From positions 1 to 50,775 of IMG/VR virus record IMGVR_UViG_3300031823_000009: a DNA stretch of 50,775 nucleotides. One strand, written 5' to 3'. The DNA comes from a virus. Numbering within the stretch: the stretch's first letter is position 1; each line of letters opens with the position of its first letter. Both the position numbers and the translations under genes were made by a program. The notes beneath the pieces were generated by a model. It was not told where the DNA came from. It saw only the letters and a program-made list of their open reading frames with translations, and made no database searches. Shown in pieces: positions 1 to 50,775 of the stretch.

Positions 1-127
1 TGAACGGCCGGGTCTGCAGCGCTGTGAGCGGGAAATGGATTGCTATGTCCAAAGCCTTGGCTAGGGGACGGTGCAAATTGGTGTGCTGTCGCGGCAGGCG
101 GCATGATCGGCGCCGGGGCCTGTGCAT
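1..127. repeat. Terminal 127-bp direct repeat, left copy (circular-closure overlap)
   Basis: The first 127 bases match the last 127 bases (50649..50775) without a difference, and a single gene reads continuously across the join. 127 is a common largest assembler k-mer, so the simplest reading is assembly overlap from a circular or circularly permuted genome, not a biological terminal repeat. The unique genome is then 50,648 bp. Confidence 0.93.
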
Positions 128-221
128 CGCCTTCGTCGTTACCGCCTTTTGGACCGCGAGTGCCCTTTAGACTCTTAACGAACTCTTTCACTTCGTCGAG
201 GCTGTTGAACGTGATCTGCAT
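1..221 (-). CDS. 5' part of a 139-aa hypothetical protein spanning the circle junction
   Basis: Joined across the closure (complement of 50450..50648 plus 1..221) this is a 420-nt gene encoding 139 residues. The ATG at 221..219 has the ribosome site AGGAGCG just upstream. The N-terminus (MQITFNSLDEVKEFVKSLKG) is charged and helical. It is followed by a Pro/Ala/Gly-rich linker and a C-terminal domain in the other fragment at the right end. I do not recognise the family. It lies between the SF2 helicase gene and the 111-aa/exonuclease genes of the leftward replication arm, with its own promoter-like sequence in front, so a replication or recombination accessory role is a guess from position only. 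Confidence 0.85.
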   Translation of the reverse strand, partial: MQITFNSLDEVKEFVKSLKGTRGPKGGNDEGDAQAPAPIMPPAATAHQFAPSPSQGFGHSNPFPAHSAADPAV

Positions 222-254
222 ATTCGCTCCTGTTTGTTAGAACCGACACTTCGT

Positions 255-282
255 GTATGACACTATTACAAAGCGGCGTCAA
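255..282 (-). promoter_or_regulatory. Promoter-like sequence for the 139-aa gene
   Basis: On the minus strand TTGACG (282..277) is followed after 16 bp by TCATAC (260..255). The bases AGTG sit immediately upstream of the -10-like hexamer, as in the other promoter-like sites of this genome (20.2, 31.2 and 48.9 kb). It lies between the stop of the helicase gene and the start of the 139-aa gene. Assigned by eye. Confidence 0.5.
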
Positions 283-285
283 CCC

Positions 286-1884
286 TTATCGTTCGTGTAT
301 GCGACCATTAATATCATAGATCCCAGCGGCGACGTACCTGCCATTCTTAGCGCGCTTTAAGTACACCGAATGTGGCTCTGGCAAGTCTTCGTAGGGCCAT
401 AAAGCTGTTGTAAACTTAGTTGTGAGCAACCAACCACTCGTATGCTTAACAGGTGGTGACACTACAATTTGCCACGGTTCTCCTTCTATGATCTTCGTTA
501 TGCTAATGGCCTCACGCCCGGCACCGCGGGTTTTTAAATCTTTACCTGCTGATTGTTCAGTTGCGTTATCGTAGCTACAAAACGGGCATATTGGATGCAA
601 GAAAGCAGCATAGGTCTGATCACACGCCGCGCACTGCTTAATAGCTGATTGCTGCGCTCCGCAGTATGGGCAACGCATGCCATGGTAATGCGGGTCAAAG
701 CGTTTGTTGCAGGCTTTACACTTCGGCGCGCTCTTATGAATCGTCTCGCATTTCGGACACGTACGGCCGTGTTCCCACGTCTGCCACTCACCGCGGCATT
801 CATCGCACGTCAACATCCGGCCGGGTGACGCTACCACGGCGTCCAGCGCTCCATGACGTTCAATGTTGCCGCCGAAATCCGAAACTAGGCAATTCGCAGC
901 ATATGGAGTAACCCTAGCTCCACGGCCGAGTCCTTGAGCGTAATAGACTGCGGATTTAGTAGCTCGGCAAAATGCCAAGTAATCGATATCCGGCACGTTG
1001 AAACCCGTCGTGAACATGTTGCATGAGACGAGAATGCCTACTTGCCCCGTCCGGAAAGCTTCGACCGCTCTATCTCGCTTGCTGATGATTGATCGCGAGT
1101 GTACTCCAGCAACAGCAACGCCGCAACGCTTGAATTCTGCTTCTAATTTGTCAACGTGGGCGATGTTGCACGAGAACACCAGTACACGGCGACGATTAAA
1201 CTTCTGCATAACATCTAGGATAGTTTTGACGTGACTCGATGCGAGTTTAATCGCGCGCGGTGCCATTTCGTCTAGATCGAAATCCCCGGCAACTGTATTC
1301 AGTCCCTCCACATCAATCGTTTCATCTTCACCGGCATCGACTGGTACGAGCGGCTTAACATAGGTGTCGCGAAGCGCGTCAAGAAACGTATATCGATAAA
1401 CAACGGGGCCGAATGTTTTCTCCAAGTCGCCGGTTCCGTCTGATCGGAAAGGCGTTCCAGTCAGGCCGTGGACTTTGGTATGTGAGAGCTTATTGAAGAG
1501 CTGACGGTATTGCGAAGATTTAGCGGGGGGTACGCGGTGAACTTCATCGACGAGGATAGCCGCAACATCGCGAAACATATGCGTGCGATTGACAATAGTA
1601 CCTATAGTGCCAACTGTAATTCTAGCAAACGCGTTGGTGCTAATGGATGCACTGCAGATACCGGGACGCAATCCGAATTCTCGACAGGCTTTATCGTTTT
1701 GTACGACTAATTCTTTGTTATGAGCTACGATTAAGACGCGGTTTGTCGAGCTGTAATGTGCAGCTAGCATACCGAGCATGGCGCTTTTGCCGCCGGCCAC
1801 GGCTATCTCAGCTACACTGAAACGGCCAGTGTATTCTGTTAAGGCCTGAACGCCTTCGATCTGGTGTTTGCGCGGAATGAACAT
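286..1884 (-). CDS. SF2 DEAD/DEAH-type DNA helicase with C-terminal zinc ribbons
   Basis: A 532-residue superfamily 2 helicase expected to unwind or remodel DNA during phage replication or recombination. The N-terminal Q-like motif (RKHQIEGVQAL) precedes a degenerate Walker A (AVAGGKS, about residues 28-34). Motif II reads DEVHR rather than DEAH. Motif III/IV region (GLTGTPFRSDG) and a C-terminal RecA lobe with a motif VI-like QGLGRGAR follow. The last third carries a run of CxxC pairs (CDEC, CPKC, CKAC, CPYC, CAAC, CPFC), i.e. several rubredoxin-like zinc ribbons, likely for nucleic-acid binding. The start ATG abuts the stop of the upstream 57-aa gene, so the two are probably co-translated. 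The family call is secure; the exact role is inferred. Confidence 0.93.
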   Translation of the reverse strand: MFIPRKHQIEGVQALTEYTGRFSVAEIAVAGGKSAMLGMLAAHYSSTNRVLIVAHNKELVVQNDKACREFGLRPGICSASISTNAFARITVGTIGTIVNRTHMFRDVAAILVDEVHRVPPAKSSQYRQLFNKLSHTKVHGLTGTPFRSDGTGDLEKTFGPVVYRYTFLDALRDTYVKPLVPVDAGEDETIDVEGLNTVAGDFDLDEMAPRAIKLASSHVKTILDVMQKFNRRRVLVFSCNIAHVDKLEAEFKRCGVAVAGVHSRSIISKRDRAVEAFRTGQVGILVSCNMFTTGFNVPDIDYLAFCRATKSAVYYAQGLGRGARVTPYAANCLVSDFGGNIERHGALDAVVASPGRMLTCDECRGEWQTWEHGRTCPKCETIHKSAPKCKACNKRFDPHYHGMRCPYCGAQQSAIKQCAACDQTYAAFLHPICPFCSYDNATEQSAGKDLKTRGAGREAISITKIIEGEPWQIVVSPPVKHTSGWLLTTKFTTALWPYEDLPEPHSVYLKRAKNGRYVAAGIYDINGRIHER

Positions 1885-2058
1885 TTAACGACGCACCAGT
1901 ACTTTTTTGGGGTGATATATTTGTACGTACATGCGTTGCTTTAATGCTGATGCTAAGGCACGAGCGCGCGCAATTACGCTGCTGAGATCAGCAGATGAAA
2001 AGTAATCGAAACTTCGGTGTTCTGCTTGTTCCTTACTACGTACTACATAGTAAATCAT
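1885..2058 (-). CDS. Hypothetical 57-aa protein
   Basis: Encodes a small basic protein beginning MIYYVVRSKEQAEH and ending KKVLVRR. The open frame extends upstream to a GTG at 2121, but the ATG at 2058 looks best because the extra residues are unlike a protein start and the GTG lacks a ribosome site. The stop directly abuts the helicase ATG at 1884. No family recognised; context suggests an early or replication accessory gene. Confidence 0.6.
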   Translation of the reverse strand: MIYYVVRSKEQAEHRSFDYFSSADLSSVIARARALASALKQRMYVQIYHPKKVLVRR

Positions 2059-2129
2059 CGTCACACCCATACGTAAAGCAAAACGCTCAGTTGAAACGCT
2101 AAACAAATTGCAGACAGCCACGGAATCAT

Positions 2130-2300
2130 TTAATCCTCCTCAACAATTGAATATTTACGTTCTTCGATTCTCTTAAGACGATGCTTCAAATTACTAATTT
2201 CTCCGCCGTGCTCCCAAACTGAGATAACCATAATAATAAGCGTAACAATAACCAATACCGTTACGACGCCAATAGCAGCCACGCCGATTGTTTCTAGCAT
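2130..2300 (-). CDS. Small single-pass membrane protein, 56 aa
   Basis: Read directly from the minus strand: ATG at 2300, stop TAA at 2132..2130. An AGAGGAG ribosome site lies 9 nt upstream. Residues about 5-28 are an uninterrupted hydrophobic helix of V, I, L, G and A. A charged, helical tail follows (EHGGEISNLKHRLKRIEERK). Predicted topology is one transmembrane segment with a cytoplasmic basic tail. Function unknown; such micro-membrane proteins in early regions often act on host envelope processes, but nothing here proves that. Confidence 0.75.
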   Translation of the reverse strand: MLETIGVAAIGVVTVLVIVTLIIMVISVWEHGGEISNLKHRLKRIEERKYSIVEED

Positions 2301-2315
2301 TTTTGATACTCCTCT

Positions 2316-2630
2316 TTAGTACAGTGGATTTAAAAGAAGCATAAGTTGGCCGTCAAAGTCTAAGATCATGCACGCTCGTTCCATTAGACTCCACTGTTCA
2401 TGCGTAGGCATGCGTAAATAAGCATGCTTTGGACAGGAAGAAATATCTTTGATTAGTACGAGCCCATTCATTGCGATTGGCAGCGAATTTTCTGCGACGG
2501 CGCCGCAGCAATCGAACGTACTAGGTGATATTTTAGTCGTGTGATAGACTGCACCTAACTCATGTCGAGCTTGTGGTGTCAATAGCGGCGATATGCAGAT
2601 TGCGCTCAGAGGCCAGTATGGCATGCTCAT
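2316..2630 (-). CDS. Hypothetical 104-aa protein
   Basis: The gene begins with ATG at 2630, three bases after the methyltransferase stop, and AAGGA lies upstream. The N-terminus MSMPYWPLSA is reminiscent of the MPW starts of other genes here. An internal PKHAYLRMPTHEQW resembles the KHA..MPW signature at the primase C-terminus; the KHA codons contain one of the AAGCATGCTT palindromes. No known domain recognised. Confidence 0.6.
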   Translation of the reverse strand: MSMPYWPLSAICISPLLTPQARHELGAVYHTTKISPSTFDCCGAVAENSLPIAMNGLVLIKDISSCPKHAYLRMPTHEQWSLMERACMILDFDGQLMLLLNPLY

Positions 2631-2633
2631 AGT

Positions 2634-3203
2634 TCAATCCTTTCCTTCGTAAAAAATGCGCGGCGGCGGTTGCCACAGCGGTCCCCACACATACCATGCG
2701 TGATTCTGAGTCGAACCATACTCGCCGGGAAACCATTGTATTCGATGAGTTAACGCAAGCTTGAAGGAAAACCGCGGATTATCCGAAAAAAGATCGCGGC
2801 GACTTCTTCCAAAGTCAAATGTCGCAGGAAGCAAGAGCGCAATCCATCCGTTAGTACGTTGAAGCGCCAGATGTGCAAATCGCACGGCATCGCGACAACC
2901 TTTACCATAAGGCGGATTAGTGATTATGTCGCAGTTCCATACTAATGGCGGTATGGCTTTACGTGGTACTAAGAAATCATAAATAAAAGTGTGTTCTTTA
3001 CTATACGTCGTAATATCAGACGTAGATATGCACGCTCCCCACAGTCCTAATTCATAAGCAATTGCGTGGTTACCGGCGGCAGGTTCCCATATTTCGCGGC
3101 CTTGCACTGATGGAAAATGCCGCATTAGTACTCGCGTCACCCACGGTTCTGTTTCGTAAAGATCATTCGCTGCACGTGCGAATTTTGAAGCGACGACGGT
3201 CAT
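2634..3203 (-). CDS. DNA adenine-N6 methyltransferase-like protein
   Basis: A 189-residue class I SAM-dependent methyltransferase. The SAM-binding motif I appears as EPAAGNHAIA (about residues 40-49). The amino-methyltransferase motif IV is ITNPPYGKG (about 94-102), the NPPY form typical of adenine-N6 enzymes. The aromatic C-terminus is common in phage orphan methyltransferases. The ATG overlaps the preceding stop as ATGA, so it is translationally coupled to the 101-aa gene. A likely role is methylation of phage DNA against host restriction. No cognate restriction gene is seen. Specificity cannot be read from sequence. Confidence 0.85.
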   Translation of the reverse strand: MTVVASKFARAANDLYETEPWVTRVLMRHFPSVQGREIWEPAAGNHAIAYELGLWGACISTSDITTYSKEHTFIYDFLVPRKAIPPLVWNCDIITNPPYGKGCRDAVRFAHLALQRTNGWIALLLPATFDFGRSRRDLFSDNPRFSFKLALTHRIQWFPGEYGSTQNHAWYVWGPLWQPPPRIFYEGKD

Positions 3204-3505
3204 ATTTCAAGCCCCAGAGCGAACGCTTTGTCCAACGTCGTGAGCACCAACTCTTGTACGGTCATTGCCGGCACGCCGATCTGCGGCATGCCGATATCTT
3301 GAAACTCAATAGTAGTGCCATCTTTGAAAGTACACTTACCTTCTGGCATGACTTGTCCACGTTCAGTGTTTACTACCGTACGCAGTTCTTCATTTTGACT
3401 GCGCACGAGTATAGCCGTAAATGCGTGCATAAACTGCATGTCTGCCCGTAATGCTTGAATAATATCTTCTAAAGATTGTTCGGGTGTTTCCCACGGCATC
3501 TTCAT
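3200..3505 (-). CDS. Hypothetical 101-aa protein with N-terminal MKMPWET
   Basis: The start at 3505 is chosen because ATG overlaps the stop of the upstream 59-aa gene (ATGA), and because the 48-aa gene at 20.1 kb has the same first seven residues, MKMPWET. An alternative ATG at 3526 would add seven residues. The body has a helical segment (EQSLEDIIQALRADMQFMHAFTA) and a beta-rich part (GKCTFKDGTTIEFQDI). No known family. Coupled on both sides in the leftward early operon. Confidence 0.72.
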   Translation of the reverse strand: MKMPWETPEQSLEDIIQALRADMQFMHAFTAILVRSQNEELRTVVNTERGQVMPEGKCTFKDGTTIEFQDIGMPQIGVPAMTVQELVLTTLDKAFALGLEI

Positions 3506-3681
3506 TCGGGCTGCGCTCTGTGCCATTCATTATCGCGCTTCCTTATAAGTGCAATACCGTTCATGTTAATCTCACCATCATTGCTGAATACGTGATCGTA
3601 ACCGGCTTTTCGGAGAGCACAATCAATTTCATTGTACGCAACATCGCTGATTTCTAGTATTGCTAAGGTGTATGTTCCCAT
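3502..3681 (-). CDS. Hypothetical 59-aa protein
   Basis: Read directly from the minus strand: ATG at 3681, TGA at 3504..3502. The protein begins MGTYTLAILEISDVAYNEID and contains a conserved-looking CALRKAGYDHV helix. AAGGA lies about 10 nt upstream. The start lies inside the last codons of the 54-aa gene and the stop overlaps the next ATG, giving tight coupling. Function unknown. Confidence 0.7.
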   Translation of the reverse strand: MGTYTLAILEISDVAYNEIDCALRKAGYDHVFSNDGEINMNGIALIRKRDNEWHRAQPE

Positions 3682-3827
3682 GGCATTTTCCTTTCTGATT
3701 GTTCAATTTCCCACGGGAAAGCATGCTTTTTCTCGTGAGTCGCACCGAATCGACACCGTACGCCATCCGCAACAGTTTTCCCGCAGGCGCAAACTTCATC
3801 CCACTCACCATTCGATTTCAGCCCCAT
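3663..3827 (-). CDS. 54-aa protein with CxC..C motif and two PWE peptides
   Basis: Read directly from the minus strand: ATG at 3827 overlaps the last codons of the primase-helicase gene, stop TAG at 3665..3663. The N-terminal half has a possible metal site (EVCACGKTVADGVRC). The C-terminal half carries KKHAFPWEIE followed by RKMPWEHTP at the very end. The same KKHA...MPW pattern ends the upstream primase-helicase. The AAAGCATGCTTT palindrome at 3718..3729 encodes the KHAF. The reading frame is intact and sits neatly between two coupled genes, which supports its being real. Confidence 0.7.
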   Translation of the reverse strand: MGLKSNGEWDEVCACGKTVADGVRCRFGATHEKKHAFPWEIEQSERKMPWEHTP

Positions 3828-5869
3828 TTCGGCACCTCAATCGACCAAGGCATAATCAAAGCATGCTTTTTCCTGTCAACGCCGTTAATCGGGGCATATA
3901 CGGCTAGGTACGGACACCCACGCATCATACGCAAATAGCCGCTGTCAAGCAAGCCCTTTAAACCGTCCTTGCCAAAAATTCGCAGTGCGGCGTCTCGATT
4001 GATGACATAACCCGGCGCGTCCCCTTCAAGTATTTTGCCGCCAAGTTCGTGCACACTCTCGAATTTGACGATTTGGCCAGCCCGCAAAGCATCCATGCCC
4101 TCGGCTACCGCGCCAGGCAACATCGCAGCAAGTCTGACTGCCGCGGATTGTTCGGTTTCCTGCCGGGTGGGAGCAATCTCGCGTCTGAACACATTGACCG
4201 TAGTCGTACGTCCTTTGCTGTCTAGACCATAGCTTTCCGATATGATTCGGCCAAGATAACTTTTTGGTCTCGGCGCGCCACGGGCTTTTCCGCAATCGAT
4301 CGAAACGGCATCCTGCCTCCCAGCGGTAACCCGGTACACAAAACCGGAATTGCCGGATTTAGCGCCATTGCCTTTTTGAAATGCATCTTCATTGCCAAGT
4401 GGCAGGTGATCCGTGACCACGAGAGCTACGTTCATACGTCGAGCTATGGATTTGAGGATGAACATGGCTTTCAGGACGCTTTCGGTGTCATTGTCGGCGA
4501 AGCACAACCCGCTAGCTCCCCACGTGTCTAGCACAGACAGTCCAACTGTCTTGCCCATGGCTGCCATTGCTTGAATCTGTGCGATAGCTTGCCGTTCGAA
4601 CGCTAACGGCTCATTAATGGCCGGAACTAAATGGAAGCGGTCGGCAAGTTCGCGACCATCCGGACGCTGCCTGAGAAGGTGCCGCACCCGGCGTTCGGTT
4701 CCGTACTCGTCTTCTGCGGCAATCCATAATACGTGACCGCCGGGGCACTCCACATCAGCGTCAAGCCATGGGGTACCAGTGAGGTAGCTCACAGCCAAAT
4801 CGGTCACCACGGTTGATTTGCCGGCCCCTGAATGGCCAGTAAAAAAGTGGACTTCACCACATAGAATCCGTTGGTAGAGGAGCCACGGCAGTTCATTCGT
4901 GTTGTCGTCTAAGGAAATTTCAAAACCGGTCCGCGCAACCAAAGTTGGCGCGCTCCATGCATCCAGGAAAGCATGCTTTAATATGCGGCGCCCTGTAACG
5001 GCGCCCATGATCAGGTTGCCGCGAAGCACGGGAAGCTGATCATGCCTGGCGATCTCCTCGCCGAGCTTCCGGCCGCCAACAGCTTCGTCGAGGCCATGGC
5101 CAGCTTCGATTATTGCTTCTTCAATTTCGTGACGTACACACATGCCATGCATTTCGGCAAATTTCAACACGCCAACAATCGAAAAAATCACAGTTCCGCG
5201 GCCTTCCGTACGGCCCATCAGTTCTTGCTTAAGTAATCCAAGATAGCGCTGTGCAGCGTCACGGCCGGCTTGCCATTCATCCTGTGTTTGCGGCACGGCT
5301 TCCTGCAGTTCTTCGTCATTGCATGTTTCGTGTTCGGCGCTGAGGCGCAATGACGTACCTGCGAGTACGGGGACTTTCGCAAGGATATCAATCAGTTGCG
5401 CGGCAGTGATTCGCGGCCATTCGCCATCCCAATTTTCCCATTCATATGGCTCTCCCGTGTCTTTGTGAGGGCCGAAAGCAACAAACTGACCGCCCATAAG
5501 TTGGAGCTTCTCGCCGCTAGCGAACGTAAACGTACGGCTCTTGACAGGCGCATCGACTAAGAAAAAAGGAATTAAGAAGCGTGGCTTCCGGCCCCAGCGT
5601 ACCGGAATGTCTCGCCCTAGCACGTCACGGAATGCCTGCAAAAGCTGTGAGGCGAGCGCTATGTGACTCACGTCCACATCAAAGCCGGATAAGCCTCGAT
5701 CGCCGCAGCGCAGCCCTACAGAGCCGGCGCCAGGGTGTGGAACTGGTCGCGTCCAAACGTTCCAGCCCTCCCCGATCGGGGCCTTGGTGCCTTTGGCGAT
5801 TGCCAATGGAAAGAGGCCACGCGCAATCGCGGCAGCCCAAAAATCTTGAATGGTGGCGGGAAGCGTCAT
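3818..5869 (-). CDS. Bifunctional DNA primase-polymerase / RecA-like replicative helicase
   Basis: A 683-residue fusion that should prime and unwind at the phage fork. The N-terminus is a prim-pol (AEP) domain: the catalytic FDVDVSH lies near residue 65, and GGQFVAFGPHKDTGEPYEW near 130 matches the family's His-containing motif. The C-terminal half is a RepA/DnaB-like RecA fold with Walker A GHSGAGKST (about 345), a Walker B-like region (VGLSVLDTWG) and VVTDHLP. The last residues, KKHALIMPWSIEVPKWG, form a short tail shared in style with neighbouring small proteins. ATG at 5869 is preferred; an ATG four codons upstream is possible. The stop overlaps the 54-aa gene. Confidence 0.92.
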   Translation of the reverse strand: MTLPATIQDFWAAAIARGLFPLAIAKGTKAPIGEGWNVWTRPVPHPGAGSVGLRCGDRGLSGFDVDVSHIALASQLLQAFRDVLGRDIPVRWGRKPRFLIPFFLVDAPVKSRTFTFASGEKLQLMGGQFVAFGPHKDTGEPYEWENWDGEWPRITAAQLIDILAKVPVLAGTSLRLSAEHETCNDEELQEAVPQTQDEWQAGRDAAQRYLGLLKQELMGRTEGRGTVIFSIVGVLKFAEMHGMCVRHEIEEAIIEAGHGLDEAVGGRKLGEEIARHDQLPVLRGNLIMGAVTGRRILKHAFLDAWSAPTLVARTGFEISLDDNTNELPWLLYQRILCGEVHFFTGHSGAGKSTVVTDLAVSYLTGTPWLDADVECPGGHVLWIAAEDEYGTERRVRHLLRQRPDGRELADRFHLVPAINEPLAFERQAIAQIQAMAAMGKTVGLSVLDTWGASGLCFADNDTESVLKAMFILKSIARRMNVALVVTDHLPLGNEDAFQKGNGAKSGNSGFVYRVTAGRQDAVSIDCGKARGAPRPKSYLGRIISESYGLDSKGRTTTVNVFRREIAPTRQETEQSAAVRLAAMLPGAVAEGMDALRAGQIVKFESVHELGGKILEGDAPGYVINRDAALRIFGKDGLKGLLDSGYLRMMRGCPYLAVYAPINGVDRKKHALIMPWSIEVPKWG

Positions 5870-5940
5870 TGCGCATCCCAAGGAATTACGCTAAATGACG
5901 GAGGCATTCGCGGTGACTCGCGATTGTTGGAGGCGCGAGA

Positions 5941-5973
5941 CCCCTGACATGGGTTTCCGGTCCGTGTCAGGGG
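5941..5973. terminator. Stem-loop between the 59-aa gene and the primase-helicase gene
   Basis: CCCCTGACA (5941..5949) and TGTCAGGGG (5965..5973) form a perfect 9-bp stem around a 15-nt loop. It lies in the 117-bp gap between the stop at 5987 and the primase start. There is no U-tract on either strand, so it may be a weak or factor-dependent terminator, a processing site or a leader hairpin for the primase gene rather than a classic terminator. Confidence 0.5.
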
Positions 5974-5986
5974 CGTTCATTTAATG

Positions 5987-6166
5987 TTAGCGCCGTGGCT
6001 TCCAGGTTGTCAAACGTTCAATCGTTTCGTAACATAGTGCCGCATCGTGTTGAAATACTCTCGCTGCTGATAGATAATGGAGTTCCATAGCGCGTACGGA
6101 TGCGTCGTGGAATTCGCGTTGCATGTTTTGGTAGTGCTTAATTAATTCGATTTGTGCATCGATCAT
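5987..6166 (-). CDS. Hypothetical 59-aa helical protein
   Basis: Read directly: ATG at 6166 overlaps the stop of the next upstream gene (ATGA), TAA at 5989..5987. It begins MIDAQIELIKHYQNMQREFH and is almost entirely helical with mixed charge, ending RLTTWKPRR. Last gene before the stem-loop preceding the primase gene. No family recognised. Confidence 0.72.
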   Translation of the reverse strand: MIDAQIELIKHYQNMQREFHDASVRAMELHYLSAARVFQHDAALCYETIERLTTWKPRR

Positions 6167-6378
6167 GTGTGCCTCAAAACATCAAGCGCAGTTGCGCGAG
6201 ATACTATGCGATACGGATAGCCGCCCTGCCAAATGTAGACAAAGTCGCTACCCTCAACGAAAACACAAAGCCATTTGCCGGCAATATTACGCGACGCGCT
6301 TGCTCCAGTAGCAGCCGTTGCTTCCATTTGTCGCAACTTGAACTCAGCATGCGAGCTTAACTTGTGTTCATCGATCAT
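6163..6378 (-). CDS. Hypothetical 71-aa protein
   Basis: Start ATG at 6378 (MIDEHKLSSHAEFKLRQMEA). The ribosome site GGGAG lies 9 nt upstream, inside the PWEY codons that end the previous gene. An alternative GTG at 6393 has no ribosome site. The C-terminal part (WLCVFVEGSDFVYIWQGGYPYRIVSR) looks like a small beta domain. Coupled to the 59-aa gene by ATGA. Function unknown. Confidence 0.7.
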   Translation of the reverse strand: MIDEHKLSSHAEFKLRQMEATAATGASASRNIAGKWLCVFVEGSDFVYIWQGGYPYRIVSRATALDVLRHT

Positions 6379-6380
6379 GA

Positions 6381-6764
6381 TTAGTACTCCCACGGCATTC
6401 TATTTTTCAGTGCAGCGTTCTCCGCAAGCAGCTTCATTACTTCCGCACGCAATTCACGTTCGATGGCATATAGGCCATTAAGCTCTTGAGTCATCACGCG
6501 ATCCTTCGAGCGTAACACAGCTTTTTCGGAGTTGCCTTGCAACTTGCGGCGATGAAGCTCGCAATTGACGAGGCCAAATGCATTAGAGTCTGCGTGACCG
6601 TCCGCGATCTTGCGCGTGACATAGATTGAAAATTTTTCGCTGCAGACACCGCAGGGCCGTTTGAATTCCGTCAACTGCCGGTAGCGTCCACCGTTGGCGT
6701 AATGCGATTTGTCCCCGCATCGCTCCCACGGGGATCGATCGTGCCATCCGTCAATCTTAGTCAT
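6381..6764 (-). CDS. 127-aa zinc-finger-like protein ending MPWEY
   Basis: ATG at 6764 overlaps the end of the upstream 71-aa gene. The N-terminal half has CGVC followed about 30 residues later by CELH, a possible CCCH zinc site, in an HNH/DksA-like setting that I cannot assign. The C-terminal half is a coiled coil (ELNGLYAIERELRAEVMKLLAENAALKN) ending in RMPWEY. A second SPWERCGDK lies near the N-terminus, so both ends carry a PWE. Likely a DNA- or protein-binding early protein. Confidence 0.7.
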   Translation of the reverse strand: MTKIDGWHDRSPWERCGDKSHYANGGRYRQLTEFKRPCGVCSEKFSIYVTRKIADGHADSNAFGLVNCELHRRKLQGNSEKAVLRSKDRVMTQELNGLYAIERELRAEVMKLLAENAALKNRMPWEY

Positions 6765-6972
6765 CGCTGCCAAATCCCATGCTGGCGTACCAAGCTTTTT
6801 GAGCGGCTATACGTGCAGTATATAGTTCTCGTAAGAGGCTCTGTGGTGCGCCTTGTCCTTCTGCGGTATGGCGCACATTACTCGCACGTCTGCCGAATTG
6901 TTTGCGCAGTTCTGCATCCCAATCTTCATAAGTACGAATAACTTCGAGGTGTTCCGGCGAATACAGTGTCAT
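6757..6972 (-). CDS. Hypothetical 71-aa protein
   Basis: Begins MTLYSPEHLEVIRTYEDWDAEL; helical, with an RASNVRHTAEGQGAPQ stretch, ending YASMGFGSDD. Its stop overlaps the next ATG (coding GATGACTAA). Codon use and tight packing with neighbours support a real gene. No recognised domain. Confidence 0.68.
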   Translation of the reverse strand: MTLYSPEHLEVIRTYEDWDAELRKQFGRRASNVRHTAEGQGAPQSLLRELYTARIAAQKAWYASMGFGSDD

Positions 6973-6977
6973 TTTCG

Positions 6978-7190
6978 TTACTCCTCGATAATTTCGAAAG
7001 AATCCACGCGTAATGTTTTATCGATAAAACATCCACGTGCGACGTAGATAGGGATTTTATTCGCCAAATGAAATTCTGCTCGTTCACGGGAATCAAACAG
7101 ACCGTGCACTGCGTTTCGATCCTTCTTTTCGACGAGCTTAAACATTTCGATCTCCATCTGTTGACGTGTGTAGTTCCAATGGTTTGTCAT
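6978..7190 (-). CDS. Hypothetical 70-aa protein
   Basis: ATG at 7190 is preceded by AAGGAAAATC. The protein (MTNHWNYTRQQMEIEMFKLV...) has a helical start and a beta-rich end (IPIYVARGCFIDKTLRVDSFEIIEE). Five bases separate it from the next gene. Member of the leftward run of small early genes; unknown function. Confidence 0.68.
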   Translation of the reverse strand: MTNHWNYTRQQMEIEMFKLVEKKDRNAVHGLFDSRERAEFHLANKIPIYVARGCFIDKTLRVDSFEIIEE

Positions 7191-7203
7191 TTTGATTTTC
7201 CTT

Positions 7204-7428
7204 TCAAACTTCTCGAATCAATTGCATAGATCCCCAATTTAGTTCGGTTTTTGCCGGTGCCAGCTCAAATGCTCGCCGAATAATCGCATCCCGTTCTGCG
7301 TCCGTTGGGTTAGACCACATGCGGGCTTCGTCGCCCTCTGAAGCTATTTGAAAAATGGCAAGCGCGACAACGTCGGATGTTTCGCGAGTGCTGGCGAATT
7401 CACGGATATTGGTGGGTACGTAAGTCAT
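7204..7428 (-). CDS. Hypothetical 74-aa protein
   Basis: ATG at 7428 follows GGAGATCGGAA, a good ribosome site. An upstream ATG in the same frame would overlap the 65-aa gene and lacks such a site. The sequence is helical (SDVVALAIFQIASEGDEARMW, TDAERDAIIRRAFELA), with no recognised family. Confidence 0.65.
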   Translation of the reverse strand: MTYVPTNIREFASTRETSDVVALAIFQIASEGDEARMWSNPTDAERDAIIRRAFELAPAKTELNWGSMQLIREV

Positions 7429-7471
7429 TTCCGATCTCCATCTGTTGACGTATGTACGTATACAGGCTTCC

Positions 7472-7669
7472 TTAAGGAATGTCAAGTGTTGCAGTTGGAT
7501 TCCAAATAATTTTTCGACCGCCAAATTCACGCTTGCCGGCTTTTTTGGCCTCCCGCTCGGACTGCCATGAATTGATTGACCATGAAATAGCGCCAGGTCG
7601 TAAGAGCGAAAGCATGCCGAAATGCCATCGGTTTTGTTCTAACTTAGTGTAAAGTTTTTGGGTTTTCAT
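7472..7669 (-). CDS. Hypothetical 65-aa protein, first gene of the leftward arm
   Basis: ATG at 7669 follows GCTGGAGAGC, the same 10-base ribosome element seen before the 86-aa gene (8455) and the 133-aa gene (9402). Sequence MKTQKLYTKLEQNRWHFGML... is basic and rich in Trp and Ser, with REAKKAGKREFGGRK in the middle. As the promoter-proximal gene beside the repeated operator-like sites it could be a very early host-takeover protein, but no domain is recognised. Confidence 0.68.
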   Translation of the reverse strand: MKTQKLYTKLEQNRWHFGMLSLLRPGAISWSINSWQSEREAKKAGKREFGGRKIIWNPTATLDIP

Positions 7670-7701
7670 ATTTATGCTCTCCAGCTCGTGTTGACATTCA
7701 C

Positions 7702-7730
7702 AACCTATCACATCCCTAAGGATTGTCCAA
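7702..7730 (-). promoter_or_regulatory. Putative leftward early promoter
   Basis: On the minus strand TTGGAC (7730..7725), a 17-bp spacer and TAGGTT (7707..7702) precede the 65-aa gene. The first copy of the TCCTTAGGGA-type site (7713..7722) lies within the spacer, where a bound protein would block polymerase. The match to consensus is modest. Confidence 0.4.
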
Positions 7731-7902
7731 TCACGAAATGTTACAAAACACATCCTTAGGGTAAGAAAATGTCCTTAGGGTAAGGTCGGCTTCCCTAAGG
7801 AACATTTCCTTACCTTAGGGATGGTACATGACGCCATTCTGAGTGTACAGTGTATCGTCCTTAGTGACAGGAAAACATCCTTAGGGAGAGGTCAGTCCTA
7901 AG
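7713..7902. promoter_or_regulatory. Cluster of eight TCCTTAGGGA-type sites (operators or iterons)
   Basis: Forward copies of TCCTTAGGG(A) start at 7753, 7772, 7812 (ACCTTAGGGA), 7858 (TCCTTAGTG) and 7878. Reverse copies (TCCCTAAGGA) are at 7713 and 7792. A shortened TCCTAAG is at 7896. Two forward copies share the longer TCCTTAGGGTAAG at 19-bp spacing. All lie in the divergent gap between the leftward and rightward early arms and overlap both putative promoters. This fits a multi-site repressor/activator region or an iteron-type replication origin. No gene beside it is an obvious regulator. Confidence 0.85.
7828..7858 (+). promoter_or_regulatory. Putative rightward early promoter with AGTGTACAGTGTA element
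   Basis: ATGACG (7828..7833) is followed by the 13-mer AGTGTACAGTGTA (7842..7854), and a -10-like TGTATC lies 17 bp after the -35-like hexamer. The same 13-mer lies at 31236 in the promoter of the histone-like gene. An operator-like site (7858) overlaps the expected start of transcription. Position and motif sharing support a promoter; hexamer quality is poor. Confidence 0.45.
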
Positions 7903-7945
7903 CCCCTACGGGGCAGGGACGCCCCTTTTTAAGTGGGGCGTCCCC
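7903..7945 (+). promoter_or_regulatory. Attenuator-like leader: mutually exclusive hairpins
   Basis: Four short segments alternate: GCCCC (about 7903), GGGGC (7910..7914), GCCCC (7921..7925) and GGGGC (7935..7939). Pairing 2 with 3 gives a short hairpin followed directly by TTTTT (a terminator). Pairing 3 with 4 extends to a perfect 10-bp stem (GGGACGCCCC at 7916..7925 with GGGGCGTCCC at 7935..7944) that buries the U-tract in the loop. It lies in the leader of the 154-aa gene. Regulation by attenuation is inferred from structure alone. Confidence 0.5.
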
Positions 7946-7972
7946 AAAGTGGAAGGGAAGAAGGAAAGAGTC

Positions 7973-8437
7973 ATGAGTGAAAATCGGCTCCCGGTTGTTA
8001 AAGTAGCGCAATATGCGCTAGAGCAAGCTACGCGTCATAGCACGGCTATTCGTGCTAAATTGGTACGGTTCACAAGTCCGGCTTTAACGCGCGATTGTAT
8101 AGAAGCCGGCTTAACGACGGATTTGGCAGACTTATGTGGCGGATTGCTTGCAAGCGTAATTGATGATCTAATTGCAGTTGGAAAACTGCCAAGAACGGAT
8201 TTTGGGCGAACGAAGCGTAAAGAACGGATTTTAGCAGCTTGCCAAGAACCGGCTTCTAGCGCGCTTAAAATTGCAATTGCGGCATCGCCGATTAACGGCT
8301 GTGCGGCGATTGTGCATTGGGATGCACTTTGCGGCAACAAATACGAACGGCACGAAATAGGTAAGTTGGCGTGGCTTTTAGGTGTTGACACAGATGCAGC
8401 GAGGCGCTATGGTCGGCGAATTGATCAACATTCCTGA
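7973..8437 (+). CDS. Hypothetical 154-aa protein, first gene of the rightward early arm
   Basis: ATG at 7973 follows AAGGAAAGAG. The protein MSENRLPVVKVAQYALEQ... is helical. It has an internal segment (DLADLCGGLLASVIDDLIAVGKL) and a C-terminal HEIGKLAWLLGVDTDAARRYGRRI that resembles a winged-helix or HTH recognition region, so a DNA-binding role is possible. It sits directly downstream of the repeated TCCTTAGGGA-type sites and could be their ligand, but this is inference. Confidence 0.75.
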   Translation: MSENRLPVVKVAQYALEQATRHSTAIRAKLVRFTSPALTRDCIEAGLTTDLADLCGGLLASVIDDLIAVGKLPRTDFGRTKRKERILAACQEPASSALKIAIAASPINGCAAIVHWDALCGNKYERHEIGKLAWLLGVDTDAARRYGRRIDQHS

Positions 8438-8454
8438 AGCTGGAGAGCGCGAAA

Positions 8455-8715
8455 ATGAAAAGACCGACAATTTACGAAGCACTGCGTATTAAGTTGGATC
8501 GCGAGCCAACAGATGTAGAAATCAAGACGGATGTACAGCGAATTTTAGCGGAAGAAGCGTCTGTGACTCTTGCCTTGATGACTGAGGTTAACAAACTTCG
8601 TGCACATCACGGCTTTAAACCGTTCTCTAAATACGAGTTTGGTACGCAAGCGAAATGGCGTCGTGAGTACAGACGTGTAAAGGCGGACATTCGTGCTAAT
8701 AAATGTCCATGGTGA
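8455..8715 (+). CDS. Hypothetical 86-aa basic protein ending KCPW
   Basis: Starts at 8455 behind the shared ribosome element GCTGGAGAGC (8439..8448). Sequence MKRPTIYEALRIKLDREPTD... is helical and strongly basic at the C-terminus (KWRREYRRVKADIRANKCPW). The EALRIKLDREPT start resembles short host-interaction or DNA-binding phage proteins, but I cannot name a family. The stop overlaps the start of the next gene by seven bases. Confidence 0.7.
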   Translation: MKRPTIYEALRIKLDREPTDVEIKTDVQRILAEEASVTLALMTEVNKLRAHHGFKPFSKYEFGTQAKWRREYRRVKADIRANKCPW

Positions 8716-8879
8716 TTATCATGCATCTTCTCGGACTAGCCGGATTTATTGCGCTTATCGCAATTGCATTCGGCGAGCGCGGCGCCCGGATCATCGCGCA
8801 ACTGATCTTGCTTTCAGGCGTGGCTTTCGTTGCTGCGTTTCTCGGAACGGTGATTCTTAATGGCCCGGCGTGGTGGTAA
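8709..8879 (+). CDS. Small membrane protein, 56 aa, two transmembrane helices
   Basis: Read directly: ATG at 8709 inside the last codons of the 86-aa gene, TAA at 8877..8879. It starts MVIIMHLLGLAGFIALIAIAF, then GERGARIIAQ, then a second hydrophobic span (LILLSGVAFVAAFLGTVIL), ending NGPAWW. The layout is a two-helix hairpin with a short basic turn. Holin-like architecture, but the lysis genes are elsewhere, so an early membrane effector is equally possible. Confidence 0.72.
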   Translation: MVIIMHLLGLAGFIALIAIAFGERGARIIAQLILLSGVAFVAAFLGTVILNGPAWW

Positions 8880-8881
8880 AA

Positions 8882-9097
8882 ATGAACGAAGAGATTATTG
8901 CGCGTTCGCAGAAACGGCTTGACGTGCTTACGGAAGGCCTTCGTGAGGTCGTCGGCGAGCTGATTGATGCGCTCGTCGCTCAGAACGCGGCTATCGAAAA
9001 ACTGCAGAAAGAGCTGGTGGATATCATTCCCGTTCGTGCGGCTCTTGACAAGCTGTGTGAGGAGAATACTTGGCCGAAGTATCTTCCGCGCTCTTGA
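8882..9097 (+). CDS. Hypothetical 71-aa coiled-coil protein
   Basis: ATG at 8882 (MNEEIIARSQKRLDVLTEGLREVV...) two bases after the membrane protein stop. The whole protein is amphipathic helix with heptad character (ELIDALVAQNAAIEKLQKELVDII), then ENTWPKYLPRS. Its last codons overlap the -35-like hexamer of the first repeat at 9093. Function unknown. Confidence 0.72.
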   Translation: MNEEIIARSQKRLDVLTEGLREVVGELIDALVAQNAAIEKLQKELVDIIPVRAALDKLCEENTWPKYLPRS

Positions 9098-9122
9098 CAA
9101 GTCTCGCGAATCGGTATAGGCA
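9093..9122 (+). repeat. 30-bp promoter-like repeat, copy 1
   Basis: This 30-bp stretch begins CTTGACAAGTC, continues CGCGAATCG and ends TATAGGCA. It recurs at 9282..9311 with four differences. It contains TTGACA and a -10-like TATAGG, but the spacing is only 15 bp. It may be a promoter, a regulator site, or a duplicated RNA leader. Confidence 0.6.
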
Positions 9123-9281
9123 TGGTTTTGGAAGTGGTGACAAGGTGCTGCAAGGCTGCGTGATTGCTTCTTAAGCTACCGTTGGGTGGGTGAGCGCGCT
9201 CGAAAGGCTTACCCTTGGTACGCGTTGGGAGGGGAGGTACTCAAGTGACCGGTCCACAGCCAAACTTGATTACCGACCCGA

Positions 9282-9311
9282 CTTGACAAGTCCCGCGAAT
9301 CGATCTAGACA
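9282..9311 (+). repeat. 30-bp promoter-like repeat, copy 2
   Basis: Second copy, 189 bp from the first, with TTGACA at 9283 and TCTAGA 15 bp further on. It begins 120 bp upstream of the 133-aa gene. Retention of TTGACAAGTC and CGCGAATCG in both copies argues for a functional site. Confidence 0.6.
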
Positions 9312-9339
9312 GGTATCGTTCAGAGACTAAGTCGGACTC

Positions 9340-9384
9340 GAGTCGGGATCCCCGGCGCCGCCTAATGCCTAAGGGTCCCGACTC
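9340..9384 (+). ncRNA. Long hairpin in the 304-bp leader of the 133-aa gene
   Basis: GAGTCGGGATCC (9340..9351) pairs with GGGTCCCGACTC (9373..9384) over 12 bp with one wobble or mismatch. The loop contains the self-complementary CGGCGCCG. The helix ends 17 nt before the start codon, close to the ribosome element GCTGGAGAGC (9389..9398), so it could affect translation. The interval 9098..9401 has no convincing protein gene. Besides the two 30-bp repeats it holds a smaller hairpin (GGGTGAGC/GCTTACCC near 9190-9220). Confidence 0.5.
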
Positions 9385-9401
9385 AAACGCTGGAGAGCGA
9401 C

Positions 9402-9803
9402 ATGCAAAACCACCGAACACCGTCTGAAATCAAAATCGCGCTTGATGCTATCGTCGCCGAGCTTGCGACGCTCGAGGTCGCGACTGTTGCGGATGACGAG
9501 CTTGTGCCGCTTGCCAAGGCAACGCAGGCGATCGTCGGCTTTGCTCAGATCATTGATCGGCGAATCACGGCGCGCGCTATCGACGACGGCGTGCTCGTGC
9601 CTGGCGCGGCTCTGAAGCCGGGAACCACCCATCGCAAGTGGCATGATCCTGTGACTGCAGCGGAGTTGGCATTTAAGTCGTTCGGTCTCAACGCGTTTAA
9701 GCTCGACACGCCGGCTGCGCTCGAAAAGCTTGGCGACGAAGGTAAGGCATTGGTTGCTGTTGCGTCGTATAAGCCCGAAGCGTGCGGACGTGTGGTATAC
9801 TGA
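9402..9803 (+). CDS. 133-aa protein resembling the C-terminal domain of DUF2800 proteins
   Basis: ATG at 9402 behind GCTGGAGAGC. The N-terminal half is helical (EIKIALDAIVAELATLEVATV). The second half (PGTTHRKWHDPVTAAELAFKS..., LDTPAALEKLGDEGKALVAV) looks like the RKW...SPAQAEKL region that ends DUF2800/Cas4-like exonucleases. The phage's own exonuclease at 49-50 kb ends in a similar WRVWNDLTQAATYL...LTPAQAEKLG. This may be a free-standing paralogue or an inhibitor/partner of that domain. Resemblance judged by eye. Confidence 0.7.
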   Translation: MQNHRTPSEIKIALDAIVAELATLEVATVADDELVPLAKATQAIVGFAQIIDRRITARAIDDGVLVPGAALKPGTTHRKWHDPVTAAELAFKSFGLNAFKLDTPAALEKLGDEGKALVAVASYKPEACGRVVY

Positions 9804-9829
9804 TATTTGACGTAGGTGTATAGTTTGCT

Positions 9830-10024
9830 ATGAAATCTATCGATATGTGTCTTATTCAAGCGCGTCTCAAGAGGATTAAGGAGGCGTTACAAGAGGAAAA
9901 TTTGCGTCATCAGGAGAGAATTAAGGCTTTTACGCAGGAATTAGAAGAATTGATGATTGCCGAGCGCGTCGTTTCGAGATTAGTTCATGATGGGGAGACT
10001 AAAGATGATGATTGTTTGGATTGA
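9830..10024 (+). CDS. Hypothetical 64-aa coiled-coil protein
   Basis: MKSIDMCLIQARLKRIKEALQEENLRHQ... forms one long charged helix ending in an acidic tail (HDGETKDDDCLD). ATG at 9830, 27 bp after the previous stop. The end overlaps the Cys-rich 50-aa gene. Function unknown. Confidence 0.72.
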   Translation: MKSIDMCLIQARLKRIKEALQEENLRHQERIKAFTQELEELMIAERVVSRLVHDGETKDDDCLD

Positions 10025-10160
10025 TCCGCGACTTTCCGGAGGCTGCAGTAAGGGCCACGGTATTGTTAAGTGCTTCGTGCCTAAGTGTGTTGCCGAAGGG
10101 AAATGCGTTTATAGCCTGCAATTCGGCAATCTGCCTTTAGGAAAAATGCTATGGGAGTGA
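10008..10160 (+). CDS. Cys-rich 50-aa protein ending KMLWE
   Basis: Read directly: ATG at 10008 (an ATG one codon upstream is also possible), GGAGA 8-11 nt before, TGA at 10158..10160. The four cysteines in GGCSKGHGIVKCFVPKC and GKC could bind zinc. The C-terminus GKMLWE matches the KMPWE tails elsewhere with one change. The last codons overlap the start of the next gene (ATGCTATGGGAGTGA). Confidence 0.68.
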   Translation: MIVWIDPRLSGGCSKGHGIVKCFVPKCVAEGKCVYSLQFGNLPLGKMLWE

Positions 10161-10255
10161 CAGATCCGTGTCCGACGTGTACGCTAATTGTGGTCGGGGC
10201 GTTAGGGTTGTTGTTAGCGCTCGGCGGGATTTCGCTTTTTCTTCTGACTTGGTGA
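10151..10255 (+). CDS. 34-aa single-pass membrane peptide
   Basis: ATG at 10151 with TTTAGGA about 10 nt upstream; TGA at 10253..10255. Sequence starts MGVTDPCPTCTLIVVGALGL and continues as a hydrophobic helix to LFLLTW. A CxxC precedes the membrane span. A second frame covering the same bases ends in MPWE at 10269 (33 codons from a GTG); I favour the membrane peptide because of its clear helix and ribosome site. Confidence 0.62.
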   Translation: MGVTDPCPTCTLIVVGALGLLLALGGISLFLLTW

Positions 10256-10259
10256 TGCC

Positions 10260-10442
10260 ATGGGAGTGACAGAACGTACTCTACGTGATCGCACGACACG
10301 GCTGCGGAACCGGCTTGATGCTAGACTGCACTACATTAACAAGCCGCCTCATCCATCGTCGGATGAAAACATTCGCGAACTGATCGGCGTGATGAAAGGG
10401 ATTCTCGATATAATTGATGATTATGGAGTTATCCGAGATTAA
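10260..10442 (+). CDS. Hypothetical 60-aa protein
   Basis: Begins MGVTERTLRDRTTRLRNRLD, sharing its first four residues and 13 identical start-region bases (ATGGGAGTGACAG) with the gene at 10151. Highly charged helix followed by a second helix (NIRELIGVMKGILDIIDDYG). GGTGA precedes the start. No family recognised. Confidence 0.68.
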   Translation: MGVTERTLRDRTTRLRNRLDARLHYINKPPHPSSDENIRELIGVMKGILDIIDDYGVIRD

Positions 10443-10467
10443 AACCGCACTCGACGGGAGGGAATGC

Positions 10468-10662
10468 ATGACGTATACTGAATTTAAGGCTCTGCAGTCA
10501 GGTGACCGGATTGTCAATCCCATGACGAGCGGTCACGGCGTTGTTGACTCGATCGATGAAAAAGGCGTCAAAGTGCGGTGGGGCAGTAGTCCGCTGACGC
10601 GGTACTACCCCGCCATGACGACGGCGTGGATGCACTGGATGCGTGAAGATCAGAATACCTGA
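10468..10662 (+). CDS. 64-aa small beta-barrel-like protein
   Basis: Start ATG at 10468 chosen for the strong ribosome site GGGAGGG; an in-frame ATG at 10423 would add 15 residues. The sequence KALQSGDRIVNPMTSGHGVVDSIDEKGVKVRWG is typical of an SH3/KOW-type barrel. The end DQNT overlaps an 11-bp inverted repeat that closes a structured RNA. Function unknown. Confidence 0.7.
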   Translation: MTYTEFKALQSGDRIVNPMTSGHGVVDSIDEKGVKVRWGSSPLTRYYPAMTTAWMHWMREDQNT

Positions 10663-10734
10663 ACGAGGGCATTCCCTGTCGGTTACGGTGGGAGTCGGCA
10701 GCTTTCAGAAATGCATTCTCCGGCCTCGTTCAGG
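10658..10734 (+). ncRNA. 77-nt structured RNA element closed by an 11-bp stem
   Basis: CCTGAACGAGG (10658..10668) and CCTCGTTCAGG (10724..10734) are perfect complements. Inside, GCATT near 10670 can pair with AATGC near 10710, and TCCC with GGGA. The size and nested pairs suggest a folded RNA (leader element, processing signal or small RNA). It begins in the stop region of the upstream gene and ends just before the short frames at 10740-10912. No known RNA family recognised. Confidence 0.55.
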
Positions 10735-10739
10735 GCACC

Positions 10740-10808
10740 ATGAGACCGGTCAAGGATGCAGACCCGCCGCTTACTGCAACCAAGGAGGTTTGCATGGATC
10801 GCAAGTAA
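10740..10808 (+). other. Short frame of 22 aa with an internal perfect SD and 4-codon minigene
   Basis: ATG at 10740 opens a 22-residue frame (MRPVKDADPPLTATKEVCMD plus RK). Inside it AAGGAGG (10782..10788) stands 5 nt before an in-frame ATG at 10794 that would give MDRK only. This is one of the best ribosome sites in the genome. It could serve as a ribosome-capture site or make a tiny peptide. Confidence 0.45.
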
Positions 10809-10839
10809 ACTACAGTAAAACAGGCCAGCTAAAAAGACA

Positions 10840-10912
10840 ATGATTAGACTGACGAAGCACTGCGCAAATTGCTTTTGCGGCGCGTAAGCAATCAAGGAGG
10901 TTTATCATGTAA
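10840..10912 (+). promoter_or_regulatory. Hairpin and perfect SD before a start-stop pair
   Basis: A 15-codon frame (MIRLTKHCANCFCGA, ATG at 10840) contains the hairpin ATTGCTT/AAGCAAT (10868..10874 with 10886..10892). Immediately after comes AAGGAGG (10894..10900), 6 nt, then ATG TAA (10907..10912). Start-stop codons behind a perfect ribosome site are known elsewhere as ribosome-stalling regulatory elements. The remainder of 10663..10983 holds no other convincing gene. Confidence 0.5.
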
Positions 10913-10983
10913 TCGGCATCTAAAAATAGCTTAGATAGTCGCCAGTCCTGAGCATGACTATAAAAGGCTCAAGGAGTCGCGCC

Positions 10984-11178
10984 ATGAAAGTCGTTGAGAA
11001 GACCGCGTTCTGGACTAGGGCCCGGGATGATCACTTGCGTGCTTTTTACAATGATCGGATTCATGTTGATCCTGCGATACTTGCTTACGCGCTCGGCGTG
11101 ACTGGTCAAAATAAGGCTCGACGTGTGGTGCGGCGGCTTTGTGATCTTGGACTGCGTAAATTGGTGAGGTACCCATAA
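10984..11178 (+). CDS. 64-aa HTH-like DNA-binding protein
   Basis: ATG at 10984 behind AAGGAGTCG. The protein (MKVVEKTAFWTRARDDHLRAFYNDRI...) starts with the W-x-x-x-x-D-x-x-L-R pattern of SANT/GcrA-like or Myb-like helices. It continues with a second-helix region (DPAILAYALGVTGQNKARRVVRRLCDLGL) consistent with a helix-turn-helix recognition unit. A transcription regulator is plausible, perhaps for the late genes that begin directly downstream. Confidence 0.7.
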   Translation: MKVVEKTAFWTRARDDHLRAFYNDRIHVDPAILAYALGVTGQNKARRVVRRLCDLGLRKLVRYP

Positions 11179-11275
11179 GGCTTCGCCATTGAAACACAGA
11201 GACCGCGGTTTTCCACCAAGTCCTATCGTTAACTTGTCCGGAAAGCTCAGAATTCAACAAAGGAGATATCGTATC

Positions 11276-11593
11276 ATGGCGACTGTAACGCTTACCTTTA
11301 CCGATCCCACCACCCGTACGGACGGCTCGGCGCTTCCCCCTGCCAGCATAGCGAGCGTGGACATCTTTGATTCCGTAGATGGCAATCGCGCTTCGCAGAT
11401 CGGTACGGTGCAGACCACTGGTTTGACTTTTACAACTGGGGTTCTACCCGCTGGCGTTCACGCTTTCACCGCGGTGGTTAACGATACCACTGGGCACTCA
11501 TCAGCGGCAAGCAACGTCGTAACCTTGACAGTGGTGACAACGATCGCGCCGCCGTCTCCCATCACAGATTTGGCGGGAGTGTTGAACCCGTAA
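11276..11593 (+). CDS. 105-aa Ig-like/fibronectin-III-like domain protein
   Basis: ATG at 11276 behind AAAGGAGATATC, a very strong ribosome site. The single beta-sandwich domain (VTLTFTDPTTRTDGSALP..., GVLPAGVHAFTAVVNDTTGHSSAASNVVTLTV) is typical of phage surface decorations that bind carbohydrate or mucus. The stop overlaps an ATG at 11593 (TAATG). Likely virion-associated or exported; no signal peptide. Confidence 0.78.
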   Translation: MATVTLTFTDPTTRTDGSALPPASIASVDIFDSVDGNRASQIGTVQTTGLTFTTGVLPAGVHAFTAVVNDTTGHSSAASNVVTLTVVTTIAPPSPITDLAGVLNP

Positions 11594-11664
11594 TGAGCAC
11601 AATGAGAGTTGGGATATTTCGAGGCCTGTTTATGGGCTTTAGTGGTTTGATTGGAGGCATCCAA

Positions 11665-13248
11665 ATGAATTTGGTTATTTTCTGCATAGCTGTGCTAAGT
11701 GCCGTTCCAGCTTTTGCTCAGACTACAATCTATGCAGAGGGGGCTCCGATTTCAACGGAGGTGGGATCCGAGTTCACTATGAATTATTCATTTGGTGCGA
11801 TGCCGCTCGCAAGGAATTATACAGTCTTCGCCCAATTCGTAAACTCGGCGGGAGCCATAGTGTTTGCAGACTCATACTTCCCCTCGCCGGGAACATCTGT
11901 ATGGACTGGTGCGACGATGGTCAGCCGTAGGCTGACAGTACCGGCTACAGTGGCGCCGGGCAAATATTCGATTGTCGTCGGCCTTTACTACCCTCCGACC
12001 GGAGAGCGAGTCGGATTAGTGACTGGCCTCGGGGTCACGCAGTTCGGCTATCTGGATTACAACATCGGGAACCTCATGGTGTCTGCCGCGGTATCCGTCA
12101 CAGCGCCAGCCCCAGCCGTTACTGCGGGCTTCACAACGCTGGCTGCGAACTATGACTTTACTAAGCCCATGGCGGCGGATTGGCTTGATTGTTATCCCAA
12201 TGATGGGAAATCGCATCAGTTTTGGGCTGGATATTGGTATCGAACAGATATTCCGCCCTGCAACCAGTCTATCAATCTGGTGAATGACAAGGTCGCGGGG
12301 TCGCAAGTTTTGGACATGACTTGGAAACCTTCCTTCTATGGGATGGACCAAGGCTACACAGAGATTCAAACGGCTAGTCATGACGGAAGCCTGGCGACTG
12401 ACTTTCCCCCCAATGTCTATTTCGAAACGACTTATCGGGTTGAAACAACTCCAAATATCAACCTGTTGAATTGGGCCGATGTGGGTGGAAGTTTCTGGGG
12501 CATCTATACCTGGCCCACGGTCGGTATTGCCAAGCAGCTCCCAGGACTTGAAACCGACATTACCGAGGATCACGGGGACTTTCCCAGCTATGTGACCGGT
12601 GGCGGGTATTTTAATTGGGCCGCTGGCGGGTGCCCGAATTGCGGCGGCTTTGGTGGGGTGAGCGGCTTCGATCCGAGGCAATATCACACGGCGGGATTGC
12701 TGGTCACTAGTGACGGCAGCACTAGCATGGCCGTCTGCGGATATCTCGATGGCATACCCCATGGCTGTCGCAATGTTCTTAAACCGACTGTGGGAGATTT
12801 CTCCTACAGAAATTTTCTAATACTTATCAACGGAATTGGTTGTAATTACTATGCGGGAGATAATAGCTGTTTGAATGCGACTATTACGAATGTCTACGCA
12901 TGTCCCGCGCCAAATGCGGGGAAGATTTGCATTTCTCCGCGGACCTCGAGTCTATCGTGGAATGGCGCCGGTCACTGGATTGTTGAAGCGCAAAACAATC
13001 CTACGGTCATGATTTCTGGCGTCAATGGAGTGCCCGGTGCCAACGGTGTTTTTACCATGACTTTTTCTGGAACTTATAACGGAGATTGGGTTCTGAACGG
13101 GACGACATTCTCCGGAGCCTATACGGGTGGGGGAGAACTGAATCAGTACACGCAAACCGACATGTATGTGAAGAATGCTCGCGTGTGGAGTTGTGCGGGC
13201 TGGTCTTCTGGCTTATGCAATCGATCAGTGATAACAATTGCTCCGTAG
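11665..13248 (+). CDS. Secreted GH16-like glycoside hydrolase / lectin fold, 527 aa
   Basis: Start ATG at 11665 is chosen for the ribosome site GGAGG 8 nt upstream and because it opens a Sec signal peptide (MNLVIFCIAVLSAVPAFA|Q). An ATG at 11593 would add 24 residues. About residues 20-150 form a beta-sandwich. The following region has GH16-like features: ETDITE matches the catalytic E-x-D-x-x-E near residue 285, with aromatic flanks (GSFWGIYTWP, GGGYFNWAAGG) and Cys pairs suggesting an extracytoplasmic environment. Probable polysaccharide depolymerase or surface-modifying enzyme. Confidence 0.8.
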   Translation: MNLVIFCIAVLSAVPAFAQTTIYAEGAPISTEVGSEFTMNYSFGAMPLARNYTVFAQFVNSAGAIVFADSYFPSPGTSVWTGATMVSRRLTVPATVAPGKYSIVVGLYYPPTGERVGLVTGLGVTQFGYLDYNIGNLMVSAAVSVTAPAPAVTAGFTTLAANYDFTKPMAADWLDCYPNDGKSHQFWAGYWYRTDIPPCNQSINLVNDKVAGSQVLDMTWKPSFYGMDQGYTEIQTASHDGSLATDFPPNVYFETTYRVETTPNINLLNWADVGGSFWGIYTWPTVGIAKQLPGLETDITEDHGDFPSYVTGGGYFNWAAGGCPNCGGFGGVSGFDPRQYHTAGLLVTSDGSTSMAVCGYLDGIPHGCRNVLKPTVGDFSYRNFLILINGIGCNYYAGDNSCLNATITNVYACPAPNAGKICISPRTSSLSWNGAGHWIVEAQNNPTVMISGVNGVPGANGVFTMTFSGTYNGDWVLNGTTFSGAYTGGGELNQYTQTDMYVKNARVWSCAGWSSGLCNRSVITIAP

Positions 13249-13314
13249 CAGTCGAACATTGTTTATGATATGAATCAGTTCATGAATGACGGGCGATAGA
13301 CGTGGAGTTGATTA

Positions 13315-13647
13315 ATGGTAGATGTTCCATTCAAGACATACCAAGCTCTCGTAACGCGCCTGCACGAATATGGAAGAGCTGTCGCTGTTCTTGGTGGGAT
13401 GAACGACTTAGACGTGGCTTTGCATACGGCGGCAGGCGCCATAGACTTGCTGCAAAAGCACGTACCAGAAAGTGAGCGAGTCGAAATAGGTGGCTGGGAG
13501 GATACAGACCTGCCGGTAGAACTGGCACCTGGCTGCTGTTCGGCGATCAATCCATGCCCGCATCAGCAGTTGTATCCTGATTCTCTTTGTGATGTCTGTC
13601 GGGATCCGTGCGTCCAAAGGTGTGCGTTGTTGCGATTGATTGGATGA
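13315..13647 (+). CDS. Hypothetical 110-aa protein with Cys-rich C-terminus
   Basis: ATG at 13315 behind GTGGAG. The N-terminal helical part (VPFKTYQALVTRLHEYGRAVAVLGGMNDLDVALHTAAGAIDLL) is followed by a tail with eight cysteines (CCSAINPCPHQQLYPDSLCD, then CRDPC and RC) that could bind metal. Unknown family; lies between the GH16 and ejection-protein genes. Confidence 0.65.
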   Translation: MVDVPFKTYQALVTRLHEYGRAVAVLGGMNDLDVALHTAAGAIDLLQKHVPESERVEIGGWEDTDLPVELAPGCCSAINPCPHQQLYPDSLCDVCRDPCVQRCALLRLIG

Positions 13648-13692
13648 TGCGGATGCTTGGCAGCGCGCGTCGTTCGTGGTACGAATCAGTCC

Positions 13693-16600
13693 ATGAGCGA
13701 CGCATTCGGATCAAGCTACGGCCCCCCTCCTGCGCCCCAGCAACCTGCTTTTGGCAGTTCGTTCCTTGATTCGGCCATGCAAGCTGGGAAGTCGTTTCTG
13801 GGGGCATTCATGGGGCCGCAGTACAAGCCGACGAATCCAAATGCATCGCCGCTCGACCAATCGGCGGACCTGCTACAGCAGCGAATCAATCAGGCCAGTA
13901 GCATTGCTACGAATCCGTTTGCTCAGATGTGGTCGCCCGAAAAGGTGCAAGCCGCCCGAAATTTCGTGCCGCAGGCGACGGAGCAATTGCAGGCGATTAA
14001 CAATCAGCGCCAGCATCAAGCGGATATCAGGCAAGCGGCCATAAACAGGGGACTTAGAAATCCCGATCAATTCGGGCCTTCGGCAACCGACACCACGCTT
14101 AACGAAGAATCATTGCGTCAATGGAAGGACGAAGGCAATCCTGACGCTTACAAAGCATTACAAGGTGCAGGGGATGAGTGGGCAAACCGTGCAAATCTGT
14201 ACATGCCCGAGGCGATGGAAAAATTTTCTCAGCGCATCAATGCTGCACAAGACGCTATCAAGACTCTAGACGGCGCAGCCAACCCAAAGATGGGCGCACA
14301 AGCGTACGTTCAAAAACGGCAACAGGTTGTAGGTCAGCTCACACAGTTTGGAATCAAGGATAGCGATATTCCGCAGAAAGCAGACGGGTGGAGGTTAGCC
14401 AAGGGTCCGCTGCAGGCGCAGCTTAATCAAGCACTGGGCGTGTTGAACCAGTTCAACGCATCGCAAGACAGGCTAGGACAAGCCGTTCCTATCACGGATG
14501 ACAAGGTTGCATCGCGGATCGAAGGGTCGTTCATGTTTTCGAACACTGAACCGATACCTGGATTCAAGGCTGTAACGCTGCCCGGGAAAGGCGGCGTATC
14601 TGGCGCCATGGGGCCGCCCGGGTCGTTCGATACGACCAAGCGCGGCATGGGCGGTCCCGGCGGATGGTCGAATGCGCCGCCTGCACAGATCAAAACCGTA
14701 CAAGACCAGTTAGGTACGAAAGAAGTAGAAGGCGCCATCAATAAGTACAAGAGTGCGCGTGATTTCTACGATACGACGCATGATGACAAGCTGTACACGT
14801 CTGCAGCTGGCATCGCGATGATTCAGGACAAGACGGGTGGCGTGCTGCGCAACGTCTCGGAGGAGGCGAAAGGTTCGGGCACCATCGGTTATACGAAGAT
14901 GCTTGAACGCCAATTTGGTTCAGTCGAAGGCGCGCGCAACGAACTGGCCAAGGAATCTTCGGCGCTTAAAGAGTGGCTGGGCAGACCTGCGGATAAGCGT
15001 CTTTCGCCACCTTCGATCGAGGGCTTCAAATACATTTCGGAATTCGAACACGGTATGGCGTTGAAGGAATTGAATGATCGTCTTGGACAGCCATTGGAGA
15101 CGGCGGGCCGTTACGGTATGAAGCTGCAAAACCTTGGGCTCGACAAGGAAGTCACGAGTCAGCCCGATCTGTACAACACCTGGAACAACGCGAGGATTGC
15201 CGGCAACAAAGAAATCGACGGCTATCCAATGATACGGATAGACGATCAGCGGGTCATGTTACCGAAAAACAGCCACGTGCCCGGTGCGCAGGTCATGCGG
15301 CTGGACCACACTGACAACAGCGGAACTGTTCCCGGTGTACCGTCTAGCTCAGTGCCCCCGCCCGCCTCTGGCCCTGGCACTCCGCAGGGCGTACCCAATG
15401 CGGGCGGCGGTGCTGGGCCTGCCCCCTCTCCTTCCGGTACACCTAATGTGGGTGGCAGCCCAACGGCTCGGCCCCTTGGCGGTTCTCCGGTTCCCCCTGC
15501 CGCTCCTGCGGGTATTCCTAGCAGCCCGGTGGCTCCGGTTCATGGCGACCCCAATAACCCGCCGGGCCGTTGGGGCCTGACACCGGGGATGAAGCTCGAC
15601 AATCCCCAGGCCGTAGTAGCTTTGGCGAATCGCGAAATTCAGTTGGAAAGCGGCTTTCAGCCGAAGCAACGTACGGGGTCATATGTCGGGCTCGGGCAGT
15701 GGTCGCAGGAGGAAATGCAACGTCACGGCATTACGGACCCTGATGACTTGGAGCAAAACCGCACTGCGCTGCAGGCCGACATACGGACGCGGGCAGACAA
15801 GCTGCAGCGTGATGGGCTGCCCGTCACTGCGGCAAACGTCTACCTGATGCATCAGCAGGGCGAAGCCGGCTTAGAAGCGCACTTGCGCAATCCGGACGGC
15901 CTTGCTTGGCAAAATTTGAAGCCGTATTTCCGTTCAGACGCAATTGCGAAGCAGGCCGTTTGGGGCAACATGACGCCAGAAATGCGTGCTCAGTTCACAG
16001 CGCGTGGTGGTGTCAATGGCGTGACTTCCGGTGATTTCACGCGGCTGTGGGATGCGCGGACCAACGGCACGGACGGCGCCGGCTACACTATGGCGGGTCG
16101 GGGCAACATGCCACTCGCAATTCCCGAAAGCGCAAGTTCGGGGTTGGCAGCGCGCGGTCGCACTGCGCCTCGTGCGACGCAGGAACCTACGTCGCAAAGT
16201 AGGGCGGGCATGCTCGGGACAACGGGTCCTTTGATAGGTTCGTTGATTAATCGTGCCATGGAATTGGAAGGTCCGGCGATCGGTGGCACGGTTGGCGGTC
16301 TTGTCGGTGGCGCGCTTGGCGGGCCTGCGGGAATGCTTGGTGGCGGCGCGGCTGGCGGCGCGGCTGGGCAGGCCGCGAAGGATTGGCTGTCAGGGAATCC
16401 ACAGCAACCCGGTCAGATCGTCAAGCAAGGTGCCTTGCAGGGTGTTCTTGGTGTGGCGCCGGCAGGACGGCCGATTGTTGGCGCATTAGCGCGTATGGCT
16501 GGCGCGGGGGGTGTAGAAGCTGCTTCAAAATACGCGGAAGGAGGTGATCGGGCTGACGTTGTGGGAGCGGGGGTCGGCGGGGCGGCGTCTGCGGGGGCAA

Positions 16601-18123
16601 GCGAATTGTTCGGCCGCGCACTTGGCATGGTTACGCATAAAGTTTTTAGATTGTTCGGTCCCGACGCGCAAGAAGCGTTTCGTGGTGCCGCTGCAGATTT
16701 GCACGAGGCGAATGAGACGCTGAGGACCGAACCGGAGAAGTTGCCGGGCATTGCCGGTGGTGCCGAGACAGCAAATCCGAAATACGAGGCGGCGAAGGAT
16801 GCGAAGGAAAAAGCGGAATCGACGATCAAGGAAATGATTCCGACTGCAAAACCAGACGAAGTCGCGTACGCTCATAAGGTGAGTGCCGGTCCCGTGCCGA
16901 CGCCGGCTGCCGTTGCTAAGGCGGGATTTCCTGGTGCTAAGGAAAAGGCAGAACTCAGTGCCGCCTACGAGCAACTTCATGGCGAGGTAGGCGCAACTGG
17001 CGTACCGCCACCGATATCGCCGCCGAAGCTTCCGGATGGTCCGATTTCGGTTGTCGATAGCGGAAAAGTGGGGGAGCGATTCCGGGATACGGCTAAACGC
17101 GCGGAAGCTGTAGCAACGGCGCCGCGTTTCGATCCAGAGACGAAATCGCGTGATCTTCAAAAAGTTCGTTCATCGTTACTTGAAGCCGAGCAAAATGCTT
17201 TGACAAGTAATGAGTCTGATCGGGCGCAAACAGCTAAGGATATGCGCACGCTTGCCGATACCATACGTGTACAGCAAGAGAGGCTTGTGGATCACGTACT
17301 TGGGCCGGATGCGGCCAAACCATGGATTCAACGGCTTCGAACGATCGATTATCGTTATCGGCAATTGATGGATGCAACAAACGGCGGTAATTTGGAAGCT
17401 GCAGCCGGCCTTAAGGGCGAAGCTGGTCGTGAGGTTGATCGCAAGTTTCGCGCTTTTGCGCAGAATGATCCTGCAGCGGTTGCGGCTTGGAATCACATGC
17501 GCGTAAAGGCAGGCAATCCAGATGCTACTGAAAAATCTATTTTTGGCCAAATCTCACTGGAAAATTTTCCGGTTGTTGGAAAGTACCTTGCTTCGGGGGC
17601 ATCAATACTAAATCTTCGTAAATGGATGCGAGATAGGGCGGCGGGCAGTCCGGCACAATTCGGAGACTTCGTTCCCGGATATAACAATTTGAGTGGTCCT
17701 AAATCCGCACGCGATATTGCAGGAAGCAAATACGCTCGTTTCGGAGCTGACAGCGGTTGGAATCCGTTAGCAGCATCGCCTGCGCAAGCCGGTGAGATCA
17801 TACCTACGTCCCGGACGCCACTCAGTGCGGGCTCGGGCGGCGGTGTTCCAGCAAACAGTATCGGTCTGCCATCACAAGGAGCGCAGACAGTCATTTCACC
17901 TTCGTCTCTAAATGTGCAGGCAGCAATAAACAGAGCTAGTGCATATGTTAAAGGCGACAACAATGCCGGTGCCATGCAGAGAAACATCATGATCATGGAG
18001 CGCGGCGGCCCCATGGCCGAAAAGGTGGCCGATTTCGTAATGAGTACTTTCTCGCAGCATCCGTTCGAACGTACTGGCATGGTCCCTTCGGGACGTACTA
18101 TTCAGGGTGATTCTGTACGTTAA
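13693..18123 (+). CDS. Large ejection (internal virion) protein with lytic transglycosylase domain, 1476 aa
   Basis: Expected to be ejected with DNA and to open peptidoglycan and membrane for genome entry. The N-terminus (MSDAFGSSYGPPPAPQQPAF) is low-complexity, followed by long helical segments. A Pro/Gly linker (about residues 550-630) leads to an SLT/lysozyme-like domain: NREIQLESGFQPKQRTGSYVGL has the catalytic Glu pattern, with GQWS and VYLMHQQGEAGL after it. A Gly/Ala-rich segment (IGGTVGGLVGGALGGPAGML) may be membrane-active. Start 13693 is preferred over an upstream TTG at 13657. The next gene follows after 16 bp. Confidence 0.85.
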   Translation: MSDAFGSSYGPPPAPQQPAFGSSFLDSAMQAGKSFLGAFMGPQYKPTNPNASPLDQSADLLQQRINQASSIATNPFAQMWSPEKVQAARNFVPQATEQLQAINNQRQHQADIRQAAINRGLRNPDQFGPSATDTTLNEESLRQWKDEGNPDAYKALQGAGDEWANRANLYMPEAMEKFSQRINAAQDAIKTLDGAANPKMGAQAYVQKRQQVVGQLTQFGIKDSDIPQKADGWRLAKGPLQAQLNQALGVLNQFNASQDRLGQAVPITDDKVASRIEGSFMFSNTEPIPGFKAVTLPGKGGVSGAMGPPGSFDTTKRGMGGPGGWSNAPPAQIKTVQDQLGTKEVEGAINKYKSARDFYDTTHDDKLYTSAAGIAMIQDKTGGVLRNVSEEAKGSGTIGYTKMLERQFGSVEGARNELAKESSALKEWLGRPADKRLSPPSIEGFKYISEFEHGMALKELNDRLGQPLETAGRYGMKLQNLGLDKEVTSQPDLYNTWNNARIAGNKEIDGYPMIRIDDQRVMLPKNSHVPGAQVMRLDHTDNSGTVPGVPSSSVPPPASGPGTPQGVPNAGGGAGPAPSPSGTPNVGGSPTARPLGGSPVPPAAPAGIPSSPVAPVHGDPNNPPGRWGLTPGMKLDNPQAVVALANREIQLESGFQPKQRTGSYVGLGQWSQEEMQRHGITDPDDLEQNRTALQADIRTRADKLQRDGLPVTAANVYLMHQQGEAGLEAHLRNPDGLAWQNLKPYFRSDAIAKQAVWGNMTPEMRAQFTARGGVNGVTSGDFTRLWDARTNGTDGAGYTMAGRGNMPLAIPESASSGLAARGRTAPRATQEPTSQSRAGMLGTTGPLIGSLINRAMELEGPAIGGTVGGLVGGALGGPAGMLGGGAAGGAAGQAAKDWLSGNPQQPGQIVKQGALQGVLGVAPAGRPIVGALARMAGAGGVEAASKYAEGGDRADVVGAGVGGAASAGASELFGRALGMVTHKVFRLFGPDAQEAFRGAAADLHEANETLRTEPEKLPGIAGGAETANPKYEAAKDAKEKAESTIKEMIPTAKPDEVAYAHKVSAGPVPTPAAVAKAGFPGAKEKAELSAAYEQLHGEVGATGVPPPISPPKLPDGPISVVDSGKVGERFRDTAKRAEAVATAPRFDPETKSRDLQKVRSSLLEAEQNALTSNESDRAQTAKDMRTLADTIRVQQERLVDHVLGPDAAKPWIQRLRTIDYRYRQLMDATNGGNLEAAAGLKGEAGREVDRKFRAFAQNDPAAVAAWNHMRVKAGNPDATEKSIFGQISLENFPVVGKYLASGASILNLRKWMRDRAAGSPAQFGDFVPGYNNLSGPKSARDIAGSKYARFGADSGWNPLAASPAQAGEIIPTSRTPLSAGSGGGVPANSIGLPSQGAQTVISPSSLNVQAAINRASAYVKGDNNAGAMQRNIMIMERGGPMAEKVADFVMSTFSQHPFERTGMVPSGRTIQGDSVR

Positions 18124-18139
18124 AGGCGGGACAGAGAAA

Positions 18140-19510
18140 ATGACCAACGAAGACATTATTGCGAATTTGCATAGCCAACTCGACGAGGTTTCTAATTCAC
18201 CTGCGCCCGTCGCTTCCAATGATGCTTCGGCTGGGCCTGCAGCTCCGCAGTCTGACATGCCTACGCCTGCGCAAGTGGGTATTCAGAGGCCGCTTCCCGT
18301 TGATCAAGCTTTGCGTCAGGGGGGCGTTGGTGCTTTCAAGACGCTTGCTCCGCGTTTGTACGACTACATGACGCAGCCTAATCCGCAACCACCATCGATG
18401 ACGCCCAACAGAGCTGGCAAAGTGGCACCTTCCGATTACGATCCGAGAACGATGGGAGCTTTGGAAGATCTACGGAACTTGGCTCTTGATGCCATGCCTG
18501 AAGGAGGCTGGGCGGCTCGTGCTATGGGCGCTGTTGCGGGGGCCGTTAGTCCTTCGGCCGAGGCTGCCCAGCAACAGCAGCGCACCGCGGCGGTCCCTGC
18601 GCAGGCCTCACGGCCGCCTCCCGGTCAGCCTGGACCGACGGTTGTGTCCGCCGCTCCGCAGCCACAAGGTCCGCCAGGACCGATGCCGACGGCTGCTGTT
18701 CCGCAGCCCAGCATACGGCCGGATTTCACGCCTCAGGATATGGATCGGCTGAGTCAGCTCGGCACTGAAATGAGTGATCTCAATAAAAAGATAGACTCGG
18801 TTGGAAAACGGACTGATATTGGACCCGGTGGCAAGCGTGCACAAATCGATCCGCTTCAGACGCAAATCAATGCTAAACAGAGTGAGATTGACCGGATTCG
18901 TGACAATGTACGCCAGGCGCAGGCTGCTTTCGATTTGGCTGGGCAGCCGATCGGCGTTCGTAATCCTCCAGCGGTGGCGGTGGGGCGTGGTATTGGTCTC
19001 GGTCTTGGCGCTGGTACTGGTCTTTTGAAAGGATACAGCGGTAAAGGTCAATTCGGCCGCACTGTGCTATACGGGGCTGCCGAGGGTGCCGCTGGTGTTA
19101 CAGTACCTAATCTTATGGACCTTGGAGCCGCTCCCGGAACGCCGGCACGCGAAACAGCGGAACGCAATCTTGCCTTCATTCATGACCCTACAAGTATCGC
19201 GAATTGGGATTATGCTCGGCGTGTTATTGCGCCTGAAATGATAGGCGGTGGGCTGCTAGGAATTGCGGGTTACGGCTTCGGCAGTGCGATTAATTCGGCT
19301 AGGAATCGACGATCGGCGCCATCTGTTCCTGCCGCTCCTGCAGAGCTACCCGCTTCGAGCTTGCCCAGCGGCGGTTATGCGTGGCCGACCGATCCGGAAG
19401 CACTCAAGAGCTTGCAATCGGTTGCCTACAAGACACCTTCGGGGCAATGGCGTGTCTATGTTGAGGGTAAGAATCGACGGTTGCCGAAAGGGCTTGAACC
19501 GCGTCCGTAG
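18140..19510 (+). CDS. Second ejection / internal virion protein, 456 aa
   Basis: ATG at 18140 (MTNEDIIANLHSQLDE...). Pro-rich regions including a collagen-like PGQPGP/PQGPPGP stretch (about 155-200) precede a coiled coil (MDRLSQLGTEMSDLNKKIDS). Glycine-rich, potentially membrane-inserting segments (GRGIGLGLGAGTGLLKGYSG, GGGLLGIAGYGFGSA) follow. Directly downstream of the transglycosylase protein, the usual position for a partner ejection protein. Confidence 0.72.
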   Translation: MTNEDIIANLHSQLDEVSNSPAPVASNDASAGPAAPQSDMPTPAQVGIQRPLPVDQALRQGGVGAFKTLAPRLYDYMTQPNPQPPSMTPNRAGKVAPSDYDPRTMGALEDLRNLALDAMPEGGWAARAMGAVAGAVSPSAEAAQQQQRTAAVPAQASRPPPGQPGPTVVSAAPQPQGPPGPMPTAAVPQPSIRPDFTPQDMDRLSQLGTEMSDLNKKIDSVGKRTDIGPGGKRAQIDPLQTQINAKQSEIDRIRDNVRQAQAAFDLAGQPIGVRNPPAVAVGRGIGLGLGAGTGLLKGYSGKGQFGRTVLYGAAEGAAGVTVPNLMDLGAAPGTPARETAERNLAFIHDPTSIANWDYARRVIAPEMIGGGLLGIAGYGFGSAINSARNRRSAPSVPAAPAELPASSLPSGGYAWPTDPEALKSLQSVAYKTPSGQWRVYVEGKNRRLPKGLEPRP

Positions 19511-19519
19511 GAATTAAAA

Positions 19520-19828
19520 ATGCTCCTGCCGTGGCTCGAATGGCCTCAGGTTGCCAAGACGCCACGCGAATTGATGCTTGCGCGGCTTCGTGATGGCGTG
19601 CCGCCGGAGCTTGCAGCGCGTGCCGCCGGCATTACTATGGATCAACTGAAAGACGATAAGGAAGTGGATATGGCGCTCGCAGAGGGCGAGATATTGCTTT
19701 TTGAGCGCGCACGTGATAGTGGCGTGACCGGTGTTGTACGGGCAGCCATGCGGCGCGAAGCTAACTCGTGGATGCCAAAGGCCGAAGTCACAGTTGGGAT
19801 GACTTTGGAGGATTATTTGAGGGATTAA
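19520..19828 (+). CDS. Possible small terminase subunit / HTH protein, 102 aa
   Basis: ATG at 19520. After MLLPWLEWPQVAKTPRE comes a helix-turn-helix-like segment (LMLARLRDGVPPELAARAAGITMDQLKDDKEVDMALAEGE) like those opening small terminase subunits and Terminase_2/HTH_23 proteins. The end (KAEVTVGMTLEDYLRD) is acidic. The large subunit is 10 kb downstream, so the assignment is tentative. N-terminal PW residues echo the VPWERP start of the large terminase. Confidence 0.55.
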   Translation: MLLPWLEWPQVAKTPRELMLARLRDGVPPELAARAAGITMDQLKDDKEVDMALAEGEILLFERARDSGVTGVVRAAMRREANSWMPKAEVTVGMTLEDYLRD

Positions 19829-20007
19829 TACCAACCCCATATTGCTTCTTTTACCCACCAACCATATAATATGCAGACTGTCGCTAAGGAGATTAGACGT
19901 ATAGTAATTCTATGCCACCAAATGCACGCCCACAGTGCGAAAAAAGTTCCGAATACTAAGCACTCGATTTGATGGTTCCAAAAACAACCGTCGGGACATA
20001 AGTTCAT
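19825..20007 (-). CDS. Small membrane protein, 60 aa
   Basis: ATG at 20007 overlaps the stop of the 48-aa gene (ATGA); TTGGAG lies 9 nt upstream. MNLCPDGCFWNHQIECLVFGTFFALWACIWWHRITI... has two Trp/Cys-rich hydrophobic spans. It is transcribed against its neighbours from a promoter at 20.2 kb and overlaps the end of the 102-aa gene by four bases. Unknown function; resembles a moron-type insert. Confidence 0.68.
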   Translation of the reverse strand: MNLCPDGCFWNHQIECLVFGTFFALWACIWWHRITIRLISLATVCILYGWWVKEAIWGWY

Positions 20008-20150
20008 TTTGTGTTCTCCAATTCTATGACTGGCGTACGTCGCAGAAAGTCCGGAATATCAAGTGGATGATTTTGACCGGGCCATAATTCTGTTACTGAG
20101 TCTTTGATTAGTTCTGGCCGTACAGGTACGGTTTCCCACGGCATTTTCAT
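20004..20150 (-). CDS. 48-aa protein with N-terminal MKMPWET
   Basis: Read directly: ATG at 20150, TGA at 20006..20004. It shares MKMPWET with the 101-aa protein at 3.5 kb, although the rest (VPVRPELIKDSVTELWPGQN, then HPLDIPDFLRRTPVIELENTK) is different. AAGGAA lies upstream. First gene of a two-gene leftward unit inside the late region, with the AGTGTAC-type promoter used by early-type genes, so it is probably expressed separately from the structural genes. Confidence 0.72.
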   Translation of the reverse strand: MKMPWETVPVRPELIKDSVTELWPGQNHPLDIPDFLRRTPVIELENTK

Positions 20151-20179
20151 GGAATGTGTTCCTTGATTTTGTGTGTACG

Positions 20180-20208
20180 TGTGTACACTGTTTTGTTATG
20201 TAATGCAA
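20180..20208 (-). promoter_or_regulatory. Leftward promoter of the 48-aa/60-aa unit
   Basis: Minus strand TTGCAT (20208..20203), 17-bp spacer, TACACA (20185..20180), with CAGTG directly upstream of the -10-like hexamer. Near-repeats of GTGTAC follow, which may be operators. Confidence 0.5.
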
Positions 20209-20250
20209 CCCCCTAAATGTATGACAGATTTGCCGCCGACACGCAAGCTA

Positions 20251-20280
20251 TTGACGTATGACAATTTGTGCTGCTACACT
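20251..20280 (+). promoter_or_regulatory. Rightward promoter of the 246-aa structural gene
   Basis: TTGACG (20251..20256), 18-bp spacer, TACACT (20275..20280). It lies divergent to the leftward unit and 40 bp upstream of the 246-aa gene. Confidence 0.5.
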
Positions 20281-20320
20281 TTAGGAGACTGATTCGTTCC
20301 TCTAAAAGAAGGGCCGGCTT

Positions 20321-21061
20321 ATGGTCCAAATTGTTAATCAATCCACCCTCAGCATTGGCGGTTTTCGGCATTATTCGGGCCTCTTGCCCTCCATACCGGG
20401 TGATGGCAGTGCGCAAGCTCAAGCGTCCGTGCGGCCTTTCCATCTTGCTCCGACGAATGCGCTTGCGATCTTCCGCGGTGACATTGTCGTCTTCAATTCC
20501 GCTACGATCGGCGTGCAGGGGGCTGGCGATCTTCCGGTCAATATTGGTCCTCCATCCGCTACAAGCCTTGTAATTGGCAATGGTGGCGGTTCGCTGCTTG
20601 GCAATGCTTCGATGGCGGCGAACGTTTCGCGGTGGGTTCCGGGCGACACCACTAGTGTTATTGCTGGCGTCGTGGTGGGCTTCGGTCCGATCACGCTCTA
20701 CATGGCAAAAAACGGCTTTCAGTACGTTCCTGCGTCTACCGAAGCGTGGGTTTTTGTCGAAACTGATCCGCAGGTCATGATGACTGCGACGGTGCCCACC
20801 GTACCCGCCACTGCGTTCAACCTTGACCTGAATAGCGGCGTTGATGTGAAGGCGAATGCCGCTTTCCAGAGCACGAGATTCGGCATTTCGGGAATGTCGC
20901 TTGATCCGACGACGATCCAAACGACTTCGACGCTGCCGCTTCGCTTTGTTAATTCGTCCGAGCAAATCGGAAACGATCCGACGGCGGCCGGCTTTGTTGC
21001 GCAAGTCACGTTCAACATGTCGCGCCATTACAAAGGCGGTGCCGGCTTCACTGCGGATTGA
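20321..21061 (+). CDS. Virion structural protein, 246 aa
   Basis: ATG at 20321 (MVQIVNQSTLSIGGFRHYSG...). The protein is beta-rich, low in charge and without signal peptide, with repeated hydrophobic strands (LVIGNGGGSLLGNASMAANV, STLPLRFVNSSEQIG), like phage decoration, stabilisation or minor head proteins. It has its own promoter and heads a group of surface and fibre genes. Exact location in the virion is not readable from sequence. Confidence 0.65.
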   Translation: MVQIVNQSTLSIGGFRHYSGLLPSIPGDGSAQAQASVRPFHLAPTNALAIFRGDIVVFNSATIGVQGAGDLPVNIGPPSATSLVIGNGGGSLLGNASMAANVSRWVPGDTTSVIAGVVVGFGPITLYMAKNGFQYVPASTEAWVFVETDPQVMMTATVPTVPATAFNLDLNSGVDVKANAAFQSTRFGISGMSLDPTTIQTTSTLPLRFVNSSEQIGNDPTAAGFVAQVTFNMSRHYKGGAGFTAD

Positions 21062-21070
21062 GGAGCAAAT

Positions 21071-21640
21071 ATGTCACGTTTTCTCGCGATTTTTCTTGCG
21101 GCGGTTCTGTCGGTCGGCGGCGCAGTTGCGCAGACCGTCGTTTCACAACCGGTGTTCGTTCCATCGAAACAGTGGATCGATTTGGGCAACGGCCCGCTCG
21201 ATATTCAGCCGATTGAGGGTAACGGCGATCTTTATTCGTCATTTGGATCCGGACAAGGCAGTACGTCTGGGTCAACTACCAGTTTGGTGTTGACGACAAC
21301 GCCTTTGGTGTCGCCGTGCATAGGCTGTGTCATTTCCGGCCCCGGCATTACGTCCGGAACTACCGTCTCTGCATTCACGCTTGGAACATCGATCGCGCTT
21401 TCAACGTCCATGTCCGTGACGCCGGTATCATTGGTTTCGTGGGGAGCTGCGTGTCCCGCGGCAACTGCGGCCAACGTTCCTGGCGTCTTTCCAAATGGGG
21501 TTGCGTCGCTGTCACCGCCGGCTCCTGCTCGTTCAAGCATTGGCGGAACGTATCCGTTCTATACGCAAGCCCGTGTTTGTGCGTACGGTGCTGCGCAGAA
21601 CGGTTTTACGCTTCTTTATTTCGCGATCGGTGCTCATTGA
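21071..21640 (+). CDS. Exported 189-aa protein with Sec signal peptide
   Basis: ATG at 21071 behind GAGGAGC. The N-terminus MSRFLAIFLAAVLSVGGAVA|Q is a classic signal peptide. The mature part is Ser/Thr/Gly-rich beta sequence with several Cys (PLVSPCIGCVISGPGITSGT, ACPAATAANVPG, VCAYGAAQNG). The gene lies two bases before the O-antigen polymerase-like gene, suggesting a joint role at the cell envelope; alternatively a fibre-associated virion protein. Function unknown. Confidence 0.78.
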   Translation: MSRFLAIFLAAVLSVGGAVAQTVVSQPVFVPSKQWIDLGNGPLDIQPIEGNGDLYSSFGSGQGSTSGSTTSLVLTTTPLVSPCIGCVISGPGITSGTTVSAFTLGTSIALSTSMSVTPVSLVSWGAACPAATAANVPGVFPNGVASLSPPAPARSSIGGTYPFYTQARVCAYGAAQNGFTLLYFAIGAH

Positions 21641-21641
21641 A

Positions 21642-22730
21642 ATGCTGTGGATCGGGCTCGCCGTATCGCTTTGCTACGTTCCGGGTTTGACCGGAGCGTA
21701 CATCGCGACACAGTGGCCTTTGTTGGCTGTGATTCTGCCTTTCGGGTTGTTGTGGAAAGGGCCGTTCACAATTTTTCATTTGCTCGGACTTATCTTCGTT
21801 GACTATGCGGCAGTGCACATACTTTGGAGTCCTAATCCGTACGGTTCTGTCTATGGCGTGTGGCTGCTTGCCATTTCGGCGTTGGCTGTGTGGTTCGGAA
21901 CTGCCTTGGAAGATACGCGTGAGCTGTACAAAGGCTTAGCTATTGGCGCTACATTGTCGAGCTTCGTTGCCGTGCTGCAGTTTTTCGGTATTGGCGTTGT
22001 TCCCGTTACATCGACAATGCCCGCCGGTCTGTACGTCAACAGCGTACAGCAAGGTACTGTGCTTGCCCTTGTAGCGGTCGCGTTGATGACGGAGCGTATG
22101 TGGTTGTGGATTCCGTCATTGCTGCCCGGCATTTGGCTTTCGCATTCCCGTGGTGGTGCTATTGTTTTGTTGATAGGATTGCTTTGTTGCTGTTCACGTC
22201 GTTTGTGGATACCGGTAGGCGTTCTCGCGATGGCGGCTTCGATTTACCTATTTTATCCGCTTTCGCCGTCCGACAGTCAACGTCTGTACATTTGGCACGT
22301 CGCATGGGATAACTTGACATTGTTCGGCTGGGGTGCCGGAGCTTTCTTCAGTGCAGTTCTCGTGCATGACGGCGTCACTTTGTTTCCGGAGTACGCGCAT
22401 AATGACTTTTTGCAGTTCGCCTTCGAATTCGGTATCGGCGCGATTCTTCCTGCGATTATCATTGGTTATGCAGCATGGCGTACGGATGTTAAGGAATGGC
22501 CTGTCGTATTGGCATTCTGTGCGGCAGCGTGTTTTTCAATGCCGCTCTCCATGCCGATCGCTGCGTTTCTTTCTTTGGTCGCTGTGGGGCGTGTTCTTCG
22601 CGCTCATGGCCTACATGGCAGCGAGCGCAACTATCGCGGATATGATTTCTTATCGTGGGATGACACGTGCCGACTGGCAATTCGCGGCCGAGATCTTTCC
22701 ATGGCACCGCAGCATTCAGCAAAAGGCTAA
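21642..22730 (+). CDS. O-antigen polymerase/ligase-like (Wzy/WaaL family) membrane protein
   Basis: A 362-residue polytopic inner-membrane protein with about ten hydrophobic helices. The WLSHSRGGAIVLLIGLL motif and the later periplasmic-loop sequence EYAHNDFLQFAFEFG match the Wzy_C signature of O-antigen polymerases and ligases (SRGA plus HNxxLQ). ATG at 21642. Phage copies are known to change the host O-antigen linkage or length and block superinfection. The C-terminus overlaps a possible small gene in another frame. Family placement is good; polymerase versus ligase is undecided. Confidence 0.85.
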   Translation: MLWIGLAVSLCYVPGLTGAYIATQWPLLAVILPFGLLWKGPFTIFHLLGLIFVDYAAVHILWSPNPYGSVYGVWLLAISALAVWFGTALEDTRELYKGLAIGATLSSFVAVLQFFGIGVVPVTSTMPAGLYVNSVQQGTVLALVAVALMTERMWLWIPSLLPGIWLSHSRGGAIVLLIGLLCCCSRRLWIPVGVLAMAASIYLFYPLSPSDSQRLYIWHVAWDNLTLFGWGAGAFFSAVLVHDGVTLFPEYAHNDFLQFAFEFGIGAILPAIIIGYAAWRTDVKEWPVVLAFCAAACFSMPLSMPIAAFLSLVAVGRVLRAHGLHGSERNYRGYDFLSWDDTCRLAIRGRDLSMAPQHSAKG

Positions 22731-22737
22731 GCAATGA
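22591..22737 (+). CDS. Possible 48-aa protein overlapping the Wzy-like gene end
   Basis: A GTG at 22591 opens a frame (MFFALMAYMAASATIADMIS...EIFPWHRSIQQKAKQ) that ends in TGA overlapping the next ATG (ATGA at 22734). It begins hydrophobic and ends basic, and its end couples to the following gene as most genes here do. It overlaps the Wzy-like gene by 140 bases, so one of the two C-terminal readings could instead reflect a frameshift. Confidence 0.45.
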   Translation: MFFALMAYMAASATIADMISYRGMTRADWQFAAEIFPWHRSIQQKAKQ

Positions 22738-23123
22738 GCGGCGTCGATAGTGCCAATCAATTTCCTAACAGCTTCATGGCTAAGGCCGTGAAGCTGGGCG
22801 CGTCTCGATTCGTTTCTGACGACTATCCGAGTCGAATTCAGCTCGCTGAACAGAACAACGTCAGTATCGCCGTGGCAACTGGTTTGACCGTTCCGAGTGG
22901 CGCAACGTCGTCGCCAGGGACGACTGTGAACAACATACCGACATACGCGGTCATTACGGCAATCGGTGGGCCGCTGTATGCTACGTATGACGGCTCGACG
23001 CCCAGTTCTGTGAATTATGCTGTGGCGCTTGCTATGGGCGCGTCGCTGCCTGTGCAGGGCGAACAGGCGCTCGCGGCGGTCAAGGTTCAGGGAACGATAA
23101 TGTCAGTTAGTTATTGGAGCTAA
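22734..23123 (+). CDS. Hypothetical virion protein, 129 aa
   Basis: MSGVDSANQFPNSFMAKAVKLGASRFVSDD... is beta-rich with a Ser/Thr/Gly stretch (SGATSSPGTTVNNIPTYAV). No signal peptide or membrane span. Located in the fibre/surface cluster; probably structural. Confidence 0.65.
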   Translation: MSGVDSANQFPNSFMAKAVKLGASRFVSDDYPSRIQLAEQNNVSIAVATGLTVPSGATSSPGTTVNNIPTYAVITAIGGPLYATYDGSTPSSVNYAVALAMGASLPVQGEQALAAVKVQGTIMSVSYWS

Positions 23124-23127
23124 GTTA

Positions 23128-23382
23128 ATGATTGAGACGCTTGCTTTGTTCGGTATTGCTGTATTGAACGCTTTTACGGCGTACATGAGTTATCGGGCAC
23201 AGCATGAAAGTTACTTGTCACGTCTTTCGAATAGCAATACTGAAATCAACGTGCAGCGAATCGAAACTGCCACAAACAGTATGAAAGATGCACTAGTAGC
23301 ATCAACTGCCAAGGCTTCGCATTTTGAGGGCGAAATGAAAGGACGCGCCGACATGCGTAATGAACTGAGCCATACAGGTTAA
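23128..23382 (+). CDS. 84-aa protein with N-terminal membrane anchor
   Basis: ATG at 23128. Residues about 3-22 are hydrophobic (IETLALFGIAVLNAFTAYMS); the rest is a charged helix with coiled-coil character. The architecture fits an inner-membrane spanin or holin-like accessory, but the endolysin is 5 kb away. Confidence 0.65.
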   Translation: MIETLALFGIAVLNAFTAYMSYRAQHESYLSRLSNSNTEINVQRIETATNSMKDALVASTAKASHFEGEMKGRADMRNELSHTG

Positions 23383-23387
23383 TAGTT

Positions 23388-23468
23388 TTGGAACCGTTGT
23401 TAATTGTACTCGCGATTTCGGTTTGCGTTATTATTTTAGGAGTTTTGTTGATCGTTTTTGACAAGTAA
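23388..23468 (+). CDS. Possible 26-aa membrane peptide
   Basis: A TTG at 23388 opens MEPLLIVLAISVCVIILGVL, followed by LIVFDK and a stop: a single hydrophobic helix with one basic residue at the end. Start codon is weak. The gap it fills (23383-23501) otherwise holds nothing. Confidence 0.4.
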   Translation: MEPLLIVLAISVCVIILGVLLIVFDK

Positions 23469-23501
23469 AGTACAGAACGACAAACGCAGGAGCAAAAGAC
23501 T

Positions 23502-23978
23502 ATGACCCTAAAGACGGACCTTGAGCAAACGGTTGCCAAGTTGACAGAACTGGAAACTGCGGCTCGAACATTGAAAAACCAGAATTTTGCTGATATCGTG
23601 CTGTCGGCGCGCGGGCGACTGTCACAGCTCACTGAGCATCCGGATATCGATACGGTGCAGCGGCATTTGAGCGGCGAGCTTGAACAGAGCGGTGGGCGCC
23701 TGAAAGAACTGCTCGATCGCGCTCACGACAGCTTGAAAGAGGCGCGAGAGGCTGTTGACCACGCTCCTAAGACCGAACCCGATAAGACGCCAATTCCTGT
23801 TTTTGAACCGCCGCAAGTTTCCGCGAGTGGCCTACCAGATGGGCATTTGCATCGCAACGCGGCCGGGAAGTTGTTCGAAGTTCATAACGGGACGTGGATT
23901 CCTGCAGAAATTGAAAAGACGTCGTCTCCGTATCCGAATACAGAGGTGAAACATGGGAACACGGTTCTGCGGCCATAA
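23502..23978 (+). CDS. 158-aa coiled-coil protein
   Basis: MTLKTDLEQTVAKLTELETA... forms a long helix with heptads to about residue 90, then a Pro-rich linker and a short globular end (GLPDGHLHRNAAGKLFEVHN). Probably a structural or assembly factor. The end overlaps the next frame by 26 bases. Confidence 0.68.
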   Translation: MTLKTDLEQTVAKLTELETAARTLKNQNFADIVLSARGRLSQLTEHPDIDTVQRHLSGELEQSGGRLKELLDRAHDSLKEAREAVDHAPKTEPDKTPIPVFEPPQVSASGLPDGHLHRNAAGKLFEVHNGTWIPAEIEKTSSPYPNTEVKHGNTVLRP

Positions 23979-24285
23979 AACGGGGTTCAACCCCACTGGT
24001 GAGAACGACATCATGCCGAACTTCATGGGCGCTCCTGCCACCAAGTTCGGTGGCCGGCCGGCGGTGCCTGCGGGGCTGCTCAAACGCTTTCCTGGAGCTA
24101 CGGCCGATATCAGTTCGGGCAACAGGCGCTTGGCAAAATCGAAGCACGGGGACGGCGGTGGCGATGGTGTTACGTACCGTGGCTCCACTGCATTCGGCAA
24201 TCGCGAGGGTGGCATGCGATCAGGACGCAAGCCCGGCGGCATGGACGGCAAGCGTTCGCGCAGCATGGCTGACAATAAGAAGTAG
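23953..24285 (+). CDS. Basic Gly-rich protein, up to 110 aa
   Basis: Two starts are possible: ATG at 23953, overlapping the previous gene, or ATG at 24013 (MPNFMGAPATKFGGRPAVPA). The sequence is rich in Gly, Arg and Lys (GMRSGRKPGGMDGKRSRSMA), as in small nucleic-acid-binding virion proteins. Function unknown. Confidence 0.6.
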   Translation: MGTRFCGHKTGFNPTGENDIMPNFMGAPATKFGGRPAVPAGLLKRFPGATADISSGNRRLAKSKHGDGGGDGVTYRGSTAFGNREGGMRSGRKPGGMDGKRSRSMADNKK

Positions 24286-24306
24286 GGCAAGAAGTAGGGC
24301 CCGGTC

Positions 24307-24453
24307 ATGCCGAGGCGGTACGAGGCCATTAAGCGCGAGCTGCGTAAAGGGCATCCCAGCATGTCTGAGGCGATGGTGAAAAAGCACGCGGCGATGATTT
24401 TCAACGGCACGCGCAAGCGTGGCCAGAAGCCGGTCACGCGCAAATCGAAGTAG
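24307..24453 (+). CDS. 48-aa basic phage protein
   Basis: Read directly: ATG at 24307, TAG at 24451. MPRRYEAIKRELRKGHPSMS... followed by EAMVKKHAAMIFNGTRKRGQ is the style of a widespread tiny phage protein with an N-terminal MPxRYxAI and a KxHAA.IFN helix. Likely DNA-binding. No ribosome site stands out, but the frame is flanked by genes on both sides. Confidence 0.62.
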   Translation: MPRRYEAIKRELRKGHPSMSEAMVKKHAAMIFNGTRKRGQKPVTRKSK

Positions 24454-24459
24454 GCCAGG

Positions 24460-24891
24460 ATGTTCTACAGGCCCGGCGGCAACAATAAAGCGATCAATCG
24501 CCAGTATGATTGCGTGTACGGCGACGCCATCGGCCTTACTACGGGCTGGTTGCCTGTCAACAAAGGGGATACAATCGCCGTCAACATCGCTCGTGCGTCC
24601 ATCGCTTTCAGTTCCGCGGCGTCGAGTGTCGTTACTATGTCGCCGATCGCGCCGGAAGCAACGTTGCTGATGGAAATGCGCATGTTTGGCGTTGATCAGA
24701 GTTCGCAAAATCCAAATGCGGGCATGTGGCCTGTGGACCAGTGGCAGAACATGGTAGTTGCTACGTCACGGAGGGCGCATCGATCAGGTTGGATGCGACT
24801 GCGCATTTTGAATATAAATAACGGGGACGGAACCGGCGTCAACATGGCAATGCAGATTTCGCGTACGGGTGACGTAGGAGCGCAAACGTGA
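24460..24891 (+). CDS. Hypothetical virion protein, 143 aa
   Basis: MFYRPGGNNKAINRQYDCVYGD... is beta-rich without signal peptide. Placed directly before a pair of tandem paralogues; probably part of the tail-fibre or appendage set. Confidence 0.62.
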   Translation: MFYRPGGNNKAINRQYDCVYGDAIGLTTGWLPVNKGDTIAVNIARASIAFSSAASSVVTMSPIAPEATLLMEMRMFGVDQSSQNPNAGMWPVDQWQNMVVATSRRAHRSGWMRLRILNINNGDGTGVNMAMQISRTGDVGAQT

Positions 24892-24895
24892 TGCT

Positions 24896-25528
24896 ATGGG
24901 CGGCATAGACAACGGCTCAATTCAGAGCGGCGTCTTTTTTCAAGCCAAGCAATTTGGATCGCTTTTGCGTGGTAGTGGACCGCCCGTATCACAGGCTGGC
25001 ATTCTGGGCGATCTGTACGTAGATGTGCAGACGTGGAACTTGTACAGCAAGCGGTCATCCGACATAGCTAGTGACGTTGATCCGTGGGGACATTATATAT
25101 TTGTCGTGCCGTCTACGTATCAACTACAATTGAAATGGTTCAGCACTTCGGCACCCGATGATAGTGTTGGCGTGATTGGCGATTATTGTTTAGCATGGGC
25201 TGGTTTCGGAAATTACGGTTTACAGCCATCGATTTACGGACCGAAAGGTGCCAATAATACATGGCCAGAAAATGGCAACGGTCCAAGCACGTTAATAGTC
25301 ATAGGTGGCGTGTTTCCACTTGGATTATCTGGCGAGGGTACGCAAACCGCGTACAGCACATCAACTCAGTTGATCACCGCAGGGCTCGTAGACGAGTACG
25401 TAGCGGCCATTCCGGTTGCGAATGTAGTTGGTACTCTTATCGGTCAGTTCGGTTTGCAACAGCAACCAACGCCGGTTGCCGTTACACTTAACACGCTGTA
25501 CACTGTTGAAGATAGCCATGCCATATAA
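24896..25528 (+). CDS. Tail appendage protein, 210 aa (paralogue A)
   Basis: MGGIDNGSIQSGVFFQAKQF... and NLYSKRSSD..DPWGHYIF are closely repeated in the protein at 25726. Relative to that paralogue it has an insertion of about 60 residues (GPSTLIVIGGVFPLGLSGEG to QQQPTP) before the shared VTLNTLYTVEDSHAI end. These short beta-rich proteins accompany fibre genes in podovirus-like phages. Confidence 0.7.
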   Translation: MGGIDNGSIQSGVFFQAKQFGSLLRGSGPPVSQAGILGDLYVDVQTWNLYSKRSSDIASDVDPWGHYIFVVPSTYQLQLKWFSTSAPDDSVGVIGDYCLAWAGFGNYGLQPSIYGPKGANNTWPENGNGPSTLIVIGGVFPLGLSGEGTQTAYSTSTQLITAGLVDEYVAAIPVANVVGTLIGQFGLQQQPTPVAVTLNTLYTVEDSHAI

Positions 25529-25739
25529 GTACGATCATACTGCAGACAATGCCGCAACGCAAGCTAGATTTGAATGTGACATGCCGGACATTATGAGTCG
25601 TCTCTTGTCGGGAGTGAGTAGTGCAGCCGGGTGTGGTGTACATTTTCTGCAAGTACGCGACGACGGCATTCTGATTTCGCGCGGAACCGCTGAATTCATC
25701 ATGCGAAATTTCACAAAGGCAAGTCATGAGCGGATTTGA
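25518..25739 (+). CDS. Hypothetical 73-aa protein between the paralogues
   Basis: ATG at 25518 lies in the last codons of paralogue A and the stop lies just inside paralogue B. MPYKYDHTADNAATQARFEC... is helical then beta. Tight overlaps support a gene; function unknown. Confidence 0.55.
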   Translation: MPYKYDHTADNAATQARFECDMPDIMSRLLSGVSSAAGCGVHFLQVRDDGILISRGTAEFIMRNFTKASHERI

Positions 25740-26166
25740 TAACGGTACGATGCAGAGCGGCGTCTACTTTCAAGCGAAGCAGTTTGGAAGTATCTTGCGT
25801 GGTAATGGACCGCCCGTACCGCAAGCCGGCGTTGTTGGCGATCTGTACATAGACGTTGCAGCGTGGAATCTGTATAGCAAGAGATCAACAGACAGTGGCG
25901 GGGATGTTGACCCATGGGGGCATTATTTGTTCGCCGTGCCGATTACTTACCAGCCGGCTTTGAAGTGGTTTGGTACTGCAGCGCCAACCAGCGATATCGG
26001 CGTGAACAATGATTACTATCTGCTATGGGCCGGGTTTGGGAACTATGGACTTAATCCCGTGTCCATATATGGACCAAAAGCTGCAGGTGTGTGGCCAAAT
26101 ACGTCAAATCCAGTTACCGTTACGCTTAACTCGCTGTACACGGCTGAAGATAGCCACAGCGTATAA
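25726..26166 (+). CDS. Tail appendage protein, 146 aa (paralogue B)
   Basis: MSGFDNGTMQSGVYFQAKQF aligns with the start of paralogue A, and the match continues over most of the length (GDLYIDVAAWNLYSKRS, DPWGHYLF, VTLNSLYTAEDSHSV). It lacks the insertion of about 60 residues. A tandem gene duplication with later change, possibly giving two adhesin variants. Confidence 0.7.
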   Translation: MSGFDNGTMQSGVYFQAKQFGSILRGNGPPVPQAGVVGDLYIDVAAWNLYSKRSTDSGGDVDPWGHYLFAVPITYQPALKWFGTAAPTSDIGVNNDYYLLWAGFGNYGLNPVSIYGPKAAGVWPNTSNPVTVTLNSLYTAEDSHSV

Positions 26167-26175
26167 AGGCACGCT

Positions 26176-26802
26176 ATGTCCTACAATTCGCTGACTGACT
26201 TTATAGCGTTGCTTCGTAGTACGGGTGGCGGCGTCCGTACGGAACAGATGCCGGGCCTTGATTTTGTCGTGGCTGCTTTAGGCCGTGCTGGTTTCATAAC
26301 TCTGGCAGTTCAAGCTACTGCACCAATATCTAACCAAGCTGCAACGGCCTGGTTTCAGCCTGCGTCACCATCGTGGAGTGCTGAGGGTATTCTGTATTTG
26401 TGGAATCCCGCAGTTTCGGCGTATCAGCCCGCCACGCCGGCTTTATGGGAACAGTATTTTTTACCGCTCATATCTGGTTATGCATTCCAAAGTATAAACG
26501 GAACGGGACAGGCTATCGTCGCCGGCACGTCGCTGGCGGCTGTACAGCGCGCCGCGCCCGCTACCACAGCGATTACGCTTCCGACGCTTGCCAATCAATT
26601 CGCCAGTGGAAAGAAACTGCAAATTGTGGATTTTTCTACGGCTGTCACGAATCATGTTATTACATTGAGCGTGCCTGAAATAGTTTCGTCACCAACTATT
26701 ATGGGGCAAGCGACGCTGCAAATGCTTTCCACGGCTGTACAGCTTGCAGGAGTCATGCTACAGCCATCCCCTGATCTCAATGCGTGGGTAATAGCACCAT
26801 GA
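26176..26802 (+). CDS. Tail fibre-associated protein, 208 aa
   Basis: MSYNSLTDFIALLRSTGGGV... contains phage-fibre-style repeats (SINGTGQAIVAGTSLAAVQR; TAITLPTLANQFASGKKLQI). The stop overlaps the next ATG (ATGA). Likely a structural partner of the following signal-bearing fibre protein. Confidence 0.68.
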   Translation: MSYNSLTDFIALLRSTGGGVRTEQMPGLDFVVAALGRAGFITLAVQATAPISNQAATAWFQPASPSWSAEGILYLWNPAVSAYQPATPALWEQYFLPLISGYAFQSINGTGQAIVAGTSLAAVQRAAPATTAITLPTLANQFASGKKLQIVDFSTAVTNHVITLSVPEIVSSPTIMGQATLQMLSTAVQLAGVMLQPSPDLNAWVIAP

Positions 26803-28025
26803 AGATGCTCCGCTCAGTTCTTGCCGTTTTCGCATGTTTCGTTGCAATTCCAGCATTCGCGCAGTGGCAAACACCGAATCATTCCACTCCTGTCGGTCGT
26901 GGCGTCGGCGTCATTGGTTTTGGCAGTGTTGGACCGTGCAATTCTGGCGTGCCTATTCTTGGTGCCGGGGGTTCTGCCGATCCGGCGTGTAATCCGCTTC
27001 CTTTAGGTGGTTCGGGCGTTACGGGGAATCTACCTGTTGCCAATCTTAATTCCGGCACCAACGCGTCCGCCACGACTTTTTGGCGTGGTGACGGTACGTG
27101 GTCGCCCCTCAATTTTGGCATTCCTGCTAATTTGCAGCTTAACGCCAGTGTCGCAACGAACAATTTGACGGTTGCCATTAAGGGAAGCAACGGTGCCGAT
27201 CCGTCGGCATCTAATCCGGTGCTGATTCCGTTCCGGGATCCAATTATTGCGAATGGCGATCCAATAATCCGTTCGCTTCAAGCACCGCTCAGTATTTCAG
27301 CCACTTCAGGCTTTGCAGTAGGGTGCAACAATGCCCAAATGTGCCGGTTGTGGGTTGCGGCAATCGACAATGCCGGTACTGTGGCTCTGTGTTTGTATAA
27401 CGCGCGTTCCGCGCCGGCTGGGGCGTTTGCCAGTTTGATTCCTCTTAACGAGAGCAACGTTGCTACGTCTTTCGCGGGATCGGGAGGCGGCGCTAATGCA
27501 CAAGTACTGTACTGTACGTCTGTATCCGTCACAAGCAAGTCGATTAAGGTGCTTGGATACATAGACATACAAGAGGCCACTGCAGGGACTTGGGCCACAG
27601 GTCCGACTACTGTGCAATTGTCGGGTCCTGGCATTCCTATAGCTGGTCAAACGGTTCAAGAAATAGGGATGAACACTGCCGTAACGCAGCTTGTTACATC
27701 GGCTACGCCTGCCACCAGCAACATGACGTTGAGTTTAACTCCTTTCAGTGCGGCTGACATAGTTTCGTGTTCGGCGTCCACATGGGATTCTCCTACGGGG
27801 GCTGGAGGTGAGTTAATAGTGCAGATTTATCGAGGGGCTACAGCTTTAGCTCAATCCATAACAACAGGTCCGGCTAATAGCAATGCAGCCATTGCAATTG
27901 GGCCGGTGTTTGACGTACCAAATTCCGCTTCTTCGCTGACCTATGCGCTGTTTGTCGCTGCGCCAGGAGCCGCGACCGTCACGGTCGAAACCGGCATGAT
28001 TGCCTGTCGAGAGTTGCAGGGATGA
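26799..28025 (+). CDS. Fibre-like protein with Sec signal peptide, 408 aa
   Basis: ATG at 26799 gives MKMLRSVLAVFACFVAIPAFA|Q, a clear signal peptide. The mature N-terminus contains LPVANLNSGTNASATTFWRG, the hallmark linker of phage tail-fibre proteins, followed by beta-rich domains. A fibre protein with an export signal is odd because virion fibres assemble in the cytoplasm. It could be displayed on the cell surface, or the helix could be an unusual virion anchor. Confidence 0.75.
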   Translation: MKMLRSVLAVFACFVAIPAFAQWQTPNHSTPVGRGVGVIGFGSVGPCNSGVPILGAGGSADPACNPLPLGGSGVTGNLPVANLNSGTNASATTFWRGDGTWSPLNFGIPANLQLNASVATNNLTVAIKGSNGADPSASNPVLIPFRDPIIANGDPIIRSLQAPLSISATSGFAVGCNNAQMCRLWVAAIDNAGTVALCLYNARSAPAGAFASLIPLNESNVATSFAGSGGGANAQVLYCTSVSVTSKSIKVLGYIDIQEATAGTWATGPTTVQLSGPGIPIAGQTVQEIGMNTAVTQLVTSATPATSNMTLSLTPFSAADIVSCSASTWDSPTGAGGELIVQIYRGATALAQSITTGPANSNAAIAIGPVFDVPNSASSLTYALFVAAPGAATVTVETGMIACRELQG

Positions 28026-29053
28026 CCGTTCCGTCTTTTAGTTTGCTGGCACCACATTACGCCAAACTGTGGACGGAGCTTGTTCCGTCGCCGGCTCACA
28101 TGCCGGAACTCACTAAGATTTGCAATGGCCTCATCGCGCATAAGGCAACCTATCAGCAAGTTGCGCAGACTGTGTGGGGCGACCCAAAATTCTGGTGGTA
28201 CGTTGCCGTCAACGATCAGATGGAAGGCGGTGGTGGCGCGTGCACTTTTCTTGGTAATGGGCAGCCACTTAATCGCGTCACGACGGAGGTTCCGGTTGGA
28301 CTTGGTCCGTTCGCTAGCTTTTTGGCTGGCGCTATCGCTGCATTGCGGGGCGTTTCAGCGCCGACATCGATTGAGCGTGCAGCATTTGATTGGGAAGCAT
28401 TTAATGGTTGGGGTTACCTCAATAAGCCGATTGAAAATCCTTATCTTGCATCGGATTCGAATGAGTATACTAAAGGTAAATACATTGCTGATCACGTTTA
28501 CAGTGCAAGTGCGGTTAGCGGGCAACCTGGCGCGCTGACGATTTTGAAGGTTCTCGTGGGGCTCGATCCGACGATCAAGATTCCATTGGAAACACAACCG
28601 GAGGTTCCTGTGGCCGAAACTTCAACTGCAGCATCCCAGATCGATATGAACGCTTTGGCCACGCTCGTCGCGGCTCAGCTCCGGGCTCAATCAGCCTCAG
28701 CGCCGCTGACGCCGATGGTTGTTCAAGGCGTGAACATGTCGGGCATTACGCTTGCCTCGACTGTCGCCCATGTGAACGCTTTCATGCCGATTATCGGAAC
28801 GTTGCTCGGGTTCATGCCGCCGCCCTGGAATGCGGCGGGCCCGATCGTGTTGCTCGCGCAACGCGGAATCAGCGCCGCGGTGGATGTGACCAGTGCAATT
28901 CAGACCAACCCGGCTACGGTTGGAACCGTGCTCAATAGCCACATGGACGTGATTGGCGCGCTGGCGGTTCAGTTGGAGAAGCAGTTCCCGAATATCAAGC
29001 CGTGGGTTGATGCCATCAGCGGTATCGCTGCGGCAAAAACTACAACCAATTGA
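28022..29053 (+). CDS. Endolysin (lysozyme-like muramidase family), 343 aa
   Basis: The N-terminal 190 residues match the phage lysozyme-family protein with HYAKLW, TYQQVAQTVWGDPKFWWYVA, GNGQPLNRVTTEVPVG, ERAAFDWEAFNGWGYL, NPYLASDSNEYTKGKYIADH and a C-terminal ALTILKVL. It should degrade peptidoglycan at lysis. A Pro-rich hinge leads to about 140 extra residues with a hydrophobic stretch (VNAFMPIIGTLLGFMPPPWN) that may tether it to the membrane. Coupled by ATGA to the fibre-like gene and followed by the holin. Confidence 0.82.
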   Translation: MTVPSFSLLAPHYAKLWTELVPSPAHMPELTKICNGLIAHKATYQQVAQTVWGDPKFWWYVAVNDQMEGGGGACTFLGNGQPLNRVTTEVPVGLGPFASFLAGAIAALRGVSAPTSIERAAFDWEAFNGWGYLNKPIENPYLASDSNEYTKGKYIADHVYSASAVSGQPGALTILKVLVGLDPTIKIPLETQPEVPVAETSTAASQIDMNALATLVAAQLRAQSASAPLTPMVVQGVNMSGITLASTVAHVNAFMPIIGTLLGFMPPPWNAAGPIVLLAQRGISAAVDVTSAIQTNPATVGTVLNSHMDVIGALAVQLEKQFPNIKPWVDAISGIAAAKTTTN

Positions 29054-29066
29054 AAGGATGAGTTCC

Positions 29067-29441
29067 ATGGATGACGCCACCACAAGCTTTTTGGAAACCG
29101 TGATTGCCGGACAGGCCCGCCACATCCTTACAGGCGTCGCTGGCGGCCTGGTCGCCCATGGTGCCCTCACAGCAGATCAAAGCAATTCGTTCGTCCAGAT
29201 TGGCGTCGGCCTCGTGCTGTATGGCGTTGGAGCCGGATGGTCATGGTGGCAGAAAAACGGCCAAGCACTCGTTAAGGCACGGTTCGACAAACTTAGGCAT
29301 CGCGTCGCCGCCATTCCAATCGTAACAGCGACTACGCCGACGATTGCGGTCAACTCGGCTATTATTAAAGCAAAGGAAATGGCGGTAGTAGATACGACCG
29401 CGAATCCGGTTCTTCCCGTGACGGGAGATCAGCGATTATGA
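29067..29441 (+). CDS. Holin-like membrane protein (Pam3-gp28-like), 124 aa
   Basis: ATG at 29067 behind AAGGATGAG. GQARHILTGVAGGLVAHGAL and FVQIGVGLVLYGVGAGWSWW form two hydrophobic spans typical of the Pam3-gp28 putative holin family. Next to the endolysin; likely sets lysis timing. Confidence 0.8.
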   Translation: MDDATTSFLETVIAGQARHILTGVAGGLVAHGALTADQSNSFVQIGVGLVLYGVGAGWSWWQKNGQALVKARFDKLRHRVAAIPIVTATTPTIAVNSAIIKAKEMAVVDTTANPVLPVTGDQRL

Positions 29442-29683
29442 CTATGCCGGATCGCAAGTTCCCGTGGATTTGGACTGCATTCCTTCTCGCGTTCGTCATC
29501 GGCTTTGCCGTGATCGAAGGATGGGCGCTTGCGACTGGCGGCACGACTTTGTCGCGATACACCTACGAGCTTTCGAAAGATTGGCCCGTCTTGCCATGGC
29601 TGCTTGGCAACGTCACGGGAGGGCTTGCAGTGCATTTTTGGTGGCATTGGACTATTCCTGGAGAAGCGGGCGACGGAGGTTAA
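29438..29683 (+). CDS. Second lysis-cassette membrane protein, 81 aa
   Basis: ATG at 29438 overlaps the holin stop. MTMPDRKFPWIWTAFLLAFV has one clear span and a second weaker one (LLGNVTGGLAVHFWWHW). Common companion of Pam3-gp28-type holins; antiholin or holin partner inferred from position. Confidence 0.72.
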   Translation: MTMPDRKFPWIWTAFLLAFVIGFAVIEGWALATGGTTLSRYTYELSKDWPVLPWLLGNVTGGLAVHFWWHWTIPGEAGDGG

Positions 29684-29688
29684 TATTT

Positions 29689-31227
29689 GTGTCCGTTCCA
29701 TGGGAGCGGCCTGTTCGGCTGAGTAAAGAGAGCGTACGGGACGCTCTTCTTTTAAATTTCGATAGATATCGTGAGACATTTTTGCGTGTCCGCCCTCCTA
29801 TAGGCGGCGAGCGCATTCCTTTTATTTTGAACAGCATGCAGCGCGTTCTGCATGCTGGCATTGAGAAGGAACGTGCTAAGTTCGGCATGGTGCGCGCCCT
29901 GGTTCCTAAGGCCCGGCGGATGGGCGTCAGTATGTACATAGGCGGCCGTTTTTTCCACCGTACTGCAACGCAGACAGGCAGACGTGCGCAAGTTGTTGCA
30001 CATCGATCTGACAGCGCTACGAATTTGCATCGGGAAATTAAGGAATTCTACAATGGGCTTCCTGCGTGTGCACGTCCACATTTAGGTGCATCAAACGCAC
30101 GCGAACTGATTTTTGACGTACTTAAATCACTGTACAAAGTCGCATCGGCAGAAGGTGGTGATATTGGCCGTTCCGATGATTTTCACTTGCTGCATCTGTC
30201 GGAGGCTGCGTTTTTTGATAATACGGAGGACTTGTCGTCCGGTTTGCTGCAAACCGTACAGAACCTTGCAGATACGGAAATTATTGTTGAGAGCACGGGT
30301 AATGGCCAATCAGGCATGTTCTACAGCATGTGTCAGGAAGCGCACATTGCACGGAATGAAGGGCCGTGGCGACTGTACTTCTTACCGTGGCCGTTAATGC
30401 CTGAATATCGTATAGCGGTTCCCGCTAATTGGAAAGCTCCGAAAGAATTCGAGGACTACGCTAAATTTCATGCGCTTGATCAGGAACAGACATACTGGTT
30501 CTGGCTAGAGAACTACACTATTACTACAATGAATGGCGGTCACCCTGGAAGCATTCACAGACTAACGAGACAGGAATATCCGGCTACGTACGATGAATGT
30601 TTTATGGCAGATAGTACGCTGGACTTTTTTTCGGCGTCTACTGTTCAAGCTGCCATGATGCGCAAGCCGAGTCCATCAACTGGAGCGCTTAAGCTTCTCT
30701 GTATTGATCCGGCCGGTGATGGGCAGGACAAACCTTTCGTGTGTGACCGACAAGGTTCTGCGATCGGCGCTCGGGTTTGGGGAGAGTTGGCTAATAGGGA
30801 TTACAATGTGCAAGCAGATTGGCTTGTACAGACCTTTGAACGCTTCGGCATGGACGCAATTCTCGTGGATATCACCGGGACCGGCAAGGGGCTCGCGGAT
30901 GCGTTGCGGCTTCGTATGCGGCGGTTTGGAGTGGAAAAAGTGATAGCAGTGAATTTTGCTTGGGGTGCTCTTAACGGTACGCTGTACGGCAATAGACGTG
31001 CGGAGTTGCATGATAAATTTCAGCGATGGTTGCAAAGCGATGTGTCGATGCCGAATGACGAACAATTGCAAAAAGAAGCGGCGGCGTACAAATGGGGCCA
31101 AGGCGGTTGCCGACGTGATGAGAAAGCACGACTGTTCATGACGCCGAAAGAGAAAATCCGTGCGGAGATCGGCCGATCGCCTGATCGGCTTGATGCTTGC
31201 GTCGTTTCAATGGCTATGGAGGGTTGA
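29689..31227 (+). CDS. terL: Terminase large subunit, 512 aa
   Basis: DNA-packaging motor ATPase/nuclease. The GTG at 29689 is chosen for GGAGG nine nt upstream; the longer frame from 29464 merely overlaps the previous gene. The ATPase has a deviant Walker A-like PKARRMGVSMYIGGRF and a Walker B/coupling motif LLHLSEAAFF, with ESTGNGQSGMFY as motif III. The RNase H-like nuclease half begins LLCIDPAGDGQDK and includes AILVDITGTGKGLADAL. The N-terminus MSVPWERPVRLSKES carries a PWE. It is separated from the portal by the oppositely oriented structural block. Confidence 0.9.
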   Translation: MSVPWERPVRLSKESVRDALLLNFDRYRETFLRVRPPIGGERIPFILNSMQRVLHAGIEKERAKFGMVRALVPKARRMGVSMYIGGRFFHRTATQTGRRAQVVAHRSDSATNLHREIKEFYNGLPACARPHLGASNARELIFDVLKSLYKVASAEGGDIGRSDDFHLLHLSEAAFFDNTEDLSSGLLQTVQNLADTEIIVESTGNGQSGMFYSMCQEAHIARNEGPWRLYFLPWPLMPEYRIAVPANWKAPKEFEDYAKFHALDQEQTYWFWLENYTITTMNGGHPGSIHRLTRQEYPATYDECFMADSTLDFFSASTVQAAMMRKPSPSTGALKLLCIDPAGDGQDKPFVCDRQGSAIGARVWGELANRDYNVQADWLVQTFERFGMDAILVDITGTGKGLADALRLRMRRFGVEKVIAVNFAWGALNGTLYGNRRAELHDKFQRWLQSDVSMPNDEQLQKEAAAYKWGQGGCRRDEKARLFMTPKEKIRAEIGRSPDRLDACVVSMAMEG

Positions 31228-31252
31228 CGCATAAAAGTGTACAGTGTAAGAC
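31224..31252 (+). promoter_or_regulatory. Promoter of the histone-like/RHH gene
   Basis: TTGACG (31224..31229, overlapping the terminase stop), 17-bp spacer, TAAGAC (31247..31252), with the 13-mer AGTGTACAGTGTA across the spacer end exactly as at 7842..7854. Flanking GTGT/ACAC half-sites may be an operator for the encoded RHH protein. Confidence 0.5.
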
Positions 31253-31280
31253 GTGCACACCTTCATAGGAGCACGTACAT

Positions 31281-31595
31281 ATGGAAACGGAGAGTTCTGA
31301 AAGCGCAGTTCAAGTGCCTATTGAGCCTGCCAAGCTGAAGCCGAAACCGAAGAAAAAGAAGACTAAGCCTGCGAAGGCTGCCAAACCGAAGCGATCGCAG
31401 AAGAAAGCGAAGTCTGCGGCAAAACGCCACACTAGTAAAAATGGGGCCGCACGCAAGCCTTCTGTCGTATTGCGTGCTTGTCGCATGGATATCCGTTTGA
31501 CGGCCGCGGAGCGTGAAAAGCTCACGCGCAAGGCCGCAGTGATGCGGCGGACCGTGACTAGCATTGTTGCTGAGCTTATTGAGAAGATGAAATAA
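31281..31595 (+). CDS. Lysine-rich histone-like tail fused to a ribbon-helix-helix domain, 104 aa
   Basis: ATG at 31281 behind TAGGAGC. Residues about 18-60 are a Lys/Pro/Ala tail (KLKPKPKKKKTKPAKAAKPK and more) like histone H1 tails. The last 45 residues (CRMDIRLTAAEREKLTRKAA, then VMRRTVTSIVAELIEKMK) form an Arc/CopG-like RHH. RHH dimers bind DNA through the beta strand; the tail would add nonspecific DNA compaction. It stands alone with its own promoter and a strong hairpin behind it. Confidence 0.8.
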   Translation: METESSESAVQVPIEPAKLKPKPKKKKTKPAKAAKPKRSQKKAKSAAKRHTSKNGAARKPSVVLRACRMDIRLTAAEREKLTRKAAVMRRTVTSIVAELIEKMK

Positions 31596-31598
31596 CAA

Positions 31599-31630
31599 AG
31601 AGCCCGCGGCTGTCCAACACCGCGGGCTCT
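31599..31630. terminator. Strong hairpin between convergent genes (bidirectional terminator)
   Basis: AGAGCCCGCGG (31599..31609) and CCGCGGGCTCT (31620..31630) form an 11-bp GC-rich stem with a 10-nt loop. On the minus strand it is followed by a T-rich stretch (TTTGTTATTT), so it is best as terminator of the leftward tailspike operon. On the plus strand it ends the RHH gene. Confidence 0.8.
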
Positions 31631-31656
31631 GGCCCCCGTCGTGCCCACCCAGGACT

Positions 31657-34600
31657 TTACTGTCCGTTCTGATGGTACTGCGCGGTCGCCGAGGCGTCAA
31701 GTGCCGTGCAGGTGCCGGCAGAGATCGCCCACGCCGTGTAATCACCCGCGGTGATCGCCGGATTGGTAACCGCTCCTACAACGGCGGCTCCGCTTGCTGT
31801 TAGAGTTACCGTTCCGATTGTGATCGGCGTTGCGGTACAAGTTGCGCTCGTTCCGCATTCGTAGAAAGTAATTGTCGGATTTCCTGCGCAAGTGAATGAA
31901 CTAGTGGACCCTATCAAATTGTCTACGGTAGATGATTTTACCCATTTTTGGAATTGAGCAATGGTATTGACTATGCTCGCCTGAAATCCAGGGGCGTATG
32001 TTGTGGACAACTGCGGACCCGGCCCTACGGTACGTCCGCTCAGTTCGTAGGGAAAAATCGGATACAGACCGCTCGCTGTGGCAGCGGAACTGAGTGTCAT
32101 TGAGCCTGGATTGGCAGGCGTTAGCGTTAAAAGTGTAACACCGCCGGAATTACTTGTCGGCCAAGGTGAACTGCCACCCCCGAACTGGAAAGGCGCAAGT
32201 AATAAGTCACCGACTTTGTAGTATGTTCCGAGATCGGTACCAATCACGCCATTACCGTTGCTGACGTTGCTTACGGTTGTACTACCACTGGTAAACAGTC
32301 CGTATTCCAACTGTCCTGGAATTGTCACGCCGGTTTTTATGAGCGCAGTGTTTCCTGAATTCAGGAGCGGCGTTGCGTTGAGATTGCTCGCCCACGTATT
32401 TGTGTTGGGAGTTACCGTGAGATTGTTCTGTTGAACGGCCGTAATGACCGATGACGTAGTTGGCGCGAATGTGCAGTTTGTCGCATCGGGTACCGGCGAT
32501 CCTACTGACAGCACAACGAATATTGTGCCGCTGTTGAAATGGTATAGGATATCTCCCGGAGCCATTACGTAAACGATTCCGTTGCTTCCTAATTGGTAAA
32601 CATTGCAATAATTAAATTGCATCACGTCATTGGTGTAAGTCGGCAATACGGAAATTTGAGTGCCTGGGGAAGACGGAAATGTAAGCTGAGCAGGAGCGGG
32701 TACTGTCATATTCCAAGAGCGGCCTTGTGTGTCTACGTACGTCTTCATATCCTGTGTCATTGGGAAGCGATTGGTAAGGTTTCCACGCGTAAGTACATCG
32801 GCATGGGGATACGAACTAAGGCTAGAACTGGCGGTCATTGCTTCCGCACCAATCGTCTGACTATTGTTGACTAGATAAGTGCCGTTGCCGCCGCCTCCTG
32901 TGCCTAACGCTGTGATGCACGTGTTTGCAGTGACTCCTGCGCCGGTGTATATGCAGGAGCCGATTGCTAGCGATCCGCCGACGACGCCGCCGGTAACCGT
33001 CAACGTGCCGCCATTGGTGGTAGATATCGCTCCTGTGAAGCTTACAGTCGAATAATATGAGCCAAGATAATATTGTGGTACCTGCCAATTGTTAATGGCG
33101 CTGGGGTTATAACGTGGCGCTCCGGCAAACATGCTGCCGGTGTAATTGATCGCTTGCAATTGCATGGGAGTTACCGCTCCCGCTACAGCACCTTGGATGC
33201 CACCTCCATTTAAGACAGCAGTAGTTTGCGACCCACCGCAGAACAAATTTGATATTCGCTGATTTCCGTTGAAATTGACGCCGGTCATGCGAATTTCGGC
33301 GTTTGTGGCGGTTATGAAGCACGCAGGGATTTGACCGTGCAGTGTTTCGGTTAGGTTGAACGTGCTGTTCTTCAAATCTACTAGGTTATTGAATGATGTA
33401 TTAGAAATGAAGTTACCAATTCGCACGCATCCTTCACAATATATTTCCGATATATCGAGAGGGCCGGACAGTCCAAGGTTACCAAAGTTGAACACTTGGT
33501 AAACTGGTGAACAGCCGATATTGCTGATCGGGCCGTTAAATTCACCTTGTTGCATTCCAAGTGTGGTTTGGTCAATTACGGTGTAATTGAATCCACAAAC
33601 GAAATTGCTGATATTAACGTTGCGGCTTTGTGAATTGGTTATGCTAAGTCCGTAGGGATTGTATGCGATATTGAGGTTTTGCGTTTTCAGAAAATCTCCG
33701 TTGTTCTGAGTATTTAGACCGACGGCGAAGGCTACTCCAAACCCATTGATATTGACATTCTTCAATTCGATATCCGACGTGACGGCTTTGCCGTACTGAG
33801 CGCTAAGCATAGTCCACGCCGGAAATGTCAAGTTTGGGTACGGTGCGGATACTGGTTGTGTGCCTGAATAGGCATCTACCGTCACTGCCGCCCACGGCGT
33901 ATGCTGAGTAAACCCGCCAGAAGTCCCCGATGGCGTAAATTCTGGCGGCAGCCAATCGTTCACGTTTGACGACAGGTTGAAACCGCTGCTCATCGTAAAC
34001 AATAGATAATTGTATAGTCGTCCCCAAAACGTAACACCGTACAGACCGACTTGCCGGCCAGATTGAAAATTAATCGCTGGTCTGTCCGTTTGGGTTGGAT
34101 ACAAATTGCATCCTGGTAACTGATTGTACCCACCGCGATACCCACCAGATAGACGAAACGCATAAAATCCATTTCCCCACCCAGCTTGCAGAACGTCCGT
34201 AATCTTGAAGTTTCCGAAACAATAGAAATCAGCGACTCCCGACTGCATTCCGTAATCAAACATGGCTTGGAAAGCGGCTGTGTTGTCAGTGCCAGTGACG
34301 GCATCCGCCCACGCGACTGAAGGGATCGTTAGTGATGTAGGCACGGCTTGCGATGCGACGATATTTCCCGAGCCTACGCTGACAATAGTCGTGCCGCTTG
34401 GAATGATAGGCAGGGAAGCAGCTTGGCGCGTTGCCCAGCCGACGGTTGTGATGTGCTGCCCGGGAGCCAATCCGGCCGTACTTGAAACAGTGACCGTCGT
34501 CGTGCCGTTGGCGGTTGCCGTCCATCCGTATGATCCAGCAATCGGCGACCCTGCATCGGAAAGGGCACCCCATTGTTTTACGTCTACGGCGCCAGATGGA

Positions 34601-34932
34601 AATGAAGCAATCCAGCATTTGCCGTCTGCGCTCGGGACCTGCGCACCGTTGTCGCCGGCCCCTGCATTGAACGTGCAAGCGCCTGCACTTGGATTGTAGA
34701 ACAGCGGCGGCGCGCCATTGCCGTTGCCGTAGGTTGTGCGCCAAACGCCAGTGGGATAGGCTGCCGTAGAAGCTAATGTGAGGGCTGTTAAATTGGCAAC
34801 CCCTCCTGCGCCGCCAGTGCCGCCTCCTCCCGGGTTGTTGGGGAGTTGGCTGCCGCCGAAATTAGGGAGCCCCTGTGCGAAAGCAGCGACGCTAAATATC
34901 AGCAATAAGAAAAATGCGGCTATCCGTTTCAT
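31657..34932 (-). CDS. Tailspike-like protein with Sec signal peptide, 1091 aa
   Basis: ATG at 34932 behind AGGGGCG. MKRIAAFFLLLIFSVAAFA|Q is a signal peptide. It leads to a Gly-rich segment (GGSQLPNNPGGGGTGGAGGV), then a pectate-lyase/parallel beta-helix type region opening with VDVKQWGALSD, the usual start of tailspike beta-helices. A receptor-binding tailspike or depolymerase is likely. An export signal on such a protein is unusual. Last gene of the leftward portal operon, ended by the hairpin at 31.6 kb. Confidence 0.82.
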   Translation of the reverse strand: MKRIAAFFLLLIFSVAAFAQGLPNFGGSQLPNNPGGGGTGGAGGVANLTALTLASTAAYPTGVWRTTYGNGNGAPPLFYNPSAGACTFNAGAGDNGAQVPSADGKCWIASFPSGAVDVKQWGALSDAGSPIAGSYGWTATANGTTTVTVSSTAGLAPGQHITTVGWATRQAASLPIIPSGTTIVSVGSGNIVASQAVPTSLTIPSVAWADAVTGTDNTAAFQAMFDYGMQSGVADFYCFGNFKITDVLQAGWGNGFYAFRLSGGYRGGYNQLPGCNLYPTQTDRPAINFQSGRQVGLYGVTFWGRLYNYLLFTMSSGFNLSSNVNDWLPPEFTPSGTSGGFTQHTPWAAVTVDAYSGTQPVSAPYPNLTFPAWTMLSAQYGKAVTSDIELKNVNINGFGVAFAVGLNTQNNGDFLKTQNLNIAYNPYGLSITNSQSRNVNISNFVCGFNYTVIDQTTLGMQQGEFNGPISNIGCSPVYQVFNFGNLGLSGPLDISEIYCEGCVRIGNFISNTSFNNLVDLKNSTFNLTETLHGQIPACFITATNAEIRMTGVNFNGNQRISNLFCGGSQTTAVLNGGGIQGAVAGAVTPMQLQAINYTGSMFAGAPRYNPSAINNWQVPQYYLGSYYSTVSFTGAISTTNGGTLTVTGGVVGGSLAIGSCIYTGAGVTANTCITALGTGGGGNGTYLVNNSQTIGAEAMTASSSLSSYPHADVLTRGNLTNRFPMTQDMKTYVDTQGRSWNMTVPAPAQLTFPSSPGTQISVLPTYTNDVMQFNYCNVYQLGSNGIVYVMAPGDILYHFNSGTIFVVLSVGSPVPDATNCTFAPTTSSVITAVQQNNLTVTPNTNTWASNLNATPLLNSGNTALIKTGVTIPGQLEYGLFTSGSTTVSNVSNGNGVIGTDLGTYYKVGDLLLAPFQFGGGSSPWPTSNSGGVTLLTLTPANPGSMTLSSAATASGLYPIFPYELSGRTVGPGPQLSTTYAPGFQASIVNTIAQFQKWVKSSTVDNLIGSTSSFTCAGNPTITFYECGTSATCTATPITIGTVTLTASGAAVVGAVTNPAITAGDYTAWAISAGTCTALDASATAQYHQNGQ

Positions 34933-34944
34933 TGCGTCGCCCCT

Positions 34945-35484
34945 TCATGCTCGAATACGGAAACCCCAGCCTGTAAATTGGCCGAACGTGCCGTCTTTTT
35001 TGTCGACTTTGTACGTATATTTGCCAGCGAACTCTTTGTTAGCGGGATCCATGCCGGCGTACAGACTTTGCAGTTGCAGGCGATTTTGCTTTCGTACGTA
35101 ATCGCCGACTTTTGTCGAGCGTGCACACAGAATTGGTCGGAATGCCTTGCCTTCCTTGTCAGTGCCGGCTACTAGGTTATCGAACAACTTTACCAGTCTT
35201 TCGTTGGTTACTTGTTCGAAGCCCTTATTGTGGGCATCTGCAATTTCATGCGCTACGCTGTTGATAATACGGAATTCCCACTGCGGATAGAGGTGCCGAT
35301 CCGGTATGTATAGTTTAAGCGGTCGGTCAAGATTGAGTTGTTTGATAATGCTTTCTATATCCTGAGGCTCGGAAAATGGCGAGAGCCCCGCAGTAGCATC
35401 GTTCACGCCGGGCACTTCCGGTATGCTGGGCGGCGGATTGGGAATTAGGTTTGGGGATATTCCAAAACCTGGAAACGGCGTCAT
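34945..35484 (-). CDS. Hypothetical 179-aa protein
   Basis: Begins MTPFPGFGISPNLIPNPPPS, a Pro-rich start, followed by a mixed domain (LNLDRPLKLYIPDRHLYPQW, ERLVKLFDNLVAGTDKEGKA). Sits between scaffold-like and tailspike genes with 3- and 12-bp gaps. Probably a head or tail assembly or virion protein. Confidence 0.68.
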   Translation of the reverse strand: MTPFPGFGISPNLIPNPPPSIPEVPGVNDATAGLSPFSEPQDIESIIKQLNLDRPLKLYIPDRHLYPQWEFRIINSVAHEIADAHNKGFEQVTNERLVKLFDNLVAGTDKEGKAFRPILCARSTKVGDYVRKQNRLQLQSLYAGMDPANKEFAGKYTYKVDKKDGTFGQFTGWGFRIRA

Positions 35485-35487
35485 ACT

Positions 35488-36159
35488 CTACTTCCTTTTG
35501 CTTCGTTGGTGCGCAGCATAGTGGCTCTCAAGAGCCTTAGTCTCAAAAGTTGTTCGCTGTTCTTTCGTGGCTTTGGATGACAGGAGCTTATCGGCAGAGC
35601 GCTTTATCTCAGCTCGAATATCAGGTGGCGCATCGCTGAGCTTAGTCCAAGGTCCTGCACGACGACTGGCACCACGCGTGTTTGAAATGTCACCCTCCTT
35701 AGGGCCATCTGTGCGGCGGCGTTTGCTCTTGCTTTTGCTCTTAGTTTCTTCGTCGTCTTCATCCTCATTCTCTGCGCCGTCTTCATTTTCGGCTTCTTCA
35801 TCGTCTTCGTCCTCTGTGTTAGCAGGCTTGGGCGGTTTGAATTCGTTTTCTACAGCCTTCACGATAGCTGCGGTAAAATCGGCCGCAGTGGCGAACTTGT
35901 TCGGATCCAAGTCCTTACCGAACTGAATTGCTTTTGCCGATCGTTTAGGATCGGTGCCGAACCATTCCTGCTTGTTCAGTTCTGCACGTATTTCGGCGTC
36001 GCCGTATGGAAGCGGTTTCGGAGCCGTACTGATTTCTAGCTGTGCCAGTTGCGTTGCGGCTTTACGAGCGCCTTCTTGGTCGCCTTCTAGCACGGCTTTA
36101 TCGAGTGCAGCTCGCAAACCATTGAGGGCTTGTTCCCTCACCATCGTATTTAAGTCCAT
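35488..36159 (-). CDS. Probable scaffolding protein, 223 aa
   Basis: Helical N-terminus (ALNGLRAALDKAVLEGDQEG), then a very acidic stretch (ANTEDEDDEEAENEDGAENE), a basic patch (KSKSKSKRRR) and a helical basic C-terminus (ADKLLSSKATKEQRTTFETK). This acidic-middle, basic-end composition is typical of phage scaffolds. Position in the portal operon fits. It overlaps the GroES-like gene end by ten bases. Confidence 0.7.
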   Translation of the reverse strand: MDLNTMVREQALNGLRAALDKAVLEGDQEGARKAATQLAQLEISTAPKPLPYGDAEIRAELNKQEWFGTDPKRSAKAIQFGKDLDPNKFATAADFTAAIVKAVENEFKPPKPANTEDEDDEEAENEDGAENEDEDDEETKSKSKSKRRRTDGPKEGDISNTRGASRRAGPWTKLSDAPPDIRAEIKRSADKLLSSKATKEQRTTFETKALESHYAAHQRSKRK

Positions 36160-36623
36160 TTATTTACCTCGATTTTGCTGTTGCTGAAATCAAAGGTCGG
36201 TATTGTTTCCGTATGCGCATCTGGCGTTTCCCATTCAAGCGTAGCGGGGTCCGGCATGTGTTCTGCTTTAATGATGCCGATTACATCATTGAAACTGGAC
36301 ATGTACCGCCAGCCATTTGTTGCCGTCAGCTTTCCGCCTTGAATCATCGTTCCGGCGAATGGACGGAATATTACCCAATCGCCAATCTGTATATCCTGCT
36401 TTTTTAGGGTGTCTTCTCCGCTTTTATAGCTGAACGCGAGCGGCCCCATTCCCGCAATGCGCCCGGCCATGACGTTGTGCTGCATCATGTCGCGCGTAAT
36501 ATCTGGCGTTAGAATGCTGCCGATTTTTGACGGTGGCAGTGGAATACGTACAATGACCATGTCACGTGTCGGCTGTACGTGTTCATGCGGAATTTGGAAT
36601 GAATGAACGCCCACGCTGCTCAT
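36150..36623 (-). CDS. Phage GroES-like co-chaperonin, 157 aa
   Basis: PTRDMVIVRIPLPPSKIGSI begins the GroES fold, and ILTPDITRDMM aligns with the mobile loop. VMAGRIAGMGPLAFSYKSGE, IQIGDWVIFRPFAGTMIQ and FNDVIGIIKAEHM follow the strand order of GroES (G.V..VG, vGD.V.f..ya.t, ..dvlai). About 20 extra N-terminal and 35 C-terminal residues extend it. It would replace host GroES on GroEL for folding the capsid protein, as known for T4 gp31. Overlaps the next gene by four bases. Confidence 0.82.
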   Translation of the reverse strand: MSSVGVHSFQIPHEHVQPTRDMVIVRIPLPPSKIGSILTPDITRDMMQHNVMAGRIAGMGPLAFSYKSGEDTLKKQDIQIGDWVIFRPFAGTMIQGGKLTATNGWRYMSSFNDVIGIIKAEHMPDPATLEWETPDAHTETIPTFDFSNSKIEVNKWT

Positions 36624-36829
36624 ACTGTCTCCGTATTTCTTTTTGTGGCTTCGCAGAGGGTGTCGGCTGATGTTTGAAGTTCACCTATGCGCTTCGCTAA
36701 CTTGCGTAGCTCATTAGCTTCTAGAATTAATTGATGCGCCCGTAACTCTAGTTGAGTAGCGCACAGCAAGAGATACGCATGTCGTTTAGTGCGTTCTTTT
36801 GCGATTTCATCGTCCCTCGCATCACTCAT
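36620..36829 (-). CDS. 69-aa coiled-coil protein
   Basis: MSDARDDEIAKERTKRHAYL... is a continuous helix with heptads (LEANELRKLAKRIGELQTSA). ATGA overlaps on both sides couple it to the GroES-like and 74-aa genes. Assembly helper inferred from context. Confidence 0.7.
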   Translation of the reverse strand: MSDARDDEIAKERTKRHAYLLLCATQLELRAHQLILEANELRKLAKRIGELQTSADTLCEATKRNTETV

Positions 36830-37050
36830 ATTGTCTCCGTGCTTTGTAGTTTTTGTAAAGCGAGTTGTGACGGCAGTTCAAGGAGCACGCAAATCTCATT
36901 GAACGCTACCGCCCGGCCCTGCGATACCGGGTCCACCGGGGCTCCTGCCAAGAATGCCGCCGTCACTGTTTTGGTTCGGCGACGTAGGTAGTTGAGGAGC
37001 GCCTTGGTTTCCTGGCTGCTGAGCCATTCCGTCAATGCTAGTTCCCGCAT
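36826..37050 (-). CDS. 74-aa protein overlapping the portal gene
   Basis: MRELALTEWLSSQETKALLN, then YLRRRTKTV, GAPVDPVSQGRAVAFNEICV and LLELPSQLAL match a common small phage protein pattern (W..S.ETKALL.YLRRR..., QGRA...EI..LL). It shares 155 bases with the portal C-terminus in another frame; the portal frame there is the low-complexity GNQGAPQLPTSPNQNSDGGI. Both frames look real. Confidence 0.72.
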   Translation of the reverse strand: MRELALTEWLSSQETKALLNYLRRRTKTVTAAFLAGAPVDPVSQGRAVAFNEICVLLELPSQLALQKLQSTETI

Positions 37051-38851
37051 TGCCCGCCTCCTGCATCATTGTCTGCACGGCTTGTTCGAGTTGCGCCATT
37101 TGTAACATGGCAATTTGGCTGTTGATCATGCCACCGCCGGCTTCAACTAAATTCTTAAGTGCTTGCGTAAGCTGTACAGCGACGGCACCTGTGACCTTTA
37201 TATTTTCAGTTTTTTGCTTCATTAACTTTATTGCAGCTTCGGCTTTTTCCTTAGGAGTAGCCTGCGGCATTGGCGGCTGTCCGATCAGCTTTTCCGGATT
37301 TGGGAGTCTCAGTGTTTTATACAGACGCATGCGTACTTCGCGCCAGTCCGTCAATTGATCTTTCATAAGTTCCATATAGATGCCGGCAAGTGCACTGCGC
37401 TGCATTTCGGTTGCAAGCTGTGGGTCTGCCGTTACTGCTATGTTGTCGGCACCAGAAACTTGTATGTTTTCGGGCAGAACGTCGTAAGCGCTGGCCATTT
37501 CGACGAATGACCGGAATTCCTGCGTCATCGATGCGACGAGACGGCGGTGCACTGCGGATTGAACTTGCGCACCGTTATCTATCACGCCGCGGGCCATGGT
37601 CGCAGTCATTGACGCAGGTGCATTTTCTAGTAGATTGATTGTTCCGGCGAGACGGTCGCCCAGCGTCATGATCTTGTCGAGAACCTGTACGGAACCGGCT
37701 GAAACCGATTTCATCGGCCATGGCGAGAACATCTTTTCGAGCGGCATCCCGTCTGTAGGTAATGAGGTAAATCGGTTGCCTTTTACTTCGATTTTGTCCG
37801 GCAAGCCAAACGAACTGCCGCCGACAACGCCGCCGTTTTCACTTTCGCTTTTAGCTGTATCGGAAATTGACGCAAGCAGCCGGTTGGCTGTGTTCTCGAC
37901 GCGGGCGAGCAACTTGCCGAATCCCATGGGTAGAAATCCGCCTTTGGGATCAGGAAGGAACTTATACGGATGGAACCGGATAACTGGATTGAAGTATAGC
38001 GTATCGTCTGTATTCACTACTGTTTTTGCAGACCATCGTGGTTCGATTTTGACGACTTCCGGAAAATCGTCACGTGATATTATGATTGTCCACGGCTCCT
38101 CAATGCCGTCGTCGTCTAGGTCTAGCCACGCATCGCAATCGTAAAACCGTTTCGGCGCCTGTGGATCGTTATCGTGAAAACCAGGTTCGTAGTCAACCCA
38201 GCGCTTGCGTTCGATCGATCGATTGATCTCGTACGGATACCGCTCGAATTGGTCCGTAATTCGCGGTGCCCGGTTGATGATACGCAGGTATTTCACATTT
38301 ACGATTACGTCCTTACATGTACGGAAAGCCGTGTGAAATATTTCGTCCTCGCGATCGAATGATCGTTTACGCCATGCCAGTCCGGTGACGGACATGTGTA
38401 CGACAAGCGGATCAGTATCAGTCACCCAATTTGGGTCATTTGTACGGAGCTGACTGGATACCCACGCCGCAACAGCTTCGCTTCCCGGTTCGGTTGCTCT
38501 TGCCAGGTCGGGCTCGCCCAGCAAAGCGTCCGTGGCGCGCGCTGAAAACTGCACAACTGCCGTCAGCGTCATTTCTGTGGCTGGCGGTCCTTCCTCATTC
38601 GAACCTTCTTGCTCGCGGTCCTGAGGCTTTGCGTCATTTTCCTGTGCGGTGACGGTGTTCAAATAACCTTCTGCCTCACTGAGCCAATCGCTCATGGATT
38701 GCTCGTCGATGCCGATCAACATGATCAATTCGTCGGCAAGTAATCGGCGTTCGTCTTTTGACAATTTTTCGGCCAAATTGCCAAATTTCTCAGGCTTATC
38801 AATATCAAACTTAATGATCGGAAGGTTACGCATAAGGCTGCTGTCATACAT
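36896..38851 (-). CDS. Portal protein, 651 aa
   Basis: Forms the dodecameric DNA gate at the head vertex. Large podovirus-type portal: an acidic N-terminal region, then FSARATDALLGEPDLARATE. RRSWS-like beta parts follow (VTGLAWRKRSFDREDEIFHT; WVDYEPGFHDNDP; DDDGIEEPWTIIISRDDFPE), then YFNPVIRFHPYKFLPDPKGG, GFGKLLARVENTANRLLASI and the long clip/barrel helices (LRLPNPEKLIGQPPMPQATP, QKTENIKVTGAVAVQLTQAL). ATG at 38851; MRNLPIIKF six codons later is possible. The C-terminal 50 residues are low-complexity and overlap another gene. Confidence 0.88.
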   Translation of the reverse strand: MYDSSLMRNLPIIKFDIDKPEKFGNLAEKLSKDERRLLADELIMLIGIDEQSMSDWLSEAEGYLNTVTAQENDAKPQDREQEGSNEEGPPATEMTLTAVVQFSARATDALLGEPDLARATEPGSEAVAAWVSSQLRTNDPNWVTDTDPLVVHMSVTGLAWRKRSFDREDEIFHTAFRTCKDVIVNVKYLRIINRAPRITDQFERYPYEINRSIERKRWVDYEPGFHDNDPQAPKRFYDCDAWLDLDDDGIEEPWTIIISRDDFPEVVKIEPRWSAKTVVNTDDTLYFNPVIRFHPYKFLPDPKGGFLPMGFGKLLARVENTANRLLASISDTAKSESENGGVVGGSSFGLPDKIEVKGNRFTSLPTDGMPLEKMFSPWPMKSVSAGSVQVLDKIMTLGDRLAGTINLLENAPASMTATMARGVIDNGAQVQSAVHRRLVASMTQEFRSFVEMASAYDVLPENIQVSGADNIAVTADPQLATEMQRSALAGIYMELMKDQLTDWREVRMRLYKTLRLPNPEKLIGQPPMPQATPKEKAEAAIKLMKQKTENIKVTGAVAVQLTQALKNLVEAGGGMINSQIAMLQMAQLEQAVQTMMQEAGNAGTSIDGMAQQPGNQGAPQLPTSPNQNSDGGILGRSPGGPGIAGPGGSVQ

Positions 38852-38948
38852 CCCTTAAGTTGTATTACTTTGGAAGTTCTCACAATTCCTGTTAAAGCTG
38901 CACAGTGATTCGCGGTGGCTAGTCAAGGCCATCATAGAGGAGATTGAC
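38852..38948. promoter_or_regulatory. Divergent intergenic region between portal and capsid operons
   Basis: This 97-bp gap must hold late promoters in both directions. Leftward TTGACT near 38925 and rightward TTGGAA-17-TAAAGC near 38870 are the best candidates, neither convincing. TAGAGGAGATTG (about 38934-38945) is the ribosome site of the capsid gene. Confidence 0.4.
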
Positions 38949-39881
38949 GTGCAAGTCATCGATCGAAGTTTGCAGCCTTCACAATATTGGCCCGGCCTCT
39001 ATGCGTTGTTTGGTCTGGACTATGAAAGGCTGATGCCGGTCTATCCGCAATTTTTTGATTCAAAGCCCAGCGAGAAGGCTTTCGAGGAGTTCATGACGGA
39101 ACGCGCCGGCCTTGGTCTCGCCGTGCAGCAACCGGAATTGGAGCCCGTTCAGTTCGACGTGCCGAACGAAGGCTATCGGACGCAAGTCACGCATGCAAGC
39201 TATGGCCTCGCCGTGGGGATTTCACGCGAAGCGAAGGACGACAACCTATACGAAGATGTTGGTTCCCGCATGATGAAGGAACTGGCATTTTCGGCTCGGC
39301 AGACTGAGGAATACATTGCCCACGCGCCATTGCAAGTTTCCGTGGACGCCGTGAATGGCGTTCGAGCTGACGGCGTTCCGCTCGGGTCTGCGGCGCATCC
39401 AACCGCCGTCGGCGCGCAATCGAATTTGCTGGTCGCCGCAAACGTCTCTGAACTGGCCTTCGAAAATGCCGTCATTCAAATCTCGTACACACGCAATGGT
39501 CGCGGCTTTGTAATCAATGTCTTGCCTAAGCGCGTCATTCTCTCTCCGGAAAGCGGTCCGGAAACACGGCGCATCCTCGGATCGCCGTTGCAGTGGAACG
39601 CTCAGACCAACAATATTAACGTCCTGCGTGCCACCAATGCATTGCCGGAAGTGGTCGAAACGCCGTACCTCGTGGACAAGGACAATTATTTCGTCCAAAC
39701 TAGCGAGCAGGACAAGGACAACGGTCAAGGCTTTACGTTCTGGGAGCGCTCGCAGCTCGAAACCCGCGAAGACAGCAATTGGTCGAATCAAGCGTCGCTC
39801 ATCGCACTGTGGTTCCGCTGCGCCGCATCTGTCATCGACTGGCGTACCGTGTTTGTGAGCCCGGGTGCCGACAACGTTTAG
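38949..39881 (+). CDS. Major capsid protein, Mu gpT-like, 310 aa
   Basis: GTG start behind GAGGAGATTGAC. The sequence (PVYPQFFDSKPSEKAFEEFM..., PNEGYRTQVTHASYGLAVGI, MMKELAFSARQTEEYIA, LEFENA-like ELAFENAVIQISYT, NGRGFVINVLPKRVILSPES, SPLQWNAQTNNIN, DNGQGFTFWERSQLETREDS) follows the Mu-like major head subunit family. Forms the icosahedral shell. Head of the rightward operon with Tad2-like and tail genes. Confidence 0.9.
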   Translation: MQVIDRSLQPSQYWPGLYALFGLDYERLMPVYPQFFDSKPSEKAFEEFMTERAGLGLAVQQPELEPVQFDVPNEGYRTQVTHASYGLAVGISREAKDDNLYEDVGSRMMKELAFSARQTEEYIAHAPLQVSVDAVNGVRADGVPLGSAAHPTAVGAQSNLLVAANVSELAFENAVIQISYTRNGRGFVINVLPKRVILSPESGPETRRILGSPLQWNAQTNNINVLRATNALPEVVETPYLVDKDNYFVQTSEQDKDNGQGFTFWERSQLETREDSNWSNQASLIALWFRCAASVIDWRTVFVSPGADNV

Positions 39882-39903
39882 CAATCCACAGGGTAATTAA
39901 TTC

Positions 39904-40188
39904 ATGAATAATCAATCACGTGGCATTGGTTGGGCCGTTAAGCAAATGCACGATGGCGCCAAAGTTCGCCGTACTGGTTGGAACGGAAAGGGGATGTTCC
40001 TTTTTCTTGTTCCCGGTTCGCGTTTCAAAGTTAACCGATCTCCACTTCTTGGTATTTACTCAGAAGGTACGGAAATTGACTATCACCCACACGTTGATAT
40101 GAAGACAGCGCAGGGTTACATCGTGCCGTGGCTGTGCTCACAGGCGGACTTACTGGCAACAGACTGGGAACTCGCCGACAACGTCTAA
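39904..40188 (+). CDS. Tad2-like (DUF2829) anti-Thoeris protein, 94 aa
   Basis: GIGWAVKQMHDGAKVRRTGW, NGKGMFLFLVPGS, then YHPHVDMKTAQGYIVPWLCS and QADLLATDWEL cover the whole DUF2829 domain, including the RRxGWNGKGM and VPWLxSQxDLLAxDW signatures. Tad2 proteins sequester the cyclic ADP-ribose signals made by Thoeris ThsB and so block abortive defence. Full length for the family. It lies between the major capsid gene and the parS-like site, so probably expressed with late genes, though anti-defence genes are usually early. Some DUF2829 proteins may do other jobs. Confidence 0.85.
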   Translation: MNNQSRGIGWAVKQMHDGAKVRRTGWNGKGMFLFLVPGSRFKVNRSPLLGIYSEGTEIDYHPHVDMKTAQGYIVPWLCSQADLLATDWELADNV

Positions 40189-40206
40189 TGTTTCACGTGA
40201 AACATT
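40187..40206. promoter_or_regulatory. parS: Perfect chromosomal-type parS palindrome
   Basis: A 20-bp perfect palindrome whose central 16 bases (40189..40204) read TGTTTCACGTGAAACA, the consensus binding site of chromosomal ParB proteins. It lies in the short gap between the Tad2-like stop and the next ATG at 40213, and its first two bases are part of that stop codon. It is the only copy in the genome. No ParA or ParB gene is visible, so any ParB acting here would be the host's. Confidence 0.85.
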
Positions 40207-40212
40207 CGCCCC

Positions 40213-40836
40213 ATGGGTGAACCGGTTCACACTACAAAGCCTAAGTTGCGCCCTTACGAAACGTGGGGTGCGTGCTCCCGTTGCAATGCCAGAGTTCCCT
40301 ACAAAACTCTTGGGCGTGAGCGGTTAACGGGCTTGCTCGTCTGCACGCGATCGTCAGGACGCGCCGTACGGCCGTGCTTCGATCCTTGGCCGCCCGTGTA
40401 CGATTTTCAGGTGTCGCCAGATAAATCGATTGACCCGCCGCCAGAGCCCCTTCCGCTGCGCTACAATCTTGACGACATATGGGGGAGTGGACCGTCATCC
40501 GGAGCGCCCAGCGTCTTCGCTGCGGGGCCTAAGGCAGCTCCGGATGACGCCACGCGGCTTGCTGCACTTCTTTCGGCGCCGCCCTATTATTCAACGCTGG
40601 GCAAGACGGCATCGTTCACCGGCATTCAGGCGCTTGCTCAGCCTGTCGCGACAGAAGTGATGAACTTGCAAACCTTCGTGCCTTCGGATTATGATGGCAC
40701 GTTCATTCCGTCCAGCTCCGTGCGGACCGTTGTGCCTCCTTCGGAAAGTGCGGAGCTGGCCGGCGTGAACACGACGGACAAGGATGTTAACGATCCGGTA
40801 CTGTCGCCTCCGTGGGCTACGCGCGTAGGAGTGTAA
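40213..40836 (+). CDS. Conserved-type hypothetical virion-operon protein, 207 aa
   Basis: MGEPVHTTKPKLRPYETWGA leads to CSRCNARVPYKTLGRERLTG, LLVC and CFDPW, a small zinc-binding-like knuckle. PDKSIDPPPEPLPLRYNLDD and a long Pro/Ser-rich tail follow. Such proteins are found next to capsid genes of podovirus-like phages; function unknown. Transcription into it passes the parS-like site. Confidence 0.7.
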   Translation: MGEPVHTTKPKLRPYETWGACSRCNARVPYKTLGRERLTGLLVCTRSSGRAVRPCFDPWPPVYDFQVSPDKSIDPPPEPLPLRYNLDDIWGSGPSSGAPSVFAAGPKAAPDDATRLAALLSAPPYYSTLGKTASFTGIQALAQPVATEVMNLQTFVPSDYDGTFIPSSSVRTVVPPSESAELAGVNTTDKDVNDPVLSPPWATRVGV

Positions 40837-40838
40837 AG

Positions 40839-40997
40839 ATGAATAAAAAACAAAAACTTACACCGCGCAAGCTTGCTCTCATACGACGCGCTAATACTGC
40901 ATCGCAAAATAAATACAGCATTAGTGGTTCTCTGAAAAGTCGCCTCAAATTGCGGACAATTACACTTCCGAAACTGAAATTCTTGGAGCTGCCATGA
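40839..40997 (+). CDS. 52-aa basic protein
   Basis: ATG at 40839 behind GTAGGAGTGT. MNKKQKLTPRKLALIRRANT... is strongly basic, ending KLKFLELP. The stop overlaps the next ATG (ATGA). Possible RNA- or DNA-binding virion protein. Confidence 0.68.
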   Translation: MNKKQKLTPRKLALIRRANTASQNKYSISGSLKSRLKLRTITLPKLKFLELP

Positions 40998-41680
40998 CCA
41001 TCACTGCAGCCTACGTTATTACCCAAGCAATGCATCTGTTTCGCATTCTCGATCAGACTGAACAACCAACCGCTACAGACCTAGCGAACAACGTTCCAAT
41101 CCTCAATGATATACTGCGCAGTGAACAAGCGGACGGCGCTTGTCAGTACCTAATTTCTCGCGTCAAAGCTACGTTGCCACCTGGTGTTACGGGCTCCATT
41201 TACAGTTTTTCGATTGGTACCGGAAACGCGTCCTACTTGGTTCAGGTAGATGCCGTTGCTATGCGTGCACTGTGGATGAACGACATAAATAACCTCGTCA
41301 ACCGCGAAACGCGTCCGGCGCCATCCGCAGACGTTGTACGTACAACGCAAGTTGGAATTATTACTAAGTGGCATCAAGAGCGCCAAACGGACGGCTCCGT
41401 ATTAGTGACCACATGGCAGCCACCGCGTGCCGCTGCGCAGGCTCTCATAGAGTACGGTGGCCGAGTGCCATTCATCAACAATCCGGCCGGAACTGACGTC
41501 GTTACGCTGCCTCCGGAGGGCATCCACGACGCTGTGCTGCTATTAGGCCGACGTATCATGGGTTCGTACGGTAGTGCATTGTCACCTACAGACCCAATCA
41601 TTATGGATGCGAACGACGTACATGTACGGTGGAAGAACTGGGCTCGCGGCCAACAGTGGCTTCGTGCGGTGCGTTCGTGA
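40994..41680 (+). CDS. P22 gp4-like tail accessory / head completion protein, 228 aa
   Basis: AAYVITQAMHLFRILDQTEQ, DLANNVPILNDILRSEQADG, GIITKWHQERQ..SVLVTTWQ and a C-terminal PLSPTD-like ALSPTDPIIMDANDV resemble the P22 gp4 family that docks on the portal and seals packaged DNA. Followed, as in P22, by the gp10-like gene with a GTGA overlap. Confidence 0.78.
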   Translation: MTITAAYVITQAMHLFRILDQTEQPTATDLANNVPILNDILRSEQADGACQYLISRVKATLPPGVTGSIYSFSIGTGNASYLVQVDAVAMRALWMNDINNLVNRETRPAPSADVVRTTQVGIITKWHQERQTDGSVLVTTWQPPRAAAQALIEYGGRVPFINNPAGTDVVTLPPEGIHDAVLLLGRRIMGSYGSALSPTDPIIMDANDVHVRWKNWARGQQWLRAVRS

Positions 41681-43113
41681 GTGTTATTAACATTCTCGGT
41701 TCCTTTCTCGATCCAAACAATCTTGATCAAGGCAGCGGGAAACTTATCAACGTGCGCGTCGTGGCGCGTGCGCAAGAAGAAGGTCGGGAAGCGCAAGTGC
41801 GCTTTGTTGGCGCTCCTGGCCTCGATACGGTTTGCCGCCCTACTGCTTCGCCATGCTTGGCACTGTGCCATGCTTTGGAAACCGTATGGAGTGGACACGC
41901 AGACGGCTCGATATGGTCTGGCGTGGAGACCGGCGCACCTACGCTACAAGGTTTCGTTACACTCAATCCGACACTGCCCGTTTTGCGTTTTGCAGAAGAT
42001 CGCACGGCGCTCGTAATTGCTACGAATGCTAACACCATAGGTCCATCGTTAGCTGGTACCGGATACACCGCAACATTGTCTGGCGTTGTGAATGCGGGTT
42101 TAGATGCATCGATTAGTTTCGACCCTTCTGCAGTTGCGATTTTGGAAAATTTTACGGTTTGGGGCGGTGCAAGCAACTTTTACGCCAACCAAGATAGCAA
42201 AATGTTTAGCTCGCTTGCATTGCAGCCGGCGAACGTACCGGGTACCAATTTCGCGACAAAGGAAGCGCGAGCCGACAAACTTGTGGATTTGGCAGTATCG
42301 GGCCGCGTTCTGTGGCCGCTTGGTGCCCGATCGCTCGAACAATGGTACAATCCCGGCGGCGCTACGGATTTCGCTTTCAGCTCCTACCCGAATTCTCTTA
42401 TCTCCGTAGGACTTGCTGCGCGTTTGTCACTCGCTATAATACGTGATGCTATCATGTTCGTTGGAACGGATCGCAGAATTTGGTTATGTACGGGACAGAC
42501 TGGACAAGCAGTGTCGCCAGCGTGGATCGATTTGCTTCTTCAACAATTGTCGCTGGCACAGTTATCGACGCTGACTGCTTATGCATACGGACAAGGCGGA
42601 AGCGATTTTTACGTGCTTACACTCCCCACCCAATGGTCCTTAGAACTGGCGGCTTCATCCGGTGTTTGGTCATATCGTCAGTCGCTAGGTCGTGTGGACC
42701 ACGCTGGACGGTGTGCCACTGAGCATGACGGCGGCGTCACCTACGTTGGACTCGATACCGGCCATATCTGTACATTGGATTTGAACAGCGCATCTGAGCC
42801 CGCGGGAACGATGGCACGTCTTATCCAATCGCCATGGGTAGGCAGTCAGGAAATGCGGCAAGCGTTTGATTCTATCGACGTAGCGTCGTTCATGGGTCCT
42901 GCAGCCGGAACATTTCAGTTTGATTGGTCTGAACAATTTCCGGCTATGTGGCGTGGCGTACGTCAGATTACGCTGCCTGCGACAGGTCAGCAGCGCGCAA
43001 TCGCGCGGGTTATGGGTACGGGGCGACGACGTGTATTTCGTTTGCAGTACAGCGGTGCACATGCACCGTTTACGATTGATGAAATGTATGCACGTACATC
43101 ACCGGGTACATAA
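41677..43113 (+). CDS. P22 gp10-like packaged-DNA stabilisation protein, 478 aa
   Basis: GTG at 41677 overlaps the preceding stop; the protein begins MSVINILGSFLDPNNLDQGS. Repeated beta blades (NLVVRVVAR.., GAPGLDTVCRPTASPCLALC, YDLAVSGRVLWPLGARSLEQ, DAIMFVGTDRRIWLCTGQTG, SDFYVLTLPTQWSLELAASS, RRRVFRLQYSGAHAPFTIDE) look like the propeller-rich gp10 hub protein that sits under gp4. Stop overlaps the fibre gene start. Confidence 0.75.
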   Translation: MSVINILGSFLDPNNLDQGSGKLINVRVVARAQEEGREAQVRFVGAPGLDTVCRPTASPCLALCHALETVWSGHADGSIWSGVETGAPTLQGFVTLNPTLPVLRFAEDRTALVIATNANTIGPSLAGTGYTATLSGVVNAGLDASISFDPSAVAILENFTVWGGASNFYANQDSKMFSSLALQPANVPGTNFATKEARADKLVDLAVSGRVLWPLGARSLEQWYNPGGATDFAFSSYPNSLISVGLAARLSLAIIRDAIMFVGTDRRIWLCTGQTGQAVSPAWIDLLLQQLSLAQLSTLTAYAYGQGGSDFYVLTLPTQWSLELAASSGVWSYRQSLGRVDHAGRCATEHDGGVTYVGLDTGHICTLDLNSASEPAGTMARLIQSPWVGSQEMRQAFDSIDVASFMGPAAGTFQFDWSEQFPAMWRGVRQITLPATGQQRAIARVMGTGRRRVFRLQYSGAHAPFTIDEMYARTSPGT

Positions 43114-43814
43114 TGGTACAGAAGCTCCCGCCACCGCCTAAGATTGCTAAGATCGATCCAGCGCTGAATCGCTGGTTTCTTGAATTGACGGGCCTTTTAA
43201 ACGGACAGGGTGATGCTACGCTTACGGGCGTACCAACCGCGCCCACCGCACCGCTTCTTACAAATACTAATCAGATCGCAACTACCGCATTTGTGATTCA
43301 GAACACTGCTAGTAGCCCGGCAACTGCCATACCGTTGATGGACGGCGTTGGAGCTGTTGGTGTTTCAACTAAGTACGCTCGTCAGGATCACGTTCATCCG
43401 ACCGACACGTCACGAGCTGCCTTGGCGTCGCCGATATTTACAGGCACTCCCAAAGCTCCGACGGCGGCACCGCTTACGGACAACACGCAGATAGCGACTA
43501 CCGCCTACGCGGACATTGCCGTAGCTGTGGAAACTACGCGAGCGGAGGCCGCGGAAGTACTATTGGCTCCGCTCGCATCGCCAGTGCTTACAGGCGTGCC
43601 CGCCGCACCTACTGCGGTTGCCGGGACCAACACGACTCAGCTCGCGACTACTGCCTTCGTACAGGCGCGCGGAGGAGCTTTGCACAACGGTACCGGAGCG
43701 CCTGCGGCTGGGCTAGGTGCGGTAGGAGATTGGTACGGAGACGTAGCTGGCGGCGTTGGTGCTCGTGTCTGGATCAAGACTGGAGTAGCGACGTGGACAG
43801 CATTTCCGTTTTAG
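43113..43814 (+). CDS. Tail fibre protein with T4 gp37-type repeats, 233 aa
   Basis: Three copies of the repeat LxGVPxAPTAxxxTNTTQLATTAFV (about residues 33-60, 105-130 and 148-172) identify a trimeric tail-fibre rod. KYARQDHVHPTDTSRAA is the bridging collar seen in many fibre proteins. N-terminal ALNRWFLELTGLLNGQGD probably joins the tail. Short for a complete fibre, so another protein (tailspike-like or appendage) may carry receptor binding. Confidence 0.82.
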   Translation: MVQKLPPPPKIAKIDPALNRWFLELTGLLNGQGDATLTGVPTAPTAPLLTNTNQIATTAFVIQNTASSPATAIPLMDGVGAVGVSTKYARQDHVHPTDTSRAALASPIFTGTPKAPTAAPLTDNTQIATTAYADIAVAVETTRAEAAEVLLAPLASPVLTGVPAAPTAVAGTNTTQLATTAFVQARGGALHNGTGAPAAGLGAVGDWYGDVAGGVGARVWIKTGVATWTAFPF

Positions 43815-43981
43815 ATGAAGCTTTGGCTGAGTATGATCGTGCCGTAGTTTCAGCACAGAATGCACATGATTGCGCATTACAGTTAGGACAAGATTTTATT
43901 TATACAAAAACTATATTTGAGGCTGCAATAAATGCCGCACGAGCAGAGTTTAAGTCTAAAGTATCGTATTTTGGCGTATGA
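43793..43981 (+). CDS. Hypothetical 62-aa helical protein
   Basis: GTG at 43793 overlaps the fibre end by 22 bases. VDSISVLDEALAEYDRAVVS... is helical throughout. Possibly a fibre chaperone or assembly helper given its position; ends 8 bp before the convergent nuclease gene. Confidence 0.55.
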   Translation: MDSISVLDEALAEYDRAVVSAQNAHDCALQLGQDFIYTKTIFEAAINAARAEFKSKVSYFGV

Positions 43982-43989
43982 TTTCCATT

Positions 43990-44319
43990 TTAGATAGACA
44001 CGCCCACAACTGCTTGGAATTGCAGTAACGTACGTACAAGATAGTATCGATTACCCGCAGCTTCCCACTGCTTCTGAAATTCTTTTTGATTCTCGTTTTG
44101 CATGCCTTCTTCGTCTTTCAGTTCAATGGCGATCCTGCGATCAGTGGTGAATAAAAGATAGTCTGCCACGCCGGGACGTACACCAAGACGTTTAAAATGC
44201 GTAATTGCACCAATACTGCCAAACCGCTCATTAGGAACGTGAAAAATCAGGAGCTTTTCCCAAAGGCCAGATTTTTCTAGCCATTGCTGTGCTTTCATAT
44301 GCAGTTCTTTTTCTTTCAT
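43990..44319 (-). CDS. VRR-NUC domain nuclease, 109 aa
   Basis: A stand-alone PD-(D/E)XK nuclease of the VRR-NUC type. GVRPGVADYLLFTTDRRIAI carries the catalytic D, ELKDEEGMQNENQKEFQKQW carries the ExK and the Q of the family, and NRYYLVRTLLQF the conserved end. VRR-NUC nucleases process branched DNA such as Holliday junctions. ATGA overlap couples it to the RHH gene upstream. Confidence 0.88.
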   Translation of the reverse strand: MKEKELHMKAQQWLEKSGLWEKLLIFHVPNERFGSIGAITHFKRLGVRPGVADYLLFTTDRRIAIELKDEEGMQNENQKEFQKQWEAAGNRYYLVRTLLQFQAVVGVSI

Positions 44320-44501
44320 TTTGGGGGCTCCAAGCCCAATTCGCGCATACGGCGCTCACGACTGTCGAGCCATGATTCTATAGCCGCTTGAACTTCAGAC
44401 GACCGGGTTGCCGCGTTGGCTTCGTCATTCCGAACGATGAAATCAAGCCGCTCGACGAGATCGGCGGATAAACGCAAGGAAATCATTCTTTTGTAACCCA
44501 T
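44316..44501 (-). CDS. Ribbon-helix-helix DNA-binding protein, 61 aa
   Basis: MGYKRMISLRLSADLVERLD, then FIVRNDEANAATRSSEVQAA and IESWLDSRERRM match the Arc/MetJ-like RHH fold (strand ISLRLS, two helices). Likely transcription regulator, perhaps of its own promoter at 44531..44559. Start ATG at 44501; an ATG at 44486 is possible. Confidence 0.82.
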   Translation of the reverse strand: MGYKRMISLRLSADLVERLDFIVRNDEANAATRSSEVQAAIESWLDSRERRMRELGLEPPK

Positions 44502-44530
44502 GGTTTTTTCGCGCGAATCGTGGTAACGTG

Positions 44531-44559
44531 CTCATAGCAAATTTTGTCATACACTGCAA
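44531..44559 (-). promoter_or_regulatory. Leftward promoter of the RHH/VRR-NUC pair
   Basis: Minus strand TTGCAG (44559..44554), 17-bp spacer, TATGAG (44536..44531). The CAGTGTATGAC around the -35 resembles the AGTGTA elements of other promoters here. Confidence 0.5.
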
Positions 44560-44570
44560 GGGGCATCGCA

Positions 44571-45212
44571 ATGCCGAGTCTTGATTTTGGTTCCGGTATT
44601 GGTTCCGGCCTCGGGACTATTATCGGGTCGGAAATTGCCAACTCCCAATTGAATTCGGGAATGAATAACATCAACCAAATTGCGCAAGGATTTACTGGAC
44701 AGACACAGCCGTACAACAGCTTTGGTCAATCGTTTCTCGGTCCAGCGTCCGGTGCGATCAACAATATCGGCAAGGTCGCGGGGGCCGATCCGAACTTGAA
44801 CTACAATAATTTCATGAGCAACTATCAAACCTCGCCGGCTGCAAAATACGAAATGGGTGTTGCCGATGCTGCGCAGAATAGCAGCGCGGCAGCAACCGGC
44901 GGTTTGCTTTCTGGATCGAACGAGCGCGCGCTTGCTGGCGTCAACACTGGAATTGCTAATACGTATGCGAATAATGCCTACACAAATTATCTTGCCGGTA
45001 ATCAGCAAATGTTCGGGCAGCTTCAAGGCTCTCTTCAAAATATGTTCAACGCAATCAGCGTTGGCACCACGGCAACCGGTCAGCAAGCCGGCGTGGATAC
45101 GTCACAGATAGCGGGCCAATCTCAAATCGCGCAGGCGCAAGCTAAAAACGATGCTAACTTAGGTATGGGCATTGGTCAGATGCTTGGTGGGTTGCCGATG
45201 CTTAATTTCTGA
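44571..45212 (+). CDS. DNA-transfer/ejection-like virion protein, 213 aa
   Basis: ATG at 44571 behind AAGGGGC. MPSLDFGSGIGSGLGTIIGS and Gln/Asn/Ala/Gly-rich repeats (NNAYTNYLAGNQQMFGQLQG; GQQAGVDTSQIAGQSQIAQA) are typical of P22 gp7/gp16-type ejected proteins and tail-tip components. A lone rightward gene between leftward units. Its stop overlaps the stop region of the convergent membrane gene by 11 bp. Confidence 0.7.
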   Translation: MPSLDFGSGIGSGLGTIIGSEIANSQLNSGMNNINQIAQGFTGQTQPYNSFGQSFLGPASGAINNIGKVAGADPNLNYNNFMSNYQTSPAAKYEMGVADAAQNSSAAATGGLLSGSNERALAGVNTGIANTYANNAYTNYLAGNQQMFGQLQGSLQNMFNAISVGTTATGQQAGVDTSQIAGQSQIAQAQAKNDANLGMGIGQMLGGLPMLNF

Positions 45213-45381
45213 ATTCTGAACGTAGATACAAATAACTTACTAAAATAATTGAAAGTGCAGCAAGTCCAATTGCGAACACAAAGTTTTGCGATAGCGCCGC
45301 TGTTATGAGGTAAGTTAGTATAGCGGTTGGGGCCGCTATTATTCCTAGTATCATTCCAACTATTTCTGGTTTTTCATTCAC
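45202..45381 (-). CDS. Small membrane protein, 59 aa, two helices
   Basis: Read directly: GTG at 45381 overlaps the DNA polymerase stop (GTGA), TAA at 45204..45202. MNEKPEIVGMILGIIAAPTA and ILTYLITAAL make one span, FVFAIGLAALSIILVSYLYL the other. Coupled behind DNA polymerase. Holin-like or membrane-effector architecture; function unknown. Confidence 0.7.
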   Translation of the reverse strand: MNEKPEIVGMILGIIAAPTAILTYLITAALSQNFVFAIGLAALSIILVSYLYLRSEFRN

Positions 45382-47339
45382 TTACATACCCTTTCTGACT
45401 CATACCCGTCACAACCAAGAAGTAGCCCTGCGGTCCAATGCCGAGGTCTTTTCATGATCTCTCGTATTTGTGCAGAACGCTCTTTCGCCACATATGCGGA
45501 AGCAAGGGCGAGAATACTGTCGTATACGTCCAGCAAGAGCACAACATCTGGCAACTCCTTTTCAATGTCATCTTCTGCGGCTGTTACTAAATCACGCGTC
45601 ATGCACTGACAAGAAATTTCTAATAAGGAGCCCCCGAACGCTTTTTGGCGGTACATAGCGCCAAATTTGGCGCGGAAGAAGGCCATTTCGCCGGTGTATG
45701 TTATATGCGCTGAGTAGTGCGGCACGGCGCGCCTGGATGGAAGTAGCATCCATACAGTTCCATACGCGTCCTTTTGAAATGCAACTTTGCCGGCATGGAA
45801 TATACGGCCGGGAGCTTCATAGATTGCAAATTTAAAAGCGTCGGCTAGATCATACCAAAGTTGTACCAGTAGCGGATTTCCTTTTCTGTAGCCGTCTATA
45901 TCTGTACGTGCTTTTGTTTCAGTTAATTCGTGTTTTTTCAGTCCGTTTTCGGCCACAGTTTTGATTAAATACGCTAAATATGTTTTCCATCCTAATTGAT
46001 AATTTCCACCGAGTGTCACGCTTTTGAATGTTTGACGTTCCTTGGGATGCGTTGATTTCGTTGCGTTTTGCGGCAATCCTAGACAGTTTATTGCATTGTA
46101 CATGTACAAATCTTTGCCGGTGGCTAAAATGTTAAGGCGATCAGTATCTCCGGCCTGCCATAAAGCGATACGTAGTTCGGCTTGTTCGAGATCATTATCC
46201 ATTATTGTCCAGCCCGAGGGTGCTACAATGCATCCACGAAGACAATCTTTCAGAGCTGTATTGTCATACTGAAAGCCTTGCTTCAGCCCAGCAATTACGC
46301 TATCGATCGTCGGACGGCCTTCTTTGCCATCATATCTGCCAGAAGGCCGAGCGATGTTGAACATGTTGGTGCCTTCTGACGTACCACGACCGGATCGCGC
46401 ACCAAAATAACGTGTTGCGTCTTTATACCATCCGCCAACATGTCGATTTAGAAGTGACTGTGCTTTGAGCGGCGCAGAGCCACCTTCTACTTGCAAGAGT
46501 TCAAGTATAAGCCGCACGTCCGGATGCAGATCTTCATCGCTTAATTTTTCGGCTACTACGTGCTTTTGTGTATTCTCCAGTCCAGCGGCGCGGTTACCGC
46601 CATTGCACCATTCGATAATTTTTTGCCGTTGCGACAGCTTGGTCACGGCATTGTTCGTTAGCTCCATTAATTTTATCGTAGTTTCATGTTCAATTGCTTG
46701 GCGACGCAGTGCAATTGCAGTTACCAACTGAATATCTATTGGCAACCCGATTTCGTTTTTGCGCCATGTACGTTCGAATATTAATCGTTCGTACGGCGGA
46801 AGCGGCGGCAACCGTTTGTCTAGCTCTTCTAAGCAATACGTATCCTGAACGTTGTATTCTAGCAACTTAGCAAATATATCTGCGTCCTCGTTAAATGCGC
46901 CATTTCTTTGCGGTCTACATGTCGCATTTACTAATGCTCGTCCACGTGGGTCTTTTCCACTGATACCCAATGTCATACATATTGCGTCCAAGCCCCCCGG
47001 TAGTGCAAGACTCTGAGCCCTCGCCATTGTACAATCGATCTTGTACAGCGGAATCTCGACAAATGGATTTTGATGACGCAGTACGTTCACATCAAAATTA
47101 GCGTTGTGCGCTACGAATCGTGTACAAATCCGAATATCGTCATAAAGTACATGAATTAGATGCGTGCCAAGGAAAGGGTGCACTGTGCATGCAGTTTTTA
47201 ATTGACCTTGAAAACGCCATACGGCTGTTGTGACCTGTGTCGAAGCGTCCGCTGCGTAACGCCTTGCGCCAGCCGCTTTAAGATCAACACGGCTTCGCGT
47301 TTCAACATCGACTAGGAGGTCGTTAGAATGGAGCATCAT
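45378..47339 (-). CDS. Family A DNA polymerase with 3'-5' exonuclease, 653 aa
   Basis: Replicative phage polymerase. N-terminal DnaQ-like exonuclease: LLVDVETRS (about 8-16), then FVAHNANFDVNVLRH and a late NVQDTYCLEEL. Polymerase motif A is IMDNDLEQAELRI (about 385), motif B FKSVTLGGNYQLGW, motif C LLDVYDSILA. Motif C has VYDS where most family A enzymes have VHDE; the metal-binding Asp is kept. ATGA overlap with the methyltransferase upstream and GTGA with the membrane gene downstream. Confidence 0.93.
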   Translation of the reverse strand: MMLHSNDLLVDVETRSRVDLKAAGARRYAADASTQVTTAVWRFQGQLKTACTVHPFLGTHLIHVLYDDIRICTRFVAHNANFDVNVLRHQNPFVEIPLYKIDCTMARAQSLALPGGLDAICMTLGISGKDPRGRALVNATCRPQRNGAFNEDADIFAKLLEYNVQDTYCLEELDKRLPPLPPYERLIFERTWRKNEIGLPIDIQLVTAIALRRQAIEHETTIKLMELTNNAVTKLSQRQKIIEWCNGGNRAAGLENTQKHVVAEKLSDEDLHPDVRLILELLQVEGGSAPLKAQSLLNRHVGGWYKDATRYFGARSGRGTSEGTNMFNIARPSGRYDGKEGRPTIDSVIAGLKQGFQYDNTALKDCLRGCIVAPSGWTIMDNDLEQAELRIALWQAGDTDRLNILATGKDLYMYNAINCLGLPQNATKSTHPKERQTFKSVTLGGNYQLGWKTYLAYLIKTVAENGLKKHELTETKARTDIDGYRKGNPLLVQLWYDLADAFKFAIYEAPGRIFHAGKVAFQKDAYGTVWMLLPSRRAVPHYSAHITYTGEMAFFRAKFGAMYRQKAFGGSLLEISCQCMTRDLVTAAEDDIEKELPDVVLLLDVYDSILALASAYVAKERSAQIREIMKRPRHWTAGLLLGCDGYESERVCK

Positions 47340-48010
47340 CGTGGTGCCAGCATAAATAATTTTTCAATAGTGCACTGTTCTCGTTTAATTGTATGCATAT
47401 CCGACTTACTTTTGAACTCGCGTAGAACATACCAAGGTGGTCCTGAAAACTCACTAACAAAAACAAGCACTCCGCGTGACGCTTGCCAGTTACACCAATC
47501 CCAAAATACGGCATGATCAAAATCCTTAGTTCCTTTATACTTTGTTGTACCCGCATACGGTGGATCACAATAAATTGTATCGCCAAAACGTGCGGGCGTC
47601 CAAAAATAATCACGATGCGTAAATTTTACATTGCGAGTTGCGGCTATCTTTTTAGCAAGTGACCGTTTACCATCCATAGCGTAGTTCCGTTTCTTACCTC
47701 TCGCGTAGCCGCCGAACCACTTACCACCAAAAGAACAGCAGAATCCTGCGAAAGATTCGAGCGGAGTGCCAGCCCCACGCACAGAATTGTAAGTTTCTTC
47801 GGTAACGAAGTCTGGCGGCTCCCAACCAGCTCGCAAAGCAGATACTAATCGCGTCAGCGGTTCGAAACAATCACTGGCATACGTGGGCTGCAACGCAACA
47901 GTAGAACTCATTCCGCCATGGAAGGGCTCAAACAGCCTTCCCTGCACGCGTGGAATTATTTCGGCGGCCAATAGTTTCGCAATTCTATGTTTACCTCCAA
48001 GATAATACAT
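47336..48010 (-). CDS. Dam-like (D12 class) DNA adenine methyltransferase, 224 aa
   Basis: MYYLGGKHRIAKLLAAEIIP is the D12-class motif I start (YxGGK), RLFEPFHGGMSSTV the F-x-P-F-x-G motif, and IYCDPPYAGTTKYKG the catalytic DPPY. Typical Dam-like enzymes are about 270 aa, so this is a slim phage version. ATG at 48010 is chosen because a rho-independent terminator lies just upstream (48026..48056) inside any longer reading. Ends coupled to the DNA polymerase gene. Likely shields phage DNA from restriction. Confidence 0.88.
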   Translation of the reverse strand: MYYLGGKHRIAKLLAAEIIPRVQGRLFEPFHGGMSSTVALQPTYASDCFEPLTRLVSALRAGWEPPDFVTEETYNSVRGAGTPLESFAGFCCSFGGKWFGGYARGKKRNYAMDGKRSLAKKIAATRNVKFTHRDYFWTPARFGDTIYCDPPYAGTTKYKGTKDFDHAVFWDWCNWQASRGVLVFVSEFSGPPWYVLREFKSKSDMHTIKREQCTIEKLFMLAPR

Positions 48011-48025
48011 AGTTAATTCAGCTTG

Positions 48026-48056
48026 AAAAAGAGCTCGGAAGCCGAAGCCTCCGAGC
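48026..48056 (-). terminator. Rho-independent terminator after the DUF2815 gene
   Basis: On the minus strand GCTCGGAGGC-TTCG-GCTTCCGAGC forms a 10-bp stem (one G-T pair) with a UUCG tetraloop, followed by TCTTTTT. It starts 19 nt after the DUF2815 stop and ends 15 nt before the methyltransferase start, so it probably reduces read-through into the methyltransferase/polymerase genes. Confidence 0.88.
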
Positions 48057-48075
48057 TTAGTTGGGGAGGCTCTGC

Positions 48076-48810
48076 TTATCGTAGTGGCCAAAGCGGCGGC
48101 TGAAATTGACCGGGATTAGAAGGGAATGCTGATGCATTCTGTTGTGGTGTCGGGGTAAATCCGTTCGTTGGGGGTGTATTCCCGTGAGTAAAACCCGGCG
48201 AGAAACTGCCAAATCCTGGCGATCCGGAGAATCCCGTAACTTGCAAACCCTGTTTCTGTGCCTGTTGCATGAGTTCGGCACCGCTAACTGAGTTCGCAAA
48301 TACGATTTCTTCGCCTGGCGAGGAAAATACGACCGCACTGAGATAGAGTTTCACGCCGCGAGGATCGTTTTTCTTGACAGTCGCAGTGACGCCCACCATT
48401 ACATAGTCACCGCTCTTCACTGCATTTGTTCTCTCCGGCATTTTTACAAGCTGACCGTTGGCCTGCGCTATTTCGACAGGTGGCGGTCTATCAGTATTTG
48501 CGCTGAACAACCAGTGTCCTTTGGCAAATTCCGATGATTTGCCTTCTGGATTTGGCAGGTCGCCATCTACGATCGGCCAAGTCACGATATGCGGAGCGCT
48601 TTGGTAGATTTTGCCGCACGCCTGTACGACGCCGGCTAGTGCGGGCTCTGCGTGCCACGTCGGCTGTGTTTTCTTTACCAAGAACATTGCGAAGTAGTTA
48701 GGTTTCTGAGTTTTTTGTCCCCTGAATGTGTCAGATGGAATCCAAAGATGCCGCATATCTGCGATACGTGCATTGAATACCGTTGCTGCTTCATATTGTC
48801 GCTGTGCCAT
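48076..48810 (-). CDS. DUF2815-type ssDNA-binding protein, 244 aa
   Basis: ATG at 48810 behind AAGGAAAACTG. MAQRQYEAATVFNARIADMR, TQKPNYFAMFLVKKTQPTWH, GHWLFSANTDRPPPVEIAQA and MVGVTATVKKNDPRGVKLYL, plus SAVVFSSPGEEIVFAN, match DUF2815, an OB-fold family related in role to T7 gp2.5. A Gly/Pro/Phe/Asn-rich tail (GFSGSPGFGSFSPGFTHGNT) ends in PPLWPLR. It has a strong promoter in front and terminator behind, so it can be made in excess. Confidence 0.87.
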   Translation of the reverse strand: MAQRQYEAATVFNARIADMRHLWIPSDTFRGQKTQKPNYFAMFLVKKTQPTWHAEPALAGVVQACGKIYQSAPHIVTWPIVDGDLPNPEGKSSEFAKGHWLFSANTDRPPPVEIAQANGQLVKMPERTNAVKSGDYVMVGVTATVKKNDPRGVKLYLSAVVFSSPGEEIVFANSVSGAELMQQAQKQGLQVTGFSGSPGFGSFSPGFTHGNTPPTNGFTPTPQQNASAFPSNPGQFQPPLWPLR

Positions 48811-48848
48811 AGTCAGTTTTCCTTTTGTCAGATTTGCCAATGTCTGTA

Positions 48849-48877
48849 CATATACACTACTGAACGCAGTTAGTCAA
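48849..48877 (-). promoter_or_regulatory. Promoter of the DUF2815 gene
   Basis: Minus strand TTGACT (48877..48872), 17-bp spacer ending TAGTG, then TATATG (48854..48849). Best sigma70-type match in the window, placed 39 bp upstream of the start codon; the downstream TGTACAG may be an operator half. Confidence 0.72.
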
Positions 48878-49053
48878 GACTTAATGGCTAAGCAGAAAGC
48901 GCGTTCCTGACCGCGGATAGTGGCGATCCACTGCGCTAAGACTAATGGAACATTCCCTGGTTCACAATCATGTATATCGTAAAAAATGCGCAGCGCTATT
49001 TCGTAATCGGAAACTTCCAATTCCATATCTTCGTCTCGTTCGAAACTGTTCAT
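48874..49053 (-). CDS. Hypothetical 59-aa acidic protein
   Basis: Read directly: ATG at 49053, one base after the DUF2800 stop; TGA at 48876..48874. MNSFERDEDMELEVSDYEIA, then LRIFYDIHDCEPGNVPLVLA and QWIATIRGQERAF, is helical and acidic. Its end overlaps the -35 of the DUF2815 promoter. Possible replication accessory. Confidence 0.7.
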   Translation of the reverse strand: MNSFERDEDMELEVSDYEIALRIFYDIHDCEPGNVPLVLAQWIATIRGQERAFCLAIKS

Positions 49054-49054
49054 G

Positions 49055-50005
49055 TCAGTAGCTCGCTTTCAGTTTGCCGGGAGGCCGATGCACGCCGACT
49101 ACAGCGTATTGCTTGGCGGCAAGTCCAAGCTTTTCTGCTTGCGCTGGAGTAAGAGGGCGCACGCCTTTCATGCCGTAATGCTGATGTAGATATGTTGCTG
49201 CTTGCGTTAAATCGTTCCACACACGCCAAGCATGTACGGGCTTCAATGCCGCACCTTCGGCCGTCCGACCCATCTTCAAGTGCGCCGTCAATGTGTCTTC
49301 ATAGACGGGCTTCACGTCGCCAAGAGCGCGAATCATCCGCAACAATCTTACCAATTCTTGGGTCGTCAAGTCTTCCGGACGGCGCGATACGGCGCCTACG
49401 ACGAAACCGGCATCTGTAGACATTGCAGGGCATACCTGAAACGCGCTGCACCATCGGCAGTGGGGCCCCGGTTTTGGGGCACTGCGATCGGCAATAGCAG
49501 TCAATACGCGCTGCCGGTGCGCCTCAACTTCTGATCGATGCGCAATCCATTGTTTCCAAGGTTCTTCATCCAACCCGTTTGGTTGGTAAATCACGAATCG
49601 CCACCAAGAAGCGTCGTTAAGAGGAAGCAAAGCAGCGGCGTACGTCAACATTTGCTTGTTATGGAACGCTGGAACATCCCATTTACCGAATTTTGCGTCG
49701 ATGATGGTTACTATATTCCATCCATCACGCCAACCATGAGAAAGTATATCGATCGTACCGCCGCAGTTTTCGGCGACTCTCACCCGGAATTCGTGAATTG
49801 TAGACGCCGGATTTTCCAACTGTTTAATAAATGATTCAACTTCCGAAATGTCGCCTTCTTGCACGTCAACATGGGCTTCTGTACCGGCTTCCGCGGCTTC
49901 AATTGTGCTTGCTTTTTTAGGTGGATTGGGCACGGCATTTAGTGCAGACCATGAGCATTCAAGCCACGTCGCGGCCGATGACGCTGCGAAAATGTCGTGC
50001 TCCAT
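49055..50005 (-). CDS. DUF2800 / Cas4-like (RecB-type PD-(D/E)XK) exonuclease, 316 aa
   Basis: SSAATWLECSWSALNAVPNP gives the family start with the first Cys. EAGTEAHVDV, NCGGTIDILSHGWRDGWNIV, TIIDAKFGKWDVPAFHNKQM and LTYAAALL hold the catalytic GxxDxxxx, D-A-K and Q-L-xxY residues. CRWCSAFQVCPAMS closes the iron-sulphur-type Cys set. C-terminal WRVWNDLTQAATYL and LTPAQAEKLGLAAKQYAVVG is the DUF2800 tail. It likely supplies 5' end resection for phage recombination with the DUF2815 protein. Confidence 0.87.
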   Translation of the reverse strand: MEHDIFAASSAATWLECSWSALNAVPNPPKKASTIEAAEAGTEAHVDVQEGDISEVESFIKQLENPASTIHEFRVRVAENCGGTIDILSHGWRDGWNIVTIIDAKFGKWDVPAFHNKQMLTYAAALLPLNDASWWRFVIYQPNGLDEEPWKQWIAHRSEVEAHRQRVLTAIADRSAPKPGPHCRWCSAFQVCPAMSTDAGFVVGAVSRRPEDLTTQELVRLLRMIRALGDVKPVYEDTLTAHLKMGRTAEGAALKPVHAWRVWNDLTQAATYLHQHYGMKGVRPLTPAQAEKLGLAAKQYAVVGVHRPPGKLKASY

Positions 50006-50014
50006 TTTTGCCTC

Positions 50015-50350
50015 CTAAGTTGACTGCCCCTTTAGCATTTCAGCGACGGTCGCCGGGTCATCCTTACGATGCCGACCGCGATCTGGGTCACCATCGCCGT
50101 GCTCTTTGCGATAGCGCTCGAATTCGTCTGCTAAACGTCGCACGGCATCGGCATAGCCATGAGTCATTACACGTGCCAACGCCGAATCTGCATAGGCTCG
50201 CAGTGCTGCTGGGGCACACGGATCGCGTGCGCCAAGAACAAAATGCGGCCACTCAACTACCGTACCGTCGCGGCGTTTAACTAAGTACTTGCCTTCTGGC
50301 GTTTCTGGATCGTCACGCCACAAGCCGTGCATCACTGGTTTGTATGTCAT
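50015..50350 (-). CDS. Hypothetical 111-aa phage protein
   Basis: ATG at 50350 behind a perfect AAGGAGGT. MTYKPVMHGLWRDDPETPEG, KYLVKRRDGTVVEWPHFVLG, then ARDPCAPAALRAYADSALA is a pattern I associate with a phage family found beside DUF2800 exonucleases; function unknown. Charged C-terminus (HGDGDPDRGRHRKDDPATVA). The 99 bp upstream hold a tRNA-like element. Confidence 0.75.
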   Translation of the reverse strand: MTYKPVMHGLWRDDPETPEGKYLVKRRDGTVVEWPHFVLGARDPCAPAALRAYADSALARVMTHGYADAVRRLADEFERYRKEHGDGDPDRGRHRKDDPATVAEMLKGQST

Positions 50351-50376
50351 TTTTCCTTACCTCCTTAATGTGGGGT

Positions 50377-50442
50377 TCCCCGTGCGGCGTTTGCATCCGC
50401 TTCGCCCGTCTGCCGGGACTCTACTATATGAGCTAACGGGGA
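50377..50442 (-). ncRNA. tRNA-like element with shortened anticodon arm
   Basis: On the minus strand a 7-bp acceptor (TCCCCGT with ACGGGGA) encloses U8-A9, a 4-bp D-stem (GCTC/GAGT) with A14, G19 and A21 in place, and a T-arm (GCGGA-TGCAAAC-GCCGC, 4 of 5 pairs). Between them only 17 nt remain, folding as CCCG-GCAGA-CGGG, too short for a normal 17-nt anticodon arm plus variable loop and without T33. Total 66 nt. No CCA is encoded. It lies between the 139-aa stop and the 111-aa start. A degenerate tRNA or a tRNA mimic. Confidence 0.6.
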
Positions 50443-50449
50443 ATTTCGA

Positions 50450-50775
50450 TTACGCGCCTACCAGCTTGGCGATATTCTCCAGCGCCGGCACGGCCATACG
50501 TGGGAGAAATATCGTCTTGATCTGGTCCATCGTGGCCAATGCGGCTTCACTGCCACATTGCGACCGGAACCAGTTCAGTGCCGGTTCAGTAGGTTGGCCA
50601 TTAGCGAGCGAGCCGTCGATTTTAGTAACAATCCGCTGAACAAGGCCGTGAACGGCCGGGTCTGCAGCGCTGTGAGCGGGAAATGGATTGCTATGTCCAA
50701 AGCCTTGGCTAGGGGACGGTGCAAATTGGTGTGCTGTCGCGGCAGGCGGCATGATCGGCGCCGGGGCCTGTGCAT
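50450..50775 (-). CDS. 3' part of the 139-aa protein spanning the circle junction
   Basis: C-terminal portion of the gene whose start is at position 221. It includes the Pro/Ala linker and a helical domain (DPAVHGLVQRIVTKIDGSLA; GSEAALATMDQIKTIFLPRM; ALENIAKLVGA). The last 127 bases duplicate the left end of the window. The TAA stop at 50450 is followed seven bases later by the tRNA-like element. Family not recognised. Confidence 0.85.
   Translation of the reverse strand, partial: AQAPAPIMPPAATAHQFAPSPSQGFGHSNPFPAHSAADPAVHGLVQRIVTKIDGSLANGQPTEPALNWFRSQCGSEAALATMDQIKTIFLPRMAVPALENIAKLVGA
50649..50775. repeat. Terminal 127-bp direct repeat, right copy
   Basis: Identical to bases 1..127. See the left copy; trimming one copy gives the 50,648-bp circle. 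Confidence 0.93.

Follow-up and report, generated by a model that had tools for sequence, protein, structure and literature searches.

A phage genome with no detectable ParA or ParB of its own carries, in its late operon, an exact copy of the chromosomal parS consensus. On balance, we favor the interpretation that this palindrome is a true parS of the chromosomal type, at which host ParB is loaded, and that it so acts as a parasitic centromere. We consider it likely that host ParB binds the site; that positioning or partition of phage DNA is the main benefit is a more evenly poised proposition. The DNA analyzed, referred to here as the window (the whole stretch of 50,775 nucleotides), is a near-complete phage genome, circularly permuted relative to the record of 52,374 bases to which the related locus L124 belongs.

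An Exact parS Sequence Lies in a Phage Late Operon

A sequence match placed a perfect 20-bp palindrome, AATGTTTCACGTGAAACATT, at positions 40187 to 40206 (no strand assigned). Its core at 40189 to 40204, TGTTTCACGTGAAACA, is identical to the chromosomal parS consensus at 16/16 bp, where sites of the chromosomal type comprise this 16-bp palindrome or sequences within 1 to 2 bases of it. Given the window's own composition, the exact 16-mer is expected ∼1e-5 times per window, and no second match was found in the window even when ≤3 mismatches were allowed (shuffled sequences gave a mean of 0.30). The original prediction, namely that a perfect palindrome with a consensus parS core stands alone between a Tad2-like gene and the next late gene and has a negligible probability of arising by chance, thus proved accurate in each of these respects. 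Another perfect 20-bp palindrome, ATGTTTTATCGATAAAACAT, is located in the early region (7013 to 7032) and is absent from the relatives' loci that we compared, even at 4 mismatches.

The region is occupied by genes on the + strand. The major capsid protein (MCP) gene (38949 to 39881) is followed by the Tad2-like gene (39904 to 40188), whose stop codon (TAA, 40186 to 40188) contributes the first two bases of the palindrome. The palindrome ends 6 bp before the start codon (ATG, 40213) of the next late gene (40213 to 40836), which encodes a 207-aa C-x2-C-containing protein that produced no match in Pfam or PHROG. The site is therefore placed in a phage late operon and not in the origin-proximal location typical of chromosomal parS.

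The identity of the Tad2-like gene was confirmed (PF11195, 4e-23). This gene is present between MCP and parS in the window only; it is missing in the three closest loci, L122 to L124, in which parS lies directly 3′ of the capsid stop codon and abuts it. In addition, an 11-bp direct repeat, GCCGACAACGT (39867 to 39877 and 40174 to 40184), flanks the gene. Because it is absent from L122 to L124 and bounded by this repeat, the sequence identifies the anti-defense gene as a late or recent insertion between MCP and parS that is not part of the parS story, and the Tad2–parS link implied earlier is accidental. The best relatives of the Tad2-like gene are mostly from Pseudomonadota, with a Phenylobacterium bin first, which provides a weak hint as to the host.

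The window codes for a helicase, primase, DNA polymerase, large terminase, capsid protein, and head-closure protein. Searches for ParB_N (PF02195) and the ParA-type AAA_31 domain (PF13614) found neither in the window or in the L122 to L124 records, and tyrosine integrases and serine recombinases were not found in the window or its clade; control genomes gave signals in these searches. The claim that phage ParA and ParB are absent was thus borne out, and the window and the L122 to L124 records do not carry the ParA and ParB pair that defines a phage-borne ParABS system. With no phage ParA or ParB found, host ParB is the obvious ligand for the site. Since no ParB_N, AAA_31, integrase, or serine recombinase was detected, the description of the phage as lytic-looking is fair, with virulence itself a probable reading. 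On the same grounds we rejected, for the clade, a prophage state (integrated or as a plasmid) served by a partition system of its own. A search aimed at the host revealed no MCP relatives in bacterial genomes, and no near DNA relatives were found among isolated phages.

parS Is Restricted to, and Unchanged within, a Small Clade

A scan of IMG/VR with the capsid protein yielded 80 related loci (85 to 99% amino acid identity). Only three of these, L122, L123, and L124, contain parS, and they are the nearest to the window (MCP 98 to 99% identical). The remaining 77 loci lack it. An IMG/VR scan with parS and its 3′ flank uncovered no further clade member. The parS clade thus has four members (the window and L122 to L124), which represent three lineages: the window, L122, and L123/L124. 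The prediction had asked for the site at the syntenic place in relatives, and had named absence or mutation in all of them as evidence against it; the three nearest loci keep parS unchanged, and the other 77 are without it. Positional conservation is accordingly found inside the four-member clade only, and because 77 of the 80 loci do without the site, parS is dispensable for this kind of phage.

Within the clade, the three lineages do not differ at any of the 24 bases that run from the parS core up to the next start codon, while pairwise third-position identity is 67 to 78% in the capsid gene and 77 to 83% in the 207-aa gene. The probability that a 16-mer would survive neutrally in all three lineages is ∼8e-4. 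These data bear on whether the site could have arisen by chance or been left behind, as a neutral relic, when the phage recombined with host DNA. The restriction of parS to one clade, with 77 of the 80 loci lacking it, is what such an origin would produce; yet an exact 16-mer is hardly expected in a window of this size, the site is unchanged across lineages with strong neutral divergence, and the 24-bp spacer is too short to hold host-like flanks. We consider a chance or relic origin highly improbable.

In the three-lineage alignment, the invariant run spans 45 bp (40189 to 40233, + strand), begins exactly at parS, and is the second-longest in the 8.5-kb alignment. It continues into the start of the 207-aa gene, the first codons of which contain a 14-bp palindrome, GTGAACCGGTTCAC (40217 to 40230), that is present only in the four parS-bearing members. 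Because the run extends into this gene start and palindrome, not all of the constraint need stem from ParB, and part of it may concern gene expression.

Among 35 complete or partial records, the only additional matches at ≤2 mismatches were those of L129 (one 2-mismatch site) and L137 (two sites). The L137 sites, an exact parS and a 2-mismatch site, are located in a 98-kb record, in a stretch without nucleotide match to the window. This record (L137, L322, and L325) is probably a chimeric or mixed contig, in which a phage of the window's family is joined to the genes of another phage, and its parS was left out of our counts.

parS Occupies the Place of a Terminator and a Putative Promoter

To the 3′ side of the capsid gene, the spacers of the relatives contain a GC-rich hairpin followed by a T run in 43 of 79 loci by a strict test, and this element is a predicted terminator. 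After the hairpin, and upstream of the 207-aa gene homolog, loci in the L125 to L201 set have an extended -10 element, TGnTAnnnT. Its last T lies 5 to 7 nt before the ATG in 13 of the 29 distinct short spacers of relatives, and at exactly 6 nt in 9 of the 29. The chance of this pattern is ∼1e-25 under an assumption of independence, a value that is only indicative as the spacers are related. Placement of a -10 element 5 to 7 nt from the start codon is as would be expected for leaderless late transcripts. Many of the same relatives (L125 to L201) also have a conserved string resembling TTTCCTCCCTAGACTTGG 5′ of the terminator hairpin in the spacer after the capsid gene.

The parS clade has no such terminator in its spacer. 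The right part of the palindrome, TGAAACATT (40198 to 40206, + strand), is a putative promoter element that parS overlaps, as suggested by its register: 6 nt separate its last T from the ATG, matching the extended -10 in 9 of the 29 relatives. Because this T is exactly 6 nt from the ATG and the terminator is absent, parS occupies the promoter's place. We also evaluated the palindrome as an intrinsic terminator and rejected it; the 8-bp stem is AT-rich and no T run follows, and a two-hairpin fold of the 40-nt stretch with parS has a predicted energy of −9.9 kcal/mol.

As the terminator and promoter of the relatives are exactly replaced, and as Pseudomonas aeruginosa ParB at the intergenic sites parS3 and parS4 represses adjacent genes (PMC7022226), we see local regulation of the late operon as the chief competitor to a partition function. 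According to this alternative, host ParB covering the promoter and the beginning of the 207-aa gene would repress or road-block the late operon in place of the relatives' terminator, and rising phage copy number would dilute ParB and free the operon, creating a gene-dosage timer. The position of TGAAACATT in register in a clade without the terminator fits such control. But the -10 hexamer inside parS does not have the first T of TAnnnT, such that the promoter is only putative, and in Bacillus subtilis loss of Spo0J leaves parS-adjacent genes unchanged (PMC7022226). Moreover, intergenic copies of a control palindrome (see below) are also mostly found between co-directional genes, and local control does not readily account for parS in multisite phages or inside genes. 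We therefore view an operator function as rather unlikely, and we retain as the preferred reading a parS that loads host ParB chiefly for the placement of phage DNA.

The Same Site Recurs in Phages of Many Hosts

The exact 16-mer was found in 286 of 50,697 annotated phage records, at 824 places on both strands (∼412 sites), while a control palindrome of the same composition, TGTTCTACGTAGAACA, was found in 0 of 50,697. The 20-mer was present in 212 phage records, while neither of two controls, one retaining the CACGTG core, was found in any. Many of the parS-bearing records are near-copies (Listeria and Microbacterium phages), and the independent lineages are fewer. These findings do not support the initial presentation of the site as a single oddity. 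In IMG/VR, the 20-mer retrieved at least 120 stretches, compared to 6 for the control; the bare 16-mer did not discriminate, with at least 120 for both parS and the control palindrome.

The location and number of the sites also differ from the control. parS was intergenic in 154 of 237 fetched viral sites (65%) vs. 24 of 91 (26%) for the control palindrome (P 3e-10; calls made by simple ORF tiling and not a gene caller), and more than one site was present in 46 of 219 loci (21%) vs. 0 of 101 for the control (P 6e-9). IMG/VR contigs may include host or plasmid fragments, a doubt of which isolated phages are largely free. Most parS-bearing virus records lack ParB_N: in a set of 46 IMG/VR records, the window and five kin among them, the domain was matched in 7 (5 pass the family cut-off). 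Only 1 of 16 isolated phages examined in detail (15 with the AT-type site, and KPP25 with the GC-type) encodes a ParB_N protein, that phage being Quhwah.

The carriers are diverse. Small ones include microviruses (Spiroplasma phage 4) and filamentous phages; podovirus carriers are phi29-like phages of Bacillus, Enterococcus, and Glutamicibacter, and further carriers are Herelleviridae of Listeria and Lactobacillus and phages of Gordonia, Arthrobacter, and Ruegeria. Firmicutes and Actinobacteria phages account for most occurrences of the AT-type site, whereas a GC-type site, TGTTCCACGTGGAACA, is present in 58 records, most often those of Pseudomonas phages. This division presumably matches the parS usage of the hosts. 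Individual genomes show distinctive arrangements. In the T5-like Vibrio phage phi 3 (L440, KP280063.1), parS-type sites are found at 821 and 2934, both inside the left terminal repeat, and two others close to the right end, in the DNA that would be first to enter the cell if injection is T5-like. In Quhwah (L451) and related Microbacterium phages, parS lies inside the gene for an HTH DNA-binding protein throughout the group, and the ParB_N protein of Quhwah is encoded elsewhere. A rodent-gut inovirus (L441, PQ006098.1) carries five exact parS sites in 5.8 kb and has no ParB_N domain.

The survey allows two other proposals to be weighed. One is that a different protein, namely a repressor of the phage or the host, binds the palindrome, which equals parS by convergence. 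Phage operators are often palindromic, and the second clade-restricted palindrome, GTGAACCGGTTCAC, begins 12 bp after the parS core. Convergence is nevertheless hard to reconcile with a perfect 16-bp universal parS that recurs in unrelated phages of many hosts when shuffled palindromes do not, and we judge this proposal quite improbable. The other, raised in the original prediction, is that replicated phage genomes act as a decoy, titrating host ParB and disturbing chromosome segregation or division of the host. Phage ParB is absent, genome replication would multiply the single site by the late stage of infection, and the rodent-gut inovirus has five sites. Against this, a single site per 51-kb genome could soak up little ParB before late infection, a stage at which host segregation is of hardly any consequence, and a sponge would favor arrays, which the clade does not have. 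Titration is thus not favored, and we regard it as improbable.

With this site present in many unrelated phages, it is probable that phages borrow the chromosome-segregation machinery of the host. The broader proposition, on which we are evenly divided, is that capture of host parS by ParB-less phages is widespread and has evolved repeatedly, in genomes as small as those of 4-kb microviruses and filamentous phages and as large as the 160 kb of tailed phages, and that the type of site is matched to the host, which would make ParB/SMC loading a common and overlooked interface.

Discussion

At parS, CTP-bound ParB is loaded and closes into a sliding clamp that makes contact with ParA and SMC (PMC12704722). 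We propose that a small clade of probably virulent phages evolved or captured a host-type parS, at which the host ParB-CTP clamp would bind, close, and slide over the neighboring kilobases. The loaded ParB would couple the phage genome to host ParA and SMC, and this coupling could keep phage genomes in place or partition them, both on entry and during replication, so that phage DNA passes to each daughter when, for example, a slowly growing or carrier cell divides. We favor positioning or partition because borrowed ParAB works in this manner for the integrating element SGI1, and because it explains sites in phages of very different gene orders. A counterpoint is that a quickly lytic phage would have little obvious need of partition.

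Should phages indeed load host ParB, infection would involve ParB, ParA, and SMC, which may serve to position incoming genomes, to see virulent phages through host divisions, or to set the timing of late genes. In that case, parS on a metagenomic contig would by itself be no proof that the contig is host chromosome. The idea is directly testable in the laboratory, as the B. subtilis phages BSP11 and Chedec 11 bear such sites.

In the openly licensed full texts that we searched, parS in phages appears only alongside a ParB encoded by the phage or as a tag inserted for imaging (PMC7157519, PMC8585504, PMC10286716). Within this literature, we found no report of a chromosomal parS in ParB-less phages as an exploited host site. 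The closest parallel is SGI1, which carries parS mimics and is stabilized by the ParAB of its IncC helper plasmid (PMC10954446). Like the window phage, SGI1 is a mobile element without ParAB that carries the parS of another replicon, which for the phage we assume to be the host chromosome. In SGI1, the partner's ParB binds the sites, SGI1 gains stability, and the partner is disturbed (PMC10954446). SGI1, however, is an integrating element with a plasmid partner, whereas the window phage has a chromosomal-type site, no detected lysogeny genes, and a function that we infer. The phage site shares the identical 16-bp sequence with the parS of chromosomal ParABS/SMC systems but differs in residing on a phage genome, in a late operon, with no linked parAB. 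The extrachromosomal mycobacteriophage prophages RedRock and Miko likewise have centromere sites on phage DNA, but they encode their own ParA and ParB, and the RedRock sites are arrays of 8-bp repeats and not the chromosomal 16-mer (PMC7157519). Finally, phages of the Staphylococcus epidermidis phage Lacachita genus have a partial partition system, suggesting use of the remaining parts from the host; these phages supply ParB without ParA, whereas the window phage supplies a host-type site and no protein (PMC10286716).
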